Source: Candidatus Kuenenia stuttgartensis
Lineage (GTDB): Bacteria; Planctomycetota; Planctomycetia; Planctomycetales; Planctomycetaceae
DNA length: 64,000 nt
NCBI GenBank assembly: GCA_945904015.1
Contig: CAMDPK010000003.1
Span: 1-64,000 of the forward strand
Reading direction: 5' to 3'
Positions 1 through 64,000 of the stretch are shown here, one piece after another. Position numbers and translations under genes: made by a program. Within the stretch, counting starts at the first letter, position 1. Each line of letters opens with the position of its first letter. The notes beneath the pieces were generated by a model. That model saw nothing but the letters and a program-made list of their open reading frames with translations, had not been told where the DNA came from and ran no database searches.

Positions 1-205
1 GCGACTGGCCGCCCTACGAACCCTGAAACCGACCATCCACCCTCAACCAGCTTTTCCGAAGTTCAAAATCACATTCTCGCAAACCGCACTCGCGACTTGA
101 TCACGCCGCTCGCAAACGACAAACCCAGACTTATTCAACAGGCTGCTAAATTCCCGCCCGAAAATGGTCTGATCTCCAAAGATTCTCCGACCCGATCGAC
201 TGCTC

Positions 206-1141
206 ATGCCCGAAATCGCTGAAAACGCCGCCGCCCCGACCGATCGCCAAGCGCTGCTCAACGAGCTGCGGTGGAAGAAATTCCCTGTGCTGGACGACGG
301 ATTTGTCTGTCTGGTGGACATCATGGGGGAGGACAGCTCGATCGTACAGGCGGCTCGCGTCAGTTACGGCGAGGGGACGAAAAAGGGATCCGACGACCGG
401 ACGCTGATCCGGTATCTGTTGCGGCACCGGCACACGACGCCGTTCGAAATGGTCGAGTTGAAATTCCTCGTCCGCGTGCCGATGGATTGTTGGCGGCAGT
501 GGATTCGGCATCGAACGGCCAATGTCAACGAGTACAGCACTCGGTACTCGATCGCGATTGATTCGACGCAGACGACTCCGGCTGACGAGTGGCGGACGCA
601 GTCGCAAACGAATCGGCAAGGGAGCGAAGAAATGCTGCCGGCCGATGTCGGCGAGAAACTCACCGCCGCCGAACGCGAACTGCAAGAACTGACTCGTCGT
701 GTCTATCAAGACCGGCTCGATCTCGGAGTCGCGCGCGAACAGGCTCGCAAGGACTTGCCCCTCTCGACGTACACCGAGGCGTATTGGAAAGTCGATCTGC
801 ACAACCTGCTGCACTTTTTGGCGCTGAGGATGGACTCGCACGCGCAGCTCGAAATTCGCGAGTACTCGGCGGCGATTGGACGGAAGATCGTGCAGCCGCT
901 GCTGCCGATGGTGTGGGAAGCGTTCGAGGACTATCGCCTGCACGCGTCCGGATTGTCTCGGCTGGAGATCGGTTGCATCCAACGGTTGATGCAGCACGCG
1001 GCAGCGAATGGCCGAGTGCCGCCGCTGTCGACCGAGGATTTCCTCGCCGTGCAAGACCCCTCGTGGCGTGAACTGACTCGCAGCCGCGAACGCGATGAAT
1101 GCCTCGCGAAGTTGCAAGAGTTGGGCTTGGTCACACGGTAA
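206..1141 (+). CDS. thyX: Flavin-dependent thymidylate synthase ThyX
   Basis: Makes dTMP from dUMP with methylene-tetrahydrofolate and FADH2/NADPH, in the cytoplasm. The protein has 311 residues. The ThyX signature RHR-x7-S is present at residues 101-111 (RHRTANVNEYS), followed by the STRYS continuation that binds dUMP and flavin. The central insertion (about residues 120-165) is polar and looks like a lineage-specific loop. The ATG at 206 has no clear Shine-Dalgarno sequence, but the protein begins in a normal place for the family. The stop codon is followed at once by a 53-bp palindromic repeat shared with the convergent gene. No thyA is visible in the window, which fits ThyX being the main route, though this cannot be judged from 64 kb. 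Confidence 0.95.
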   Translation: MPEIAENAAAPTDRQALLNELRWKKFPVLDDGFVCLVDIMGEDSSIVQAARVSYGEGTKKGSDDRTLIRYLLRHRHTTPFEMVELKFLVRVPMDCWRQWIRHRTANVNEYSTRYSIAIDSTQTTPADEWRTQSQTNRQGSEEMLPADVGEKLTAAERELQELTRRVYQDRLDLGVAREQARKDLPLSTYTEAYWKVDLHNLLHFLALRMDSHAQLEIREYSAAIGRKIVQPLLPMVWEAFEDYRLHASGLSRLEIGCIQRLMQHAAANGRVPPLSTEDFLAVQDPSWRELTRSRERDECLAKLQELGLVTR

Positions 1142-1194
1142 GTGGAGCACGTTTTCAACGTGCTCGTCACGGGCACGTTGAAAACGTGCCCCAC
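1142..1194. repeat. Palindromic repeat, GTGGAGCACG family
   Basis: Inverted repeat of about 22-bp arms around a short spacer; the left arm starts GTGGAGCACGTTTTCAACGT and the right arm ends in its near reverse complement (one mismatch, GTGGGGCAC). It lies exactly between the stop codons of thyX and the convergent WXG100-like gene. Its last base forms part of the latter's TAG stop. It could work as a bidirectional terminator hairpin although no T-run follows. It is related in design to the elements at 13574 and 62202 (GTGGGGCAGG type). Confidence 0.85.
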
Positions 1195-1466
1195 TATTTC
1201 TGTTGCAGGTATTCCTCGATCCGCTCAGACTTACGAGTGAGATACGGGATGTGCGAGTTGTTGGCGTCGATGAAGCGTTGCAGGTAGCGCAGGTGCTGCT
1301 CGAATTGCTCGGTGAATTTCAAGTTCTCCTGATCGCGCCAGGTGCTGCTGAGCGAATGCAATTGCGCGGACAACGCCGTCGTCCGGTCGGTCAAGTCTTG
1401 GTTGAACTGCTTGAGCATCTGTGCGAAGAGCCGCAGTTCACCGGGATCGACAATGGCTTGAGTCAT
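1194..1466 (-). CDS. WXG100/ESAT-6-like small helical protein
   Basis: A 90-residue, fully helical-looking protein. It has a helix, a central turn with S-T-W-R-D (residues about 39-43) and a second helix with E-x-F, which matches the plan of WXG100 proteins: about 100 residues, helix-WxG-like turn-helix, with a conserved aromatic residue after the turn. The canonical G after W-x is replaced by D, so the call is a resemblance rather than a clear family hit. Members of this family are substrates or chaperones of type VII-like secretion systems; no such secretion genes are seen here. It lies downstream of nothing obvious, on the strand opposite thyX. The stop codon TAG overlaps the end of the palindromic repeat. 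Confidence 0.6.
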   Translation of the reverse strand: MTQAIVDPGELRLFAQMLKQFNQDLTDRTTALSAQLHSLSSTWRDQENLKFTEQFEQHLRYLQRFIDANNSHIPYLTRKSERIEEYLQQK

Positions 1467-1507
1467 GATGGGTCGAGAGTCCAGAGTGGAGAGTCAAGAG
1501 AGTCGGC

Positions 1508-2413
1508 TCAGACAGAGCCGACAACGGCGGACAGTTTAGCGAACAGTCGATCGACTTCACGTCGAGTTTCTTCGTCGAGTCGGAATGCGACCGGGCCGCG
1601 AATGAGTGTGTTCGGGAAGATGCCTTGCTTGTGCAGCAGATATTTTTCGACGGCCAGGAATCCGTCGAGTCCGGTTTGAAGCGCCACCAGAGCAGAGAGC
1701 GGCAATGAGAGGTCGTAGGCTCGGCGGTCGTCGCCAGCTTGCAAGGCTCGCCACAAGGCGACGAGCGTGTCGATCAAGTCGGCTCCGGGCATCGTGCCGA
1801 CGATGCCTCGGCGGAAACTGTCGACCAGTGCGATGCCGCCGCTCCCCTCGAAGACCGCTGCTTGACCGTTGGTCGCGTCGCGAAGTTCTGAAAGGCGTTG
1901 GCCGATCGGCACCGCTTCGGGTTTGAAGAGGACTCGCGGATGAAACTCGCGCCACAGCCGAGCCTGCAAAGCGATCGACATCGGTCGGCCGACGTAGCCG
2001 CTGGCGTCTTGCACGATCAGCGGGATCGAGACCGCCCGCAACAGCCGCTCGAAGTACCGAAGCTGCTCGTCCTCACCGACTGAGACTGAGACCGGCGGGA
2101 TCGCCATCAGCGCGGTCGCGCCGGCATCGGCCGCGTGTCGCGCGAGGCGTTCGGCGGTGTGTGAACTTTCCGCTCCGACGCTGATGACGACCGAGCCACG
2201 AGAGCCTGCGAATCGGCAAGCGTGCTCGGCCAGCGTTTCTCGTTCGTCGGTCGAAAGCCGCAGCGTTTCCGAGACCATCGCCATCACGATGCCGTCGGCC
2301 CCGCGATCGAAGAGCCAGTCGATTTCACGGCGGAGCGTGTCGAAGTCGATGGATTCGTCGTCGTGAAACGGCGTCTGAAAAACGGGGAGAACACCGGCGA
2401 GGTTTTTGGGCAT
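1508..2413 (-). CDS. Dihydrodipicolinate synthase/N-acetylneuraminate lyase family protein
   Basis: A 301-residue class I aldolase-type TIM barrel. The N-terminal GVLPVFQTPF motif is typical of the DapA/NanA family, and a lysine in the VLFKPEAVP segment (about residue 165) is in the position of the Schiff-base lysine. The tyrosine region reads DASGYVGRPMS instead of the usual YNVPxRT, which argues against true DapA and for a sugar-acid dehydratase or lyase branch. An aldehyde dehydrogenase resembling alpha-ketoglutarate semialdehyde dehydrogenase lies 5 kb away. A role as a ketodeoxyglucarate-type dehydratase feeding that enzyme is possible but is inference only. It is a single gene with no co-directional neighbour except the WXG100-like gene downstream. 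Confidence 0.85.
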   Translation of the reverse strand: MPKNLAGVLPVFQTPFHDDESIDFDTLRREIDWLFDRGADGIVMAMVSETLRLSTDERETLAEHACRFAGSRGSVVISVGAESSHTAERLARHAADAGATALMAIPPVSVSVGEDEQLRYFERLLRAVSIPLIVQDASGYVGRPMSIALQARLWREFHPRVLFKPEAVPIGQRLSELRDATNGQAAVFEGSGGIALVDSFRRGIVGTMPGADLIDTLVALWRALQAGDDRRAYDLSLPLSALVALQTGLDGFLAVEKYLLHKQGIFPNTLIRGPVAFRLDEETRREVDRLFAKLSAVVGSV

Positions 2414-2833
2414 GGTGACGTGGAGAATGACGGATTCCGAATGAGCCGAGAAGGCTCAGCCGGCAACGGTTTTTGGGATGCGGTTGAGACTGTCCTCTGT
2501 CGGAGTTCGCCGCCTCTTGGTCTTTGGGGACATCGTCATTCGGACTTCCACTGTGCCGTTCGTGCCGGACAATTGGGTCGGCGAAGATTCACCGGTCGAA
2601 GGGACTCGACGAACATCGCCGAGCGTGCGGCGGCACGATCTGCCGGTTTTTTGTGTTGTCTGGAGCGGCTCGCGGCGGACGTGTGCGGCTGCAAGAATCC
2701 GCCACATTGTTCTTGACGCTTCCGGGTTCCGGGACGATCTAATACCGAAGCGTGTCGGCGGAGCGCCGACGAAAGACGAGGCAGGATGCCGCATCGCAGA
2801 CCAGCCGCACGGGTGGCGGCAAGGAGTTCTCTC
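2414..2833. other. 420-bp divergent intergenic region
   Basis: Lies between the divergently transcribed DHDPS-family and DUF1598 genes. No convincing gene is seen. A TTGACG hexamer at 2713-2718 on the plus strand could be a -35 box, but the matching -10 region (around 2736-2743) is poor. A short GTCGGCGGAGCGCCGAC-type hairpin lies near 2753. An AAGGAG Shine-Dalgarno sequence at 2821-2826 belongs to the DUF1598 gene. Confidence 0.5.
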
Positions 2834-4597
2834 ATGGTGTGGCACATTCACGGTTGGTTTGGTCGGCAAGGTCGGCAAATTCAGAAACGTCTTGGTTTGG
2901 TCGCAGTGACCGCCGTGGCTTCGGTCGGCATGACGCTGTTGGCCACCGCCGATGCTCCGCGAGCCGGTGACGCTCAGCGAAAAATCGAACGGCAGGTGGC
3001 GTTCGGTGAGTTCGCCGCGGCGATCAATGCGGCAGGCGAAGTCGACGATCCGAAAGAACGAGCGAATTTGCTGGGCATGATCGCGAACGCTCAATTGAAA
3101 GCCGGCGATGCTTCGGCCGCGCGCGGCACCACGCGACAGATGGATCAATCGCAGCGACCACAGGCTGCTCAACAGCAAGCTCGGCAGCAGGCGCTCAACG
3201 GCGGCGTGATGGCCGACTTCCAATCGCTGATGACGTTGATCGAAACTGAAACCAGCGGCCCGTGGCTGAACACCGGCGGCGAAGGCGGCACCATGACCGA
3301 ATACCAGCAAGGTGTTGCGGTCAGCCCCAACGGTTTGCTGTCGTCGCTCAAGAAAGAGGAACACACCGGCCGCTTGAAGGCGTTGGGAGTCGCCGCTCGC
3401 AAGGCCGATTTGAATGCCGAAATCGCTCAGCAATCCGACCTGCGGTTCGTGTCGCTGACACAATTGGAACGAGCAGCCTCGGCGCGGTTGACCGAGGGCC
3501 GTCCGATTGTCGAGACGATGAAGAATCTCGCGGGGATCACGCAGCTCAAGTACGTCGTCGTGGATCCGAAGTCGCGTGACGTGCTGATCGGTGGCCCGTC
3601 GGAAGCCTGGAAATACGACAGCAACGGCAATCCAGTCGGTGTGAAGAGCGGCCGGCCGACGTTGCAACTCGACGATCTGGTCACGGTGCTGCGGACGTTC
3701 TCGAACGAAGGCCCGCAGAACTTTGGTTGCTCGTTCAATCCACGCCCGGAAGGACTCAAACAAATCCAAGCGTTCGTCGAGCAGTCGAATGCTCGCGGCC
3801 CGTTGGATTCCGGCGCGGTGAAAGGTTGGGTCAATCAACTGCAAAACAAGCTCGGCCCGCAGGACATTGAACTGTGGGGCGTGCCGCGCGACTCGCGCGT
3901 GTCTCGCGTCGTCATCGAAGCCGATTACCGGCTGAAGATGATTGGCATCGGCAAGCTCGAAGGGGGTCCGCACGTCCCCAGCATCTTCGAATTGCTGACT
4001 GTCGAAGAACAGAAATCGAGCAAGCTGGACGCTCTGCGTTGGTGGCTGACGATGAAGTACGACGCGATCCTGCACAGCCCGGATCACAACGTCTTTGAAA
4101 TCCAAGGCCCGTCGGTGCAGTGCCTGTCCGAAAATCAGTACTTCACCGAAAAAGGTGAACGAGTCGGGACCGGTCAAGCCGATGCGACCAACCGCACGTT
4201 CGCCGCGAACTTCACGCAGCATTACGCCGAGTTGGCTCAGCGCGACATCGCGTTCGCCGATTTGCAAAACGTCTTCGACCTCGCACTGGTCGCAGCGCTG
4301 TTGAAAAACGAGGGCATCGCCAATCGTATCGGCTGGGAGGCCGGCTCGTTCGCGTCGCACGGCATGTACGAGCCAGCGGTCTACGCGGCTCCTCGTGAAG
4401 TCGAATCGGTCGCCAACCATCGCGTCTATCGTGGCAAAGACATCGTCGTGCAAGTGGCCGGCGGTGTCCGAGGCGACCTGATGTCGGTCGTCCGCGATCG
4501 CGACGTAATGAAGTCGTCCACGACATTGAAGGACATGACCGCTCACGCCGCCCCCAGCAACCAGCCGCAAGGCCGCTGGTGGTGGGACGCGAAATAA
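2834..4597 (+). CDS. DUF1598 domain secreted protein
   Basis: 587 residues from the ATG at 2834, chosen because AAGGAG (2821-2826) stands 7 bases upstream; an upstream in-frame ATG at 2786 has no such site. The N-terminus carries a basic stretch and then a hydrophobic segment (LGLVAVTAVASVGMTLLATA), so export or membrane anchoring is likely. The middle of the protein contains the planctomycete DUF1598 pattern, with the phrases LRFVSLTQLE, KYVVVDPKSRDVLIGGPSEAW and LQLDDLVTVLRTF. The function of the family is unknown; it is so far characteristic of Planctomycetes, which supports the taxonomic reading. A palindromic repeat and an intrinsic terminator follow the gene. Confidence 0.85.
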   Translation: MVWHIHGWFGRQGRQIQKRLGLVAVTAVASVGMTLLATADAPRAGDAQRKIERQVAFGEFAAAINAAGEVDDPKERANLLGMIANAQLKAGDASAARGTTRQMDQSQRPQAAQQQARQQALNGGVMADFQSLMTLIETETSGPWLNTGGEGGTMTEYQQGVAVSPNGLLSSLKKEEHTGRLKALGVAARKADLNAEIAQQSDLRFVSLTQLERAASARLTEGRPIVETMKNLAGITQLKYVVVDPKSRDVLIGGPSEAWKYDSNGNPVGVKSGRPTLQLDDLVTVLRTFSNEGPQNFGCSFNPRPEGLKQIQAFVEQSNARGPLDSGAVKGWVNQLQNKLGPQDIELWGVPRDSRVSRVVIEADYRLKMIGIGKLEGGPHVPSIFELLTVEEQKSSKLDALRWWLTMKYDAILHSPDHNVFEIQGPSVQCLSENQYFTEKGERVGTGQADATNRTFAANFTQHYAELAQRDIAFADLQNVFDLALVAALLKNEGIANRIGWEAGSFASHGMYEPAVYAAPREVESVANHRVYRGKDIVVQVAGGVRGDLMSVVRDRDVMKSSTTLKDMTAHAAPSNQPQGRWWWDAK

Positions 4598-4603
4598 GCC
4601 GGA

Positions 4604-4662
4604 GGATGAGCACTCTTGCCCGTCACTGTCATGACTTGAAGACGGGCAGGAGTGCCCATCCT
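4604..4662. repeat. Palindromic repeat, GGATGRGCACTC family
   Basis: Inverted repeat just after the DUF1598 stop codon. The left arm reads GGATGAGCACTCTTGCCCGT and the right arm is its reverse complement with two differences (GACGGGCAGGAGTGCCCATCC split here for length). The loop is about 16 bases. It is a different sequence family from the other palindromes of the window but has the same plan. Confidence 0.75.
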
Positions 4663-4674
4663 ACGAAACACAAA

Positions 4675-4710
4675 CCCGCCGCAGCTTTTCAGCCGCGGCG
4701 GGTTTTAGTT
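4675..4710 (+). terminator. Rho-independent terminator
   Basis: A GC stem (CCCGCCGC at 4675-4682 paired with GCGGCGGG at 4695-4702) with a 12-base loop is followed by TTTTAGTT. It stands downstream of the DUF1598 gene. On the other strand it also lies downstream of the tRNA, with a weaker T-rich tail, so it may serve both. Confidence 0.8.
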
Positions 4711-4721
4711 TTGAAGGCGAG

Positions 4722-4793
4722 AGCGGGCGACGAGATTCGAACTCGCGACGTACAGCTTGGGAAGCTGTCACTCTACCACTGAGTTACACCCGC
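4722..4793 (-). tRNA. tRNA-Gly(CCC)
   Basis: The minus strand folds into a 72-nt cloverleaf. Acceptor stem GCGGGTG pairs with CGCCCGC (one G-T pair), the D arm reads ACTC-AGTGGTA-GAGT, the anticodon stem ACAGC/GCTGT encloses the loop TTCCCAA, and the T arm GCGAG-TTCGAAT-CTCGT is regular. The anticodon at loop positions 3-5 is CCC, reading the glycine codon GGG. The discriminator base is T, as usual for bacterial tRNA-Gly, and no 3' CCA is encoded. Confidence 0.95.
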
Positions 4794-4949
4794 AAGTGGC
4801 TGGTACGTTAGCTCGGCGAGTGGGCTTGTCAAGCGGCGGTTGGCGTCCGTCGAAACCCGTGATCGAGTCGGATAACATCGCGCCTCGGCACACATCTGCA
4901 CCTCGTCTCGAAGTCGAGTTCGTGCAGAGCAACGAAGGAACAAGCAGCG

Positions 4950-5891
4950 ATGGCTTTGGACTTCTACGCGGTTTTGGGAGTGAAGAAGGACGCCTCGGCG
5001 GACGAGCTTCGCAAGGCGTACAAAAAGCTGTCGCGCGAAAATCATCCGGATCGCAAGCCAAACGATTCGGCCGCGTCCGAGAAGTTCAAGCAGGTGCAAG
5101 AGGCGTGGGACGTGCTCGGCGATGCGACGAAGCGGCAGCAGTACGATCAATTCGGATCGGCATTCGGTCCGAACGGGCCGCAGTTTCAACAGGGCGGCCA
5201 GCGGCGAGGCGGTGCTGGGCCGGTCGACTTCCAAGAGATGTTTGGTGGCAACGTCGATCTGGGCGACTTGCTTGGCGGGATGTTTGGTGGTGGCGCGGGC
5301 GGTTCGCCTTTTGGTCCGCAGGCCGGTCGTCGCGGCCGAGCCGCACCAGGGGCGAACATCGAGGCGGAAATCGAAATCCCGTTCGTGGTTGCCGCTGAGG
5401 GGGGCACTCAGGATCTGCAATTGGACCATGCGGGGAAGCGTGAACGGCTGAGCGTGAAGATTCCGCCGGGCGTCTCATCGGGCAGCGTGATCCGGCTCGC
5501 GGGACAGGGCCAAACGGGACGAAGCGGCGGACCGGCGGGAGATTTGTTGGTCACGATTAAGGTTGCCCCGCACTCTTATTTTCGTCGCGAGGGGTCAGAC
5601 CTGTTGATCGATGTGCCGATTACCGTCAGCGAGGCGGCACTGGGGACGAAGGTCGAAGTCCCGACGTTGGCCGAGGGTCCGATGGTTGTCACGATCCCGC
5701 CTGGCACGTCCAGCGGCGCGAAGTTGCGTTTGCGCGGCAAAGGAGTGCCCGACCAGAAGACACGTGCTCGCGGTGATTTGTATGTCGTGATCAAATTGGT
5801 GCTGCCGCCGAAGCTCGATGACGCGACACGCGGCTTTTTCGAGCAGATTGCGGCGGCGGCTCCGTATGATCCACGAGTTGGTTTGTGGTAA
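4950..5891 (+). CDS. DnaJ-family co-chaperone, CbpA-like (no zinc finger)
   Basis: 313 residues. The J domain (residues 1-70) has the HPD tripeptide and stimulates a DnaK-type ATPase. A Gly/Phe-rich linker (about 75-130) is followed by two C-terminal beta-sandwich substrate-binding domains (about 135-300) with the PPGVSSGSVIRLAGQG and PPGTSSGAKLRLRGKG repeats. The four CxxCxGxG zinc-binding repeats of classical DnaJ are missing, which makes it a type II DnaJ like CbpA. A Shine-Dalgarno-like AACGAAGG precedes the ATG. It stands alone in the cytoplasm with no DnaK or GrpE gene nearby. Confidence 0.93.
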   Translation: MALDFYAVLGVKKDASADELRKAYKKLSRENHPDRKPNDSAASEKFKQVQEAWDVLGDATKRQQYDQFGSAFGPNGPQFQQGGQRRGGAGPVDFQEMFGGNVDLGDLLGGMFGGGAGGSPFGPQAGRRGRAAPGANIEAEIEIPFVVAAEGGTQDLQLDHAGKRERLSVKIPPGVSSGSVIRLAGQGQTGRSGGPAGDLLVTIKVAPHSYFRREGSDLLIDVPITVSEAALGTKVEVPTLAEGPMVVTIPPGTSSGAKLRLRGKGVPDQKTRARGDLYVVIKLVLPPKLDDATRGFFEQIAAAAPYDPRVGLW

Positions 5892-5912
5892 CGCCAAATC
5901 CGGGGGTAATCC

Positions 5913-6350
5913 GTGAGCTCCAATCGTTTCCGAAATCACCAACGATGGTTGTTCTGCGTGACCTGTGTCAGCGCACTGATGATCGGTTTGGTCGACGAGG
6001 ATCGCTTCGGCGGGTTTGTTCGTGCTGACGAAGCTGTCCCAACGAAGGTGGCGGAGATGCCACTCGAGAACGCTTCGGAAGAGAAGGGGGGCAAGAAAAT
6101 CACCCCCGACCAATTTCATGTCGTCGACGACACCGTGAAGTGGACGATCTTTCTGGTTGCCGTGAGCGGGTTGGGAACGGTTGTCGTCCTGACTTTGATT
6201 ATCGTGGGGGCGCGACGGATGAGGCGGTTGACTCGGTCTGGTTTGCTGAAATCAAAATACGACGAGCTGGAATTGCTCCGCGAAAAGTACCGCCGCGAAG
6301 TCGAGGGTTTGGACACGCCGCCTCCGCCGAGTCGCGAGAAGTACCGATGA
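5913..6350 (+). CDS. Small membrane protein of unknown function upstream of rnpA
   Basis: 145 residues from a GTG at 5913 preceded by CGGGGGT. It has an N-terminal hydrophobic segment (about residues 12-28) that may be a signal peptide, a second strong transmembrane helix (about 76-100, WTIFLVAVSGLGTVVVLTLII), then a basic cytoplasmic tail with a KYDELELLREKYRREVE helix. It overlaps rnpA by four bases (ATGA), so the two are translationally coupled. In most bacteria rpmH is the gene before rnpA; here this protein takes that place. No family was recognised. Confidence 0.7.
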   Translation: MSSNRFRNHQRWLFCVTCVSALMIGLVDEDRFGGFVRADEAVPTKVAEMPLENASEEKGGKKITPDQFHVVDDTVKWTIFLVAVSGLGTVVVLTLIIVGARRMRRLTRSGLLKSKYDELELLREKYRREVEGLDTPPPPSREKYR

Positions 6351-6775
6351 CTTCGCCACGACATTCGCTGAAGTTTCCCAAAACCGTGCGTGTCCGCAGC
6401 CGTCTGGATTTCGCCGCGGTCTACGAACGGGGCGTGCGAATCAGCGACGGATGTTTGTCGTTGATCGCTTTGCCAAATGATCGCGCGACATCGCGGTTGG
6501 GTTTGGCGGTCTCGAAACGCTGCGGTAACGCCGTGCAACGCAACCGGCTCAAACGCCGGCTGCGCGAAGTCTTTCGCCAGTCGCGAGCGGAATTGCCGGC
6601 GGGCTTGGACCTCGTCGTGCAACCGCGAGCGGACACGCCGATCAAACTCGATGTTTTGCGGCAGTCGTTGGTCTCGCTGACAAGGCGAGCCGTCAAGAAG
6701 CTGGCTGGGCGAAGTCGCGAACCACAAACAGCCGTGGCCACGAACGGAGATTCGACGGTCGGAGATGAGTCATGA
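6347..6775 (+). CDS. rnpA: Ribonuclease P protein component
   Basis: 142 residues from the ATG at 6347, which overlaps the preceding stop codon. RnpA binds the catalytic RNase P RNA and helps it mature the 5' ends of tRNAs. The family core is present: LGLAVSKRCGNAVQRNRLKRRLREVFR (split here: R-N-R-x-K-R-R at about residues 62-68). The C-terminal 30 residues are an unconserved tail. The ATG-TGA overlap with yidD downstream shows a compact operon, an arrangement widely conserved (rnpA-yidD-yidC). No yidC follows here. Confidence 0.95.
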   Translation: MTSPRHSLKFPKTVRVRSRLDFAAVYERGVRISDGCLSLIALPNDRATSRLGLAVSKRCGNAVQRNRLKRRLREVFRQSRAELPAGLDLVVQPRADTPIKLDVLRQSLVSLTRRAVKKLAGRSREPQTAVATNGDSTVGDES

Positions 6776-7008
6776 TTTGGCTGCGCCGCCTGACGCTGAT
6801 TCCCGGATGGCTGTTGATCGCGACCGTCCGGCTGTATCAGCTCACGCTGAGCCATCTCATTGGCCGCCAATGCCGCTTTCACCCGACATGCAGCGAGTAT
6901 TTCATTCTCGCCGTCCGAAAATACGGAGCGGTGCGCGGAGCGTGGCGCGGGATTGGTCGCATTGTCCGGTGCCATCCGTGGAATCCCGGCGGAGTTGATT
7001 GGCCGTGA
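6772..7008 (+). CDS. yidD: Membrane protein insertion efficiency factor YidD
   Basis: 78 residues. The family hallmarks are all present: an N-terminal amphipathic/hydrophobic helix, CRFHPTCSEY (residues about 34-43) with the paired cysteines, and the C-terminal CHPWNPGG. YidD is a small peripheral inner-membrane protein thought to assist YidC in membrane protein insertion. It overlaps rnpA by four bases. YidC would be expected next but the operon ends here, and a palindromic repeat follows. Confidence 0.95.
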   Translation: MIWLRRLTLIPGWLLIATVRLYQLTLSHLIGRQCRFHPTCSEYFILAVRKYGAVRGAWRGIGRIVRCHPWNPGGVDWP

Positions 7009-7024
7009 GGTGGATGATGACAAG

Positions 7025-7097
7025 GTGACAAGGTGAGGGGGTGACACGGTGATTTGTCTTCTCACCTTGTCACCGTGTCACCCCCTCACCTTGTCAC
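7025..7097. repeat. Palindromic repeat, GTGACAAGGTGAGGGGGTGA family
   Basis: Perfect 28-bp arms (7025-7052 and 7070-7097) around a 17-base loop. The arms are built from shorter GTGACAAGGTGA-like units; a further copy of the unit precedes the left arm and another lies in the loop. It fills the space between yidD and the aldehyde dehydrogenase gene. The stem is long enough to act as a transcription barrier. Confidence 0.9.
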
Positions 7098-7189
7098 ACC
7101 TCACTCCTGACGAACTCGCTCCCTCAATTCACCCCCCGCCACTAGACTCCCGCCGAATAGTCGTCTCCATCCCCAAGAGGTCGTCTTGA

Positions 7190-8794
7190 ATGAATCCCCA
7201 AAAGTCTTCTCTAATGAGCGTTGAACGTGTGTTGATCGACGGCAAGTGGCGAGTGTCGTCTGGTTCGCAGATTTTTCAGTCCGTCAATCCCGCGACGCGT
7301 TTGCCGCTGCCGCGCGAGTATCCCGTTAGCCCGTGGGCCGAGGTCGAACAAGCGATCCTCGCCGCCGCGCGCGCCTCGCGAGCCGTTCGCGACGTTCCGG
7401 GCGAAGTCTTCGCGAAATTTCTGGAACGCTTCGCCGAACGCATCGACGCCCGTTCGGGCGAGTTCATCGCGACCGCCAATCAAGAGACGGGGCTGCCGGT
7501 CGAGCCGCGTTTGAAAATCGCCGAATTGCCGCGGACGACGAATCAGCTTCGGCAAGCGGCGGCGGCGGCTCGCGATGGCGGTTGGTCGCTGCCGACCATC
7601 GACACGAAGACGAACATCCGCAGCCGCCTGGCAGCGATCGGACCAGTCGTCGTCTTCGGGCCGAACAATTTTCCGTACGCGTTCAACAGCGCGGCGGGAG
7701 GCGACTTCGCGGCCGCTGTCGCCGCCGGCAATCCGGTGATTGCCAAGGGGCACTCGTCGCATCCGAGCACAACTCGATTGTTCGCCGAAGAGGCCTTCGA
7801 GGCCGCTCGCGAGACTGGTCTTCCTCCGGCTTTCGTGCAATTGATCTATCGCACGAGCCACGAAGATGGCTGTCGTTTGGTCTCGCACCCGGCGATCGGA
7901 GCCATTGGCTACACCGGCGCTCGCGCGACTGGACTCGTGTTGAAGGAAGCGGCGGATCGTGTCGGCAAGCCAATCTACCTGGAACTTTCCAGCATCAATC
8001 CGATCTGCGTGCTGCCGGGAGTGCTCGAGGAACGCTCGGACGAACTGGCTGCTGAGTTCTCGACCAGTTGCCTGATGGGGACCGGTCAATTCTGCACGAA
8101 CCCAGGAATGGTGCTGCTGCTGGCCGGCCCGCAAACCGAATCGTTTGTGAACGCCGTGCGAGCGAAGTTCGAATCTGCTCCGATCGGGACAATGCTCAGC
8201 GAAGGGGTGCTGCGCAACTTCGAGTCCAGTATTCAAGCACTCGTCGCGGCGGGGGCCGAAGTTCTGACCGGCGGACAAACAGGCGGAGGCAACGGGTTTT
8301 CATTCCGCAACACGCTGCTGAAAGTCACTGGCGAGAAGTTCCTGTTGAGTCCGCACGCACTGCAAACGGAAGCATTCGGCAACAGTTCGTTGTTCGTCAT
8401 CGCGAAAGACGAAGCTCAGATGCTGGCGGTCCTCGACGCGCTCGAAGGCAACCTGACCGGCGCGATCTACAGCGCGAAGGACGGCCAGGACGATACGTTG
8501 TACTCGCGCATTGAACCGGCGCTGCGAGTTCGTGTCGGGCGGCTGATCAACGACAAAATGCCAACCGGCGTCGCTGTCAGTCCCGCGATGAATCACGGCG
8601 GCCCGTTCCCGGCGACCGGACATCCGGGTTTCACGGCGGTTGGCATTCCGGCGTCGATGCGACGCTTCGCCATGCTGCAATGCTACGACAGCGTCCGCCA
8701 GCATCGCTTGCCACCCGAACTGCAAGACAAAAACCCGCGTCCCGGCTTGTGGCGCAGCATCGACGGGCAATGGTCGCAAGCAGACGTGGGTTGA
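7190..8794 (+). CDS. Aldehyde dehydrogenase, alpha-ketoglutarate semialdehyde dehydrogenase-like
   Basis: 534 residues. NAD(P)-dependent oxidation of an aldehyde to an acid. The nucleophile is C302 in the motif GQFCTNPG, and the general base glutamate lies in YLELSSINP (about residue 268). The phrases GPNNFPYAFNSAAGGD and AAGNPVIAKGHSSHP are characteristic of the 2,5-dioxovalerate (ketoglutarate semialdehyde) dehydrogenase branch, which closes the oxidative pathways of pentoses and hexaric acids. The ATG at 7190 has AGAGG nine bases upstream. The gene stands alone; a DHDPS-family enzyme 5 kb upstream could supply the substrate, but this is inference. Confidence 0.9.
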   Translation: MNPQKSSLMSVERVLIDGKWRVSSGSQIFQSVNPATRLPLPREYPVSPWAEVEQAILAAARASRAVRDVPGEVFAKFLERFAERIDARSGEFIATANQETGLPVEPRLKIAELPRTTNQLRQAAAAARDGGWSLPTIDTKTNIRSRLAAIGPVVVFGPNNFPYAFNSAAGGDFAAAVAAGNPVIAKGHSSHPSTTRLFAEEAFEAARETGLPPAFVQLIYRTSHEDGCRLVSHPAIGAIGYTGARATGLVLKEAADRVGKPIYLELSSINPICVLPGVLEERSDELAAEFSTSCLMGTGQFCTNPGMVLLLAGPQTESFVNAVRAKFESAPIGTMLSEGVLRNFESSIQALVAAGAEVLTGGQTGGGNGFSFRNTLLKVTGEKFLLSPHALQTEAFGNSSLFVIAKDEAQMLAVLDALEGNLTGAIYSAKDGQDDTLYSRIEPALRVRVGRLINDKMPTGVAVSPAMNHGGPFPATGHPGFTAVGIPASMRRFAMLQCYDSVRQHRLPPELQDKNPRPGLWRSIDGQWSQADVG

Positions 8795-8857
8795 CGAATC
8801 GCTCTTGCCCTGACTTGAGCAAACGCGGCAAACTCCCCGACCAATTCGGAGTCTGCG

Positions 8858-9592
8858 ATGAAGACCGCTCGCCGCAAAGTCACGCTGAATCTCATGCCGA
8901 TGCTCGATCTGATGCTGATCGTCATCTTCGCGCAATTCTTGGCGATGCGCGATCAGACGCAGCACGAAGAGGCTCGTGCGGCGCAGGCCATCTCGGAAGT
9001 CGAAACGACACGAGCCACTCTTGCCGAAGAGCGCCGCGAAGCTGAGATGCTTGCCGACAAGGCGCTCGATCAGCGCGACCTCGTGGGGCAACTGGCGGCC
9101 GAGTTGTTCAATCTGCCCGACGAAACGGTCGCGAAGCTACTGCGACAACGCTTCCGTGACGACGACCCGCCCAGCGACGACGAAATCGCCGCGATCCAGG
9201 AAGAGTTTCGACGTTTGAAAGGCCGGCGCGGGCAAGAGATCGTCAAGCACCTGATGACGTTCAACGAGATTCGCAAACGCTGCGAAGTCTGGGAACTGCA
9301 CGTCGCCGAGTCCGGACTCACGTCGCTTAAAACCCCGGACGAACAAACTGAATTCCGCGCCGAGACTCCGGCTGCTTTCGCGATGAAGCTGGCCAACTTT
9401 CGCACCCGCAAGGAGTCCAAAAACCTTGTGCTGGTTCTGCTGACCTACGGGGACGTGACTGCCCCGATCTACGAAGCCGCTCTGACCGGATTGCCGCTGG
9501 CGATCGAGCGCATGCAGCTCGAAGCCGCCGGCCGGACACGTTTCGAATACGGGGTGCTGGGCATCGAACCGCGGCGGTCGACGGCGAAATGA
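8858..9592 (+). CDS. ExbD/TolR-like membrane protein with long coiled-coil extension
   Basis: 244 residues, ATG at 8858 with GGAG seven bases upstream. The N-terminus (residues 8-30, LNLMPMLDLMLIVIFAQFLA) resembles the single transmembrane helix of ExbD/TolR, including the polar aspartate in D-L-M-L. After it comes a charged, coiled-coil-like stretch (about 35-130) and then an alpha/beta domain (about 140-240) with no recognised family. ExbD partners normally lie beside an ExbB/MotA-type channel gene, which is missing here. The function is therefore open; a proton-channel-linked role is inferred only from the helix. Confidence 0.65.
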   Translation: MKTARRKVTLNLMPMLDLMLIVIFAQFLAMRDQTQHEEARAAQAISEVETTRATLAEERREAEMLADKALDQRDLVGQLAAELFNLPDETVAKLLRQRFRDDDPPSDDEIAAIQEEFRRLKGRRGQEIVKHLMTFNEIRKRCEVWELHVAESGLTSLKTPDEQTEFRAETPAAFAMKLANFRTRKESKNLVLVLLTYGDVTAPIYEAALTGLPLAIERMQLEAAGRTRFEYGVLGIEPRRSTAK

Positions 9593-9674
9593 CATCCCGC
9601 TTCGTGCGACTTGGCTCGCATCGCCGCTCGCTCCATAATTCACCGACTTTGAACCCGCACTACGGAGCCGACTC

Positions 9675-10748
9675 ATGACCGCGACCACTCCCGATATCCC
9701 GCGCGATGCCAGCCAAGAAGTTGTTGTGCAAGCTCAGGAGCTGCGCGACTGGATCGTGAAACTGTTGGTCAAGAAAGGGATGTTTGCCGTCGAGGCCGAG
9801 ATGTGTGCCGACCGGTTGGTCGATGCCGACGTGCGAGGCATTCACTCGCATGGAAGCCGAGCCTTGCCGCGGTACATCAAGGCGATGGACGAAGGCAACA
9901 TCGACCCGCGCGCCAGCATCACCACCGTTTGCGACACGCCGGCAATGGCGGTGCTCGAAGGCAACAAGGGCATGGGACATGTCGTCTCGACCAGAGCCAT
10001 GCAATTGGCCATCAAGAAAGCGAAAGAAGTCGGCACTGGCACGGTCGCGGTGTCTCGCAGCCAGCACTACGGAGCCGCCTCGGTGTACGTGATGCTGGCC
10101 GTGAACGAAGGCTGCATCGGCTACAGCACGACCAGCACGGCCTACCCGACGGTGGCCGCGTATGGCAGCCAGCAAGCGGCGGTCGCGAACAATGCGTTCG
10201 CCTGGGGTGTGCCGAGCGTTGACGCTCCGCCGTTCGTGCTCGACATGGCCTGCGCCGAGGCGTCTTGGGGCAAGGTCGAATCGCGGAAGTTGTACGGCCT
10301 GCCGCTTCCCGAAGGCTGGGCGCTGGACGAGCAGGGCCAACCGACGACTGATCCGAAAGCCGTGAGAACGTTGTTGCCCGCAGCCGGAGCGCGCGGCTTC
10401 GGTCTGGCGTTCATGTGCTCGGTGCTGGCCGGGCCGCTGGTCGGAGGTCGCATGCCGATTCACAAGAAGCGTGACCCGTACCTCGAAGGCTCCGAGCATT
10501 TCTTCTACGCGATCGACCCGACGAAGTTTGGCGACATCGAAAAGTTTCATTCGCGGCTCGGCAGTGCATCGACGGAGATTCGTGGCCTCGCCCCGGCGGA
10601 AGGCTTCGACAAAGTCCGTTTGCCGGGAGAGCTCGAATGGGAACGAGCCGCACGCTGGCGAGTGGAAGGCATCCCGATCCATCGCGACCACGCCGCCGCG
10701 CTCAAGACCTTGGGCGAGTCGCTGAAGATCGTCGCGCCGATTGCGTGA
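9675..10748 (+). CDS. Ldh family NAD(P)-dependent oxidoreductase (malate/L-lactate dehydrogenase type 2)
   Basis: 357 residues, ATG with GGAG upstream. It belongs to the Ldh2/MDH2 fold, unrelated to classical lactate dehydrogenase. The conserved substrate-binding GIHSHG (residues about 54-59) and the nucleotide-binding SRSQHYGAASVY region are present. Members oxidise 2-hydroxy acids such as malate, lactate, ureidoglycolate or 2,3-diketogulonate; the sequence alone does not tell which. The last 47 bases overlap the 3' end of mutY on the other strand. Confidence 0.9.
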   Translation: MTATTPDIPRDASQEVVVQAQELRDWIVKLLVKKGMFAVEAEMCADRLVDADVRGIHSHGSRALPRYIKAMDEGNIDPRASITTVCDTPAMAVLEGNKGMGHVVSTRAMQLAIKKAKEVGTGTVAVSRSQHYGAASVYVMLAVNEGCIGYSTTSTAYPTVAAYGSQQAAVANNAFAWGVPSVDAPPFVLDMACAEASWGKVESRKLYGLPLPEGWALDEQGQPTTDPKAVRTLLPAAGARGFGLAFMCSVLAGPLVGGRMPIHKKRDPYLEGSEHFFYAIDPTKFGDIEKFHSRLGSASTEIRGLAPAEGFDKVRLPGELEWERAARWRVEGIPIHRDHAAALKTLGESLKIVAPIA

Positions 10749-11904
10749 TGGTTTGTCGGTGGAGCAACTCCGCCAGTTGCCGGCCGGTGGTCGAGAACGG
10801 GTAGTTGGCGAACTCGGACGGTGCGATCCACGCGGTCGGATGTGTCGTGGTCAGTTCATTGTGCCCGCTCGTCTGAGCCAGCCAGCAGTCGAGCGTGATG
10901 CGGAACCGAGTGACGCTGTGTTTGAACTGAGCCAGCCGTTCGGTAATCGAAACTCGCGAGCCAAAGTCTGCGGCAATTCGTCGTTCGAGGTGCGAGCGTG
11001 TCTTGTAGTCCAGCTTTGTCGAAGCCCCGTCCATCTCGAACCGTGGAAAGTCCCACAGGCCCGCCCAGCGCTGGCCTTCGGGTCGGCGATAAATCAGAAA
11101 GCGGCCGGAGGACTCGATTGCGACGTACGCTTCGCGAGTCTCTGTGATTTCGGGACGGTGTTTCGGAGCGGGAATCTCGCTCTGTGTCTGCTCGGCCAGC
11201 GCGCGGCAGCACGACGCGACGGGGCACTCGTCACAGTGCGGTTCGGTCGGAGTGCAGATCGTTGCGCCGAGGTCCATCAACGCTTGATTGAACTCGCCGG
11301 GCGATTTTGTCGGGACGAGCTTTTCGGCGAACGACCACAACAACCGTTGGCCAGTCGTGGAGCGGGGGTCGTCACGAAATCCCAGCAGCCGGCAGTACAG
11401 CCGCAGCGTGTTCGCTTCGAGGATCGGAGCCGGACGATCAAACGCGAACGAGACGATCGCTCCCGCCGTGTATCGGCCGATGCCCGGAAACAGCAGGAGT
11501 TCGTCCACCGACTCCGGAAATACCCCGCCGTTCGCGGAGATCGTCTGCGCCGTCTTGCGCAGATTGCGAGCGCGTCTGTAGTAGCCGAGTCCCTCCCACA
11601 ATCGAAGCACGTCGGCTTCATTGGCAGCGGCCAGCGCGGCGACGTTTGGAAAGCGATTGAGGAATCGTTCGAAGTACGGCTTCACGGCCGCGACGGTCGT
11701 CTGTTGCAGCATGATCTCGCTGATCCAAACTCGGTACGGGTCGCGGCAGTTTCGCCACGGCAGATCACGTCCGCCGCGAGCGTACCAGCGACGCAACGCC
11801 GCTCGAAATCGTCGCAACCAGTTCGCATCAATGTAGCCCTGTCGCTCCGCGACAGGACTGCCGGTCGTCGTTTTGGCTGATGGCGCGCCTCGGCGTCGTC
11901 GCAC
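10702..11904 (-). CDS. mutY: A/G-specific adenine DNA glycosylase MutY
   Basis: Removes adenine opposite 8-oxoguanine. Domains: helix-hairpin-helix glycosylase core (about residues 28-220) with SEIMLQQT (catalytic Glu about 63), LLFPGIGRYTAGAI hairpin and the four-cysteine iron-sulfur cluster C-x6-C-x2-C-x5-C, then a NUDIX-like 8-oxoG recognition domain (about 255-385). The position of the catalytic aspartate (E. coli ILDGN) reads ILEAN, a Glu. The called GTG start at 11904 makes a 28-residue leader that is encoded partly by a palindromic repeat (SPVAERQGY); a TTG at L30 would give a leader of normal length. The 3' end overlaps the convergent Ldh gene. Confidence 0.93.
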   Translation of the reverse strand: MRRRRGAPSAKTTTGSPVAERQGYIDANWLRRFRAALRRWYARGGRDLPWRNCRDPYRVWISEIMLQQTTVAAVKPYFERFLNRFPNVAALAAANEADVLRLWEGLGYYRRARNLRKTAQTISANGGVFPESVDELLLFPGIGRYTAGAIVSFAFDRPAPILEANTLRLYCRLLGFRDDPRSTTGQRLLWSFAEKLVPTKSPGEFNQALMDLGATICTPTEPHCDECPVASCCRALAEQTQSEIPAPKHRPEITETREAYVAIESSGRFLIYRRPEGQRWAGLWDFPRFEMDGASTKLDYKTRSHLERRIAADFGSRVSITERLAQFKHSVTRFRITLDCWLAQTSGHNELTTTHPTAWIAPSEFANYPFSTTGRQLAELLHRQTITQSARRSSATRPRS

Positions 11905-11949
11905 GTCTTATCCCCCATCGGCTTTCCTGTCGCGGAGCGACAGGGCTAC
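11833..11949. repeat. Palindromic repeat, GTAGCCCTGTCGC family, copy 1
   Basis: Two 24-bp perfect inverted arms (11833-11856 and 11926-11949), each starting GTAGCCCTGTCGCTCCGCGA when read inwards, flank a 69-bp centre. The left arm is read as the N-terminal leader of mutY. The right end supplies the TAG stop codon of the dimethylformamidase-like gene. A second copy of the same family lies at 25790-25904. Confidence 0.9.
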
Positions 11950-13535
11950 TTTAGAAACTTCCGCAGCACGTTGGCCGTGATTCGCGAGACGTTGTCGTCG
12001 ATCGGGATGCTGCTGGGCCAGCAGATCGAGCCGGCGGAAAACGTGCCGCCACCGGACTCGGTGTCGAAGATCGACATCTCCGCGCCGCCGTCGTCGGGGT
12101 TGAGGCCGCGTGCCAGCAATCGCGTATTCTTCGGGGAACTCGCCGAAATTTTGTCGGTCTCGTGGCCGGAGGCTCCGCCGGGGCAGCGGCGATGCAGACT
12201 CTTTTCGCCAAACGTGTCGCCGTTCTTCAGGCCCGTGCCCTCGAAGCACCAATGCTTGTCGTCGATCACTCGGTACGGTGCGCCGGTCATGATGCCCGCC
12301 GGCGTGAAGACGACGCCCAGTAGATTCGCTTCCGATTCGTGCCGCTTGCCGAGCCGGCTCTCGGCTCCGATCCCTTCGGGCCACAGGCTGGTCATCGCGC
12401 CGTTGTGGACCGTCATCGTGTCGTTGTCGTGCAGCGTGACTTCGCAGTTCACGCCGTTGCCGCCGAGGTACATCAGCCGGCCCCCCTCGTGGAAAACCCA
12501 GTGTTTCACCCGGTCGTACATTGTTCGCGTCCAATACTCCGGGTGCGTGCTGATGATGAGCACCTTGTACTTTGAGAGGTCGAGCACTCCGCCGTGAAGC
12601 TGCGTCTCAGAGTAGAAGTCGTACGCGAAGTTCTCACGCTCCAGCCAGCCGAGCAGCCGCCATTCGGCCGGAGCGATGTGACACGCGGCGCGGCCTTCGA
12701 TGGGATCGGTGATCTGTTCGGAGAGGGCGATGTCGTTGATCGGCTCCGGCCGCTCGAACGACAGCGGGGAGTAGTCGTTCCAGCCCCACGTCTGAAACTT
12801 CGGATCGATATACCGAGCGATCTCCTGCCGCGAGTTGACGACCGGTACGTCGGGAAGCGCGTTTGCATGGATGTAGTTGCTGCGACCTCCGAAATTGTTG
12901 TAGCAGTTCCAAGTGATGTTCGACGCCAGCACCGCCACCGGGGCGGTCGGCTGGGCCGGAGCCACGACCCACGGGAACGCGAATGCCCGGCCCGACGCGG
13001 TGCTCGCGTGGAAGTAGTACAAGCCCGACCGTTGCGGAGCCTTGACCATCTGTTTCTGAGCCGGGCTGGTGTAGCCAAACTTGTTCCACTCGACGCCGGT
13101 CTGTGTGTAGTCGCCGTCGGGCGTGATTTGCATCATCGCTCGCGGCCCGTGCTCGTCGTGCCAGCCGAGTCCGCAGACACGCTCTTTCGTCCAGCCGTAC
13201 CGCCACAGTTCCAGATGAAAGCATTCGGTTGAGTGGACACGGAACTCGGCCTCCTCACCGGATCGCACGCACTTTGGCCAAGCGTAGCCGAGCAACCCGT
13301 CGGACAGCAGCCGGAAGTGATGCGGCTGCGTGGTTGGCAACGTCAGACGGACTCGCTTGCTGCCGAAGCCGGGCCGTTGCAGTGTGACGACGTACTCGCC
13401 GCCCGGCAGGTCGAGATGCACGGAACCGCTTGCACGAGAACGCGACTCCCATGACTCGCCATGTGAGTTGACGAACTCCAGCAGAACGTCCGACAGCGCA
13501 ACGTAGCGCTCGTCGCTGACAAACCCGATTAACAT
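11946..13535 (-). CDS. N,N-dimethylformamidase large-subunit-like protein
   Basis: 529 residues from the ATG at 13535 (GGAG ten bases upstream); an in-frame ATG 18 bases earlier is the alternative. An N-terminal beta-sandwich (about 1-190) precedes a domain with NITWNCYNNFGGRSNY and STHPEYWT, patterns of the dimethylformamidase beta-subunit-like C-terminal domain that also resembles glutamine-amidotransferase folds. The true substrate is not predictable, since most members outside known amidases are uncharacterised. No signal peptide is seen. The stop codon TAG is provided by the GTAG end of the adjacent palindrome. Confidence 0.8.
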   Translation of the reverse strand: MLIGFVSDERYVALSDVLLEFVNSHGESWESRSRASGSVHLDLPGGEYVVTLQRPGFGSKRVRLTLPTTQPHHFRLLSDGLLGYAWPKCVRSGEEAEFRVHSTECFHLELWRYGWTKERVCGLGWHDEHGPRAMMQITPDGDYTQTGVEWNKFGYTSPAQKQMVKAPQRSGLYYFHASTASGRAFAFPWVVAPAQPTAPVAVLASNITWNCYNNFGGRSNYIHANALPDVPVVNSRQEIARYIDPKFQTWGWNDYSPLSFERPEPINDIALSEQITDPIEGRAACHIAPAEWRLLGWLERENFAYDFYSETQLHGGVLDLSKYKVLIISTHPEYWTRTMYDRVKHWVFHEGGRLMYLGGNGVNCEVTLHDNDTMTVHNGAMTSLWPEGIGAESRLGKRHESEANLLGVVFTPAGIMTGAPYRVIDDKHWCFEGTGLKNGDTFGEKSLHRRCPGGASGHETDKISASSPKNTRLLARGLNPDDGGAEMSIFDTESGGGTFSAGSICWPSSIPIDDNVSRITANVLRKFLK

Positions 13536-13573
13536 AGTGATGGTCTCCAACAATGGGAACGCATTGTGGTCTC

Positions 13574-13657
13574 GTGGGGCAGGTTTTCAACCTGCCTGTC
13601 ACGAAATTCGGTTGGGTCAACCTGAGACCGTCCGGGCAGGTTGAAAACCTGCCCCAC
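13574..13657. repeat. Palindromic repeat, GTGGGGCAGG family, copy 1
   Basis: Arms beginning GTGGGGCAGGTTTTCAACCT (left) with the inverse on the right, around a centre that holds a degenerate inner repeat. It sits between the divergent dimethylformamidase-like and acyl carrier protein genes, so it lies in their promoter region. The same family is inserted in the mnmG coding sequence at 62202-62261. Confidence 0.9.
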
Positions 13658-13780
13658 GAATGGAACTCGTGTTGCTGGGTTCTTGGGCCTCTGGTACAAG
13701 CCGCGCCCTTTGGAGACCTTGGGTCATGCCAACGGCGAGGTCAGGAGACCCACGCCGAAGTGCTGAGATGGAGAGACCGT

Positions 13781-14029
13781 ATGAATGCGACTCAGTTCCT
13801 CGCCGCGTTGCATGAGTTGTTTGATGTCCGTGCGGGCACGATCCATAAAGACTCGGTGTTGCAGGACATTCCGGGCTGGAGTTCGATGACATTCATCGGC
13901 CTCATCGCGATGCTCGACGAAGAATTTGGAGTGCGCATCGCTCCTGGAACGATTCTGCGTTGCCATACCGTCGAGGATTTAATGGACGAAGTCATCGCCG
14001 ACTCAAAACCCGCGATGATGGCGGCGTGA
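13781..14029 (+). CDS. Acyl carrier protein
   Basis: 82 residues. A four-helix ACP pattern with the phosphopantetheine serine in PGWSSMTF (about residue 32), followed by the helix IGLIAMLDEEFGV. The usual DSL reads SSM, common in specialised ACPs outside primary fatty acid synthesis. The ATG at 13781 is preceded by GGAGAGACC. The next gene is a KAS III, 51 bases downstream, so the ACP probably carries the chain or starter used by that enzyme in a dedicated pathway rather than in housekeeping lipid synthesis. Confidence 0.88.
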   Translation: MNATQFLAALHELFDVRAGTIHKDSVLQDIPGWSSMTFIGLIAMLDEEFGVRIAPGTILRCHTVEDLMDEVIADSKPAMMAA

Positions 14030-14080
14030 GCGGGGCGGCGGCTATCCTGTCCCCTCGCAAAAGCCCCCGAGAAATGATCC

Positions 14081-15112
14081 ATGCAGGCGATTCTCAAAGC
14101 CATCGAGTACTACCTTCCGCCGCGGATTCTCGACAACCCGCAGTTGTGCGAGATCGCGCCCAACTGGTCGCCGCAGAAAATCCAAAGCAAGACGGGCATC
14201 CAAGAACGCCGCATCTCCGAAGAAGAAGAGCTGTCGTCTGATCTCGCCGTCAAAGCGGTCACGAAGCTGTTCGAGTCGGGAGCGTGCAAGCCGGAAGACA
14301 TTGACTATTTGATGCTCTGCACGCAGTCGCCCGATTATTTCCTGCCGACCACCGCGTGCCTGCTGCAACATCGACTCGGCCTGCGGACCAGTTGCGGGGC
14401 GCTGGACTTCAACCTCGGCTGTTCCGGTTTCATTTACGGCCTCGGCATGGCCAAAGGGCTGATCGAAACCGGTCAAGCCACCAACGTGCTGGTCGTGACC
14501 GCCGAGACGTACACGAAATTCATCACGCCGACTGACATGTCAGTTCGCGCGCTGTTCGGCGATGCCTCGGCCGCGACGTTGATCACCGCTCAAGAACCGT
14601 TCGACGGCAGTGTCCCCGCGATCGGGCCGTTCGTGTACGGCACAGACGGCAGGGGAGCCAAAAACCTCATCGTTCAAACCGGTGGGATGCGCAAGCCGGT
14701 CGCCGGCTTCGCCAGCGGCGGTGGCGACGAGGACGCCGATGAGCATGTCCTGACTCCGCCGACGCTCTACATGAACGGGCCGGAGATTTTTCTCTTCACG
14801 CTCGATGCCGTGCCCGATTTGGTCGCCGGCATCTGCAATCGAGCTGGCATCACCTTCGACGACGTCGATCTGTTCGTCTTCCACCAAGCCAATGAATACA
14901 TGCTGCGACACCTGCGGGACAAAATCGAAATCCCGCCGGATCGTTTCTACGTTTCCATGAGCCACTGCGGCAACACGGTTTCGTCCACGATCCCCATCGC
15001 GTTGAAAGAAGCTCACAAAGCCGGACGCCTCAAAACTGGCGACCGCGTCATGCTGATTGGCTTCGGTGTCGGTTACTCATGGGGTGCGACAATGCTGCGG
15101 TGGGCGATGTGA
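14081..15112 (+). CDS. 3-oxoacyl-ACP synthase III (KAS III/FabH-like)
   Basis: 343 residues. Condenses an acyl-CoA or acyl starter with malonyl-ACP. The catalytic triad is visible: C114 in NLGCSGF, His in VFHQANEY (about 268) and Asn in CGNTVSS (about 298). The thiolase fold is full length. The neighbours (ACP before, DegT aminotransferase, sugar epimerase and glycosyltransferase after) suggest a pathway making an acyl-modified sugar or glycolipid rather than general fatty acid initiation; fabH used for primary metabolism usually lies with plsX, fabD and fabG, none of which is here. Confidence 0.92.
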   Translation: MQAILKAIEYYLPPRILDNPQLCEIAPNWSPQKIQSKTGIQERRISEEEELSSDLAVKAVTKLFESGACKPEDIDYLMLCTQSPDYFLPTTACLLQHRLGLRTSCGALDFNLGCSGFIYGLGMAKGLIETGQATNVLVVTAETYTKFITPTDMSVRALFGDASAATLITAQEPFDGSVPAIGPFVYGTDGRGAKNLIVQTGGMRKPVAGFASGGGDEDADEHVLTPPTLYMNGPEIFLFTLDAVPDLVAGICNRAGITFDDVDLFVFHQANEYMLRHLRDKIEIPPDRFYVSMSHCGNTVSSTIPIALKEAHKAGRLKTGDRVMLIGFGVGYSWGATMLRWAM

Positions 15113-15171
15113 TTTTAGAGTTGAAATTTCAGATTTGAGATTTCAGATCAGCTCTCGGAAAGGATTCCGAT

Positions 15172-16416
15172 ATGTCTCTCGATCTCCTCGCCACGGATGG
15201 CGGGTTGCCTGTTCGCCAAAAACCATTTGCGCCTTGGCCGGTGTTTGACGAAGCTCAATGCGATGCCGTGCAGGCGGTGCTCAAGTCCGGCAAAGTGAAT
15301 TACTGGACCGGGCAAGAGTGTCGGTTGTTCGAGAAAGAATTCGCCGCTGCGGTTGATTGCGACCACGCGATCTCGCTAGCCAACGGAACGCTGGCGATCG
15401 AGTTGGCGTTACATGCGTTGGGAATTGGGCCGGGAGATGACGTGATCGTCCCGCCGCGCACATTCATCGCGACGGCGAGCGCTGTGTGGGCGAGAGGTGC
15501 TCGGCCGATCTTCGCTGACGTCGATCTGGTCAGTGGCAACCTGTCGGCCGAGTCGATCGAAGCCGCGCTGACGCCGAACACGAAAGCCATTATTCCAGTC
15601 CACATCGCCGGCTGGCCGTGTGAGATGGACAAGATCATGGATCTGGCTCATGACCGTGGACTGTTTGTGATCGAGGATTGCGCGCAGGCTCACGGCGCGA
15701 CCTACAAGGGACAGCCAGTCGGTTCGATCGGGCACATCGGCACGTTTTCGTTTTGCCAGGACAAGATCATCACGACCGGTGGCGAAGGCGGGATGCTCGT
15801 GACCAATCGCAAAGACTTGTGGGGCCGCGCGTGGAGCTACAAAGATCACGGCAAAGATTGGGATTCCGTTTACAACCGCGAGCATCCGACGATCTTCAAA
15901 TGGACTCACGAGTCGCTCGGCACGAATTGGCGCATGACGGAGATGCAAGCCGCGATTGGCCGCTGTGCTTTGCGCGAATTGCCGAATTGGGTGCAGGCCC
16001 GCCGTCGCAATGCGGCAACGTTGGACGGTGCCCTGTCACGCATTCCCAGCATCCGCACCGAGACATCCAACAGCGATTGTGGCCACAGCTACTACAAGCA
16101 CTATGCCTTCGTGCGATCGGAGCTTCTTCGATCCGGTTGGACTCGCGACCTGATCGTGAAAGCGTTGCAGAAGGAAGGCATCCCCTGCGGCAGCGGCATC
16201 TGTTGTGAGATTTATCAGGAATCCGCGTTCGAGGCCGTCGGTCTCAAACCTGTTCAACGACTGTCGAACGCTCGGCAATTGAGTGACACGAGCCTGATGT
16301 TCGTCGTCCACCCGACTCTCAGCGAACCGGACATGCTCGACACCGGTCGCGCTGTCGCCAAGGTCATGTCGCACGCGACGCAGCGATCGCTGATACCGCT
16401 CGCGCGAGCCGCGTAG
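15172..16416 (+). CDS. DegT/DnrJ/EryC1/StrS family PLP-dependent aminotransferase
   Basis: 414 residues. Transfers an amino group to a keto-sugar, or acts as a related PLP enzyme. The PLP-binding lysine is K198 in FCQDKIITTGGEGG, the standard DegT motif, and the aspartate in VIEDCAQAHG (about 169) contacts the pyridine nitrogen. The length fits the family. The start ATG is preceded by GGAAAGGATTCCGAT. It lies between KAS III and the membrane-bound epimerase on the same strand, so it probably makes an amino sugar for the pathway of this cluster. Confidence 0.92.
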   Translation: MSLDLLATDGGLPVRQKPFAPWPVFDEAQCDAVQAVLKSGKVNYWTGQECRLFEKEFAAAVDCDHAISLANGTLAIELALHALGIGPGDDVIVPPRTFIATASAVWARGARPIFADVDLVSGNLSAESIEAALTPNTKAIIPVHIAGWPCEMDKIMDLAHDRGLFVIEDCAQAHGATYKGQPVGSIGHIGTFSFCQDKIITTGGEGGMLVTNRKDLWGRAWSYKDHGKDWDSVYNREHPTIFKWTHESLGTNWRMTEMQAAIGRCALRELPNWVQARRRNAATLDGALSRIPSIRTETSNSDCGHSYYKHYAFVRSELLRSGWTRDLIVKALQKEGIPCGSGICCEIYQESAFEAVGLKPVQRLSNARQLSDTSLMFVVHPTLSEPDMLDTGRAVAKVMSHATQRSLIPLARAA

Positions 16417-16638
16417 TTCGGCAATTGTTGCCGCTTTTGTGCTGCATTGGCACAGATCACGGAATCGCAATCGTCCGTGTGACCGTCAAAGTTTGCTCAT
16501 CTTCCCACCGGAAGACGTCCGAAAAAGCTGATGGGCGAAGTCGCGCCCGCTGGGATGGGTTCGAGGTCTGCTCTCAAGACGAGACACAGATTCTCCACCC
16601 AGTCCCAACAGCAGACGCAGTCGGTGAAGGAGCAGACA

Positions 16639-18300
16639 ATGTCGCAGGGATGCCTGATGCAGCCGGGCCTGACGGGCGGCGAGTTTTCCCGCAAGGTCTT
16701 TCCGCCCGCAGCCGTGCCACGCACTCGCAAGCTGTTCGAGCAAGCGTGGATGAATCTCTTTGGCACGCTGACGTCAGAAAAGTTGGCAGTTCGAGTGTTT
16801 GTCGATTTCGTGGTCGCCAATGTTGTGTTGGTTCAGGGAGCGATCGTTCGTTTGGCGGCAAACGGTGGTCTAAGCTGGGACAACCCAGTTGGCCAACTTT
16901 TCGACAAGGTCAACGCCACCTATTTGATGAATGCCGGCTGGTTTGGACTTTCGGCCGTCGTGCTGTTCGCTTTGACGGGCGTCTACAAGCCAGTGCCGTT
17001 TTCACGAGTGCAGCAGCGGTTGTCGGCGATCGCGTTGGCGAGTGCGATCGGCTTGATCGCGCACCTCATTCTCGGAGCCTTCGCGTTCGACAAAGCTCAG
17101 CAAACACTGGAGGTTGGCTTGCCGGCTTGGACGCTGCTGTGCGCGGTCGTCGCAGCGGTGCGGTATTCACGCATGAAAGTGGGCGAACATTTCCGAGTGG
17201 TCTCGCGCGATGAGGTGGCGAATACGAAGATTGAAGCCGTGCTCGTCGTCGGTGGTGCGGGTTACATCGGTTCGATGTTGACTCGGCAACTACTCGACGC
17301 GGGTTATCGAGTACGAGTGCTCGATCTGGAATTGTTTGGCACAAAGTCGTTGGAGGATCTGCTCGAGGAGCCACGGCTGGAGGTGATGAACGGAGACTTC
17401 CGCAACATTGAGGATGCCGCTCGCGCTCTGCGAGGGATGGACGCGGTCTGCCATCTGGCGGCAATTGTCGGTGACCCGGCCTGCGCACTCGACCGTGAAA
17501 TGACCATCGCGGTGAACTACGCCGCCACGAAAATGATGGCGCAACTGGCGAAGGCGAACGGCGTGTCGAAATTCGTGTTCGCCTCGACTTGCAGCGTCTA
17601 CGGCGACTCGGAAGACATCATGTCCGAGGACTCTCCGCTCAATCCGGTCTCGCTGTACGCGACCACAAAGATCGACGCCGAACGCGCGCTGCTCGATACG
17701 GCCGACGGGGATTTCCAACCGACGATCCTGCGATTCGCGACGGCCTATGGCTGGTCGCATCGCCCGCGATTCGACCTCGTGGCGAACTTGTTCAGCGCTC
17801 AAGCTGTGACGGACAAGAAGATCCGGGTCTTCAACGGCGAGCAATGGCGTCCCTTCGTTCACACGCGAGACATCGCTCGCGCGTGCGTGCTGACATTGGA
17901 GGCTCCACTCGCGAAAGTTGGCAGTCAAATCTTCAACGTCGGTGACGAAAGCCAGAATTACACGCTGACGCAACTTGGGCAAATCGTCGCGCAAGCCTGT
18001 CCGGGGATTGAAGTCGAGGATGTCCGCAATGGAGATGACGCACGCAATTATCGCGTGAACTTTTCCAAGATTCGCCGCACGCTCGGATTCCGAGCCTCGA
18101 TCGACTTGGTTGAGGGAGTGCAAGAAATGGTGGATGCAGTTCGCGGTGGCCACGTCCAGAACTGGCGCGACCCGATTTACAGCAACTCGAAACACCTCGA
18201 AGGCGAGGGTCTTTCGGTTTTGAAATTCGACGCTCAACGCAAAGACGTCGATGATATGCCGGCCACGACGCGCTTCCTGGCCAAGAAGGCTGCGGCGTAA
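16639..18300 (+). CDS. Membrane-anchored NAD-dependent nucleotide-sugar epimerase/dehydratase
   Basis: 553 residues from the ATG at 16639 (GAAGGAG seven bases upstream); a longer in-frame form from 16531 lacks a ribosome binding site. The N-terminal 180 residues hold about four transmembrane helices (near 50-70, 100-117, 127-147 and 160-177), the plan seen in membrane dehydratases such as WbpM/CapD. The rest is an extended short-chain dehydrogenase: Rossmann GGAGYIGS (205-212), catalytic S-TCSVYG and Y-A-T-T-K. The product of the preceding aminotransferase gene may act on the same sugar. An intrinsic terminator follows. Confidence 0.88.
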   Translation: MSQGCLMQPGLTGGEFSRKVFPPAAVPRTRKLFEQAWMNLFGTLTSEKLAVRVFVDFVVANVVLVQGAIVRLAANGGLSWDNPVGQLFDKVNATYLMNAGWFGLSAVVLFALTGVYKPVPFSRVQQRLSAIALASAIGLIAHLILGAFAFDKAQQTLEVGLPAWTLLCAVVAAVRYSRMKVGEHFRVVSRDEVANTKIEAVLVVGGAGYIGSMLTRQLLDAGYRVRVLDLELFGTKSLEDLLEEPRLEVMNGDFRNIEDAARALRGMDAVCHLAAIVGDPACALDREMTIAVNYAATKMMAQLAKANGVSKFVFASTCSVYGDSEDIMSEDSPLNPVSLYATTKIDAERALLDTADGDFQPTILRFATAYGWSHRPRFDLVANLFSAQAVTDKKIRVFNGEQWRPFVHTRDIARACVLTLEAPLAKVGSQIFNVGDESQNYTLTQLGQIVAQACPGIEVEDVRNGDDARNYRVNFSKIRRTLGFRASIDLVEGVQEMVDAVRGGHVQNWRDPIYSNSKHLEGEGLSVLKFDAQRKDVDDMPATTRFLAKKAAA

Positions 18301-18320
18301 ACCAGATCACAAATCAATCA

Positions 18321-18358
18321 AAAACCGCCTCGCCGATCTCGACGAGGCGGTTTTGTTT
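18321..18358 (+). terminator. Rho-independent terminator
   Basis: Stem AAAACCGCCTCG (18321-18332) pairs perfectly with CGAGGCGGTTTT (18343-18354) around a 10-base loop, followed by GTTTTG. It ends the ACP-KAS III-aminotransferase-epimerase transcription unit and separates it from the glycosyltransferase gene. Confidence 0.88.
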
Positions 18359-18392
18359 TGTCACAAACTCGTTCAACACGGAGGTCACTTCC

Positions 18393-19610
18393 ATGCACGT
18401 CCTCTTCGTCCACAAAAACTTTCCCGCTCAGTTTGGTCACATCGCTAGCTATCTGATCAAGAAGCACGGCTTCCGCTGCTCGTTTGTGTGCGAGCTGCCG
18501 TCGGGCGTGTTCGATGGTATTCAGCGGTTTCAGTACAAGCTGACCGGCGGAGCGACCAAGACGGTCCACTATTGTAGCCGAACGTTCGAGAACTGTGTGT
18601 GGCACACGCACGGCGTCTACGAAACCATGAAGGCGCATCCCGAAGTGAAGCCGGACCTCGTCGTCGGCCACAGCGGATTCGGTTCGACGACGTTTCTGGC
18701 CGACCTCTACGACTGCCCGATCATCAATTACTTCGAGTATTACTACCACGGCCGCAACTCGGACCTCGACTTCCGCCCGGAGATTCCGGTCAAAGAGTTG
18801 GACCTGCTCCGTTCACGCACGCGAAACGCGATGATCCTGCTCGACCTGCAAACGTGCGCTGCGGGATACTCACCGACGCAGTGGCAGAAGAGCCTGTTCC
18901 CGGTCGAGTACCAGCCGAAGATCGACGCGATCTTCGACGGCATCGACACGAACGTCTGGCACCGCCGGCAAGTTCCGCGACGCATCGGTGATCGCGAAAT
19001 CCCGCCCGGTACGCGGATCGTCACCTACGTTTCGCGCGGCTTCGAGTCGATGCGAGGATTCGACGTTTTCATGAAGGTCGCCAAGCGGATCTGCGATGCT
19101 CGCAAAGACGTGGTCTTCGTCTGCGTCGGCTCTGATCGAGTCTGCTACGGCGGCGACATGCAGCGTATCACCGACGCTGAAAGCTACCGCGATCACATTC
19201 TGAAACAGGACAACTACGACCTGAGCCGCTTCATCTTCACGGGCCGAGTCGAACCGAATCAGCTCGCCGACATCATCAGCATGGGCGACCTGCACATCTA
19301 CCTGACGGTCCCCTTCGTGCTGAGTTGGTCGCTGATGAACTCGCTGGCCTGCGGCGCGACGGTGCTGGCCTCGGACACCGCTCCCGTCAAAGAAATGATC
19401 CGGCACGGCGAGAACGGTTTGCTCGGCGGATTCTTCGATGTCGATCGACTCACCGAACTTGCCCTGCAAGTCCTCGACGATCCGGCGGCGTATCGCCATC
19501 TCGGTGAGGCGGGCATGCACATGATCCAGGAAAATTACAGTCTCGACAAAATGTTGCCCCGCATGTTGGACCTCTACGAACGGACGCTCAACAAGCATCG
19601 CGGGCGATAG
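18393..19610 (+). CDS. Glycosyltransferase family 4 protein
   Basis: 405 residues, GT-B fold. The start ATG has GGAGG eight bases upstream. N-terminal acceptor half (about 1-190) with HKNFPAQFGHI and a DLVVGHSGFGST loop; C-terminal donor half with YVSRGFESMRGFDVFMK and the donor-binding E-x7-E-like segment SLACGATVLASDTAPVKEMI (about 318-337). It transfers a nucleotide-activated sugar to an unknown acceptor at the cytoplasmic side. Although a terminator precedes it, it follows the sugar-modifying genes on the same strand and probably belongs to the same pathway. Confidence 0.9.
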   Translation: MHVLFVHKNFPAQFGHIASYLIKKHGFRCSFVCELPSGVFDGIQRFQYKLTGGATKTVHYCSRTFENCVWHTHGVYETMKAHPEVKPDLVVGHSGFGSTTFLADLYDCPIINYFEYYYHGRNSDLDFRPEIPVKELDLLRSRTRNAMILLDLQTCAAGYSPTQWQKSLFPVEYQPKIDAIFDGIDTNVWHRRQVPRRIGDREIPPGTRIVTYVSRGFESMRGFDVFMKVAKRICDARKDVVFVCVGSDRVCYGGDMQRITDAESYRDHILKQDNYDLSRFIFTGRVEPNQLADIISMGDLHIYLTVPFVLSWSLMNSLACGATVLASDTAPVKEMIRHGENGLLGGFFDVDRLTELALQVLDDPAAYRHLGEAGMHMIQENYSLDKMLPRMLDLYERTLNKHRGR

Positions 19611-19696
19611 CGGACGGTTCAGGCTACACAATCGGGGAGTCTCCGCGTATTTTGCGCCCGCCGAAATCCGTTTCTCCGCGAGACTCACCTGCCATC

Positions 19697-20020
19697 ATGC
19701 CAACCTACGACTACGAATGCGGTGCCTGCAAACACAAGTGGGAGTTGTTTCAATCGATCAAGGCCGAACCTGAGAAGAAGTGCCCTGCGTGCAAGAAGAA
19801 GAAGGCTCGGCGGCTGATCGGAGCGGGAGCGGGATTGATCTTCAAAGGCACCGGCTTCTATCTCACCGACTATCGCAGCAAGTCCTACAAGGATGCCGCG
19901 AAGGCCGACAAATCCGCATCCGAAGCGGCTTCGCCCAAGTCGGACTCCAGCGCGAAGTCGGACGGCGGTTCCTCGAAGTCGTCAGAAGGTGGCGGCTCGA
20001 AACCGACATCGAAAGAATGA
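19697..20020 (+). CDS. FmdB-family zinc ribbon protein
   Basis: 107 residues from the ATG at 19697. The first 50 residues are the FmdB zinc ribbon: MPTYDYECGACKHKWE with CxxC and a second pair CPACKKKKARRLIG. The C-terminal half (about 65-107) is low-complexity Ser/Lys/Gly with many repeated SSK and KSD motifs, likely disordered. FmdB proteins are regulatory or chaperone-like small proteins of uncertain role. In planctomycetes the Ser-rich tail is common. Confidence 0.9.
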   Translation: MPTYDYECGACKHKWELFQSIKAEPEKKCPACKKKKARRLIGAGAGLIFKGTGFYLTDYRSKSYKDAAKADKSASEAASPKSDSSAKSDGGSSKSSEGGGSKPTSKE

Positions 20021-20379
20021 CTCACTGCGATCCGACGAACTGGAAGCAGGCAAGCGAAGTCCTCTCAAAAAGATCGAATTCGCGTCGGTCGCAGTGGTTG
20101 GGAAAGTTGGGCAAATCACGCTGCGAATTGCGGCCGTTGGGAGTGCCGCGAAATCGCTAGGATCGCTCCGGTTTAACACGTTTTGAGCGGTGTTGAGACT
20201 CGCACAACTGGCAGAAGCGTCGCATCCGAAAGCCTCACGTTGACCCACTTTTTCAGGACAACTACAGTCCGCCTCGCTTTCCGTCTGACGAGCATTGTGT
20301 ACAGGTCTTCTGTGTCGCACCGCTGGGTCAAACGTGGTCTGGACGCGACTTCTTGGCCCTGCTGTTCATGGAGGACGGC
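20021..20379. other. Intergenic region upstream of the amidase gene
   Basis: Holds no gene that can be supported. The only clear feature is the promoter-like sequence at 20240-20268 (listed separately) and a GGAGG at 20370-20374 that serves the amidase start. Confidence 0.5.
20240..20268 (+). promoter_or_regulatory. Putative sigma-70 promoter of the amidase gene
   Basis: TTGACC at 20240-20245 is separated by 17 bases from TACAGT at 20263-20268, matching five of six and four of six consensus bases. The start codon lies about 110 bases downstream, leaving a moderately long leader. Promoter rules in this group are poorly known, so this is a suggestion. Confidence 0.35.
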
Positions 20380-21120
20380 GTGCGTAAGTTCGGTGCGTGG
20401 ATGCTCTGTTTCATTGCGATTTCCTGGTTCAGCGTCGGTGGCTGCCAGCGGCCGGTGGTTCAATCTCCGCCCCCGGTTTGGCACGGCAGCCAACGTCCGG
20501 CGGTGCCTGAACCGCACGAGATCAAACCTCTGCCGGCAACCGCGATGCCTCAGCTTCCGTTTGGCAATCCGTGGAAGCCGACTGCGGCTGTTCGCGATTG
20601 GAAACACATCGTCATTCATCACACGGCCTCCTCCGGGGGCAGCGTGGCGACGATTCACGCCGAGCATCTCAATCGCAAGGACAAGAACGGAAACCACTGG
20701 AAGGGGATCGGCTATCACTTTTTGATCGGCAACGGCACCGGAATGAGCGACGGCGAGATTGAGCCGACTTTCCGTTGGAAGCAACAGATGCAGGGCGCTC
20801 ACGCCGGCAACGACGAATACAACCAGCATGGCATCGGCATCTGTTTGGTCGGCAACTTTCAAGATCATCGTCCGTCAACCACTCAGTTGGCCTCGGTCAA
20901 GCGATTGGTCGGCGTGCTGAAACGAGAATACGGCCTCAAGAGCAGCCAAGTGGTTGGGCATCGCGACGTGAAAGCGACCGCCTGCCCCGGCAAGCAGTTT
21001 CCGCTGTCCGAGATCGCCGTCTCGGAAGACGTGCCGTTCTTCAGTTCGCGCGACGGTAATTTCCGCGACAGTGTTCTGTCGCCAAGTTTTGTGACTCCCG
21101 CAGGAGGAACCAGCGAATGA
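20380..21120 (+). CDS. N-acetylmuramoyl-L-alanine amidase (PGRP/Amidase_2), probable lipoprotein
   Basis: 246 residues from the GTG at 20380, chosen because GGAGG lies six bases upstream and because it gives a proper signal: basic MRKFG, hydrophobic core and then SVGGC, a plausible lipobox. The mature enzyme has a proline-rich linker and a peptidoglycan-recognition amidase domain (about 70-215): zinc ligands in IVIHHTAS, GHRDVKATACPG and a central GYHFLIGNG. It cleaves the bond between MurNAc and the stem peptide, in the periplasm. Its stop codon overlaps the next start (ATGA). Its presence supports a peptidoglycan wall. Confidence 0.9.
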   Translation: MRKFGAWMLCFIAISWFSVGGCQRPVVQSPPPVWHGSQRPAVPEPHEIKPLPATAMPQLPFGNPWKPTAAVRDWKHIVIHHTASSGGSVATIHAEHLNRKDKNGNHWKGIGYHFLIGNGTGMSDGEIEPTFRWKQQMQGAHAGNDEYNQHGIGICLVGNFQDHRPSTTQLASVKRLVGVLKREYGLKSSQVVGHRDVKATACPGKQFPLSEIAVSEDVPFFSSRDGNFRDSVLSPSFVTPAGGTSE

Positions 21121-21962
21121 CCGCACATGCTGATGATCCGTGGAAAGGCCGCTGGTTCGCGCCGCACGAGTCACCATCGATGGACCTGTGCCAACGCAAG
21201 CCGTGGGACACGCTGGTGCCTGCCAATCACGCCGCGCCCACGGAACCCGTCGCTGAGGGCGACCTGTCGTTGGAACTCGCGGTTGCCGGAGCGGACGCGC
21301 CGTGGGGACACTTTGCGCTGCCGGATGAGTCGCCGGTGCATCTGCCTCCGCACTACGAACCGAACTACGCCTACCCGCTGATCGTCTGGCTGCACGATGC
21401 CGAGTGGACTGCTCGCGAGTTGCTCGACTTGATTCCGCGGATCAGTCCCCAGAATTATTTGGGCCTCGCGGTCGAAGGTCTGACACCAACAAACCGCTTC
21501 GCCTCCGGCTCGATGTCCCCGGCGGGAAGCCTCGATCCGCTCGATGGTTTGCTAGAGACGTTGAAGGACGTCGTGCCGCAGATGCGGCGCGAGTTCCACG
21601 TCCACAGCGAACGCATTTACCTCGCCGGCTTCGGCGACCAAGCCTCGGTCGCATTGCGAATGCTGCTGCGACGTTCCGAATGGTTCGCCGGTGCGCTGGC
21701 CTTCGGCGTCAGGAACACGAAGCTCGAATCGGCTCTCGAAAACTACGACGAACTGCGCGGCAAGCGAGTCTTCCTGAGCGCGGGCGTGCGAGACAGTCGC
21801 TGCTCAATCGCGGACGTCACGAGCCTCGGCCGCCTGCTGCGATCCTTCGGGATTCAAGCCGTGCTGCGAGCCTACGACTCCAGCGAGTCGCCAACGTCGA
21901 AGATGCTCTCTGACGTCGATCACTGGCTGATGAACGGCGTCTGCGAATCGACGCTCGTGTGA
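21117..21962 (+). CDS. Alpha/beta-hydrolase-fold protein lacking the serine nucleophile
   Basis: 281 residues, overlapping the amidase gene by four bases and thus co-expressed. The fold is that of phospholipase/carboxylesterase-like hydrolases: YPLIVWLHDAEWTARELL, then VHSERIYLAGFGDQASVALRML. The nucleophile elbow normally reads GxSxG (GFSQGG); here it is GFGDQA, so the serine is absent. Candidate acid and base residues are still visible (RDSRC; DVDHW). No signal peptide is seen. It may be a binding protein or use an unusual mechanism. Whether the substitution is genuine needs comparison with close homologues. Confidence 0.75.
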   Translation: MTAHADDPWKGRWFAPHESPSMDLCQRKPWDTLVPANHAAPTEPVAEGDLSLELAVAGADAPWGHFALPDESPVHLPPHYEPNYAYPLIVWLHDAEWTARELLDLIPRISPQNYLGLAVEGLTPTNRFASGSMSPAGSLDPLDGLLETLKDVVPQMRREFHVHSERIYLAGFGDQASVALRMLLRRSEWFAGALAFGVRNTKLESALENYDELRGKRVFLSAGVRDSRCSIADVTSLGRLLRSFGIQAVLRAYDSSESPTSKMLSDVDHWLMNGVCESTLV

Positions 21963-21979
21963 ATCTTGCGTCAGCAAAG

Positions 21980-22393
21980 TTACGCAACGGGTAAATCGCC
22001 GCTGGCAACAATCTCGATTGTTTGGTGACGGGCGCTGTAGGCCAGGTCGAAGAACTCGAAGAAGCCTTTTGTTCCGAGAAAAGCGTAGGACATCTCGTGC
22101 TCGGTGAAGCCGACCGCCGTTCGCCAACGCAAGACTTCACCGGAGCGGCGCAGCTCCAACTCGACTTCGCAGAGCCGGTAATTGCCACCGCCACCCAACG
22201 GGGCATTCACGGTGATTTCAGACAAGCCGGTCAGATCAAGCCGCAAGCGATCGGCCACGAACTTCGGAAAGATGCTGATGTCGGCTCCGGTATCGACCAA
22301 CGCATCCGTCAGCGTGGACCTTCCCGCTGAATGAACGCAGAGTGCGATCAACGGCCGATGAATGCGCTGGCGGGCAACGGTCGGAAACCGCAT
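21980..22393 (-). CDS. Retropepsin-like aspartic protease (single domain), pair 1
   Basis: 137 residues from the ATG at 22393, with GGGAGG nine bases upstream. The catalytic motif ALVDTGADISIFP (D35-T-G) and a second hydrophobic-hydrophobic-Gly motif (AFLGTKGFF) mark a retropepsin fold that would act as a homodimer. There is no signal peptide or membrane segment, so it is cytoplasmic. It starts two bases after the stop codon of a 74-residue protein resembling DUF5678. The same gene order recurs at 41670-42285, which suggests that the two proteins function together. Confidence 0.82.
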   Translation of the reverse strand: MRFPTVARQRIHRPLIALCVHSAGRSTLTDALVDTGADISIFPKFVADRLRLDLTGLSEITVNAPLGGGGNYRLCEVELELRRSGEVLRWRTAVGFTEHEMSYAFLGTKGFFEFFDLAYSARHQTIEIVASGDLPVA

Positions 22394-22395
22394 GG

Positions 22396-22620
22396 TCAAA
22401 AACCTCCCACGATGATGGCATCGGGAGGCAGGATGTGGCGAAAATAGATCAAGTGCCCGGCATCAAACGCCTTGTCCGTCGGAGCCACCAGCTTGTTCGG
22501 ATCCACATCATGGGCAATGACTTGGCGAGTCTCGCAATCCCAAGCGATCCACTCTCCTTCGTACCGCTGCTCAATCTCCGCAGGGATGTCTTCAGGCGAT
22601 GGTGCGGTTTCAGTGGTCAT
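22396..22620 (-). CDS. DUF5678-like small protein, partner of retropepsin, pair 1
   Basis: 74 residues from the ATG at 22620; longer in-frame starts exist upstream but give an unlikely basic leader. The core YEGEWIAWDCETRQVIAHD followed by a helix and VGGF at the end matches the short alpha/beta pattern of DUF5678 proteins (W-[IV]-A-x-D near the N-terminus). The C-terminal end is directly coupled to the protease gene. It might be a substrate, inhibitor or regulator of the protease; nothing in the sequence decides. Confidence 0.65.
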   Translation of the reverse strand: MTTETAPSPEDIPAEIEQRYEGEWIAWDCETRQVIAHDVDPNKLVAPTDKAFDAGHLIYFRHILPPDAIIVGGF

Positions 22621-22708
22621 GGCCGGTTCCAGGGTCTGACGAGTGCGACGAACGCAGACAATTATCGGCAACCGTTGTCGCGGATGGCAAGGTGCCTGTC
22701 CTACCTAG

Positions 22709-23128
22709 CTAAATCTCTTTGATGTTGTAGTCAAGAACCTCCGCAACACGAATTGCGATTGGACCGGCGGCATTTTGGTGCTTCTGGTTCGCGTAACCAA
22801 CGATGATTTCTTCTCCGGGGACCATGTTAAAGGTGATGCTTCGGTCCTCGTCATGTTCGTCGTCTGACACAACGATGAATGCTGCGTTCTCGCGTAGGCC
22901 GTTCAATCGCTCGATCATTGGATCTATTTCCGCCGCAAGCGGAGGCGGATTTTTCCAACGAGCGTACCCCGCCTTCATCTGCAAGTAGTGCGTGATCATG
23001 TCGCCGATGTGATCACTGCCCTTTTCGCGATCAGCCGTTACGAAAGGAAACGCTTCACGAAGAGTGGCAATCAACTCGTCGAGCCTTTGTGCTGATGCGC
23101 AGTTGGTTGGGATCAAGCGATGGGCCAT
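22709..23128 (-). CDS. Uncharacterised protein
   Basis: 139 residues from the ATG at 23128. It is soluble and mixed alpha/beta. An N-terminal helical region (LDELIATLREAFPFVTAD), a middle helix pair (KAGYARWKNPPPLAAEIDPMIERL) and a C-terminal beta-rich part (AAFIVVSDDEHDEDRSITFNMVPG) can be seen. No motif or family was recognised. It lies 88 bases upstream of the small-protein/retropepsin pair and on the same strand, and may belong to that unit. Confidence 0.6.
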   Translation of the reverse strand: MAHRLIPTNCASAQRLDELIATLREAFPFVTADREKGSDHIGDMITHYLQMKAGYARWKNPPPLAAEIDPMIERLNGLRENAAFIVVSDDEHDEDRSITFNMVPGEEIIVGYANQKHQNAAGPIAIRVAEVLDYNIKEI

Positions 23129-23157
23129 GAGGGATTCGGTGCGATGAGCGACGGAAC

Positions 23158-24420
23158 CTACGGCAACTCGCTCACACCGTCGGGGCTGACGAGCAGCAGT
23201 TTGTCGGTCAGCGGGTGGTCCATCTGCGAGAAGTCTTCGCGGACGCGGTCGCGGATGTGGTTGACCATGTCGGGAGCGTCGGTGCTCAGCGCGACGAAGA
23301 AGTCGCGGTTGGGGATGCCGACGGCGAACTCGGTGCCGAGCACGTCGCGGACCTTTTCGTGGAACGCTTGGCTGAGCAAGCGGGACGTGTTGTAGGCGTC
23401 TGGTTTGTGCGGCATCAGCAGCTTGGGGCCGTCCTCTTGGCCGGTGAGCATCATCTCGGAGGGATGCTCGTCGAAGTAGCGGTCGAGGTTGCTCAGCGCC
23501 AGTTCGTGAAGTTGCTCGGCGGTGAGGTGCCACTTCTCCAGCAGTTCGTTGCGGATGTACCAGTAGGCTTGGGCTTCATCGACGACGTACAGGATCATCA
23601 GGTTCGCGACCCACGGCTCGCCCACGAAGTTCGGGAAGTTTTGCTTCCAGACTTTCTCCGGGTAGAGCATCGGCATGATGCGGTCGCGGACGGAGTCGAG
23701 CGACGGCGTGGTTTGATCTTCGCCCCATTCCTGCACTTGGACGACGGTGGTCAGGGCCGGCAGCAGGATGTTTTCGAATCGGTCGGGCGACTGAACGTAC
23801 GAGCGATAAAAGTTGAACAGGTTCACGTTCGACTTGCCGAGCCGCAGTTGGAACTCGCCAGTCTGTTCGCATTCGAGCAACGGGAACTTGTCGCGCGCCA
23901 ACTTGAGTGCGCGGGCGGCAAACAATTGTGGTGGGTCGGCGATCATGTCGGGAGCCTCCAGCGTGTTGAGCACCATGCGGACGAGCGTGTCCGTTTCCGG
24001 ATCGTGCGGCCGGTCGCCCCGTTCGACGAACGTGACCAGCAGCATCATGCTCGGCCATTCGATGGACCAAGCTTTCCAGCGATGCCACTTCGCGCGCGAG
24101 AACCAGCGTCGCCACCAAGATTGCGGCGGATCGAGCACCGCTTCACCGTCCCAACCGGCGGAGGACTGCGGCAATCCCAGCGGGTGAATGCGGCGCATCT
24201 TGCGGCGTCGCGGGAACAGCCGATCGAACTCGATCGAGTCTTCCAGCGCGGGCGTATCACCCCAGATGCAGCGGAGCGACACGATGCCGGCTTGCTCCGG
24301 CAGCATGATGTGCGTGACCCCTTCGAAGACTTGCACCTGCCACGAGGGCGGACAGCCGATGTGAAACCAGCCTGACGGACCGGTGATCGCTTTCCAATGG
24401 TCGGGCGGATCGTGACGCAC
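23158..24420 (-). CDS. DUF1444/YtpQ-like protein with N-terminal extension
   Basis: 420 residues from a GTG at 24420. The C-terminal half (about 185-420) fits the DUF1444 (YtpQ) family: FENILLPALTTVVQ, then the closing FFVALSTDAPDMVNHIRDRV and KLLLVSPDGVSEL. The N-terminal half (about 1-180) is a separate beta-rich domain with many tryptophans that recalls PsbP/Mog1-like folds (GWFHIGCPPSWQV). The family has no established function. No signal peptide is present. Confidence 0.75.
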   Translation of the reverse strand: MRHDPPDHWKAITGPSGWFHIGCPPSWQVQVFEGVTHIMLPEQAGIVSLRCIWGDTPALEDSIEFDRLFPRRRKMRRIHPLGLPQSSAGWDGEAVLDPPQSWWRRWFSRAKWHRWKAWSIEWPSMMLLVTFVERGDRPHDPETDTLVRMVLNTLEAPDMIADPPQLFAARALKLARDKFPLLECEQTGEFQLRLGKSNVNLFNFYRSYVQSPDRFENILLPALTTVVQVQEWGEDQTTPSLDSVRDRIMPMLYPEKVWKQNFPNFVGEPWVANLMILYVVDEAQAYWYIRNELLEKWHLTAEQLHELALSNLDRYFDEHPSEMMLTGQEDGPKLLMPHKPDAYNTSRLLSQAFHEKVRDVLGTEFAVGIPNRDFFVALSTDAPDMVNHIRDRVREDFSQMDHPLTDKLLLVSPDGVSELP

Positions 24421-24567
24421 GGTGTCGGTTCCTGGAGAGCGTTTCCAACGACGGCGAAGGCGGCACCACTATGCCAAACTCGGTGGCTCCGGTCGATGGT
24501 GCGCGTATCACGAATTCCCGCAAGACATGTTTTCGGTCGAGCGATCAATTTCGCGGCGAGCCAATTC

Positions 24568-25776
24568 TCAATAGTCCGCGATCGAACCGTCCTTCAGTTT
24601 GGCTCCCGGCCATTTGTAGGTCTGCGGTTTCTTCGACTCTTCGATGAGCTTGGCTTCGTCCACCTCCACGCCGAGGCCCGTGCCAGGGGGCAGGCCGATG
24701 TAACCGTCTTTGTCGTACTCGAACGCCATGCGAGTCACTCCTGGGACGTTGAATCCGGCGTTGGTCGGGTAAAACTCGTGGATTAGGAAGAACGGGATCG
24801 ACGAGACGACGTGCAGGCTGGCCGCGATTCCCAGAAACGTCGCGGTGCAATGCGGAGCGATCGGGACGAAGTACGCCTCGGCGAGCGTCGCGATCTTCTT
24901 CATCTGGCTGATGCCGCCGGTGTGACAACAGTCGGGTTGCAGGATGTCGATGCAGCCTTCTTGCAGATACGGGATCACGCCCCAGATCGTGCGGTCTCGC
25001 TCGCCGGTTGCCAGCGGGATGTTGATGTGCTGTTTGAGCCGCTTGAAGGTTTCGATGTTGCCGGGGACCGCCGGCTCTTCGATGAACAGCAGGTCGTAGG
25101 GTTCCAGCGCCGCCGCGAGTTGAATCAGAGTTGCCGGCGGCACGGCCGAGTGCGCGTCGAACATGACCGCTCCATCGGGACCGACTTTCTCGCGAGCGGC
25201 TTTGATCGCCTTGACCATGTTGTCGATGTCGGACGGATTGCCGGAGTGCTCGTAGATGCCGTGCGGCGGCACCTTCTGAGCCTTCGGCGTGTGATACACG
25301 CGAATGCGATCGCGCGTCGGCCCGCCGAGCAGCCGATACACCGGCACCTGCCACAGCTTGCCGGTGATGTCCCACAAGGCCATGTCGATGGCGGCGAGCG
25401 TGTGGACCATCAACGCTCCGCCGCGCATGTTGCGGTGAGCACGAAACAGTTTCTGCCAGAGATATTCGACGCGCGTCGGATTCTCGCCGTCGAGCAACTC
25501 AAACAGCGACTCGGCGAGTGGCTTCGAGACACGCGGATCGACTCCCTTGAGATCACCCCAGCCGGTGATGCCGTGACTGGTTTCGATCTTCACGTAGACA
25601 ATCGGCCCGACCCAGTACGTCTTCAACGCGGTAATCCGAATCGTCGAAGTTCGGTCACCGACTTGAGTGCCGGGAGTCTTCTCATCGGCGACGGAGTGAT
25701 TGACGAAGGCGATCCCGGCTGCGGCAACTCCAGCGGCGGAGACGAGGTCACGACGAGAGAACTGTTGGTCGGTCAT
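24568..25776 (-). CDS. Tat-exported mandelate racemase/muconate-lactonizing enzyme-like protein
   Basis: 402 residues from the ATG at 25776. The start carries a twin-arginine signal, SRRDLVSAAGVAAAGIAF. The rest is an enolase-superfamily enzyme: capping domain (about 45-160), then a TIM barrel with metal ligands at the ends of strands in FDAHSA, IEEP and TGERDR, plus the IAPHCTATFLGIAASLH segment, which resembles galactonate/gluconate dehydratases. It would abstract a proton alpha to a carboxylate, dehydrating or racemising a sugar acid, here in the periplasm. A palindromic repeat lies in its 5' region between it and the penicillin-acylase-like gene upstream. Confidence 0.9.
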   Translation of the reverse strand: MTDQQFSRRDLVSAAGVAAAGIAFVNHSVADEKTPGTQVGDRTSTIRITALKTYWVGPIVYVKIETSHGITGWGDLKGVDPRVSKPLAESLFELLDGENPTRVEYLWQKLFRAHRNMRGGALMVHTLAAIDMALWDITGKLWQVPVYRLLGGPTRDRIRVYHTPKAQKVPPHGIYEHSGNPSDIDNMVKAIKAAREKVGPDGAVMFDAHSAVPPATLIQLAAALEPYDLLFIEEPAVPGNIETFKRLKQHINIPLATGERDRTIWGVIPYLQEGCIDILQPDCCHTGGISQMKKIATLAEAYFVPIAPHCTATFLGIAASLHVVSSIPFFLIHEFYPTNAGFNVPGVTRMAFEYDKDGYIGLPPGTGLGVEVDEAKLIEESKKPQTYKWPGAKLKDGSIADY

Positions 25777-25789
25777 TTTGTCTTCCAGA

Positions 25790-25904
25790 GTAGCCCTGTC
25801 GCTCCGCGACAGGAAAGCCGAAGAGCCGGTGAGGTTGAATTGTTTTGCAGGGTAGTGATGTCGTTGCCCCATTCGGCTGTCCTGTCGCGGAGCGATAGGG
25901 CTAC
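25790..25904. repeat. Palindromic repeat, GTAGCCCTGTCGC family, copy 2
   Basis: Arms at 25790-25813 and 25881-25904 match those at 11833-11949, with one mismatch in the right arm (GATAGGGCTAC). It separates the penicillin-acylase-like and enolase-superfamily genes. The right end provides the TAG stop codon of the upstream gene (25901-25903). Confidence 0.9.
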
Positions 25905-28321
25905 GAAGTTGGACACAGTTGCAACCGTTGCACCGCGATCTCGGACACGGCCGCGCGGTTGAGCGGCAAGGTGTGATACTCGCCGTTGGTCCAAGCCGCG
26001 AGTTGGTCGGAGTAATGCGGCGTCCCCGGATTCCCGGAGTGGCTCTGACAATCGACCGCCAGCAAACAATTCGTCGAGAGGTCGGCGATCAGGCGATAGC
26101 CGGCTCCAGAATTTGCGACCCAGTTGGGACCGCTTCCGGTGTTGCAGACAGTGATCATGTCCCCCTTCACCGGCCCGCCGCCGTCATTGAGAAGTTGAGC
26201 CAATTCACCGCGCGTCGACAGCACATGCTTGAGCGGCATCCGATGCACGCGGCCCCAACTCCACGCCGACATGTCCGCACCAAATCGCTCGGCCAGAAAC
26301 GCCAGTGTTTCGCTGAAGACGCGACGCAGCCGAGGCAACCGCTCGCCGGCGGGAAACCAACCGTGCGGATCATCCGCGAGCAACCGGCTGGCGATTCCCT
26401 CGACCTGCTTCGCGAGCAACTCGGACGTCGCTCCCTCGAAACGGGCGTCGGCGACCGCTTTCGACCAGAACGTGAAGAAGACATTGAACAAGGCCGGAGC
26501 GACCAGCTCTGTCTCGACGCAACCGTCCCAATTCTGCAAATGCTTCACCGCCGTTTGGGTCTGCGGGTCGGAGACTTCGGTCAGCGCGGCGATCAGTGGC
26601 GGAAGGCAGGTCACGGCCCGGAGTGAAACGGTGTCGTGGTGCATGGCTCGAAAGTCATCGACGGTGAAACCGCTCGGTCCTGCGCTGCCAGCCTTCTTCA
26701 CGATGCCGGCCTCGATCATCTCGCGAATGCGAACGGCTCGGTAACCGCCGATCCAGGTGCCGAACAGCGAGAACGGATAATCGTCGGCCGCCAGCCGATT
26801 ATTCGCCGACGCCAGCCACCCGCGTGACGGATCGACGGCGTGAGGCATCGACTCGAACGGCAACATGCCGGTCCATTGTTGATCCGGTTCCCAACCGGCA
26901 CGGTAGCCTCGTTCATTGGTCTTGCGTTGCGGAATCCGTCCGGCGCAATGCACGGCGATTTGTCCCGCGACATCGGCGATGACCAGATTGAACGTCGGGA
27001 CATGCCACGGCCGCAACGCCTCACGGAACTCGGCGACGGTCTTCGCGCGGTCCATGTTGAGCAGCGCAGTCACCCAACCGCCGTGATAAGCGCCGAGCCA
27101 CTTGAGCGTCACCGGCCCCGTCGTGTTCCCCGGCGGAGGCAGGATCTCATCCACCACGGGACCGTTTCGCGAGAACCGAATCGTTCGCGAGATCGGATCC
27201 GCACCGCGAACGCGAATCGTCTCGACCACTTCGCGAGCCGGTTCCCACCGGCCGTCGAATTGGAAACAGTTCGGGTGTTCGGGATCGATTCGCTCCTGAT
27301 ACAGATCGCGCAGCGAGCAGATGTTGTTGGTGATCCCCCACGCAACTTGCTCGTTGCGGCCGAACATGATCGCGGGCATCCCGACGTAGGCCATGCCCGC
27401 CACGTTGAAGTCGCCGCCACACAGATGAGCTTCGTACCAGCACGAGACCGCTTCGATGGCAATGTGCGGATCGCTGGCGACCATCGGCATTCCGGCCTTG
27501 CAGTGCCGCCCCGCGACGACCCAGTTGTTGCTGCCGGTCCCTTCCGGATCACCGGTTGCCTGGCCGACGCTTTCGAGCGGGCGCTGACCGAGTTGCTCTC
27601 GCAAGTGCTGGTACGCCTCCGGCGGGACGACTGCTTCTTCGTCTGCTTCGCCGAGCAGGAACTCGCGATACAGCGGGCCGTCGCCGAGCACTCGCTTGGC
27701 CAACTCCGGCATCACGATCACGGGGAAGCGGCCGGTCAGATACCAACCGAACTCGCTCTCGATCGCCAAGCTGTCGATCGGCGACCACGGATCGGGACGA
27801 TAGTCGAGCAAGTCGAACTCAATCGGCAGCTTTTCGTTTTCGCCGCACTGTTTGATCCACGCATTGACGCCGTCGGCGAATGCTTGCTGCAACTCGCGAA
27901 TCTCCTGCGGCAACCGCGTCCATTCGTCCTTCGCGATCCGATTCAATCCGACAGTGCGAGCGATCAAGTCCAGCGGCACACCTTCTGGCCCCAGCACCTC
28001 CGCCAGTCGACCGAGTCCTTTTCGCCGGAGATAGTCCATCTGAAACAGCCGGTCCTGAGCCATCGCGTAGCCGAAGCCGAACCACAAATCGCGATGGTTG
28101 TCCGCGAAGATGTGCGGAATGCCCCAGCGATCTCGGTCGATCGACACGGCACTTTTGATGCCGACGGTGACCTGTCCGTCGCAGCGCGGAGCTCGGCCGG
28201 CGGCTTCACGTTTCCAGCGTGCATCGAAGTCCGCTCGCGTCCAGCCGGCAGTCTTGCAGATCGAATCAATCGACTCGCCGGCACCGAGTCTTCGCAACAC
28301 GTCTCGTCCAAGAGTTGGCAT
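25901..28321 (-). CDS. Penicillin acylase family protein (Ntn hydrolase)
   Basis: 806 residues. The family makes a precursor that cleaves itself to free an N-terminal serine; here that is S264 in EGTGSNNWVVAG. The A-chain region (about 50-240) with RDRWGIPHIFADN and FGFGYAMAQDRLFQMD, and the B-chain with GFTVDDFRAMHHD, are typical. It would hydrolyse amides such as acyl-homoserine lactones or N-acyl amino acids. Unusually for a periplasmic family, no signal peptide is visible; instead residues 1-45 form a small helical region (DVLRRLGAGESIDSICKTAGW) that looks like a helix-turn-helix. AAGGTG precedes the ATG. The stop codon lies in a repeat. Confidence 0.9.
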   Translation of the reverse strand: MPTLGRDVLRRLGAGESIDSICKTAGWTRADFDARWKREAAGRAPRCDGQVTVGIKSAVSIDRDRWGIPHIFADNHRDLWFGFGYAMAQDRLFQMDYLRRKGLGRLAEVLGPEGVPLDLIARTVGLNRIAKDEWTRLPQEIRELQQAFADGVNAWIKQCGENEKLPIEFDLLDYRPDPWSPIDSLAIESEFGWYLTGRFPVIVMPELAKRVLGDGPLYREFLLGEADEEAVVPPEAYQHLREQLGQRPLESVGQATGDPEGTGSNNWVVAGRHCKAGMPMVASDPHIAIEAVSCWYEAHLCGGDFNVAGMAYVGMPAIMFGRNEQVAWGITNNICSLRDLYQERIDPEHPNCFQFDGRWEPAREVVETIRVRGADPISRTIRFSRNGPVVDEILPPPGNTTGPVTLKWLGAYHGGWVTALLNMDRAKTVAEFREALRPWHVPTFNLVIADVAGQIAVHCAGRIPQRKTNERGYRAGWEPDQQWTGMLPFESMPHAVDPSRGWLASANNRLAADDYPFSLFGTWIGGYRAVRIREMIEAGIVKKAGSAGPSGFTVDDFRAMHHDTVSLRAVTCLPPLIAALTEVSDPQTQTAVKHLQNWDGCVETELVAPALFNVFFTFWSKAVADARFEGATSELLAKQVEGIASRLLADDPHGWFPAGERLPRLRRVFSETLAFLAERFGADMSAWSWGRVHRMPLKHVLSTRGELAQLLNDGGGPVKGDMITVCNTGSGPNWVANSGAGYRLIADLSTNCLLAVDCQSHSGNPGTPHYSDQLAAWTNGEYHTLPLNRAAVSEIAVQRLQLCPTS

Positions 28322-28416
28322 GAGTCACCTTGCTATTTCTGTTTTCAGTCTAGAGACACGCTGCGATTGCGATCGGCATGGGTGCCTTGTCATGCGGGCT
28401 CGTTCGAGCAGGCGGG

Positions 28417-28665
28417 TCATTTCGATGGCGTGCCGGCTGCCAGCAGGCCCAACTCCATCGCGAACTGTGTGAGTTCCGCTCGATTTTGCAACCCAAGCTT
28501 GGCCGTCAGACGCGAACGAGAGGACTCGGCAGTCTTGACGCTCAAGAAAAGTTGATCGGCGATTGCCTGGTTGATGTGCGCGCGCGCGACCAGGTCGAAG
28601 ACTTCGCGTTCGCAAAATTGGCGTTCTTCAGCATCGGAGCGACCGAATCTTAGCTCGTCGACCAC
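28417..28665 (-). pseudogene. LuxR/NarL-type DNA-binding domain fragment
   Basis: 82 residues containing a GerE-type helix-turn-helix: REVFDLVARAHINQAIADQL-FLSVKTAES-SRSRLTAKLGLQNRAELTQFA. Such domains normally follow a receiver domain of about 120 residues; upstream of the GTG at 28665 the frame holds no receiver sequence. The usual T-x-R-E-x-E-V-L start is eroded to FCEREVF. It is most likely the remnant of a response regulator. A free-standing small regulator is possible but less likely. A hairpin repeat lies upstream. Confidence 0.6.
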
Positions 28666-28755
28666 TCGTGGAGGCGCGCGGGCCTGGAAATGCTGACACC
28701 CCGAGGTGATACCGCTCGGCTGGCTTACGCAATCGCGCGCTGCTCAAGTCGCTTT

Positions 28756-28807
28756 CTGGGTGACGGGAGTGGCCGTCGGGAAAGACCACTCGTTGGCCGT
28801 CACCCAG
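28756..28807. repeat. Hairpin repeat downstream of the truncated beta-repeat gene
   Basis: CTGGGTGACGG with GAGTGG on the left pairs with CCACTC and CCGTCACCCAG on the right around a 13-base loop; a short bulge lies in the right arm. It is 20 bp downstream of the stop codon of the minus-strand gene ending at 28827 and could act as its 3' stabiliser. No T-run follows. Confidence 0.65.
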
Positions 28808-28826
28808 AGAACGATCAAATCGCCGA

Positions 28827-29375
28827 TCAGGCGACCGGCACAACGGTGGCGAACATCCCTTGGATGAGACCTTCGATCTCGACGGTCACGCCGTCGGTGA
28901 TGTCCGGGAAGTCGTTCGGCAGAGTGAGTTGATCGGGATCGGGGTCGGGATCGGTCGAGAATTCGACTTTTCCTTCACCGTCCGTGATCGTGATGGTACC
29001 AACAAGCAGACCATTCACTTTGACGTTGTAAGTTCCGTCGACCGCGTCTTCGATTTCCACTTCGAACTCTTTCTCGACATCGCGGTCGATCTTGATCTGG
29101 AACTTCGCAGTTCCCTTGGCGCTGGTCGCGCCCGTCAGGTCCGCGAGGAACTCGGATTCCGTTTCATCGCCTTCTCCGCCGGCGATGCCGGAGGTCGGTG
29201 CTCCGAACGTCCCCTGCAACAGTCCTTGAATAAGGATCGTGCTCCCGTCCGAGACGTTCGGGAAGTTGGCCGGCAACGCGACTTCATCCACGTCCGGGTC
29301 CGACTTCAGTTTGAGTTTGCCCTTGCCCAAGTCGTTGACGACCAACTGACCGACGTTGACTCCATCGACCAGCAC
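28827..29375 (-). CDS. Two-repeat beta-rich protein, 5'-truncated
   Basis: 182 residues. It is made of two similar units of about 75 residues (about 1-65 and 95-175): each has V-x-V-[ND]-G-x-x-V-G, then an acidic strand with D-P-D, then LPxxFPxxxDG, then I-x-GLxQGxF. The first unit begins abruptly: the residues before the called start (SPTYN) still match the repeat (DGTYN in unit 2), but a TGA stop lies ten codons earlier. The N-terminus has therefore been lost. No family was recognised; such acidic repeats are common in planctomycete surface proteins and may bind calcium. Confidence 0.6.
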   Translation of the reverse strand: MLVDGVNVGQLVVNDLGKGKLKLKSDPDVDEVALPANFPNVSDGSTILIQGLLQGTFGAPTSGIAGGEGDETESEFLADLTGATSAKGTAKFQIKIDRDVEKEFEVEIEDAVDGTYNVKVNGLLVGTITITDGEGKVEFSTDPDPDPDQLTLPNDFPDITDGVTVEIEGLIQGMFATVVPVA

Positions 29376-29386
29376 GTTGTAGGTGG

Positions 29387-30007
29387 GAGAGCGGTCTGGT
29401 CGGCGACTTCACGGACGCGCGGCTTGAGTCGCTGGCGAATCAGGCGATCACGGCCACGCCGGGGATTGCCGATCCGGCGCATCGGTATCCGGCCCCCTTG
29501 TTGGCGTTGATCACCACGCAGCTTGGCCTCGTGAATACCAACCAGCCGCTCGCGACCGGCGGGTCCGCTCAAGCCGCGACCGATGCGCGAGACGCCGCGC
29601 TGGAACTGTTGATCCTGATCAATGCCCGCGTCCGCTTCTTCTAATGCAACGCGAGCGATGATCTGGATCAGACGGCCGAACTGGTGAAGATTGGCCGCCA
29701 ACCCCGTCGCGATTCCGGTGACGCCGAGTCGCAACCGCTTCCGCTCTCGCCGGGCGCGGTGACGTTCGCTGCCGCCGCCCTGACGCTGACCGCACCGGCG
29801 ATGCCCGATCATGCCACGACGTTGCGAGCCTATCGCCGAGCCGCCAGCGGCACCGCCGAACTGGCCGGCAGTTCTCCCACGACGACCGTCTCCGTCATCG
29901 AGCTCGGCCCGCTGACCTCCGGCGTCACCTATGAGTTCTGGCCCGTCGGCCGCAACTCCCAAGGCGAAGGCCCGCAGAGCAACCACGTCACGCATGTCGC
30001 GACGTAG
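29387..30007 (+). pseudogene. Decayed protein with fibronectin type III-like C-terminus
   Basis: One plus-strand frame reads as protein-like throughout but is broken by a TAA at 29642-29644. Before the stop it encodes a helical segment (ARLESLANQAITATPG and DARDAALELLILINARV); after it comes a proline-rich linker and a fibronectin-III-like domain (TLRAYRRAASGTAEL, ending ITSGVTYEFWPVGRNSQGEG with small variation). No start codon or ribosome site is present at the 5' end, where the frame runs into the truncated gene on the other strand. The reading frame is conserved over about 200 codons, so the decay is recent. Confidence 0.55.
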
Positions 30008-30161
30008 CCGATGGCCATTCGAGACGCCCGGCAAATCAAAGTTGCCGGGCGTCTTTTGTTTTGCCGACGAATCCGCTACCAAGGTTGAAGTGCGGTTGTT
30101 GTGGTGCGGGGTCAGGAAACCCACACGCAACAGCCGGAATTTCTACGCGGGTCAGTGACTC

Positions 30162-32852
30162 ATGCAGATTCAACTTGAAGACCTCGAATACCAGCGCCGC
30201 GCCATCGCGGCGGTCGTTGACGTATTCGGTGGACAGACGAAGAACAGCTTCGACAACTCCAATTTCTTTGGCATCCAAGCCAATCTGACGGACCTCACGC
30301 CTGAGCAAATTGACGCGAACAAGCGCCACATCATCGCCGAGAACAGCATCGCCGAGGACGACGCGAAACTCGCTCATGACCCGGACATTTGCATCGAAAT
30401 GGAGACGGGCACCGGCAAGACGCTTGTTTATCTCCGCACGGTCTATGAACTCTACAAAGAGTACCGGCTGACGAAGTTCATCATCCTCGTCCCTTCCATC
30501 GCCATCAAAGAAGGGGTGCTCGGCTCGTTCGAGGATTTCAAGACGCAACTCGCCGATCGCTACGGCTTCACGCCGGCGTGCTTCGAGTATGACAGCGGCA
30601 AGCTCTCGCGGCTGAAACACTTCATCGAGGACACTCAGCCGCAGATCATGGTGATGACCATTCAGTCGATCACCTCTGACGACCGCATCATCAATCAGCC
30701 CGGTCGCGATGATGCCTTCCTCGGCCTCACGTTCCTGCAAGCTCTCGGAAAGTGTCGCCCCGTGATCATCATGGATGAGCCGCAGGAGGGGATGGATACC
30801 GAGAACGCTGTCGCACGGCTCGCCACGCTCAATCCGCTCATCAAGCTCCGCTATTCCGCCACGCATAAGGTCGTCAAAAACCTGCTCTACCGGCTCACAC
30901 CATTCGACGCCTACCGGCAGAGCCTGGTGAAGAAAATCGAAGTCCTCTCCGTCGCGGAGAAGAATGACGAAGCGACCCTCAAGATCGAGTTCTCCAGCGT
31001 TCAAGCCAACGGCACCGGTCTCAAGGCGAAGCTTTGCGTCTGGCGGGTCAATGGCGACGGCTTCAAATGGAAGGAAACGAACTGGTTGAAGGTCGGCGAC
31101 AATCTCGGCGACAAATCGGGCAACGTCTCGTACCGCGACTACACCATCGAACGAATCTGGAAGAGCCTCCATGACCAGAAGCACCATTTGAAGTTCACCA
31201 ACGGGATCGAACTGATTCTCAAAGAGCGGGATGGCGACATTTCGGGCCTGTTCCGCCAGCAACTTCAGTGGCTCATTCGCCGCCATTTTCAGAAAAAACC
31301 CGTGCTTGCCGCGCAGGGGATCAAGTGCCTTTCTCTGATCTTCATCGACAAGGTGGATAACTACGTCCGCGACAACGGACTGATCCGCGTGCTCTTTCGT
31401 GAGGAATACGCCGCCATTCACCGCGAGATGCTCGGCACCGATCCTCCCGTCGAGCAGATCGAAGCCTGCCAGGGCTACTACTTCGCCAAGACCGGCGGCG
31501 ACGAATACACCGACAGTGAAAACGCCATGTTGAAGAACAAGAAAATCTTCGACGAAATCCTGCGCGACAAGCGGGCACTCCTCGACCTTACCAACCCGCG
31601 CGAGTTCATCTTCTCCCACTCCGCCCTCGGAGTCGGCTGGGACAATCCGAATATCTTCAACATCGCCACCCTCAACGAGTCCTACAGCGACGTGAAGAAG
31701 CGACAGGAACTCGGACGCGGCCTCCGCATCTGCCGTAATCAAAACGGAATTCGTATCTACGACCCGGAAGGCGTGAAGGAAGGTGAGGAAACCAACCTGC
31801 TGACCATCGTTCCGAACGAGACCTACGAAACCTTCGCCGCGCAGTATCAGGAGCAGATCAAGGAAATCTACGGCACGACCGCCGCCGGCAGCACGCTCCG
31901 CAAAAAGCACAAGGGGCGCGACGCCACAAACAAGCTCACCCGCACCAAGCACTTTGAATCCACCGCCTTCAAGGCGTTCTGGGAACGCCTGGCCCGCAAG
32001 ACCGATTACACCGTCGCCTTCGATGAAGCCCACGTCATCCAGCGGGCCATCGAGGCGTTGAACAAGCTCATCATTGGGGACTATCAAGCCGAAGTCGTGC
32101 TCACCCGCATTCGCAGCATCGCCGCCGAGTCCATCGGCAGCGAAGAGGTCGGGCGTGAGACCGAAAATCTGCGGGCCAACTTCACGCCGTTCGATCTGGT
32201 CGAGGAGTTGAGCGAGAACACCGCGCTCTCGTATCCCACGGCGCTCGCCATTGTCAGCGGCATCGAGAACTTCGCCGCCATCTCAAAGAACCCGCCGAAG
32301 TTCCTCGCCGCCGCCTCCGCCCTGATTCGCGACATTGAGCTGGACGAAATGTTGCGGACGCTCAGCTATCACCCCACGGGCGAGAGCATTCCGCTCGCCG
32401 AGTTTCAGGAAGTCATCGAGACGTTCCTGCCCGTCGAGCCGACGCCCATTCACGGCGTCTATGACGGAGTCGCCTTTGCCAGCAGCATCGAGCGATCCTT
32501 CACCCAGGCCGCCGAGGCAGACAACGAAGTCGTCTGCTTCCTCAAGCTCCCCAAGTGCTATCGCATCCCCACGCCCATCGGACAGTATTACGAGCCGGAC
32601 TTCGGTCTCGTTCTCAAGCGCCGCAATCTCAAGTCCGGCGATGAGCACGAATACTATTTCGTCATCGAAACCAAGGGCACGAACAATCTCGAAGACCGCA
32701 AGGCGCTGACTGATTCCGAGCGTTGGAAAATCAAGTGCGCTCTCAAGCACTTTGACGCACTCGGCATCGAGGCCAAGCTCGACTACCGCCCGTATCACGC
32801 GCCGGTCAAGGACTATCAGGCCGACTTCAAAGCGAAAGTTCCGCAACCATGA
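30162..32852 (+). CDS. res: Type III restriction endonuclease Res subunit
   Basis: 896 residues. An SF2 helicase/translocase with Walker A METGTGKT (residues about 80-87), DEPQ box (about 207) in place of DEAD/H, the SATH motif III and a motif VI QELGRGLRICRN (about 514). The C-terminal nuclease domain (about 790-870) has the PD-ExK-like arrangement YYEPDFGLVL and FVIETKG. With Mod it recognises an asymmetric site and cleaves after ATP-driven movement. In type III loci mod usually comes first; here res is upstream. Its TGA stop overlaps an old ATG (32849) that was probably the original start of mod. Confidence 0.95.
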   Translation: MQIQLEDLEYQRRAIAAVVDVFGGQTKNSFDNSNFFGIQANLTDLTPEQIDANKRHIIAENSIAEDDAKLAHDPDICIEMETGTGKTLVYLRTVYELYKEYRLTKFIILVPSIAIKEGVLGSFEDFKTQLADRYGFTPACFEYDSGKLSRLKHFIEDTQPQIMVMTIQSITSDDRIINQPGRDDAFLGLTFLQALGKCRPVIIMDEPQEGMDTENAVARLATLNPLIKLRYSATHKVVKNLLYRLTPFDAYRQSLVKKIEVLSVAEKNDEATLKIEFSSVQANGTGLKAKLCVWRVNGDGFKWKETNWLKVGDNLGDKSGNVSYRDYTIERIWKSLHDQKHHLKFTNGIELILKERDGDISGLFRQQLQWLIRRHFQKKPVLAAQGIKCLSLIFIDKVDNYVRDNGLIRVLFREEYAAIHREMLGTDPPVEQIEACQGYYFAKTGGDEYTDSENAMLKNKKIFDEILRDKRALLDLTNPREFIFSHSALGVGWDNPNIFNIATLNESYSDVKKRQELGRGLRICRNQNGIRIYDPEGVKEGEETNLLTIVPNETYETFAAQYQEQIKEIYGTTAAGSTLRKKHKGRDATNKLTRTKHFESTAFKAFWERLARKTDYTVAFDEAHVIQRAIEALNKLIIGDYQAEVVLTRIRSIAAESIGSEEVGRETENLRANFTPFDLVEELSENTALSYPTALAIVSGIENFAAISKNPPKFLAAASALIRDIELDEMLRTLSYHPTGESIPLAEFQEVIETFLPVEPTPIHGVYDGVAFASSIERSFTQAAEADNEVVCFLKLPKCYRIPTPIGQYYEPDFGLVLKRRNLKSGDEHEYYFVIETKGTNNLEDRKALTDSERWKIKCALKHFDALGIEAKLDYRPYHAPVKDYQADFKAKVPQP

Positions 32853-32857
32853 CCGAC

Positions 32858-32921
32858 AATTAGCACGACGCGCAAGCGAGTGATCTCGGTGCGTACCACT
32901 CGCTTGCGCGTCGTGCTAATT
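32858..32921. repeat. Palindromic repeat between res and mod
   Basis: Perfect 25-bp arms (32858-32882 and 32897-32921) starting AATTAGCACGACGCGCAAGC, with a 14-base loop. It lies directly after three codons of a lost mod start. The 15-bp word GTTCCGCAACCATGA occurs on both sides, at 32838-32852 and 32957-32971. No second copy of this sequence family was seen in the window. Confidence 0.9.
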
Positions 32922-32967
32922 GCCGCTTCGGAAGATTTTGATGAGAGATGAAAAAGGTTCCGCAACC

Positions 32968-34983
32968 ATGAGCGACATCCCCGAAAAGCTCGACGACTAC
33001 CTGCCGCTCAGCCCCGACCACAATGCCGAGCGGCTGGCCACGCTCAAGCGGCTGTTCCCCGACCTGTTCACCAACGAGGGCCGGCTGAATGTGGATGAGT
33101 TGAAGAAGGTCGTGGACCCCGCGCTCGTCAGCGAGACGGAACGCTATGACTTCCGCTGGTACGGCAAAACCAAATCCAAGCGCGACGCATTCACTCCCAG
33201 CCGCGCGGCGCTCGTCTATGACCCGGACCGCTCCGTCAATCCGGACCAGGCCGACGGCAACATGATCATCGAGGGGGAGAATCTGGAAGTCCTCAAGCTG
33301 CTGACCAGCGCCTACCGCGAGCGGATCAAGTGCATCTACATCGACCCGCCGTACAACACGGGCAAAGACTTCGTCTATTCCGACCGCTTCGCCGAGGGCC
33401 AGCGTCCGTACTGGGAACAGACCGGCGTGACCGAGCAGGGCGTGAAGACGGACACCAACACCGACAGCGACGGCCGTTTTCACTCCAACTGGCTTTCCAT
33501 GATGCACAGCCGGTTGCTCGTCGCGCGATATTTGTTGCGGCCGGATGGAGTGATCTTCGTGAGCATCGACGACAACGAAGTGCAGAATCTTCGCCGCGTA
33601 ATGGACGAAGTATTTGGTGAGGAGAATTTCGCTGGAATTCTGGTCTGGCAGAAATCCAAGAAGGGCGACGCCAAGCTCGTGGCGCGCAATCACGAGTACG
33701 CTGTGATCTATGTCCGAGACCGCGAGCATGCTTTGGACAACGGTGTATGGCGCAGAAAGAAGCCCGGCGTAGATGAAGTGCTCGCGAAGTACGACGAGAT
33801 TCGGTCGAAGCTCGGAGACGAAGCCCACGATACGATCCAAGACGAAATCCGCGCATGGTATTCGTCGCTATCGAAAGCCGACCCTCGCCGTGCGCATCAG
33901 CATTACCGCTGGTCGGACAAGCGCGGGTTGTATTTCGCCGACAATTTTGCTGGCCCGGATGATGGTCGTGAATCACGCCCCCGTTACGACATCGTCCATC
34001 CCATCACGAAGAAGGTGTGCGCGAAGCCATCGACCGGTTGGCGCTGGGATGAAGAGCGAACGACCGATGCGCTCGCTCAAGACCCGCCACGCATCCATTT
34101 CGGTTCGGACGAGACGACAATTCCTTGCCGCAAAACGTATTTGTTAGAGGTGCAATCCGAGCCATTTGCCTCGGTGTTCTATCGCGACGGACGCGCGGGC
34201 ACTTTGGAGGTCGAATCGCTCGTCGGCAAAGGCATGTTCGATTTTCCGAAGGACAAGGAGGCGCTCGGCGACTTCTTCGCTCTGACGACGAAGGAGGATG
34301 ACGTAATCCTCGACTTCTTCGGCGGCAGCGGGACGACTGGGCAAGCGGTGATGGAGTTGAACAAAGCCGACGGTGGGAACCGGCGCTTCATCCTCGTGCA
34401 ACTTCCCGAACTCACGGGCGCTGATTCGCCCGCTTACAAAGCCGGCTTCAAGAAGATCAGCGACATCACCATCAAGCGGAACAAACGGGTGATCGCCCGC
34501 CTTCAAAAAGAAGCGGAGGGACTGTTGCCGGGCACGCCGGAGCGTGCGTTCGCGGAATCGCTCGGCTTCAAGGTTTACAAGCTGGCCACGTCGGCCTTTC
34601 CGCGCGTGGAGTTTGCTCCCGACCCGGACAAGTCCGAAGCGGAAAACATCGAGTTGCTCAAGCAATACATCCGCGACAAGGAACAGACGTTTCACATCCA
34701 ATGGGACCGCGAAACGGTCCTGGACGAAGTCCTGCTCAAGAACGGCTTCCAGCTCAACTACACGCTCACGCCGCGCCCGGAGTTCAAGAACAACGAAGTC
34801 TTCCTCGCCAAGGACGCCTACAAGGAAAGCCTCATCTGCCTCGACCACCGCCTCGACGCCGCCACCGTGGACCACTTCAAGAAACACACCGAGCACTTCT
34901 TCATCTGCCTGGAACTCGCCCTCGACACCACCAAGAAGTGGAACCTCAAACACCACTTGAGCGACAAACTGAAAGCCTTCTGA
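32968..34983 (+). CDS. mod: Type III DNA-methyltransferase Mod subunit (beta-class N6-adenine)
   Basis: 671 residues from the ATG at 32968. Beta-class order is seen: the catalytic motif IV DPPYNTGKDF (about residues 129-138) comes before the AdoMet-binding motif I DFFGGSGTTGQAV (about 447-459). The target-recognition region lies between them (about 240-400). A C-terminal region (about 560-671) interacts with Res in characterised systems. It methylates adenine at one strand of the site and gives the complex its specificity. The start is in a duplicated copy of the res-mod junction, about 115 bp from the old one; an in-frame ATG at 32941 is an alternative. Confidence 0.95.
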   Translation: MSDIPEKLDDYLPLSPDHNAERLATLKRLFPDLFTNEGRLNVDELKKVVDPALVSETERYDFRWYGKTKSKRDAFTPSRAALVYDPDRSVNPDQADGNMIIEGENLEVLKLLTSAYRERIKCIYIDPPYNTGKDFVYSDRFAEGQRPYWEQTGVTEQGVKTDTNTDSDGRFHSNWLSMMHSRLLVARYLLRPDGVIFVSIDDNEVQNLRRVMDEVFGEENFAGILVWQKSKKGDAKLVARNHEYAVIYVRDREHALDNGVWRRKKPGVDEVLAKYDEIRSKLGDEAHDTIQDEIRAWYSSLSKADPRRAHQHYRWSDKRGLYFADNFAGPDDGRESRPRYDIVHPITKKVCAKPSTGWRWDEERTTDALAQDPPRIHFGSDETTIPCRKTYLLEVQSEPFASVFYRDGRAGTLEVESLVGKGMFDFPKDKEALGDFFALTTKEDDVILDFFGGSGTTGQAVMELNKADGGNRRFILVQLPELTGADSPAYKAGFKKISDITIKRNKRVIARLQKEAEGLLPGTPERAFAESLGFKVYKLATSAFPRVEFAPDPDKSEAENIELLKQYIRDKEQTFHIQWDRETVLDEVLLKNGFQLNYTLTPRPEFKNNEVFLAKDAYKESLICLDHRLDAATVDHFKKHTEHFFICLELALDTTKKWNLKHHLSDKLKAF

Positions 34984-35000
34984 CCCCTGCCCGCCGCGAC

Positions 35001-35112
35001 GCGCTCGGCGCGGGTCTCCCGACCCCGCCGCTGGGCTGGACCGCAGGTCTCCCCGAACCGCCGGAGACCTACGGTCGCCAAAATGCGGGGTCCGGAGACC
35101 GGCGCACAGCGC
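35001..35112. repeat. Long palindromic repeat after mod
   Basis: Arms of 28 bp: the left (35001-35028) starts GCGCTCGGCGCGGGTCTCCC and the right (35085-35112) ends in its inverse with a few mismatches. A second, inner palindrome (CCGCAGGTCTCC and GGAGACCTACGG) lies in the centre. It is 18 bp downstream of the mod stop codon and could terminate transcription of the restriction locus. Confidence 0.8.
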
Positions 35113-35215
35113 GCCCGGCCAACGACGTAAGTGCTCAACGTGGCAAAACCATCAAAATGACGTAAACCAAAGCCGGTTGTCATAAACATCGACTCCGAAC
35201 AAGCGCCAACCAAGG

Positions 35216-35374
35216 TTGTCGCCTCTCTGGAGTCGGCGGGATTGATGCCAACCGTCGTTGGCGACAATCCGCCCGACTCCGCAGAGGCAAACTGTTAAGT
35301 GGCCGCTGATCCGTCCGACTCCGCAGAGGCAACAACCTCGGTTGGCAACAATCCGTCCGACTCCGGGTAGGCCA
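35216..35374. repeat. Mixed direct/inverted repeat cluster (ATCCGTCCGACTCC units)
   Basis: Three direct units of about 26 bp with the core ATCCGYCCGACTCC-GCAGAGGCAA start at 35265, 35308 and 35349 (the last ends GGGTAGG), and an inverted copy lies at 35216-35244. The words GTTGGCRACAATCC and CAACC also recur. Together with the flanking 170 bp the region 35113-35543 contains no other feature that can be supported. It may be an array of decayed palindromes. Confidence 0.65.
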
Positions 35375-35543
35375 CGACTTCGGTTTTTGCTTCCACTTAC
35401 GACTCCCGCCAGCCGCCGACCCGACCCTTCGCCACCGCGCACCCGACCCGGCTGGTCAACACGGAAGGCGGCATCCATCCAAACCCCGTCAGGTTGGCCA
35501 ACACACCGGGCGGCGCATTTCCGCCCCCCAACGAGTTGGCGAA

Positions 35544-38165
35544 ATGGTCGGATGGCAGCACTCTTCCTCCCACCGACTGGCCAACGGCGATTGGATTTTC
35601 CGGGCTGCGATCGACCATCTCGTCAAAGAAATCAGCCATGGCAGTGATGGGCCAGAGACGCTGATCGAGGCGTTGTTCCAAACCGTCACCGGCCTCGGCT
35701 TTGACGGCAACAACAACGGAACGTTCTCGGACAGCGGCGCGGCCGGATTGGTCTCGACGCAATTGACTCCGGGTGCGAGCGGCGACGTGCCGTCGTTTGC
35801 CTCATACACCGTGGATGCAAGCGGGTCGGCTGTGCCCGCGGCCGGCTCGCTGGGAGGCGCTGGCTTTCGTGCTGGCGCTCTCTCGATCATTCTCGCCGCG
35901 ACAGACATTGGCTTGGCCTATCAGCCCAAGGGTGAGACCTCGATTCTCGGAGTCGGCGGCGCAACATTGCCGCTGTCGGCGTTCACGCACACTTCGCGAG
36001 CCACGACGCCGTTCAACTACGGAGCCGGCATTCAAGAAACGATCACCGGCCTCAACGCGCTCGGAGCGTTGGTGATCGGCTTGGGCACGAATCCCGACCT
36101 CACGGCTGATCCGCGTGCCGACTTGTCGGCCATCGCGAAGTTGACCGGAGCCATCAACAACTCGGTCGACACAATCGTGAACGGCACCGCCACTCCGATC
36201 GCCCCCGGCGATCCGTTCTACTTCCAGATCTCGTCCGGCTTCGGACCGAGCGTGGCCAACGGCGTCGTGAGCGCGATTCAAAACGCGGTCACGAACATCG
36301 CCGTCAACATGACGGTCAAAGCCTCCGACCCGCGCTTTCGCATCACGAACTACACCGGCACCATCGCGAACGTCGGAGCCGGTCAGACCGCCACGTTCGA
36401 CATCGAATTCACCGGCGACGGCCGCCCGCACCGCTTCGATTTGCAGTTCATCCGCGAAGGGACCAACGTCGTGCTCGGTTCGATTCCAGTCGTGCTCGGC
36501 ACGCCGATCCCCGGTAGCGGCTATGAATTTGACGACCTTCTCGAAGGCGAAATCGAACTCGAATCTGATTTCGGCAGCCGTGCAATGGCGGCTCCGCCAG
36601 CGAACGTGGCTCCCAGTTTCGTCGCCGGCGCAAATGAGATCGTGCTCGAAGATGCCGGCGCTCAGACTGTCACCGCCTGGGCCACCAGCATCAGCGCTGG
36701 GTCAGCCAGCGAGTCGGGACAGACCGTCGATTTCGTGGTGAGCAACGACAACGCCAGCCTCTTCAGCGTCGCCCCGGCGATCTCCGCCGACGGGACGCTG
36801 ACCTACACTCCCGCCGCCAACGCGAACGGCTTCGCCACGATCATCGTCAACCTGCATGACGACGGCGGCATCGCCAGCGGCGGTGTCGATACGAGTGCCT
36901 CGCAGAACTTCACCATTACTGTCAACGCAGTGAACGACGCTCCGACCGCGAGCGATGGCAGTCTGACGACATCGGAGAACAGCGCGGCATCCGGGACTTT
37001 GTCTGTCAGCGACGTCGAGGGTGATTTGCAGACCTACCGGTTGTTGAGCACGGCAAACGCTCATGGATTGGTCACGCTCACGAATGCCGCGACCGGAGCG
37101 TTCGGCTACACGCCCGACAAGAACTTCAGCGGATCGGCGAGCTTCACGTTCGTGGCGAACGACGACACGGCCGATTCCAACGTCGGCACCGTGACAATCA
37201 CCGTCACGTCTCTCGCGACACGAGACTTGGTTTACACCGCAACGGGCATAACGCCGCTCACCGTGACCGTCGTCAGCGGAAAACTGCGAGTGAAGATTGG
37301 CTCCGTCGTTCAACCGGAAGTTGATCCCGCGACCGTGCGTTCAATTTCCTTGAATGGTGGTTCGGCTCGCGACTCGATCAATCTGACGGGGCTGTCCACG
37401 GTTTTGTACTGGCACTTGAACGGTGCGATGATCACCGGCGGCGACGGCAATGACACGCTGATCGGTGGAGCTGGTGCCGATTCGATCGACGGCGGCAACG
37501 GCAACGATTCCATGAATGGCGGAGCCGGCAACGACACGCTGTTTGGCGGAGCCGGCAATGACGTGATTTCTGGTCTCGCGGGAGACGATGACATCGACGC
37601 CGGCCTCGGCAACGACACCGTGCAAGGTGGCGACGGCAATGACGACATTCATGGCCAAGCGGGACTCGACAAGCTCGATGGCGGCAATGGCAACGATTGC
37701 CTCCACGGCGGCGACGACAACGACAAGCTGATCGGCGGCACGGGTAACGACACGTTGCGTGGTGGTGCCGGGGACGACAACGTAGATGCCGGACTGGGCG
37801 ATGACATGCTGCTCGGCGACGACGGCAAAGACACGCTGCTGGGCGGGCTGGGAGCCGACATCCTCAGCGGTGGACTCGGTGACGATTCGCTCAACGGAAA
37901 TGGAACCGGCACTGCGGCTCTCGATGGCAACGACACGTTGCTGGGCGGAGCTGGCAATGACACGCTGAAGGGCGGTCTCGGCAACGATGTCCTCTCCGGT
38001 GACGACGGCAATGATTCGCTGACTGGCGAAGCCGGCATCGATTCGCTCTTCGGCGGCTTGGGTCTCGACAAACTGTTGCTGGGCGAGACGAACAGCCAAG
38101 ACGGCGTGTTCAACGATCTGGCGTTCCTGATTCAACTCGAAGAACTGCTTGCAGCGTGTCCCTAA
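35544..38165 (+). CDS. RTX-type calcium-binding surface/secreted protein, 5'-truncated
   Basis: 873 residues as called, but the true start is doubtful. Residues about 20-200 look like the C-terminal half of a von Willebrand factor A-like domain (LSIILAATDIGLAYQPKGET), whose first half with the metal-binding DxSxS is missing. Then come two cadherin/VCBS-like domains (about 350-560; VNDAPTASDGSLTTSENS) and a block of RTX nonapeptides GGxGxDxLx (about 620-850), which bind calcium and direct type I secretion. No signal peptide or Shine-Dalgarno site precedes the ATG at 35544. The gene may be a remnant of a longer surface protein. Confidence 0.75.
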   Translation: MVGWQHSSSHRLANGDWIFRAAIDHLVKEISHGSDGPETLIEALFQTVTGLGFDGNNNGTFSDSGAAGLVSTQLTPGASGDVPSFASYTVDASGSAVPAAGSLGGAGFRAGALSIILAATDIGLAYQPKGETSILGVGGATLPLSAFTHTSRATTPFNYGAGIQETITGLNALGALVIGLGTNPDLTADPRADLSAIAKLTGAINNSVDTIVNGTATPIAPGDPFYFQISSGFGPSVANGVVSAIQNAVTNIAVNMTVKASDPRFRITNYTGTIANVGAGQTATFDIEFTGDGRPHRFDLQFIREGTNVVLGSIPVVLGTPIPGSGYEFDDLLEGEIELESDFGSRAMAAPPANVAPSFVAGANEIVLEDAGAQTVTAWATSISAGSASESGQTVDFVVSNDNASLFSVAPAISADGTLTYTPAANANGFATIIVNLHDDGGIASGGVDTSASQNFTITVNAVNDAPTASDGSLTTSENSAASGTLSVSDVEGDLQTYRLLSTANAHGLVTLTNAATGAFGYTPDKNFSGSASFTFVANDDTADSNVGTVTITVTSLATRDLVYTATGITPLTVTVVSGKLRVKIGSVVQPEVDPATVRSISLNGGSARDSINLTGLSTVLYWHLNGAMITGGDGNDTLIGGAGADSIDGGNGNDSMNGGAGNDTLFGGAGNDVISGLAGDDDIDAGLGNDTVQGGDGNDDIHGQAGLDKLDGGNGNDCLHGGDDNDKLIGGTGNDTLRGGAGDDNVDAGLGDDMLLGDDGKDTLLGGLGADILSGGLGDDSLNGNGTGTAALDGNDTLLGGAGNDTLKGGLGNDVLSGDDGNDSLTGEAGIDSLFGGLGLDKLLLGETNSQDGVFNDLAFLIQLEELLAACP

Positions 38166-38252
38166 TATGGTCCTCCGTGGACGGATGCCGTTGACGCGGT
38201 TACGACATGAGCCTTGACCCCATCCCGAACTGGATGAACGCGGAGGCTCGTG

Positions 38253-40772
38253 ATGTTGAGGAAAATTTTGGCGGCTGTGGCCGTGCTGATTTGTGCGATC
38301 TCGGTGGGTTTGTCTGCTGAGACAACTTCCGCGCCGCCGCTGGTCGTCGCGCATCGCGGGTTATTGAAACACTCGCCGGAAAACACGCTGGCGAACTTTC
38401 GGGCGTGCCTGGAATTCCGGATCGGCTTCGAGGTCGATGTTCGACGCAGCCAGGACGGTGTGCTGGTCTGCGTGCATGACGACACGGTCGATCGCACGAC
38501 GAATGGACGCGGAGCGGTCAGTGCGTTGACGCTGGATCAACTCAAACAACTCGATGCGGGTGCGTGGTTCGGATCAGTCTTTCGAGGCGAGCGGATTCCG
38601 ACGTTTGGCGAAGTCATGGCCGTCGTCGAGAAGCACGGCCGCGAACCGGTGCTGATGGCGATTGACCTCAAGGCTCAGGGCATCGAAGCCGACTGCGTGA
38701 AGGCGGCAAAAGCCAAAGAGGTGCTCGGCTGGTTGCTGTTCATCGGCAATGCCATCGACGATCCGAAGGTGCGTCGCAAGCTGCGAGCGGCCGATGCCAC
38801 GGCGCATGTCGCGTGTCTCGCCCAAACGGCGAAGGACTTGCCTGCGGCGATCGCCGACAAGGACTCTGATTGGGCGTACCTGCGATTCGTCCCCTCTCGC
38901 GAGGAGATTGATCGCATTCACAAAGCCGGCAAGCGAGCGTTCATCGCGGGGCCGACCGTGGTTGGCATCGAACGAACCAACTGGCAGGCCGCGATGTTGG
39001 CCGGCACCGACGGCATCCTCACCGACTTTCCGCTCGAACTCGCGGCGGAGATTCGCGACGCTTCGGAGACGGCCGATCAACGGTTCGAGCAGCTTGCGAA
39101 GCGATACATCGACGAGTCCCCGGCTCTGTCCCCGATTGGGGCGACGACGCTTGGCGATCATCGGTTCGATTCGTCCATGGACGATGTCAGCGAGGCGGCG
39201 CGGCAGCGCGAGCGGACCTTCTACGAACGCCTGCTTGCTGAACTGGCGAAGCTCGAAAAGAAGTCGCTCAGCCGCGAAAACCAAGTCGACTTCCAACTAC
39301 TGACTCAGCAACTGCGCGGCGACTTGTGGCGGCTCGATGTGCTTCAGGAATGGGCGTGGAATCCGGTCGCGTACACGCAACTCACCGGCGGAGCGATCTA
39401 CGGCCTGATGGCTCGCGAGTTTGCTCCGATTGAAAAGCGGCTGATGCACGTTGCCGATCGGCTCGAAAAGCTGCCGAAGTTGTACGAGCAGATTCGCGGC
39501 ACGCTCGACGCCAAACGTGTCCCGCCGATTCATGCCGAGACGGCGGTGAAACAGAACCGTGGATTGATCAGCATCCTCGACAACTTGGTCAAGCCGCAGA
39601 TGGGCAAGCTGAGCGAAGCCGATCGCGCGCGGCTTGAGAAAGTGATGGCCATGGCAACCGACGCCGTCGAGCAGCATCAAAAATGGCTCGAAAAAGAATT
39701 GCAGCCGAATGCCAAAGGCAACTTTCGCATCGGTGCGAAGCTGTTCGACGCCAAGCTGGCGTACTCTCTGGGCAGCGGCCTCTCGCGGCCAGATATTCGC
39801 GACCGCGCCGAATTTGAACTGCGTCGCGTGCGAGCTGAGATGTACTCCATCGCGCGCGGCGTGATGCTCAAGGCCGATCCAAAACGGGAGGGCGAGGCTC
39901 CCGCCAAGCCGTCTCCCGAACAGCAGCAGGCCGTCATCTCCGCCGCACTCGAAAAAGCGTACGCCGAGATCCCCGCTCGTGACGGTATCGTGGACTTCGC
40001 CAAGAAGTCGCTGGAGGTGACCACCGAGTTCGTCCGCAAACGCGACCTCGTAACGATCCCGCCCGATCCACTGGAAATCATCTTGATGCCGGAGTTTCAG
40101 CGTGGCGTTTCGATCGCGTACTGCGATTCGCCGGGGCCGCTCGATGTCGGTCAGAAGACGTACTATGCCGTCTCGCCGATCCCCGACGATTGGACCGACA
40201 AGCAAGTCGGCTCATTCCTGCGCGAGTACAACTTCCGCTCGATCCACGACCTGACGATCCACGAAGCGATGCCCGGCCACTTCTTGCAAATCGCCCACTC
40301 CAACCGCAGCCCGCGCCGCCTGCGAGCACTCCTGTCGTCGGGCACATTCGTCGAAGGTTGGGGCGTGTACTCCGAGCAACTCATGTCCGAGGAAGGTTTC
40401 CTCGACCGCGACCCGCTGATGCGGCTGATCGCGCTCAAGTGGTACTTGCGAGGCGTCGCCAACTCGATCCTCGACCAAGCCATCCACGTCGATGGCATGA
40501 ACCGCGAGGACGCGATGAAGCTGATGGTCCACGACACGTTCCAAGAAGAACGCGAAGCCGCCCTCAAATGGGTCCGAGCACAACTGACCTCGACGCAGCT
40601 CTCAACGTACTTCGTCGGCTACCAAGAACACCGCGACCTCCGCACCGCCGCCGAAAAAGCCTGGGCCGACAAGTTCACGCTCAAACGCTACCACGACGGC
40701 ACGCTGTCGTTCGGCTCGCCCCCGGTGCGGTTCGTGAAAGCGCTGTTGTTGGATGAGCCGATTCCGGAGTGA
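38253..40772 (+). CDS. Fusion of glycerophosphodiester phosphodiesterase and DUF885 domains
   Basis: 839 residues from the ATG at 38253 (CGGAGG six bases upstream). A signal peptide (about 1-22, ending SVGLSA) is followed by a GDPD domain (about 27-270): VAHRG, SPENTLANF, FEVDVRRSQDG, VHDDTVDRTT, and ILTDFP at the end. From about residue 285 to the end is a DUF885 domain with the zinc-binding HEAMPGH (670-676) and a VEGWGVYSEQL glutamate, a putative metallopeptidase-like family. The two are in one frame without a break. The peptide REGEAPAKPS near residue 548 resembles a translated palindromic repeat. Both domains would act outside the cytoplasm. Confidence 0.9.
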   Translation: MLRKILAAVAVLICAISVGLSAETTSAPPLVVAHRGLLKHSPENTLANFRACLEFRIGFEVDVRRSQDGVLVCVHDDTVDRTTNGRGAVSALTLDQLKQLDAGAWFGSVFRGERIPTFGEVMAVVEKHGREPVLMAIDLKAQGIEADCVKAAKAKEVLGWLLFIGNAIDDPKVRRKLRAADATAHVACLAQTAKDLPAAIADKDSDWAYLRFVPSREEIDRIHKAGKRAFIAGPTVVGIERTNWQAAMLAGTDGILTDFPLELAAEIRDASETADQRFEQLAKRYIDESPALSPIGATTLGDHRFDSSMDDVSEAARQRERTFYERLLAELAKLEKKSLSRENQVDFQLLTQQLRGDLWRLDVLQEWAWNPVAYTQLTGGAIYGLMAREFAPIEKRLMHVADRLEKLPKLYEQIRGTLDAKRVPPIHAETAVKQNRGLISILDNLVKPQMGKLSEADRARLEKVMAMATDAVEQHQKWLEKELQPNAKGNFRIGAKLFDAKLAYSLGSGLSRPDIRDRAEFELRRVRAEMYSIARGVMLKADPKREGEAPAKPSPEQQQAVISAALEKAYAEIPARDGIVDFAKKSLEVTTEFVRKRDLVTIPPDPLEIILMPEFQRGVSIAYCDSPGPLDVGQKTYYAVSPIPDDWTDKQVGSFLREYNFRSIHDLTIHEAMPGHFLQIAHSNRSPRRLRALLSSGTFVEGWGVYSEQLMSEEGFLDRDPLMRLIALKWYLRGVANSILDQAIHVDGMNREDAMKLMVHDTFQEEREAALKWVRAQLTSTQLSTYFVGYQEHRDLRTAAEKAWADKFTLKRYHDGTLSFGSPPVRFVKALLLDEPIPE

Positions 40773-40813
40773 CGCTCTTTCAAAAAGCCAACGTGGGACG
40801 TTAGCCTCTGACC

Positions 40814-41050
40814 ATGCCGACGCTGATTCGACAGGACGGTTTCGCGATCCGGATTCCGACGCACGATCACGAGCCGCCGCATGTGCATTGTTGGCGTGGA
40901 GCTGTTGAGATCATTGTGAATCTCGACGCGAAAACCACAGTTCGCGAGGTCAATGGCCCAGCGAAAGCTGGTGATCAGCGAGACGCGAAACGAATCGTTG
41001 CCGAACATCGACAGACACTCTTGGATGCCTGGAGACTGATTCATGGCTAA
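40814..41050 (+). CDS. DUF4160 protein
   Basis: 78 residues. The family signature is clear: RxxGFxIxIPTHDHEPPHVHC with a clustered His-rich motif (residues 16-25), then the beta-strands AVEIIVNLD and the C-terminal helix ending LLDAWRLIHG. DUF4160 genes are found almost always next to DUF2442 genes, as here, with an eight-base overlap. The pair has been suggested to be a toxin-antitoxin-like module, but evidence is thin. It lies between two copies of the same DUF885 3' end. Confidence 0.88.
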   Translation: MPTLIRQDGFAIRIPTHDHEPPHVHCWRGAVEIIVNLDAKTTVREVNGPAKAGDQRDAKRIVAEHRQTLLDAWRLIHG

Positions 41051-41519
41051 AGCCAAAATCACCGGATCGACGAAAACGGTCGGCCCGACCATCTACACGC
41101 TCGATGAACTGCGAAAAATGTCGCGTGAGGCTCGGCGGCGTGGTCGCGAACGGATGAAGAATCAGCCGCTCGCGACTGCCGTGACCTGCGATCCTGTCCG
41201 CGGAGTCGTGACGCTCGCCCTCAATAATGGCTGCCAAGTTCTGATTCCGCTCAGTGAGTTTCCCGAACTGCGCCGTGGCACCAAAGAGACGTTGCGGAAC
41301 GTGATCGTCATGGGGGCAGGCCAGTCCATCGAATGGCCGATTTTGGATATGCAGTTCGAGGTTCCGGAACTCCTCGCGCACCTCTTCGGCACTCGCGCAC
41401 TGGTCGCGATGGAGACAGAAGAACGTCGGAGACACGCCAATTCCACCAAGAGAATTGCCATTACACGGAGCAACGGTTCCAAAGGCGGGCGTTCCCAAAA
41501 ACTGACGGCGAGAACTTGA
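41043..41519 (+). CDS. DUF2442 protein
   Basis: 158 residues, overlapping the DUF4160 gene by eight bases. The DUF2442 core (about 45-115) has VTCDPVRGVVTLALNNGCQVLIPLSEFPEL (given here in two parts: the strand VTLALNNG and the helix-breaking IPLSEFPEL) and ends with the IEWPILDMQFEVPELLAHLFG segment typical of the family. The N-terminal 45 and C-terminal 40 residues are basic and probably bind nucleic acid. The usual partner is DUF4160. Confidence 0.88.
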   Translation: MAKAKITGSTKTVGPTIYTLDELRKMSREARRRGRERMKNQPLATAVTCDPVRGVVTLALNNGCQVLIPLSEFPELRRGTKETLRNVIVMGAGQSIEWPILDMQFEVPELLAHLFGTRALVAMETEERRRHANSTKRIAITRSNGSKGGRSQKLTART

Positions 41520-41523
41520 ACAG

Positions 41524-41613
41524 CCGCACGGCCGCTGCCGAAATGACTGAGCCGACAAGTTCACGCTCAAACGCTACCACTACGGCACACTCTCAATCGA
41601 CTCGCCGCCGGTA
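41524..41613 (+). pseudogene. Remnant duplicate of the DUF885 gene 3' end
   Basis: About 88 bp matches the last part of the GDPD-DUF885 gene (40638-40730) with few differences, e.g. CGACAAGTTCACGCTCAAAC followed by GCTACCAC in both. The translated trace reads ADKFTLKRYHYGTLSIDSPP against ADKFTLKRYHDGTLSFGSPP in the intact gene. It has no start and is cut off at both ends. It marks a former second copy of the gene or the far side of an insertion. Confidence 0.75.
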
Positions 41614-41669
41614 TGGGCGATATGCTGACACCGTTGACTGTCACGGTCGCTGAGATAGGAGGACGACTC

Positions 41670-41945
41670 ATGTCCGTATCGCAAACACAGAATTCTGACT
41701 TCGTCGTCGAGGCCAAAACGATCTACGACAACGAACTCAAAGAGCGGCTCGAACACGAGCACTTCGGCGAGATCATTGCGCTTGACCCCGTGACGCACGA
41801 CTATGTGCTCGGCAAGACGCTGAAAGACGTGGATGCCGCGTGTCGCGAACGGTTCGACTCGAAGCCGGTTTACATCTTTCGGATCGGTGGTGGCGGGGCG
41901 GTCAAAGTGGGAGGAGCCATCGGCCGTGGACGGGTTTCTGGATGA
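41670..41945 (+). CDS. DUF5678-like small protein, partner of retropepsin, pair 2
   Basis: 91 residues from the ATG at 41670, which has AGGAGG seven bases upstream. The core HFGEIIALDPVTHDYVLG, followed by a helix (TLKDVDAACRERF) and VYIFRIGGG, fits DUF5678. Compared with the 74-residue protein at 22396 it shares the G-E-x-I-A-x-D-x-x-T pattern and the closing GG. It overlaps the following protease gene by 20 bases, so the two are coupled. Confidence 0.7.
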   Translation: MSVSQTQNSDFVVEAKTIYDNELKERLEHEHFGEIIALDPVTHDYVLGKTLKDVDAACRERFDSKPVYIFRIGGGGAVKVGGAIGRGRVSG

Positions 41946-42285
41946 ACTCAACCAAGCTTGGCTGAACCTCGACTTCGGACAAGGCCGTGCTGACTTTCTG
42001 ATTGATACCGGATTCTCCGGGACGCTGATCATCGGCGAAGAGTTGTTCGATGCGACTCGCGCGATCCCGGCCGGTTTCGTCGATTCGACACTCGCGGCCG
42101 GACAAAGCTTTCGGTACGAGCGATTCGATCTGTCCTTTGAATGGCTCGGCGTTTCCGTGCGTTTGTTCGTTCTCGTTGGTCCCGGCTCAGAATGTCTGAT
42201 CGGCACGGACTTGCTTTCGCCGCATCGCTTGGAGATCGACTACCAGCGGCGGGTGGTTGAACTGCATCGAAGCCGTGAGTGGTAA
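41926..42285 (+). CDS. Retropepsin-like aspartic protease (single domain), pair 2
   Basis: 119 residues from the GTG at 41926, chosen because GGGAGGAG lies just upstream and the fold starts properly there. The active-site motif is FLIDTGFSGTLII (D27-T-G-F-S), and the second family motif CLIGTDLLSPHRLEIDY closes the fold. Like pair 1 it has no signal peptide and would work as a dimer in the cytoplasm. It begins inside the 3' end of its small partner gene. A NucS-like nuclease gene follows after 12 bases. Confidence 0.82.
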   Translation: MDGFLDELNQAWLNLDFGQGRADFLIDTGFSGTLIIGEELFDATRAIPAGFVDSTLAAGQSFRYERFDLSFEWLGVSVRLFVLVGPGSECLIGTDLLSPHRLEIDYQRRVVELHRSREW

Positions 42286-42297
42286 AGAAAGACTGCA

Positions 42298-43230
42298 ATG
42301 AAGACTTTTTACCGTGTGATGCTCGGCCAAGGGAGTGTCCATGCTGGCGAGTGCTTAGCTGGTAACTTCATCGGAGCTGATTTCGGCATCACGGAAGACT
42401 TGACGAACAAACTTCCGGAAGCGTGGCGTGAATTCAACGCGGCGTTCATCCCTATTTTTCTGGCGAACCGGCCGGCCAAGACGAAGATCGCCGCCGGCTT
42501 GGCGTGTGGATGCCTGTGGGTGATATCCAAGGGCGTCCAGAAGGGTGACATTGTCCTTTGCCCCGACGGAACCGGACGCTATCGAGTCGGCGAAGTCAGT
42601 GGCGATTATTTTTTCGCACCCGGACAGATTTTGCCCCATCGTCGTCCGGTGCATTGGTTGAGCCAAATCATTGATCGCGCGGACATGGGCGAAGCTTTGC
42701 GAAACTGTACCGGTTCGCCGGGCACCATCTGCAACATCAGCCGAGCCGGTTATCACGAAGAGATTGAGAGGTTGATCGGAGGAGTTTCCATTCCAACGGT
42801 CATTGCAACCGATGAAACGGTCGAAGACCCCGCGGCATTTGCGATGGAAAAGCACCTCGAAGATTTTCTCGTGCAGAACTGGGCACAGACAGAACTCGGC
42901 AAGGAATACGACATCTACGAAGAAGATGGCGAACGAGTCGGACAGCAATACGCCACCGACACAGGCCCGCTCGACATTCTTGCCATCAGCAAAGACAAGA
43001 AGCGGATACTCGTGGTGGAATTGAAGAAAGGCAGGGCAAGCGATGTCGTTGTTGGCCAGATCCTTCGCTACATGGGCTATGTGATGGAGGAATTAGCCGA
43101 CGAAGGCCAAACGGTTTGCGGGGTGATTATCGCACTGGAAGACGACCAACGAATTCGCAGGGCATTGATGGTCACGCCCAACATCAACTTCTACCGCTAT
43201 CAGATCAGTTTCAAATTGGTGAAATCGTGA
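42298..43230 (+). CDS. Predicted nuclease: N-terminal PUA/EVE-like domain plus NucS/DUF91-like domain
   Basis: 310 residues. The N-terminal part (about 1-150) has VLCPDGTGRYRVGEVSGDYF-type strands and WLSQIIDRADM, features that recall PUA/EVE-type modified-base-reading domains found in type IV restriction enzymes. The C-terminal part (about 180-300) resembles NucS/DUF91: EKHLEDFLVQNW, then a PD-ExK core with TGPLDILAIS, VVELKKG and a following helix with QILRYMGYV. The predicted role is cutting of DNA that carries modified bases or mismatches. It lies 12 bases after the second protease gene and shares its strand. Confidence 0.75.
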   Translation: MKTFYRVMLGQGSVHAGECLAGNFIGADFGITEDLTNKLPEAWREFNAAFIPIFLANRPAKTKIAAGLACGCLWVISKGVQKGDIVLCPDGTGRYRVGEVSGDYFFAPGQILPHRRPVHWLSQIIDRADMGEALRNCTGSPGTICNISRAGYHEEIERLIGGVSIPTVIATDETVEDPAAFAMEKHLEDFLVQNWAQTELGKEYDIYEEDGERVGQQYATDTGPLDILAISKDKKRILVVELKKGRASDVVVGQILRYMGYVMEELADEGQTVCGVIIALEDDQRIRRALMVTPNINFYRYQISFKLVKS

Positions 43231-43258
43231 CCTCGCTCGGTGCCACGCTCTTCAAAGA

Positions 43259-44248
43259 TCACCCGCGAACCGGATCGTTCTGCGTCCACGGAGGCGGGCA
43301 TGCGGCGTCGAGTTGTTTGAGATGGTCGGGGGAGAGTTTCACGCTGGCGGCGGCAATGGCGTCTTCGATTTGGTCGAGCCGTTTGACTCCGACGATTGGC
43401 GACGTGACCGAAGGTTGAGTCAGCGTCCAGGCCAGCGCAAGTTGCGACATTGGAACACAGAGTTCCTTCGCCACCGCTTCGGCTCGTTCGAGCCGATCGA
43501 ACAACGGGTCGTCGAGCTTCCAAATCCAATCGGGTTTCTCGGCGGCTCGCGAGTCAGTCGGCGGCGGCTGGCCGCGTCGGTACTTGCCGGTGAGCAAACC
43601 TCCTTGCAGTGCTTGGTACGGTGTGATGCCGATGTTGTGCTTGCGGCAGAAGGCGAGGTCGTGATGGAACTCGCGGCGCAGCAGGCTGAGCGGAATCTGC
43701 GACGAGACGACTCGCGGCCAGCCGTGTTGTTCGGCCAGCCAGAGGCTTTCGCAAATCTGCCAGCCGTAATGATTCGACAGGCCGAGGTATCGCACCTTGC
43801 CCGCCTTCACCGCTTGATCGACCGCGGCCAGCGAAGTCTCTAGCGGCACTTCGCGATCGGGCCAGTGAAGGATGTAGAGGTCGATGTAATCGGTCTTCAG
43901 CCGCTGCAAGCTGCGATCGACTTCACGCAAGATGTGCGTCGCCGACAAGCCTTTGTCCTGCGGTCCCGGCCCGACCGGTGCTCCAACCTTCGTCGCGAGA
44001 ATCGCTTTGTCGCGCTGTCCGACCAGAGCCTTACCGACGATCTCTTCGGCAACCCCGCCGGGACTTCCGAGAAATCGTTTGTAGCCTTCGTAGACATTCG
44101 CGGTGTCGATGAAGTTGATGCCGCGATCCATCGCGGCGTGAATCAGCTTGATCGAATCGGCCTCACCGACCGGCGCGCCGAAGGTCATCGTCCCCAAACA
44201 AATCGGCGACACGAGCAAGCCGCTCGAACCAAGGTTGCGATACTGCAT
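43259..44248 (-). CDS. Aldo/keto reductase
   Basis: 329 residues, TIM-barrel NADPH-dependent oxidoreductase. The tetrad is present: D in FIDTANVY (about 48), Y in the same motif (about 53), K in ATKVGAP (about 87) and H in LHWPDREV (about 128). The AKR signature IGSSGLLVSPICLGTMTFG (as RNLGSSGLLVSPICLG) opens the protein. Substrate unknown. The gene is convergent with the NucS-like gene and stands 39 bases downstream of a palindrome and a sulfatase gene. Confidence 0.93.
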   Translation of the reverse strand: MQYRNLGSSGLLVSPICLGTMTFGAPVGEADSIKLIHAAMDRGINFIDTANVYEGYKRFLGSPGGVAEEIVGKALVGQRDKAILATKVGAPVGPGPQDKGLSATHILREVDRSLQRLKTDYIDLYILHWPDREVPLETSLAAVDQAVKAGKVRYLGLSNHYGWQICESLWLAEQHGWPRVVSSQIPLSLLRREFHHDLAFCRKHNIGITPYQALQGGLLTGKYRRGQPPPTDSRAAEKPDWIWKLDDPLFDRLERAEAVAKELCVPMSQLALAWTLTQPSVTSPIVGVKRLDQIEDAIAAASVKLSPDHLKQLDAACPPPWTQNDPVRG

Positions 44249-44286
44249 GAGTCAGGTTTCCTGCGACTTGAGTTGGTGAGCGGACC

Positions 44287-44336
44287 GTAGGTTGGGACTC
44301 CGTCCCGATCCGTGTCGGGACAGAGTCCCAACCTAC
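44287..44336. repeat. Palindromic repeat, GTAGGTTGGGACTC family
   Basis: Arms of 22 bp (GTAGGTTGGGACTCCGTCCC and the inverse) with one mismatch and a six-base loop. The right end supplies the TAG stop codon (44333-44335) of the sulfatase gene. It lies between the sulfatase and aldo/keto reductase genes. Confidence 0.9.
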
Positions 44337-45895
44337 TTGCGGATCTTCACGGCGACCGCGTTCTGCTGTGACTCGCCCGGAGTGCTGCGACCGTCGGCGA
44401 CATATTTCTCCAGCAACTTCGTCAGCCGAGCGACGGCCTCCGGATGCTTCGCTTCCAAGTTCGTCGTTTCGCCGATGTCCGTGCTGAGATCGAAGAGTTG
44501 ATTCGGCGGCAGTTCGTCGTCTTTCATGCCGGGACGCGGGGCGCTCCATCCGCCGGAACCGGGGCAGAGACACAGCTTCCACGAAACGTCGCGGATTGCG
44601 AACGAACCGTTGATCGAGTGACTGACGAGCGTCGTTCGCGCGGGCTTGCCGGTTTGGCCGAGCAACGTCGGCAAGAAGCTGACGCTGTCCTCGGCCGCGT
44701 TGTCGGGGAGCTTCATTCCGACGATCTCAGCGACGGTGGCCGTGACATCGACGAGACAGGTGAGTTGTGCCGTTGTCGATCCGGCTTTCACTTTGCCCGG
44801 CCAGCGCACGAGGAACGGGACGCGATGTCCGCCCTCGTAGATGTCGGCCTTGTGGCCGCGAAAGACGTGGCTGGGGTTGTGGCCCTTGGCGAGTAGTTCG
44901 TCGAACTTGGCTTGGGGCGAGCAGCCGTTGTCGCTGGTGAAGATGACCAGCGTGTTGTCAGTCAGGCCGTTGCGGTCGAGCGTATCGAGCAACTGGCCGA
45001 TCGCGGCGTCTTGCTGCATGACGAAATCGGCATACGGATTCAGGCCGCTCTTTCCGAGCCATTCCCCCTGCGGATGAATCGGCGTGTGCGGCGAGGCGTA
45101 GGGCAGGTAAATGAAAAACGGTTTTCCGTTCTTCGCGTCGGCCGCGCGGCGGTCGATGATCTCGATCGTCTTCTTCGTCAGGTCGGGCAGCACGTCCGCG
45201 TCATCGAAGCCGGGAGCGGCCGGTCCGAGCCGCGTCATCGGTTTGCCTCGGCCGAACATCAACTCGAATCCGCGATCTTCGGTCGGCAGCACTTTGACTC
45301 GATCGTTCTCGATATAAGTGAACGGCACCATGTCGAGCGACGCGCTGATCCCGAAGTACTCATCGAACCCGACGCTGTTCGGCCCGTTCTTGATCGGCTG
45401 CGAGTAATCGACGTTGAAGACCTGCTCGCGCGGCTCGATGCTCAGTTCGCTGACTTCCTTGCCCGGCTTCTTCACCCAATCCATGCCGAGATGCCACTTG
45501 CCGACGCACGCCGTGTGGTAGCCGTGCTGCTTGAGCATCGACGCGATCGTCATCCGCCCCGGCTCGATCAGCCGTGGGCTTAGCCCGCCGAGAACGTGGC
45601 TTTGCAGTTTCGTCCGCCAGTTGTAGCGTCCGGTCATCAGCCCGTATCGCGTGGGTGAGCAGACCGCCGAACTGGTATGCGCATCGGTGAAGATCATCCC
45701 CTCGCGCGCCAGCCGATCCATGTTCGGTGTCGCGATCTTGCCGTCCGGGTTCAGGCACTTCACGTCGCCATAGCCGAAGTCATCGCACAGGATCAGCAAG
45801 ATGTTCGGATGGCGTGGCTCGGCAGCGGACACGAATCCGTGAAGGGTGGCGATCAATGCTACGGCGAGCGTGATGATGACCGGGTGCTTCAACAT
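44333..45895 (-). CDS. Secreted type I sulfatase
   Basis: 520 residues from the ATG at 45895 (GGAG ten bases upstream); an upstream in-frame ATG would give a non-signal leader. A signal peptide (about 1-24, ending VSAAEP) is followed by PNILLILCDDFGYGD and the formylglycine motif C79-S-P-T-R with the continuation YGLMTGRY. Other ligands: D in the first motif, GKWHLG and SDNGCS. Formylglycine is made from the cysteine by an FGE enzyme, or anaerobically. It desulfates glycans or small sulfates outside the cytoplasm; sulfatases are extremely abundant in marine planctomycetes. The stop codon belongs to a repeat. Confidence 0.95.
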   Translation of the reverse strand: MLKHPVIITLAVALIATLHGFVSAAEPRHPNILLILCDDFGYGDVKCLNPDGKIATPNMDRLAREGMIFTDAHTSSAVCSPTRYGLMTGRYNWRTKLQSHVLGGLSPRLIEPGRMTIASMLKQHGYHTACVGKWHLGMDWVKKPGKEVSELSIEPREQVFNVDYSQPIKNGPNSVGFDEYFGISASLDMVPFTYIENDRVKVLPTEDRGFELMFGRGKPMTRLGPAAPGFDDADVLPDLTKKTIEIIDRRAADAKNGKPFFIYLPYASPHTPIHPQGEWLGKSGLNPYADFVMQQDAAIGQLLDTLDRNGLTDNTLVIFTSDNGCSPQAKFDELLAKGHNPSHVFRGHKADIYEGGHRVPFLVRWPGKVKAGSTTAQLTCLVDVTATVAEIVGMKLPDNAAEDSVSFLPTLLGQTGKPARTTLVSHSINGSFAIRDVSWKLCLCPGSGGWSAPRPGMKDDELPPNQLFDLSTDIGETTNLEAKHPEAVARLTKLLEKYVADGRSTPGESQQNAVAVKIRK

Positions 45896-46061
45896 GCTGA
45901 ACTCCGAGATGGTTCTATCGAACGCGGGATTCACGTGAGGTGTGATTGGAGTGATCCGTCGCCGCACTCGCCAGAGTCCGGGTTTCCATCGTGGTGATCA
46001 CGGTCAGAAATTTCACGGAACGTGTCGCAAGTGACTGGTCAGGCAATGTGAGACAGGCGAA

Positions 46062-46175
46062 CTAGCCAACATCAGAGGCCGAGAACCGAGTGCTTACCAA
46101 GCGAGATTTCGCAACAGCGACCAGCACGACAACGCTGCCGAGCCACAATGCGAGCGTCGCGAGGAAGTTCAACAT
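46062..46175 (-). CDS. Predicted 37-residue membrane peptide
   Basis: Starts at the ATG at 46175, one base beyond the stop of the upstream gene, with AAGGA eight bases ahead inside that gene. The peptide is one hydrophobic helix (MLNFLATLALWLGSVVVLVA) with a basic end. Coupling with the preceding gene supports it. Nothing is known of the function, and it might be a chance frame. Confidence 0.4.
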   Translation of the reverse strand: MLNFLATLALWLGSVVVLVAVAKSRLVSTRFSASDVG

Positions 46176-46176
46176 C

Positions 46177-46545
46177 CTACAAATCCTTGCCGCACTTTTC
46201 GCAGTTGGCGGTGGAAGTCGCGATCCGAAACGATTTCGCTTTTGGCTTGTGACCGCAGTGCGGACAAACGATCGGGCACTGAGGACCGGCATACGACACG
46301 GCCAGCAGATAAATCATCGCCGGCAGATACGGGCACAAGAAGAACATCCCGGAAGGGATGCCGAGGTCGTAGTCCCATCGCAGGAAAACTCCAATCATCG
46401 TCGGGATCATCAACAGCAGCGGGAGTACGGCAGCCATCCGTCCGATGCCTCGACATTTCCAAAGCGCCACGCATTGCAAAGGCAAGTAAGTGATGACGAG
46501 GAATCCCCCGGTCCACAGGATTTGATTCGACGTCCAAGGCTCCAT
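46177..46545 (-). CDS. Membrane protein with C-terminal zinc ribbon
   Basis: 122 residues from the ATG at 46545. Three hydrophobic helices (about 8-25, 37-54, 66-85) lead to a cytosolic zinc ribbon with CPHCGHKP and CEKCGK. The function is unknown. It belongs to a run of four small membrane protein genes transcribed leftwards. Confidence 0.65.
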   Translation of the reverse strand: MEPWTSNQILWTGGFLVITYLPLQCVALWKCRGIGRMAAVLPLLLMIPTMIGVFLRWDYDLGIPSGMFFLCPYLPAMIYLLAVSYAGPQCPIVCPHCGHKPKAKSFRIATSTANCEKCGKDL

Positions 46546-46598
46546 GTCTGTCTCCGATCCTGGCCGTGGGTGATTAGGGCAAACGGCCAGTTCGATTG

Positions 46599-46991
46599 CT
46601 ACACGGCGTTGGGACCACTCAGCAGCGCGCGCACCCAAAACGTGAAGACAACTGCAAGCACGGTCAGCAGATTGAGCACCATGCCAAGGCTCAACCGGTA
46701 CGAACCTCTGAACCGACCTGCGGACCGGCGAATTAACACCAATCCCACGATGCTCGTGACGATTCCAATCGCGGCAGCCATCGCGGCCAACCAGAGGCAG
46801 CCATCCTCGACACGATCCTCGGCGCGGTAATCCCGGTCTCCGCGCATGTCCCGGTAGATTCCATGTCCGTGTCCATCGAAGTAGTAAACCAGCCCGCCCA
46901 AGGCGACCGCGGCCAGCCAGCAGTACAACGGGACATTCGCCAGCCGCGTCGCTGGCAGGGAAGACCCGTGATCGGATTTCGGCTGATTCAT
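46599..46991 (-). CDS. Small membrane protein
   Basis: 130 residues from the ATG at 46991. Three predicted transmembrane segments (about 22-38, 66-86, 100-120) with charged loops in between, including the repeated-looking DMRGDRDYRAEDRVEDG. No family was recognised. Member of the small membrane protein run. Confidence 0.6.
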   Translation of the reverse strand: MNQPKSDHGSSLPATRLANVPLYCWLAAVALGGLVYYFDGHGHGIYRDMRGDRDYRAEDRVEDGCLWLAAMAAAIGIVTSIVGLVLIRRSAGRFRGSYRLSLGMVLNLLTVLAVVFTFWVRALLSGPNAV

Positions 46992-47029
46992 TGGACGATT
47001 CCTCGCTTCGGATACGCGCGACACAAGGT

Positions 47030-47290
47030 TCATTTCCCAGACGGACCAGCGCTAAAAAACTGTCGCATCGCTGACGCTAGACCGATAAATGCCATCACTC
47101 CATAACCGATGGTCCACGGGATCGACTTGGATTCCGCCCAAGCGTACCAGGCACCGCCGGCCGCGATGAGAGCCACCGCCGCAGCGATCACGCCGATCAC
47201 CGGCGATCGCCGCTTGGCAACCAGGCCCCAAAGTGCGAGGCCCAACGCGGCGATCATTCCGAGAAAAATGACGGCACTGACGATGTTCAT
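47030..47290 (-). CDS. Small membrane protein
   Basis: 86 residues from the ATG at 47290. Three hydrophobic helices (about 3-20, 27-46, 55-72) separated by KRRSP and ESKSIP. No family recognised. First gene of the leftward run of small membrane proteins that follows the WD40 gene. Confidence 0.6.
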   Translation of the reverse strand: MNIVSAVIFLGMIAALGLALWGLVAKRRSPVIGVIAAAVALIAAGGAWYAWAESKSIPWTIGYGVMAFIGLASAMRQFFSAGPSGK

Positions 47291-47331
47291 GCTGCGGTGC
47301 TCCGTTTGAAGGAAACCATTTCGTGAGCGGA

Positions 47332-48444
47332 TCACGGACGAGGCGTCATGTCCCACAGCTTCACCGTTCCATCCCAGCTTCCCGACACCAGCCGTTTTCC
47401 ATCCGGGCTAAACGCGACGCTCGTGACGATGTGGGCGTGCCCTTTCAACGTGAGTGCCTCCTGACCGCTCGTGGCGTCCCACAGCTTTACCGTCCGATCG
47501 CCACTGGCCGACGCCAGCCGTTTTCCGTCCGGGCTAAACGCCACGCTGCTGACAGCGCTGTTGTGCCCTTTCAACATGAGCGTCTCCTGACCGCTCGTGG
47601 TGTCCCAGACCTTCACCGTCCCATCCGTCCGAGTTCCGCATCCCGACGCCAGCCGTTTCCCGTCCGGGCTAAACGCCACGCTCTGGGGATAGCCAGGGTT
47701 CCCTTTCAACGTGAGCGTTTCTTGACCACTCGTGGCGTCCCACACCTTCACCGTCCGATCCTCGTTTCCCGACGCCAGCCGTTTCCCGTCCGAGCTAAAC
47801 GCCACGCTCATGACCCCACCGGCGCGCCCCTTCAACGAGAGCGTCGCCTGACCGCTCGTGGCGTCCCACACCATTACCGTCCGATCGTAGCTGGCCGACG
47901 CCAGCCGTTTTCCGTCTGGGCTAAACGCCACGCCATAGACCGTGTGGGTGTGCCCTTTCAACGTGAGCGTCTCCTGACCGTTCGTAGCGTCCCAGACCCT
48001 CACCGTCTGATCGTAGCTGGCCGACGCCAGCCGTTTCCCGTCCGGGCTAAACGCCACGCTCGTGACGATGCTGCTGTGCCCTTTCAACGTGAGCGTCTCC
48101 TGACCGCTCGTGGCGTCCCAGATCCTCACCGTCTTATCGTTGCTTCCCGACGCCAGCCGTTTTCCGTCCGCGCTAAACGCCACGCTTTTGACGTCGCCGG
48201 TGTGCCCTTTCAACGTGAGCGGCTCCTGAACCGCTTCGAGCACCTGAAGGGCTTGCGCCGGCTCTTTGACCGGAGCGGTGGAGTCGGCCTGCTGCTTGTC
48301 AGCGTTCGTGCGGTCACCACGTTCCTGACCGCCCAGCAGCGGGAATGCGAACCATACGCAGACCACGACCAGGCCCACATCAGTTCTCGCAAGCAACGCA
48401 GCGCTTCGAATCCAACGTCCAAACTGTCTGGCGGTATTCTTCAC
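47332..48444 (-). CDS. Seven-bladed WD40 repeat protein with N-terminal membrane anchor
   Basis: 370 residues from a GTG at 48444 (possible starts upstream are weaker). A short basic region and one transmembrane helix (about 18-38, VGLVVVCVWFAF) are followed by a linker and seven WD40 units of 42 residues (blade 5 has three extra), each reading VAFSPDGKRLASGS-DxTVKVWDATSGQE-LTLKGH with few changes. Seven blades would close a full propeller, a protein-interaction platform. The blades are nearly identical in DNA as well, a sign of recent amplification or gene conversion. The helix suggests it sits outside or at the membrane. Confidence 0.9.
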   Translation of the reverse strand: MKNTARQFGRWIRSAALLARTDVGLVVVCVWFAFPLLGGQERGDRTNADKQQADSTAPVKEPAQALQVLEAVQEPLTLKGHTGDVKSVAFSADGKRLASGSNDKTVRIWDATSGQETLTLKGHSSIVTSVAFSPDGKRLASASYDQTVRVWDATNGQETLTLKGHTHTVYGVAFSPDGKRLASASYDRTVMVWDATSGQATLSLKGRAGGVMSVAFSSDGKRLASGNEDRTVKVWDATSGQETLTLKGNPGYPQSVAFSPDGKRLASGCGTRTDGTVKVWDTTSGQETLMLKGHNSAVSSVAFSPDGKRLASASGDRTVKLWDATSGQEALTLKGHAHIVTSVAFSPDGKRLVSGSWDGTVKLWDMTPRP

Positions 48445-48582
48445 AGTGGCACTCTTTCTGCGTTTCTCGACGACAAGGTCAGTGTCCGTTGTGCGGACCT
48501 CAATTACTGCGAATCGTGTCGGCGCGACCAAGCAATGAGTCCTGCCCCCTTGGATTCTGTGCCCCCTTGGATTCTGCCCGTG

Positions 48583-48846
48583 TTACCAGGAATGCTTGCA
48601 TTTGGTGCAACGCCAGTTCTGAAATCTCATGGACAGAAACCAAAACCCGATCCCCCACGCGCCCCATGTGACCGAATCCCAAACTTTGCTCCAAATGTTA
48701 AGCGTTTGGAAAAACACCAAGCCCAGCACCAATTGGACAACGGCATTGGCGAAGCACATGAGCACGCCCAGCGGGCGGATCCAAGCATAACTCTTGAGTT
48801 CGGTTGCTCCGCACTTCGGGCATACAGTTTCCGGGGTTGAGGACAT
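48583..48846 (-). CDS. Small membrane protein with split zinc ribbon
   Basis: 87 residues. A CPKCGA knuckle at residues 9-14 and a CTKCKH knuckle at the C-terminus frame two hydrophobic helices (about 24-47 and 58-74). The two CxxC pairs on the same side of the membrane could form one zinc site. Function unknown. Cotranscribed direction with the kinase region. Confidence 0.7.
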   Translation of the reverse strand: MSSTPETVCPKCGATELKSYAWIRPLGVLMCFANAVVQLVLGLVFFQTLNIWSKVWDSVTWGAWGIGFWFLSMRFQNWRCTKCKHSW

Positions 48847-48928
48847 GGCGAACAGACTCCTTCAAAGAGAGGCGGAACAGCGAAACGCAAATGGTCAGTC
48901 GTCGTCAGTCATGTTGTTATGGGCGAGA

Positions 48929-49186
48929 TTACGGCGAACGATCTGCCTTTGCGTCAGTCGTTCGTTCCCGTTTCAGAATGACGCTGAACGTGAGGAACTG
49001 GAACAAGTTCCCGCCGCTCCCCACGCCGCAGACCTCCCAGCCTTGTGCTCCCAGCGGAGGCAGCACGTCTTTCAAAAGTCCCGCGAGCGGTTGGTCGTGC
49101 TCGTCGTACCATTGCGACGTGATCCAGCGGAGTCCCAGCCAGCCCTTGTGAGTTCTCGACAGCACTTTGTACTCAAACGTGCGCAT
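48929..49186 (-). CDS. DUF4177-like protein
   Basis: 85 residues from the ATG at 49186 with GGGAG upstream. It starts MRTFEYKVLSR, then has L-x-x-LGAQGWEVCGVGSG and ends with a strand FLTFSVILKRER, the DUF4177 pattern (short alpha/beta protein opening with W/F-E-Y-K-V and with a G-W-E-L-V-like motif). The function of the family is unknown. Confidence 0.75.
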   Translation of the reverse strand: MRTFEYKVLSRTHKGWLGLRWITSQWYDEHDQPLAGLLKDVLPPLGAQGWEVCGVGSGGNLFQFLTFSVILKRERTTDAKADRSP

Positions 49187-49219
49187 GAGTTTCTCCCTGA
49201 TTTTCCTGAGGGGTTTCAA

Positions 49220-52200
49220 TCACTTCTTCCGTCGTTTGTCCTGCGTGCTGTCCAGCAGCACTCGGCCGTTTTCGTCTTTGATAAGAGCTTGGTTGTCGAA
49301 CGTGTCGTCGTTGATCCAGCGGTTGAAGCCGGTGCCGATCCAGCCGGTCGGCATGTCGATCGAACGCCAGTGAAAACCTCGCGACGAGGCGTCCCAGGTG
49401 ACCCGCCACTGGCCGCCGAAGACATCGTTGGCGAAGTGCGTGTAGTGATACGATTTTTCCTTGGGGTCGTAGGTCATGAGGCCCACCGTATTCATGTTCT
49501 GCTTGTCGTCGTACGAGCGGAACATCAGGAACCGGCCGCCGATGGCCCACGCGGTGCGTTCGGCGATCGTGGCGGTGTCGCCGTCAGGGAACCAGATCGA
49601 CGGCTTCATGGTCTGCCGGATCGTCCAATCGCCGGCCATCTTGTTGAGCAGCGCGAGTTCTTCGTTGCCAGCAGCGGGACCATTCGACAGCGTGAGGTCG
49701 TCGTCCACTTTGGACGACTTGCGGACCCACGTCGCTCGCATGTCGCGAGTCACCTGACCGTCGGCGCTTTTGACCAGCAGCGTCGATTCGATGCGATCGT
49801 TGCTCACAAAGCGGTCGGTGCTGGTGCCGGTGACTCCGGGCGACGGCGGTTTGGCTTGCAACGTGAGCGTTTGTGACGCGGCATCCCACTGGCCGATCCG
49901 CTCAAAAACTTCGCCGCCGGAGCCGAACAGCCAGATGTGATAGCTACCAACGATTTCGTCGAAGCCGAGGATTGCGAGATACTGTTGATCGCCAGCTTCA
50001 CTCGCCCATTGCCAGAGCAGAAACCGATCGTCGAGGATTTTCCGCACTACGACATTCGCCTTGATCGTCTGTTCGTCCGGCGTGGCCGCCGTGGGCTTGT
50101 ACACGGTTGTTGATTCCCAGCGGCCGACCCAGCGATCGAAGACGGCTGATTGATGCGTTGGCACGCCGTACTCCGTCTCGAAGTTTTTCGGCAGCTTGTT
50201 GGCGTGGAAGGCGAGCAATTCGAGGTCGTCGAAGATGGCCTTGCCTTTGCCGATCAGCGTCAGGGCAAGGCTGAGCGACCGGGCCTCCGGATAAGTCTTG
50301 AGAGCGTCCACGATGGTCAACCGATGCCAGCCGTCCTGCTTGATGCTGACCGTGCCGCGGTTCTCGCCGATGTATTGTCCGCTGGCATCGAAGTAGAGCA
50401 GCTTGATCTGGGCCGACCCGGATTCGAGCTGCACCCAGCCGCTCGCGGCGTACCGATAGGCGGGATGCGCCGGCGGACGGTTCGTGGGAATGACGGCGAA
50501 CAGCCCGTCGCCTTCGATCATCCAGCCTCGCTTGCCGGTTCGTCCGCCTTCGACGACTCGATGCTGATAGGTGTTCGGCGGAATGACATTTCCCGTGCCC
50601 CAGCCCGCCGGGTATCGCTCGCCCAGCGCGGTGGCTTCTAGCGACGGATCGGTGATCAGATTGACGCCGAGCAGAACGGTGGGTGGCAGAGTCGGTGCGG
50701 ATGATCGAGGTGTTTTGATGACCGCGCCCGGCACTGGCTTGGTCTTCGGTCCGGGGATCGGCAGCGGTTCGAGCGTGGTCGCGTAGGTATTCACACGCCA
50801 CTGGCCGTCGGTGTCGAAGTTCAACACTGCCGACTCAAACATCAGGCCCTGGCGTTTCGCGAAATGAGTCTTGTATTCCACGGCCGCGTAACGTCCCGCC
50901 GGAAGGCCTGGAAATTCGCCGATCAGCCACAGTCGCCGAAGCGTCCGTTGAGTGGCCTTGCCAACCGTATCGCGGAGCAACTGGTACTGCTTAGACGCTT
51001 GCTCCTTCGTTGCCGCACGTTTGGCCAACATCGAGGAGATGTCGTGCAACTGGTCGAACTTGTCGTCGTCAGCCACTACCAAGAATGCTTCGGCCGCCTT
51101 GAGAACTTTCCGCTCTTCGTCTCCCAGCGTCGCGGCGACCGTGACGCGCTCGAACACCGCCGTCAGATGATCCGGCCGGTGATCGGGATCAAAGTTGGTC
51201 GGCCGCGAGTAGTCCTGGTCGATCAGCGCCAGCTTGAGCCGCTCGCCGTCGAACTGGTAGATGCCCGGCATCGCTTCCTGCTTGCCGGGAGCCACGAAGT
51301 CGATCTGCTTGGGATCGCGGTTCGAGTTGATCGTGAACGTCACGGCTATAGGCGTCGGCGGGCCGGAGGGTTGGACGAACTCGACACGCTCGCCGTCGAA
51401 CGTGATCGACAACTGCGTGAGTTCTGCGGCTGTCAGCGGTTTCTTCCGCGCGTGGCCGGAAACGGCAATCCACTTGCCTTGCAGCCGCTTCTCGTCTGAG
51501 ACGGTCGCGTTTTCGGTCTTTAGTTTGAACGTCACCGTGACTCGCTTCGCGCCGCCTCGCGTGAGACTGAACTTGTCGGTGTCGGTCGTCAGCCCGTCTG
51601 GAAGCTCGGTCACGTTGATCAGGTACTCGCCCTTGCGGATCGAATGCTTGCCCGCCTTGAGCTCATACTTTCGTCCCGTGACCTTATCGTGAATCTTCAC
51701 GCGAGACTGCTTTTCAATAAGCACGGCGACTTTATCGGAGGCTCGAATCTCGAACGTCCCTGTGTCGGTCTGCACGTAGATCACGATCGCCGCGAGGATC
51801 AACGCCGCAAACAGAAACGCCGCTGCGACCGTTCGACCAATCCGCCGTCGCGGAGGCAACGCGGTTTGCGTGAACGGAGCCGACACTGCGACGACTTCAG
51901 CCGGAGTTTGAAACCGCTCGGCGGGATTCTTCGCCATCATCCGCGAGACGACGGCGGCCAGCTCGGTCGGCACATCATTCCGCAGCGTCGTCAGTACCGG
52001 CGGCGACTGTTCGGCATGAGCCTTGAGCTTCATAAGCACATTGTCCGCCTCAAACGGCGGCTTGCCGGTCAGCAGAAACCAGAACGTGCAGCCGAGGCTG
52101 TAAATGTCCGCTCGAATGTCCGCCGAGTGCGCATCCTGAATCTGCTCCGGCGCGATGTAGTCCGGAGTCCCCATCACGCTGCCCGCTGTCGTGAGATGCC

Positions 52201-53083
52201 CTTTGGAGTGCGGGGTGTCAGAACCATTTTGGATTTCCTTTGTCGCTGCCGCGCCGGTCTCCGCTGAAAGATCTGAAAGCGGTGCTGACACACCGCACTC
52301 CAAAGTGAACCCTGCCAGTCCGAAATCCAGAATCCGTACCTGCCCCTCAGCCGACAGCATCAAGTTGTGCGGTTTGATGTCGCGGTGAACCATCCCCTTC
52401 TCGTGAGCGTGTTGCAGCCCCTCGGCCGCCTGCCGAATGCACTCGCTCGCTTCGGCGACCGACATCGGCCCGCGATGTTTCACGACGCTGGCGAGGTTGG
52501 TTCCTTCGACGAACTCCATCACCAGAAAGTGAACGTCACCCGCCTGCTCGGCGTCGTAGGCCGTGACGATGTTGGGATGCGTCAGCTTCGCCGCCGCCTG
52601 CACCTCGCGCCGAAACCGCACGACGGCTTGCGGCTGTCGGATCAATTGCGAATTGATGAGCTTGATCGCCACCGGCCGGTTCATCAGCCGATGCTCGGCC
52701 CGATAGACGTTCCCCATGCCGCCGCGCCCGATCAGCTCGACGATGCGATAACGCGGATGGTCTCGCAGTTCGATTGGCAGTTCATCGACACTGACCGGCT
52801 CACCCGATTGCACGAGCAACGTGGCCGAGTGTGCCGAGTCGTGGCCGATGCAGCTTGCGTCGGCACCTAGATCGGTACGGACGCTGGCAGCGTCCGCCAC
52901 GACGTCACTCGGCTGCGCGATCTTCACCAGCCCGACGAACGTGTCGTCCTTCAAATCGAGCAGTGTCTCGCAACACACGCGACAGACTTCGAGATGCTGC
53001 TCGACTGAAGTCGACTCGTCAGCCGTGAGCTTCCCCTGCCCGAACGCGATCAACTGCTCTTTCTGCGGATGGTCGAGCGACAT
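49220..53083 (-). CDS. Zinc-finger Ser/Thr protein kinase with TIGR03067-like and DUF1579-like domains
   Basis: 1287 residues; ATG with AGAGG upstream. Order: zf-HC2-like anti-sigma zinc finger (HLEVCRVCC, about 29-40); kinase (about 112-400) with GRGGMGNVY, VAIK141, HRDIKPHN, DFG253 and GTPDYIAPEQ; a repeat-derived insertion of about 36 residues in the activation segment (260-296); a transmembrane helix (about 417-437); a TIGR03067-like domain (LQGKWIAVSGH); a beta-sandwich region (about 760-900); and two DUF1579-like domains (about 925-1100 and 1145-1287; VGRWESTT and AGDWTIRQT). It probably senses an extracellular cue and phosphorylates targets inside. It lies next to an ECF sigma factor gene, the usual arrangement for planctomycete kinase-linked sigma factors. 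Confidence 0.9.
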   Translation of the reverse strand: MSLDHPQKEQLIAFGQGKLTADESTSVEQHLEVCRVCCETLLDLKDDTFVGLVKIAQPSDVVADAASVRTDLGADASCIGHDSAHSATLLVQSGEPVSVDELPIELRDHPRYRIVELIGRGGMGNVYRAEHRLMNRPVAIKLINSQLIRQPQAVVRFRREVQAAAKLTHPNIVTAYDAEQAGDVHFLVMEFVEGTNLASVVKHRGPMSVAEASECIRQAAEGLQHAHEKGMVHRDIKPHNLMLSAEGQVRILDFGLAGFTLECGVSAPLSDLSAETGAAATKEIQNGSDTPHSKGHLTTAGSVMGTPDYIAPEQIQDAHSADIRADIYSLGCTFWFLLTGKPPFEADNVLMKLKAHAEQSPPVLTTLRNDVPTELAAVVSRMMAKNPAERFQTPAEVVAVSAPFTQTALPPRRRIGRTVAAAFLFAALILAAIVIYVQTDTGTFEIRASDKVAVLIEKQSRVKIHDKVTGRKYELKAGKHSIRKGEYLINVTELPDGLTTDTDKFSLTRGGAKRVTVTFKLKTENATVSDEKRLQGKWIAVSGHARKKPLTAAELTQLSITFDGERVEFVQPSGPPTPIAVTFTINSNRDPKQIDFVAPGKQEAMPGIYQFDGERLKLALIDQDYSRPTNFDPDHRPDHLTAVFERVTVAATLGDEERKVLKAAEAFLVVADDDKFDQLHDISSMLAKRAATKEQASKQYQLLRDTVGKATQRTLRRLWLIGEFPGLPAGRYAAVEYKTHFAKRQGLMFESAVLNFDTDGQWRVNTYATTLEPLPIPGPKTKPVPGAVIKTPRSSAPTLPPTVLLGVNLITDPSLEATALGERYPAGWGTGNVIPPNTYQHRVVEGGRTGKRGWMIEGDGLFAVIPTNRPPAHPAYRYAASGWVQLESGSAQIKLLYFDASGQYIGENRGTVSIKQDGWHRLTIVDALKTYPEARSLSLALTLIGKGKAIFDDLELLAFHANKLPKNFETEYGVPTHQSAVFDRWVGRWESTTVYKPTAATPDEQTIKANVVVRKILDDRFLLWQWASEAGDQQYLAILGFDEIVGSYHIWLFGSGGEVFERIGQWDAASQTLTLQAKPPSPGVTGTSTDRFVSNDRIESTLLVKSADGQVTRDMRATWVRKSSKVDDDLTLSNGPAAGNEELALLNKMAGDWTIRQTMKPSIWFPDGDTATIAERTAWAIGGRFLMFRSYDDKQNMNTVGLMTYDPKEKSYHYTHFANDVFGGQWRVTWDASSRGFHWRSIDMPTGWIGTGFNRWINDDTFDNQALIKDENGRVLLDSTQDKRRKK
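52199..52305. repeat. Palindromic repeat, CCTTTGGAGTGCGG family, inside kinase gene
   Basis: The left arm reads CTTTGGAGTGCGGGGTGTCA and the right is its inverse with small changes, around a 60-bp centre. It lies fully within the kinase reading frame and keeps it open. The translated peptide contains ECGVSAPL and SDTPHSKG, phrases also produced by the copy at 56052-56193. Confidence 0.9.
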
Positions 53084-53098
53084 GAGCGGCCTCTTTAT

Positions 53099-53218
53099 GT
53101 AGCCATCACACTCCCGCGTGATGAGCCGAACGCTGTGGAAAATTTTCGAGTGAAAGAAATCACCAGAATCGCAAGTCGGTGAAGCGTTCGGCTCGTCGCG
53201 CGGGAGCGTGACGGCTAC
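53099..53218. repeat. Palindromic repeat, GTAGCCRTCACRCTCCCGCG family
   Basis: Arms of about 36 bp (53099-53134 and 53183-53218) with several mismatches: GTAGCCATCACACTCCCGCG on the left and the inverse of GTAGCCGTCACGCTCCCGCG on the right. It occupies the 140 bp between the kinase gene and the DUF1579-like gene upstream of it, six bases after the latter's stop codon. Confidence 0.85.
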
Positions 53219-53223
53219 GTTCG

Positions 53224-54237
53224 CTACCTCTTCTCAACGACTCGCTTGCTTGTCCCCTCCATGCGGAACATCGCGACCTTCTGCGGGTTCTCGACCAGCA
53301 CGGTCCAATCGAGCTTGTCATTCACGAACCGATGCTGAGCCATGCTGGCGAGTCCGTTAGGGTCGGTCAGTTTCCAAGTGAACGCCTTCGCGGCGTCATC
53401 CCACTGACCGGTCGAATCGTTGAACTGCCCCATCGAGGAGAACCACCACGCTCGGTATTTCTTCTGGTTCACATCGAACAGCATCAGAAACGTGCCCTCG
53501 GTTCCATCCGAGTGCTTGGTCCGTTCGCGGACCATCTGCCCGCCGAGTTCGCGCGTGAAGACCATCGTGGCCGAGCCGCTCTTCTCCTCAGGAGTCCATT
53601 CGGCCTTCGGCACGCGATACTCGGCTTTCCATGTGCCGAGGAACCGGTCGAACTGCCTCAGTTCGGCCGAGCGTTCAGGTTCCCTCGCAGCCGTGTTGGT
53701 CGTCGGCTTCGATGGTCCGTCCTTACGCAGCGTGTTCACGCCCGCCATTTCACCGACTTGTTGGCTGTCGCGGTCGGTGTAGAGGAACTTCCAGCGCTCC
53801 TTCCCCGCCGTCGAAAAGTCCGCCGTGACCTTCGCACGCACGCCGTTGGCATCTGGCTGCGTCACCGATGTCATCGTCTTTGCGTTCGCGCCCCAGGTCA
53901 TCTCGGCCTGGTTGGTCGAGCCGTTTGAGACGAACGTCCAACTGCGATACTTCTTCGCCTCCGTATCGAACGTGAACAGCGTCGTCACCCAAATGTCCGG
54001 GCCGTCCGACGAGTGCATGACTCCCGATTGCTCAAGAAACCGCCCGCCGAGAATCCACTTCGCCGTCGACTCGTTCTTGCCGGCGGCATTGTCCATCACG
54101 ACATCCCACGTCCCGGCGTAGTGCTGCAAGACCTGCAACTCCGGGACGTCTTTGGCCGGCTCCGCGTCCTCGGCCTGGACGGACGAGATTCCGAGTAGAG
54201 TCGCCAGAGACCAACAAACCGCCAGAAGTCGTCGCAT
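53224..54237 (-). CDS. Exported protein with two DUF1579-like domains
   Basis: 337 residues; ATG with AAGGAG seven bases upstream. A signal peptide (about 1-22, ending SSVQAED) is followed by two copies of a lipocalin-like DUF1579 unit: about 35-170 (YAGTWDVVMDN, WILGGRFLEQSG, TLFTFDTEAKKYRSW) and about 195-325 (LGTWKAEYRV, RELGGQMVRER, MLFDVNQKKYRAWWF). The second half of the kinase downstream has the same unit twice, so the two proteins are related and may respond to the same ligand. Cellular role unknown. Confidence 0.85.
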   Translation of the reverse strand: MRRLLAVCWSLATLLGISSVQAEDAEPAKDVPELQVLQHYAGTWDVVMDNAAGKNESTAKWILGGRFLEQSGVMHSSDGPDIWVTTLFTFDTEAKKYRSWTFVSNGSTNQAEMTWGANAKTMTSVTQPDANGVRAKVTADFSTAGKERWKFLYTDRDSQQVGEMAGVNTLRKDGPSKPTTNTAAREPERSAELRQFDRFLGTWKAEYRVPKAEWTPEEKSGSATMVFTRELGGQMVRERTKHSDGTEGTFLMLFDVNQKKYRAWWFSSMGQFNDSTGQWDDAAKAFTWKLTDPNGLASMAQHRFVNDKLDWTVLVENPQKVAMFRMEGTSKRVVEKR

Positions 54238-54381
54238 CGGGGTCGCTCCTTGAAAGAGGGGACACAGCCTGCGGGCGATTGTCCCGCAGAGGAAAGTGCA
54301 TGAGGGGCACCATTCTTACACGCGATGAGGAAAGATTCTCATGATCGCGCGTTTGTGGCGCACGCGGCTCGTGTGCTGGAA

Positions 54382-54468
54382 GTAGGGTGGGACCAACGCA
54401 GCGCCGGCCCACCACGTTGTGCGAGGAATTGGTGGGCCGGCGTCCGAAGCGGACTGGTCCCACCCTAC
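54382..54468. repeat. Palindromic repeat, GTAGGGTGGGACCA family
   Basis: Outer arms GTAGGGTGGGACCA and TGGTCCCACCCTAC at 54382 and 54468 ends, with an inner inverted pair around GCCGGCCCACCA/TGGTGGGCCGGC. The right end supplies the TAG stop codon of the ECF sigma factor gene (54465-54467). Confidence 0.88.
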
Positions 54469-55052
54469 TCGTCGATCAGCCCGGCCGCCTCGCGACGCAG
54501 CGTGCTGAGCACTCGGCTACGAGCGACGTAAACCGAGTTCAGCGGCATTCCAAGTTCTGCGGCGACGATGTCGGCTCGCTGGCCGTCGAACATCTGGCGA
54601 TGGAACGCTGCCCACGTCTGTGGCTCGAAGCGCGGTCGCACGGACTCCAGCAGCCGAGCCATCACATGCCGGTCATGTTCGAGATTCCATTCGCGGCTGG
54701 CGTTGCTTGATTCGTCCGCGAGCTGTTCGAGTTGCTCCGCCCATGTGCTGCCGCCGGTCGCGGCCGGTCGATACTTCTTCGACCGCCAGAAGTCGCGCAG
54801 TCGATTCACCAGAATCGTGCGCAGCCAACTCCGAAACGCACCCTCTCGGCCAGAGTGCTCGAAGCAAGACAACTCACGCGAGACGGTCAGGAGAACCTCT
54901 TGAATCAAATCGTCCGCGTCGGTCGAGGCCACCTCGAATCGCATCAGCCAGGATCGCAGTAACGCCGAGTAAACCTCAGCCATACGCTGCCACGCCTCAT
55001 CGGTGACGTTGTCTCGCGCGCGGTCCAGCAAACTCAAAGAAGTCTCGCTCAC
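54465..55052 (-). CDS. ECF RNA polymerase sigma factor
   Basis: 195 residues. Region 2 (about 28-90) has DADDLIQEVLLTVSRELSCF, close to the DDLVQEVFL signature; region 4 (about 135-185) has the helix-turn-helix AAELGMPLNSVYVARSRVLSTLRR. It directs RNA polymerase to a special set of promoters. The gene begins GTGGTGAGC; the second GTG (55052) is preferred because GAGGTGG stands seven bases upstream. That start overlaps the TGA of the upstream ornithine-cyclodeaminase-like gene by three to four bases, an odd coupling. The zinc-finger kinase lies two genes downstream and probably controls its activity. Confidence 0.9.
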   Translation of the reverse strand: MSETSLSLLDRARDNVTDEAWQRMAEVYSALLRSWLMRFEVASTDADDLIQEVLLTVSRELSCFEHSGREGAFRSWLRTILVNRLRDFWRSKKYRPAATGGSTWAEQLEQLADESSNASREWNLEHDRHVMARLLESVRPRFEPQTWAAFHRQMFDGQRADIVAAELGMPLNSVYVARSRVLSTLRREAAGLIDE

Positions 55053-56044
55053 CACGCCACCTCTTGCCCGAGGTTGAGTCGTGCGGCGTTCTCCAACGCG
55101 ACGCGCGCGGCGACGGCGTCCTGCACAGCGAGTCCCACCGATTTGAAAAACGTGATCTGCTGATCGTCGGCTCGGCCGGGCCGGCGGCCGAGCACCAATT
55201 CGCCGAGCTCCGCATGAATGTGCTCGTGGCCGATCAATCCCGCCTGCATCGGTTGAATGAGATCCCCCGCCTCTTCCCAAGCAGCATGTCGGCTATCGAC
55301 CACGACCAGTGCGCGACGCACGGTCTCCGGCGGAACCTCACGAGCTTGCGGCGTGTACGAGCCGACCGCATTGATGTGGACTCCAGGCTTGAGATCAGCG
55401 TCGTCGAAGATCGGCTCTTTTGAAGTTGTCGTGCAACACACGATGTCGGCGTCGGCAAGTGCTTGCCGAGGCGAATCGGCCGCGATGAGTTCCGCAGGGA
55501 TGGCGGGACGCCCCGCGAACTCAGCGATCAATGCGGCGACTTTGTTAGGCGTGCGACCGCACACGAAGATCTTCTCGATCGGACGCACTGCGCACATCGC
55601 AAACAGATGTGTGATGGCTTGAACTCCGGCCCCGAAGAGAGCCACCGTGCGGCTGTCGCTCCGAGCCAGCAGATCGGTCGCCGCTCCGCTGGCCGCCGCC
55701 GTGCGGATCGCAGTGAGCATCGCGCCGTCGAGCAGCGCGATCGGACGGCCGGTATCCGGTTCCAACATCACGACCGCCGCTTGTATGCGAGCCAGTCCGC
55801 GAGCTGGATTCCCGTCAAACAGCGAGACAACCTTGACCGCGAGCGCTTGCTCCACCGTCGTTTCGCCATCGACGAACGACGGCATGATGAGACTGATGCC
55901 GGAGTGCGGAGTAATCGACAAATGAATTCGCGGTGGCACGAGAGCTTTGCCTTCGCTGAAGGCCGCGAACGCCTGCTTCATCGCGTCAATGGCCAACGAC
56001 ATCGGCAGTGCTTGACGAATATCGGCAGCGTTGAGGATCAGCAC
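55049..56044 (-). CDS. Ornithine cyclodeaminase/mu-crystallin family protein
   Basis: 331 residues from the GTG at 56044, preceded by AAAGGGG which is contributed by the end of a palindromic repeat. NAD(P)-binding Rossmann motif LFGAGVQAITHL (about 130-141), then CGRTPNKV and the substrate-binding HINAVGSYTP; the N-terminal part contains LIMPSFVDGE and AVKVVSLF, where the catalytic lysine (K in LAVKVV) lies. Members cyclise ornithine or reduce ketimines, or make amino acids for siderophores. A longer in-frame form upstream is only translated repeat and is rejected. The gene is divergent from an enolase-superfamily pseudogene and its stop codon overlaps the sigma factor start. Confidence 0.9.
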   Translation of the reverse strand: MLILNAADIRQALPMSLAIDAMKQAFAAFSEGKALVPPRIHLSITPHSGISLIMPSFVDGETTVEQALAVKVVSLFDGNPARGLARIQAAVVMLEPDTGRPIALLDGAMLTAIRTAAASGAATDLLARSDSRTVALFGAGVQAITHLFAMCAVRPIEKIFVCGRTPNKVAALIAEFAGRPAIPAELIAADSPRQALADADIVCCTTTSKEPIFDDADLKPGVHINAVGSYTPQAREVPPETVRRALVVVDSRHAAWEEAGDLIQPMQAGLIGHEHIHAELGELVLGRRPGRADDQQITFFKSVGLAVQDAVAARVALENAARLNLGQEVAW

Positions 56045-56051
56045 GGTAGCC

Positions 56052-56193
56052 CCTTTGGAGTGCGGTGTGTCAGCACCGCTTTCATTTGCGGCACAGCCGC
56101 TTTCTAATTTCTTCGCTGCTGAATCGCGACTCGCCGACAGAAAAGCGGCTGCGCCGAAATCCAAAGCGGTGCTGACACACCGCACTCCAAAGG
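56052..56193. repeat. Palindromic repeat, CCTTTGGAGTGCGG family, between divergent genes
   Basis: 142 bp. Outer arms CCTTTGGAGTGCGGTGTGTC (left) and the inverse (right) are perfect for about 28 bp; an inner pair (GGCACAGCCGCTTT and AAAGCGGCTGCGCC) lies within. Each end carries CCAAAGG reading outwards, which forms the Shine-Dalgarno sequence of the gene on that side. Same family as the element in the kinase gene (52199). Confidence 0.92.
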
Positions 56194-56199
56194 AACCGC

Positions 56200-57273
56200 A
56201 TGAAGATCACTCGCATTTTGGCTTATCGCGTGGACCTGCCGTTGCGCGAAGGAACCTACAAATGGTCCGGCGGTAAATCGGTGTCGGTGTTCGACAGCAC
56301 GGTTGTCGCAGTCGAGACCGACGCGGGGATCACCGGCTATGGCGAGGTCTGCCCGCTCGGTCCGTTTTATCTGCCGGCGTATGCGGCGGGAGCGCGGGCC
56401 GGGATCTTGGAACTCGGACCGCATCTGCTCGGCGAAGACCCGACGCAGTTGAGCAAACTCAATCGTCGCATGGATGCCGCACTGCAAGGGCATGCGTATG
56501 TGAAGTCGGCGATCGACATGGCCTGCTGGGACATTCTCGGCAAAGTGACCGGGCAGCCGGTGTGCGTGTTGCTCGGCGGGCGTTACGGCGATGACTTCGG
56601 ACTGTACCGAGCGATCTCGCAGGAGACTCCCGAAGTCATGGCGAGCAAAGTCTCCGGCTATCGAGCCGAAGGCTATCGCCGCTTCCAACTGAAAGTCGGC
56701 GGCGATCCGGACACCGACATCGAACGCATCCGAGCCGTCTCCGCGCAGCTTTAACCCGGCGACCGCCTGATCGCCGATGCCAACACCGGCTGGCTGATGC
56801 ACGACGCGATGCGCGTCGTCAAAGCGGTGCGCGACATCGACGTCTACATCGAGCAACCCTGCCGCACCTACGAAGAGTGCCTGACGATCCGCCAGCACTG
56901 CGATCATCCATTCGTGCTCGACGAAAACATCGACTCGCTGGACGTGCTACTGCGCGGCCACGCCGACCGCGCGATGGACGTTGTCAACATCAAGATCAGC
57001 AAGTTCGGCGGCCTGACGAAAGCTCGGCAAGCCCGCGACCTATGCGTGTCGCTGGGAGTCGCCATGACCATCGAAGACAGTTGGGGCGGCGACATCGTCA
57101 CCGCCGCGATCGCGCATTTGGCTCATAGCACTCCGACGGAGTTCCTCTTCACGACAACCGACCTCAACAGCTACGTGACCGTCAGCTTCGCCGACGGAGC
57201 GCCGCAACGAACGAACGGCCGGATGTCGGCCAGCACGCAACCGGGTTTGGGAGTGACGCCGAAGTTTGACGTG
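56200..57273 (+). pseudogene. Enolase-superfamily (mandelate racemase/muconate-lactonizing-like) gene, 5' part
   Basis: Starts at ATG 56200 with AAAGGA six bases upstream, donated by the repeat. The first 184 codons encode a capping domain and the barrel start ([32 protein letters not shown]). Codon 185 is TAA (56752-56754). The frame then goes on without further stop: LIADANTGW (metal ligand D), YIEQPC (E), FVLDENIDS (E) and [14 protein letters not shown]. At 57273 the gene is cut by a recombinase-in-trio element. The ten missing codons are found at 60799-60828. Joined, the parts give a standard 367-residue enzyme apart from the TAA. Non-functional unless the stop is read through. Confidence 0.9.
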
Positions 57274-57303
57274 ATCGATTATGTGCCCTGGCACATAATC
57301 GAT
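57274..57303. repeat. Palindrome at the left end of the RIT element
   Basis: ATCGATTATGTGCC and its inverse, separated by two bases (CT), 14-bp arms. The TTATGTGCC core recurs in the terminal inverted repeats and at 60714-60727 inside the right end, so these are likely recombinase binding sites. Confidence 0.8.
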
Positions 57304-57333
57304 CTAATGTGCCCAACTTCGTTATGTGGCCGC
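57304..57333 (+). repeat. Left terminal inverted repeat of the RIT element
   Basis: CTAATGTGCCCAACTTCGTT followed by ATGTGGCCGC; the same 30 bases occur in reverse complement at 60769-60798. Contains two ATGTG words about 17 bases apart, a possible pair of recombinase arms. Confidence 0.88.
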
Positions 57334-57389
57334 CGTGTCGGCGCGACGGTTGTGTGTGGGAGGTGGGCGTGGCATTGGCAACATAACCA

Positions 57390-58406
57390 TCAGAGCGATT
57401 CCAGCCATTTGAGCAATGCTTCGTCATCGCGCCAGACCAATTTTCGGTGGGCGCTACTTGTGGCGGGGACGGAAGGCTCACAGGTACGCAGCGCGTCGGC
57501 TTTGGTTCGGAGGGTGATTTCGGCGTAGCGGTTCGTGGTCTCCAAACTCGAATGTCCGAGCCAACCGCGGACGACATTGATCTCGACACCGGATTCCAAC
57601 AGATGGACTGCCGCTGTGTGTCGAAACGTGTGGGGACTGACTGTCTTCTTGAGCGATGGCTGGTTGCTCGTGAGCAGGTTGCCGGAATGGCGGCGCACGA
57701 TTTTGTAGATCCCAAATCGAGTCAGCGGATGACGAGAGCGCGAGACGAACACTGGTTCGTCATTGGACCTCGGGGGCACCTGCTGCAAAAGCCGTTGAAG
57801 CTGGCGGGCGGTTTCGGTCCATAGGGGACAGATTCGCCATTTGTCTCCCTTGCCGTGAAGTCGGACGCGAGCTGGGGCGTTCAAATCGAGATTGCTGACA
57901 CGCAGGTCGGCGACCTCTTGGACCCGAGCACCCGTGTTGTAGAGGAAGAGCAGCAAAGCGCGATCACGATCGGCATTCCTTCCGCTGGCTGGCACGCGGC
58001 GCAGCAGTGCGGCGACGTCATCCCGATCCAAGTAGTGCGTTTCGGGAGGCGCGACACGCTTCGTCGGAATGGCGGCCACTTGTTCACAAACCATGAGCAT
58101 CTCGGGAGAGCGTTGGGCCAAGTATTCGAAGAAGATGTGCAACGCCGCCAGCCGCTGATTACGAGTCCGAATGTGATTGTGCCGTTCCTGCTCCAAGTGA
58201 CGAAGGAATTGCTGGACCTGTTCAGCATTCAGATCCTGTGTGCACAACCGCGTGATCGGCCGCCGGCTTGTCCGGGAGAGGAAACAGAGGAACAGCCGCA
58301 GCGTGTCACGATAACTGCGAATCGTGGTTGGCCGAAGCCCCTTCTGAACCGCGAGGTAATCCACGAAGAACGAATGAATCCAAGCCCCTAAAACTCCATT
58401 GATCAT
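57390..58406 (-). CDS. RIT tyrosine recombinase, third gene
   Basis: 338 residues. SAM-like N-terminal core-binding domain (about 10-105) and catalytic domain (about 125-310) with Arg I in [14 protein letters not shown]-x-x-R in HTFRHT (259-264), [11 protein letters not shown] with the nucleophile Y294. The gene overlaps the previous one by four bases (ATGA). It lacks the long N-terminal domain of the first recombinase. The three enzymes of RIT elements are thought to act together. Confidence 0.93.
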
Positions 58407-59392
58407 AGCGAAGTCTCCTCGATGCTGGTGCGTGCGAAAGCCTCAAATCGACGGTTGGCTTCCTGCAACAGGGTGTGGGTGATGGTCAGATAGGTGGCGG
58501 TCGAAGTCGGATCGACATGACCCAGGAACGTGGACAACTGCAACAGGCGAGTCCCCGGATTGAGACCCGCTCGATACCAACGCAGCAGCGTGCCGACGGC
58601 GAAGGAGTGGCGTAGGTCATGCACGCGCGGCGGCGAGGTTCCCGGCGGGATGTGCAGACCCAATCGAGGCACCAAGCCGTGAAAGGTCTGACTGATCGTG
58701 CCCGGGTTGAGTCCGCGACCAGCCAAAAAAGAAAACACGGGTGCGTCCGGCGCGAGCCGCCCGCGGTATTGCTCGCACGTTTGCAGATACTCTTGCAGTT
58801 GCGCCGCGATGCGGGGTCCAAACGGAACGAGGCGGTTTTTGGAGAACTTGGTCAGCCGGATCTCTAACAGCTTCCGGTCGAGGTCAAGGTCGCTGCGCCG
58901 CAGGCGAGCCACTTCGCCGACCCGCAAACCGAGCCCGTACAATAAAATGAAGATCAGTCGATACGTTGCTCCGCGCAGCAACGCACGCGGGTTGTCCGGC
59001 AGACTGCCGGCCAGTTCCAGCAATCGCCGAGCACTGTTCTGGTCGAACAGGAACGGCAATCTTTGCGAAGTCTGACGCCGAGGTTTGGCCCGAAGCGGCG
59101 AATGGGTCAGGAGTCCCTGTCGGACCAGCCACTGAAAGAGTCGTGCAACGACTCCCAGCAGATGGTTGTAACTTCTGGGTCTCTGGCGCGGGCGCGAAGC
59201 CAAAAACGCGTCGATCACGTCGGGCGTGATGTGCTCGACCGCGCTGAGCTTCCGTTCCACCAAATAGCGATCCAGAAGCCGAAGAGTCTTCTCTTCGACA
59301 TCGTACCGTCGGGCCAAGGCCCGCTTGTGAGCGAGAAATGCTTGGATCGATTCTGCAAGCGGACTTTGAAAAACGGGGGGTCGCTGAGTCAT
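58403..59392 (-). CDS. RIT tyrosine recombinase, second gene
   Basis: 329 residues. N-terminal DNA-binding domain (about 10-105) and catalytic domain with Arg I in YGLGLRVGEVARLR, HDLRHS (258-263) and GHVDPTSTATYL with nucleophile Y301. An insertion around PPGTSPPRV precedes the HDLRHS box. It overlaps both neighbours by four bases, so one polycistronic message is translated with coupling. Confidence 0.93.
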   Translation of the reverse strand: MTQRPPVFQSPLAESIQAFLAHKRALARRYDVEEKTLRLLDRYLVERKLSAVEHITPDVIDAFLASRPRQRPRSYNHLLGVVARLFQWLVRQGLLTHSPLRAKPRRQTSQRLPFLFDQNSARRLLELAGSLPDNPRALLRGATYRLIFILLYGLGLRVGEVARLRRSDLDLDRKLLEIRLTKFSKNRLVPFGPRIAAQLQEYLQTCEQYRGRLAPDAPVFSFLAGRGLNPGTISQTFHGLVPRLGLHIPPGTSPPRVHDLRHSFAVGTLLRWYRAGLNPGTRLLQLSTFLGHVDPTSTATYLTITHTLLQEANRRFEAFARTSIEETSL

Positions 59393-60657
59393 GCGATCTC
59401 CTCCCCGTCGCCACAGGCGACTTCGCGCAGGGCTTCGACGGCAACCTTGCTGTAGATCGCGGTGGAAGCGGCGGAACGATGACCGACATAGTCACCAATG
59501 ACCTTCAGATCGAACTCGGCATCCACCAACCGCTGGACACAGGTGTGTCGCAACGTGTGCGACCCCGGCCTGGAAACCGAACTGCCGATCTTGTGCAAAT
59601 AGTGAGCAGCGCGCGAGGAGACCGCCGCTCCCGTGATCGGCTCCTGGGGAGCAACCGCTCGAAAGAAGACGTGACGATCCGTCGTTTGGGGCCGACCGTT
59701 TTGCAGATACTCCACGATGGCTTGCCCGACCAGCGGCGAAAGTGGGTACGCAGACGAATGCCCCGCCTTCCGTTCCGGAATACGCAGTCGTTCATTGCGC
59801 CAATCCAAATCGTCGACAGTCAGAGCGGCCACTTCATGAGCTCGAAGCCCATAGGTCACCAACAACATCAGAATCGCATAGTCACGCCGCCCGGTCGGCG
59901 TACGGCGATCGACCACGTTCAAGAGGCGGCGAACTTCATCCCAGGTCACCGAACGCGGGATCTTGGCGAGGCGATATGTCTGTGGCGGCTCGACGCAGTC
60001 GCTGAGATCGTTCCGTAAGACACGCTCGCGGTAGAGATAAGTCAGGAACACGTGCAGGATCCCGCAACCATTACGGACACTCGACCACGACGTCCGCTGA
60101 CTCATCTCGATCACGAATCCGCTGAGAACCGGTGGTGATAAATCACGAAGGTCGCGCAAGCCAATCCGTTCCAAGTAGGCCGCGAACTTCCGCAGGTGAT
60201 GCCCATAGAGCTTGAGCGAACTCGCGCGAAGTCCCCGTTCTTCGGAGAGGTACGCAAAAAACTTTGGTGCGAGATCAACGAACGGATTCAGAGGCGGATG
60301 TGGGCGCCCTCGTCCTCGAAAGTTGGCGCAGACCAACCGCAGCATTTGCTCGACCGGGATGCGCGCGTCCTTCGCAATCTTGTCACGCGCCAGTGGGGAG
60401 TGGCGGGAGTTGCTGCGGGTCGCAACCCACCCGACAACAAATTCCTCGACATGATGAGCCAGTTCCTTCCATTGACGAGCACCTCGATCCCACGCGAACT
60501 GGCCAAAACGCGTCAGAATCGGAACTCGACGATGAATCGTCCGAGACGAATACTTCCGCTCGACTAACCAAGTGACATACTGCTCGATGGCCCCGCCAAC
60601 CCACGAAGATCGGACACGATCGACGGTCTCGGGGCGGATGAAAAAACGTTCCAGCAT
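59389..60657 (-). CDS. RIT tyrosine recombinase, first gene
   Basis: 422 residues. It is the longest of the three owing to an N-terminal extension of about 100 residues with a zinc-free helical region (VEEFVVGWVATRS), then a core-binding domain (about 125-215) and the catalytic domain with Arg I in YGLRAHEVAAL, HTLRHT (367-372) and nucleophile Y402 in GHRSAASTAIY. The promoter should lie in the 110 bp between its ATG (60657) and the right inverted repeat; AAGGAGG stands six bases upstream of the ATG. Confidence 0.93.
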   Translation of the reverse strand: MLERFFIRPETVDRVRSSWVGGAIEQYVTWLVERKYSSRTIHRRVPILTRFGQFAWDRGARQWKELAHHVEEFVVGWVATRSNSRHSPLARDKIAKDARIPVEQMLRLVCANFRGRGRPHPPLNPFVDLAPKFFAYLSEERGLRASSLKLYGHHLRKFAAYLERIGLRDLRDLSPPVLSGFVIEMSQRTSWSSVRNGCGILHVFLTYLYRERVLRNDLSDCVEPPQTYRLAKIPRSVTWDEVRRLLNVVDRRTPTGRRDYAILMLLVTYGLRAHEVAALTVDDLDWRNERLRIPERKAGHSSAYPLSPLVGQAIVEYLQNGRPQTTDRHVFFRAVAPQEPITGAAVSSRAAHYLHKIGSSVSRPGSHTLRHTCVQRLVDAEFDLKVIGDYVGHRSAASTAIYSKVAVEALREVACGDGEEIA

Positions 60658-60768
60658 GGCAACCTCCTTTCTGGGTTTGAACCACGGAGGTTGCGTTCTA
60701 TCGGAGCGATCGACGTTATGTGCCCAACCGTCCGTTCAAGCCATCATTGGGACCACGAAATGGTCTTC

Positions 60769-60798
60769 GCGGCCACATAACGAAGTTGGGCACATTAG
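60769..60798 (-). repeat. Right terminal inverted repeat of the RIT element
   Basis: GCGGCCACATAACGAAGTTG followed by GGCACATTAG; exact reverse complement of 57304-57333. The interrupted gene resumes with the very next base. Confidence 0.88.
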
Positions 60799-60828
60799 CT
60801 CGGCAAGCCGCTGGTCGAAGTGGTTTGA
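60799..60828 (+). pseudogene. Enolase-superfamily gene, displaced 3' end
   Basis: Codes for LGKPLVEVV and a TGA stop, the usual C-terminal strand of the family, continuing FDV at 57265-57273 in the same frame after the 3525-bp element is removed. Confidence 0.85.
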
Positions 60829-60858
60829 CCTCGAAGCTACTTGGACGCCTACCTCCGG

Positions 60859-61767
60859 TCAATTTGTGGTCGCAGTCAGTCTTCGCAGCACTAACTGTGC
60901 AACACCACGTTGGCCGTCGATCGAGAGGTGCAAGCCATCCGTCGTCGCTCCCGCCGAGGACAACACCGCGGCGAACTCGCGGCGTGGAATCAGACGCACG
61001 GCGTGGCGGAGAGCCAGTCGGCGTTGCAGTCGAGCGAATTCGTAACCACCGGGAATGGGCGGCACGGGCAGTTCAAACATCACCAGCGTCCGACGCGGCG
61101 CACTGAGCCGGACCAACAGCCGATCCAAGTCCACTTCGATCTGCCGTGAGTCTCGGCCGCTGAGCAGGTCGTTGCCGCCAATCTCGATCAGTACGAGGCA
61201 GTCGTCGCAGTCGATCTCTTCGGCTTGCCGAATTGCCGACGCGGTGCTGGCTCCGGCTTGAGCGTGATTCCGCACCGGCACGCGCCATTCGCTCGCGAGC
61301 AAATTCGGCCAGAGATGCTCTTGTTCGCTGGCGATGCCGGCACTCAGGGAATCGCCGATGACATGCACCTCTGCCGGCAAGGTGGCCAACGGTGGAACGT
61401 GCAGACGGTGCCGCTCGATCAACTCGGCGGTGACGCTGGCGAGCAACATGAGTTCGACGAATCCGCCGCAGGCGGATGCTCGGCGGACGATTCGCGGCCA
61501 ACGAGCGTTGTCGTCGGCACGGAACGGCACGTTCAAGCTGACGAGCGGCGGAATCAGGCAGAGGCCGTACAGCCACCAAGGCAGCGGCGTCATCGACAAC
61601 ACCAAGAAGATCAGTCCCAAGACGGTCAGCAGCCTCAACCACTTCGCAGCCCGATGTCTCCGAAAGTGCCAGGTGGTCGCTCGGCCCAGAGCGATCAACG
61701 CCGCTCCGACGAAGAACGCATCTCCGCTGGAGAACAAGTACGCCGCAAACTGGTTGAGGCCGCTCAT
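60859..61767 (-). CDS. Membrane-anchored SGNH/GDSL hydrolase
   Basis: 302 residues from the ATG at 61767. Four hydrophobic helices in the first 125 residues (e.g. FFVGAALIALG, LTVLGLIFLVLS, VELMLLASVTAEL) are followed by an SGNH hydrolase domain (about 130-300): block I VIGDSLSAG with the Ser nucleophile, block III IGGNDLLSG and block V DGLHLS with Asp and His. It removes ester-linked groups from glycans or lipids, in the periplasm or at the membrane. A start 45 bases further upstream would overlap the mnmG start on the other strand. The two genes are divergent and share a 44-bp gap. Confidence 0.88.
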   Translation of the reverse strand: MSGLNQFAAYLFSSGDAFFVGAALIALGRATTWHFRRHRAAKWLRLLTVLGLIFLVLSMTPLPWWLYGLCLIPPLVSLNVPFRADDNARWPRIVRRASACGGFVELMLLASVTAELIERHRLHVPPLATLPAEVHVIGDSLSAGIASEQEHLWPNLLASEWRVPVRNHAQAGASTASAIRQAEEIDCDDCLVLIEIGGNDLLSGRDSRQIEVDLDRLLVRLSAPRRTLVMFELPVPPIPGGYEFARLQRRLALRHAVRLIPRREFAAVLSSAGATTDGLHLSIDGQRGVAQLVLRRLTATTN

Positions 61768-61811
61768 GCCGATATGATCCCGCCTCGAATCCCCGGACGC
61801 GAGAGCAGGCA

Positions 61812-63686
61812 ATGAGTGACGTCATCTACGATTTTGATGTGGTGGTAATCGGGGCCGGACACGCCGGCTGCGAAGCGGCGCTGGCGTCCGCTCGCCTCGG
61901 CGCAAAGACGGCGTTGCTGACGATGAGTTGCGACATGGTCGCCGCAATGAGCTGCAACCCGGCGATCGGTGGCGTCGCGAAAGGGCAGATCGTTCGCGAG
62001 ATCGATGCACTCGGCGGTGAGATGGGGCGAATCATCGACGAGACCGGCATTCAGTTTCGGATGCTCAATCGAACCAAAGGCCCGGCGATGCACAGCCCGC
62101 GTGCTCAGGCCGACAAAAAGGCGTATCAGATCGCGATGAAATGGCGCGTCGAGCAGCAAGAGAATCTGACGCTGCGGCAAGAAGTGGTCGAGGGCTTGGA
62201 CGTGGGGCAGGTTTCCAACCTGCCAGCCCACTCGTCCGGGCAGGTTGGAAACCTGCCCCACGTCAGCGCCGTCCGCGTGAAAGGGGGAGCGATTTACCGT
62301 GCGAAGGCGGTCGTCATCACGACGGGTACGTTCCTGCAAGCGATCATGCACACCGGCGAGGCGAAAGCGTTCGGCGGCCGAGCGGGAGAAGGGACGACCA
62401 CCGGATTGTCGCACACACTAACGGAACTCGGCTTTGAACTGCGACGGTTCAAGACCGGTACGCCGTGCCGGATCAACGGACGCACGATTGATTTCTCCGC
62501 CACACAGGAACAACCGGGAGACGCCGAGCCGCAGCCGTTTTCGTTCTTGACCGACGCGATCACTCAGCCGCAGATGTGTTGTCATCTGACCGAGACGAAC
62601 GAGCGTGTTCACGAACTCATCCGAGCCAACTTGCATCGGGCACCGATGTATTCGGGACAGATTCAATCGACCGGGCCGCGCTACTGTCCGAGCATCGAAG
62701 ACAAAGTCGTGCGGTTCGCCGACAAGACCGCTCACCATATCTTTCTGGAGCCGGAAGGCCGCCACACCTGCGAGTACTACTGCAACGGCATCTCGACCAG
62801 CCTGCCGCGCGACGTGCAGGAGGAGTTGGTGCATTTGATTCCCGGCCTCGAACAGGCCGAGATCATGCGCTACGGCTACGCGGTCGAGTACGACTTCGCT
62901 CCGCCGACGCAGTTGCACGCGACGCTCGAAACGAAACAGGTCGCGGGGCTGTATTTCGCCGGCCAAATCAATGGAACGACCGGCTACGAAGAGGCGGCCG
63001 GTCAAGGTTTGCTCGCCGGGGCCAACGCGGCGTTGAAAATTGCCAACAAGCCGCCGCTGATTTTGGACCGCAGCCAGGCGTATCTCGGCGTGATGATCGA
63101 CGACCTCGTGACGAAAGGGGTCGATGAGCCGTACCGCATGTTTACTTCGCGAGCCGAATACCGCTTGCTCCTGCGTCACGACAACGCCGACCGCCGCCTG
63201 ACACCGATTGGGGCTCGCGTCGGACTGGCGTCGGCCGAGCGAGTTCGCCGCTGGGAAGCTCACGAAGCAGCGATCGCGGCGGCCTCGGAGTTGACCGTTA
63301 AGAAATTCCATCAAGGTCACAGCCTGGAAGAATGGCTGCGCCGGCCGGAGACCGAATGGCTCGACGTCTGCGAGTTCAGTGAGGAAGCGCGGTCGTTGAA
63401 TTTGCCGACGCAGGCCGCAAAGCAACTCTCGATCGAAGCCAAGTACGCCGGCTATATCCGCCGACAAACCCAGACAATTGAACGCCAAGAGCAAGTTGAC
63501 ACCGTCCGTATCCCAGACGCCTTCGACTTCCATGCCTGCCCACAACTCCGCGCAGAAGCGAAGGAGAAATTCACTCGCGTGCGTCCGCGTCACGTCGGCC
63601 AAGCGAGTCGGATCAGCGGCATCACTCCGGCCGATCTCGCAGTGCTGATGCTGTATCTTACCGAGCCGACGCGGATGGCGACGTAG
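61812..63686 (+). CDS. mnmG: tRNA U34 carboxymethylaminomethyl-modifying enzyme MnmG, with 20-residue repeat-derived insertion
   Basis: 624 residues. FAD-binding Rossmann VVVIGAGHAGCEAALASAR (about 10-28), CNPAIGGVAKG (catalytic Cys), the second GTGT region VVITTGTFLQAIMHTG, GYAVEYDF and the C-terminal helical domain with SRAEYRLLLRHDNADRRLTPIG. With MnmE it modifies wobble uridine in tRNAs. Residues 131-150 (VGQVSNLPAHSSGQVGNLPH) are encoded exactly by a palindromic repeat and are absent in other MnmG proteins; without them the length (604) and alignment (QEVVEGLD-VSAVRVKGG) are standard. ATG overlaps the repeat-free start; GAGAGCAGGC upstream is a weak ribosome site. Confidence 0.95.
   Translation: MSDVIYDFDVVVIGAGHAGCEAALASARLGAKTALLTMSCDMVAAMSCNPAIGGVAKGQIVREIDALGGEMGRIIDETGIQFRMLNRTKGPAMHSPRAQADKKAYQIAMKWRVEQQENLTLRQEVVEGLDVGQVSNLPAHSSGQVGNLPHVSAVRVKGGAIYRAKAVVITTGTFLQAIMHTGEAKAFGGRAGEGTTTGLSHTLTELGFELRRFKTGTPCRINGRTIDFSATQEQPGDAEPQPFSFLTDAITQPQMCCHLTETNERVHELIRANLHRAPMYSGQIQSTGPRYCPSIEDKVVRFADKTAHHIFLEPEGRHTCEYYCNGISTSLPRDVQEELVHLIPGLEQAEIMRYGYAVEYDFAPPTQLHATLETKQVAGLYFAGQINGTTGYEEAAGQGLLAGANAALKIANKPPLILDRSQAYLGVMIDDLVTKGVDEPYRMFTSRAEYRLLLRHDNADRRLTPIGARVGLASAERVRRWEAHEAAIAAASELTVKKFHQGHSLEEWLRRPETEWLDVCEFSEEARSLNLPTQAAKQLSIEAKYAGYIRRQTQTIERQEQVDTVRIPDAFDFHACPQLRAEAKEKFTRVRPRHVGQASRISGITPADLAVLMLYLTEPTRMAT
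62202..62261. repeat. Palindromic repeat, GTGGGGCAGG family, copy 2, in frame inside mnmG
   Basis: 60 bp = 20 codons, starting exactly on a codon boundary (62202) and ending on one. Arms GTGGGGCAGGTTTCCAACCT and the inverse with one mismatch, 18-base loop. Same family as 13574-13657 but with TTCC rather than TTTC in the arm. Confidence 0.95.
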
Positions 63687-63780
63687 GCTGCAAGCCACAT
63701 CATCCTGGTGACTTGTGCCAACCGGAGCGTGATTCTCACGACGATACGCTTGACGTTTCTTTTCGGGCTGTTACTCTCCG

Positions 63781-63820
63781 CCTTGCCTGAAATGAAACTG
63801 AGTCTCAATTTCTGGCAAGG
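63781..63820. promoter_or_regulatory. Palindrome with Fur-box-like core upstream of the prepilin gene
   Basis: CCTTGCC at 63781-63787 and GGCAAGG at 63814-63820 frame a near palindrome whose centre, TGAAACTGAGTCTCA (63793-63807), has the 7-1-7 symmetry seen in Fur-family operators (TGARACT-N-AGTYTCA). It lies 110 bases before the start codon in the 232-bp space between mnmG and the next gene. It may be an operator or, given the outer arms, a stem-loop after mnmG. No T-run follows. Confidence 0.3.
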
Positions 63821-63918
63821 TTCGCCAGTCGCCAGCCAAGCCTCCACGGCTCGCCAGCCATCTGCGACCCAAATCTGTCGCTCGGTTGCCAATTACTTTT
63901 TCTCGTGGAGGTGCTGTG

Positions 63919-64000
63919 ATGCGAACTCAACGTCGTGGATTTACGCTCATCGAATTGCTCGTCGTGATCGCGATCATCGCGATCTTGATTGCCCTGCTGC
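63919..64000 (+). CDS. Prepilin-type N-terminal methylation domain protein (DUF1559-like), cut by the window edge
   Basis: The first 27 codons are visible. ATG at 63919 with GGAGG seven bases upstream; the peptide starts MRTQRRGFTLIELLVVIAII, the type IV prepilin/pseudopilin cleavage site G|FTLIE and hydrophobic helix. In planctomycetes this start is typical of the huge DUF1559 (H-X9-DG C-terminal) family, but the diagnostic part lies beyond the window. Confidence 0.85.
   Translation, partial: MRTQRRGFTLIELLVVIAIIAILIALL

Follow-up and report, generated by a model that had tools for sequence, protein, structure and literature searches.

The kinase gene and its activation segment

The window (the whole stretch of 64,000 nucleotides of DNA that was analyzed) contains, on the minus strand at positions 49220 to 53083, an open reading frame (ORF) of 1,287 amino acids predicted to encode a Ser/Thr kinase, with a PknB-like kinase domain (residues 112 to 392) followed by DUF4019 and DUF1579. 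In a domain search, residues 112 to 392 matched Pkinase (PF00069; E = 7.1e-53), and the catalytic Lys, HRD, DFG (residues 253 to 255), and APE motifs of such kinases were all present. The AlphaFold model of the domain had a kinase fold (mean pLDDT, 84.4; pTM, 0.82), and PknB was its top Foldseek match (PDB 5u94 and 1o6y; target-normalised TM of 0.91 and 0.92). The fold, the catalytic motifs, and the TxxGT-type end of the activation segment are shared with PknB-type Ser/Thr kinases, from which the window kinase differs by 36 repeat-encoded residues in the activation segment.

These residues (260 to 295, TLECG...HSKG; positions 52199 to 52306, minus strand) are located between the DFG motif and HLTTAGSVMGTPDYIAPE. 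They are encoded by two inverted repeat arms of 30 nt that are 87% complementary, with 45 nt between them. The arm at 52201 to 52230 (plus strand) contains a partly decayed hairpin, and the arm at 52276 to 52305 (minus strand) contains an intact one (GGAG, then GCGGTG...CACCGC), so that hairpins are paired in inverted orientation as in REPs and REPINs, one arm being clean and the other decayed. A pair of equal score occurred in 0 of 2,000 Markov shuffles of the kinase gene, and 109 nt around the insert were predicted to fold as single-stranded DNA at -29 kcal/mol (z = -5.18). The insert has the appearance of two REP-like repeats paired in inverted orientation.

Residues 160 to 201 of the AlphaFold model (protein residues 259 to 300) had pLDDT values below 50, and 217 of 321 residues had values of at least 90; the model of an orthologue with a plain loop (L132) had a mean pLDDT of 88.9, with 11 residues below 50. 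The insert is accordingly modelled as disordered. The alignment with PknB breaks at the insert and restarts at the PknB stretch VTQTAAVIGT, which contains the known activation-loop threonines. With DFG on one side of the insert and the conserved LTTAGSVMGTPDY stretch on the other, the enlarged loop would be disordered and exposed, and the catalytic core would be spared.

Dispersed repeats and inverted pairs in the genome

Excerpts of PMC3686654 and PMC8266576 describe REPs as hairpins with a 5' GTAG or GTGG tag, often arranged as inverted doublets (REPINs), and hypothesize that they are moved by RAYT (TnpA-REP) transposases acting on single strands. The repeat in the kinase gene belongs to a family (A) of which a second doublet is found in the window at 56052 to 56193 (arms 56052 to 56103 and 56142 to 56193), outside any coding-like ORF. 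An earlier sequence-only reading had described a palindrome-encoded part of the activation segment, akin to the palindrome at 56052, in an open frame and with the catalytic residues otherwise intact, and the analysis bore out each of these points. Type A was dispersed in the window's genome, as REPs and REPINs are, with 17 exact pattern matches (reversed-pattern control, 0). Twenty A-type sites were classified, these being the pattern matches near the locus middle among loci L001 to L053, with further matches left unclassified. Only at the kinase site did a coding-like ORF contain an entire doublet; 2 single copies lay in coding-like ORFs, and 17 of the 20 sites were outside such ORFs. The A family carries a GGAG tag, rather than the published GTAG or GTGG, and the loci examined yielded no cognate transposase gene for type A; the window element is for these reasons called REP-like and not REP. 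The assembly of the window's genome is a draft of 286 contigs, as are, in draft form, most of the related assemblies.

Eight Y1_Tnp matches were found in the window's genome, and Y1_Tnp was present in 11 of the 12 genomes of the genus. A Y1 gene of the window's genome (L090) had GTAG doublets, not of type A, on both sides, and a Y1 match in G003 (L112) had REP-type pairs on both sides, with one A doublet approximately 1.4 kb from the Y1 gene. Pairs were located on one side of the Y1 match or nearby at L104, L114, L119, and L125, those at L125 (a Y1 locus of the genus) being GGAG tagged and on one side. No pair was detected at most other Y1 loci examined, and none of the examined loci had A-family repeats flanking a Y1 transposase gene. 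Inverted pairs of short hairpins, dispersal in many copies, the presence of several types in one genome, and Y1 genes of which a few have adjoining pairs are features in common with REPIN/RAYT systems as these appear in excerpts of PMC3686654, PMC8266576, and PMC3733652; the GGAG tag of the A family, its missing cognate transposase gene, and the reading of several doublet types as protein are differences.

A sample of 864 kb of the window's genome (the window and 40 stretches of 20 kb) contained 175 inverted pairs with a score of at least 17, compared to 0.2 expected. These included 53 pairs wholly within a called gene, 53 across a gene edge, and 69 intergenic pairs. Forty-four pairs were within a called gene by a margin of at least 90 nt; these occupied 35 of the 437 genes (approximately 8%) predicted in the sample by a simple codon-score caller. 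Thirty of these 35 genes were scanned, and 29 contained a Pfam domain at an E value of 1e-5 or better. Doublet-holding genes included those for MnmG (in the window), DNA polymerase I, QueG, and an AcrB-type pump. The insert was within the matched domain in ten (MnmG, QueG, AcrB, two PSCyt2, DUF2079, a kinase, two amine oxidases, and DAO) and between matched stretches in DNA polymerase I. Approximately 40% of the frame readings of intergenic pairs were free of stops, so palindromic pairs can often be read through. A preference for the most hydrophilic frame was rejected, as it held for only 9 of the 44 intragenic pairs. No excess of multiples of three was found in the outer span of these pairs (11 of 44), the detected match of which may not end where the insertion ends.

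The draft state of the window's genome and of most related genomes would favor a palindrome produced by chance or by assembly. Such an origin is negligibly probable given the absence of equal pairs from the 2,000 shuffles, the 20 A-type sites, and the excess of pairs in the 864-kb sample.

Occupied and plain loops in related kinases

Orthologues were identified by protein search of 59 related genomes and 170 genomes of the family, with 12 genomes in the same genus and close orthologues defined by E values below 1e-190. All five close orthologues of the genus (the window kinase and those of G002, G004, G007, and G010) had an inverted doublet in the activation loop, and its sequence differed in each: type A in the window, type A2 (related to A, with another stem) in G010, type B (GTAGCC...) in G002, type C (GTGG...) in G004, and type D (GTAGGTCAGGC...) in G007. 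A sixth type, E, was found in one of the two kinase copies (L210) of G059, which belongs to another genus of the family. One loop of six orthologous genes thus contained six doublet types, two of them related, and doublets of other sequence were located at the window's insert site in orthologues L055, L056, L057, L058, and L210. The G010 and G004 loops were met again in a second collection, as L130 and L131; both collections probably draw on the same assemblies, so the recurrence is not independent. L130, L131, L132, L143, L160, L161, and L163 duplicate loops retrieved under other identifiers, and L147, L186, L205, and L207 were left out because the motif was not matched.

Types B and D (GTAG) and C (GTGG) carry the published REP tags. 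Types A2, B, C, and D were dispersed in all five genomes searched, with 3 to 13, 66 to 283, 4 to 35, and 36 to 129 matches per genome, respectively (reversed-pattern controls, 0), although near-palindromic copies of types B, C, and D may be counted on both strands. Type E had 26 matches (up to 4 mismatches) in the 864-kb sample of the window's genome (control, 0); in 399 kb of G059, the genome of its kinase, it was matched only at the kinase locus. A partly decayed C-type pair is also read in the N-terminal linker of the window kinase (VADAASVRTDLGADASCIGH; 52841 to 52900), with an exact C-type match at 52880 to 52900 and a partner arm set by eye.

The loop sequence was not conserved between kinase orthologues, and the kinase core was under purifying selection, with dN/dS values of 0.05 to 0.21 (15 pairs, with dS above 1 for the five pairs that include G102) and of 0.16 to 0.18 for the window kinase against four orthologues of the genus. 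L210 and L211 failed the motif step and are absent from the dN/dS comparison and the tree, which has two weak nodes (0.27 and 0.50). An in-frame TGA was present in the repeat spacer of the G007 insert; the G007 core showed no relaxed constraint, so this stop would be recent or an assembly error. The stop is what might suggest that the insert inactivates the kinase and that the gene is becoming a pseudogene, as the sequence-only reading had allowed in proposing that the insertion could kill the enzyme. For the window copy this was not supported, and decay is very improbable in light of the ORF open over 1,287 amino acids, the intact catalytic motifs, and the core dN/dS. Judged from its sequence, the window kinase looks functional.

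Alternatively, the inserted segment may have been recruited for a function, adding phosphorylatable Ser/Thr residues or a docking surface and thereby tuning activation in each species; the sequence-only reading likewise allowed for added phosphorylatable residues or changed activation. The insert contains several Ser and Thr residues and adjoins the region aligned with the activation-loop threonines of PknB. A conserved site within it is, however, disfavored by the lack of conservation of the segment across orthologues, the insert is predicted to be disordered, and similar inserts occur in unrelated proteins (MnmG, DNA polymerase I, and QueG); such a use is improbable.

From DFG up to the residue preceding GTPDY, the window segment has 52 residues, compared to 38 to 39 residues in the nearest doublet-free orthologues (G102, G070, and G025). 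Counted from DFG to the residue before GTP, doublet-free loops had 38 residues in L132 (the same loop as that of L213) and 39 in L212 and in L274, a partial match. Plain addition of 36 residues was rejected on these lengths in favor of replacement: the net gain is approximately 14 residues, and sequence of the older loop is missing. The 36 "extra" residues of the sequence-only reading are therefore correct as a count of repeat-encoded residues and too high as a gain. Loops without a detectable doublet were also long in L211 (51 residues) and L219 (47 residues), and doublet-free loops of the more distant homologues L214 to L218 had 31 to 51 residues, with 50 to 51 in L214 to L216, so long loops also arise in other ways, or repeats decay. 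That reading had also named, as evidence against an insertion, an alignable segment of the same length without repeat similarity in orthologues of distant planctomycetes. As worded this was not found, since sister species had other repeats there, yet the loops of L211 and L219 were long and showed no detectable repeat.

Doublets were also found in other loops of the kinase fold. In 140 distinct kinase sequences, 36 inverted pairs with a score of at least 13 were detected, compared to two or three expected by chance (scaled from gene shuffles with slightly stricter settings). Ten pairs were in the activation loop, nine between beta7 and beta8, nine at +55 to +88 relative to APE (in the window model, the loop that follows helix alphaG), three further C-terminal, and five on the N-terminal side; these are counts and not rates, as the set was partly selected for broken alignments and 40 regions, chosen in most cases for alignments with the window kinase that broke near loops or contained stops, enrich the slots for inserts. 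At least 3 of the 36 pairs are probably due to chance or outside the domain (L062, and L237 and L180 at a score of 13). L240, with a beta7-beta8 pair, was missed by the motif filter, and L262 and L267 were left out because the motif was not matched. In a second kinase group (DFGIARMLR...LTQESV), three different repeats occupied the same activation loop in the window's genome, G010, and G006 (L239, L246, and L249). The loop after alphaG was filled in L238, from the window's genome, and plain in L251, from G007, two sequences placed in one group by near-identical activation loops and not by a tree.

Origin and meaning of the repeat-encoded loop

Intragenic REPs and Rickettsia palindromic elements (RPEs) are already established, as excerpts of PMC3733652 and PMC2229807 show. 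In PMC3733652 (2013), as excerpted, REP dimers of O. terrae, R. conorii, and Thauera encode 20 to 30 residues in conserved genes, the authors consider that such insertions may be neutral, being in flexible linkers or loops, and Planctomycetes are named among REP carriers. REP dimers coding inside conserved genes are common to those cases and to the present one, which differs from what those excerpts describe in that orthologous kinases carry different REP types in the same loop, and insertions recur in several loops of one fold. An RPE in guanylate kinase (Abergel 2006, cited in an excerpt of PMC2229807) is translated in frame, and the enzyme stays active. The likeness is one of behavior only, a palindromic element being read in frame inside an enzyme; the host organism is unrelated, and RPEs are elements of 105 to 146 bp. 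No report of REPs in planctomycete kinases, or of different REP types in one loop of orthologues, was found in the open-licence papers searched, and what looks new is the recurrence of six repeat types, two of them related, in one loop of six orthologous genes.

These observations are probably best explained by in-frame insertion of REPIN-like elements and their turnover in tolerated loops, with a mobile doublet having replaced most of an older, poorly conserved kinase loop. A doublet of two short inverted hairpin repeats would have landed in frame at the tip of the activation segment and taken over the place of most of that loop. Transposition of the single-strand type (RAYT or TnpA-REP) may have made the doublets, and those of the different orthologues would have arrived by separate events. 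The insert would be near neutral, with selection acting against insertions that disrupt the frame, introduce stop codons, or fall in the core. Since different repeats occupy the same loop in sister species, the activation loop seems to be a landing site that the kinase tolerates.

Alternatively, the loop may have received a single ancestral doublet, whose repeats were later overwritten by other REP types, by gene conversion or by insertion of new REPs into old ones, which would make the slot a docking site targeted by REPs and not just a tolerant loop. All five close orthologues of the genus are occupied, those of G002, G004, and G007 each by another type at a core dS of approximately 0.33; the insert of G002 contains three repeat units, as would result from stepwise growth; the 3' end of the element is within about one codon of HLT in all but G002; and the TTTGGAGTGCGG start is common to the window (A) and G010 (A2). 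Against such a history, the spacers show no likeness by eye, the 5' insertion points are up to about seven residues apart (F|, FAS|, FASE|, FVTES|, and FVTESAIE|), and orthologues with plain loops exist. A single ancestral entry is possible but rather doubtful, and separate insertions into a tolerated loop are preferred.

The loop that switches a kinase is usually regarded as tightly constrained. Here, unrelated repeats are found in the switch loop of sister species while the rest of the kinase is conserved, and the activation loop, the beta7-beta8 connection, and the loop after alphaG together amount to an insertion scan of the kinase fold made by nature. Neutrality and adaptation could be separated by comparing loops that are filled with loops that are plain. 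In the sampled sequence of the genome, 35 of 437 called genes (approximately 8%) contain repeat pairs that may disturb alignments and structure models. It is conceivable, though unlikely, that the activation loop serves REPINs as a docking site, at which REP types keep replacing one another around a conserved core, giving sister species interchangeable activation loops made from mobile DNA. If so, REPINs would be a natural agent of loop scanning and diversification for the large kinase families of planctomycetes.

Repeats at the kinase gene and in other kinases

The start codon of the window kinase was immediately preceded by an inverted doublet, a pair of short hairpin repeats, carrying a GTAG tag (window 53099-53218). 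This kinase's N-terminal linker was encoded in part by a C-type pair, the second within the gene, that was partly decayed (window 52841-52900), and this segment was alignable with the orthologues in the same-genus genomes G002 and G004. Inverted repeats of several types also lay in the reading frame between beta7 and beta8 of other kinases (loci L060, L063, L241, L250, L253, L254, and L260), where they adjoined the catalytic loop.

Repeat-encoded segments in other proteins

Within the window, an in-frame doublet (62199-62264), read as VGQVSNLP...GQVGNLPH, was found in the ORF (61812-63686) for MnmG/GidA, a conserved tRNA-modification enzyme. Elsewhere in the same genome, repeat-encoded segments were found in DNA polymerase I (L300, 11699-14557), QueG (L296, 18600-19709), and a Cas1-like protein (L315, 500-1654).

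A Y1 transposase gene between doublets

At locus L090 (G000:C5) of the window's genome, a Y1 transposase gene (Y1 match, 23025-23255) was flanked on either side by GTAGCCCTGTCGCTCCGCGACAGG doublets, an arrangement that is the layout of a REP-RAYT unit.
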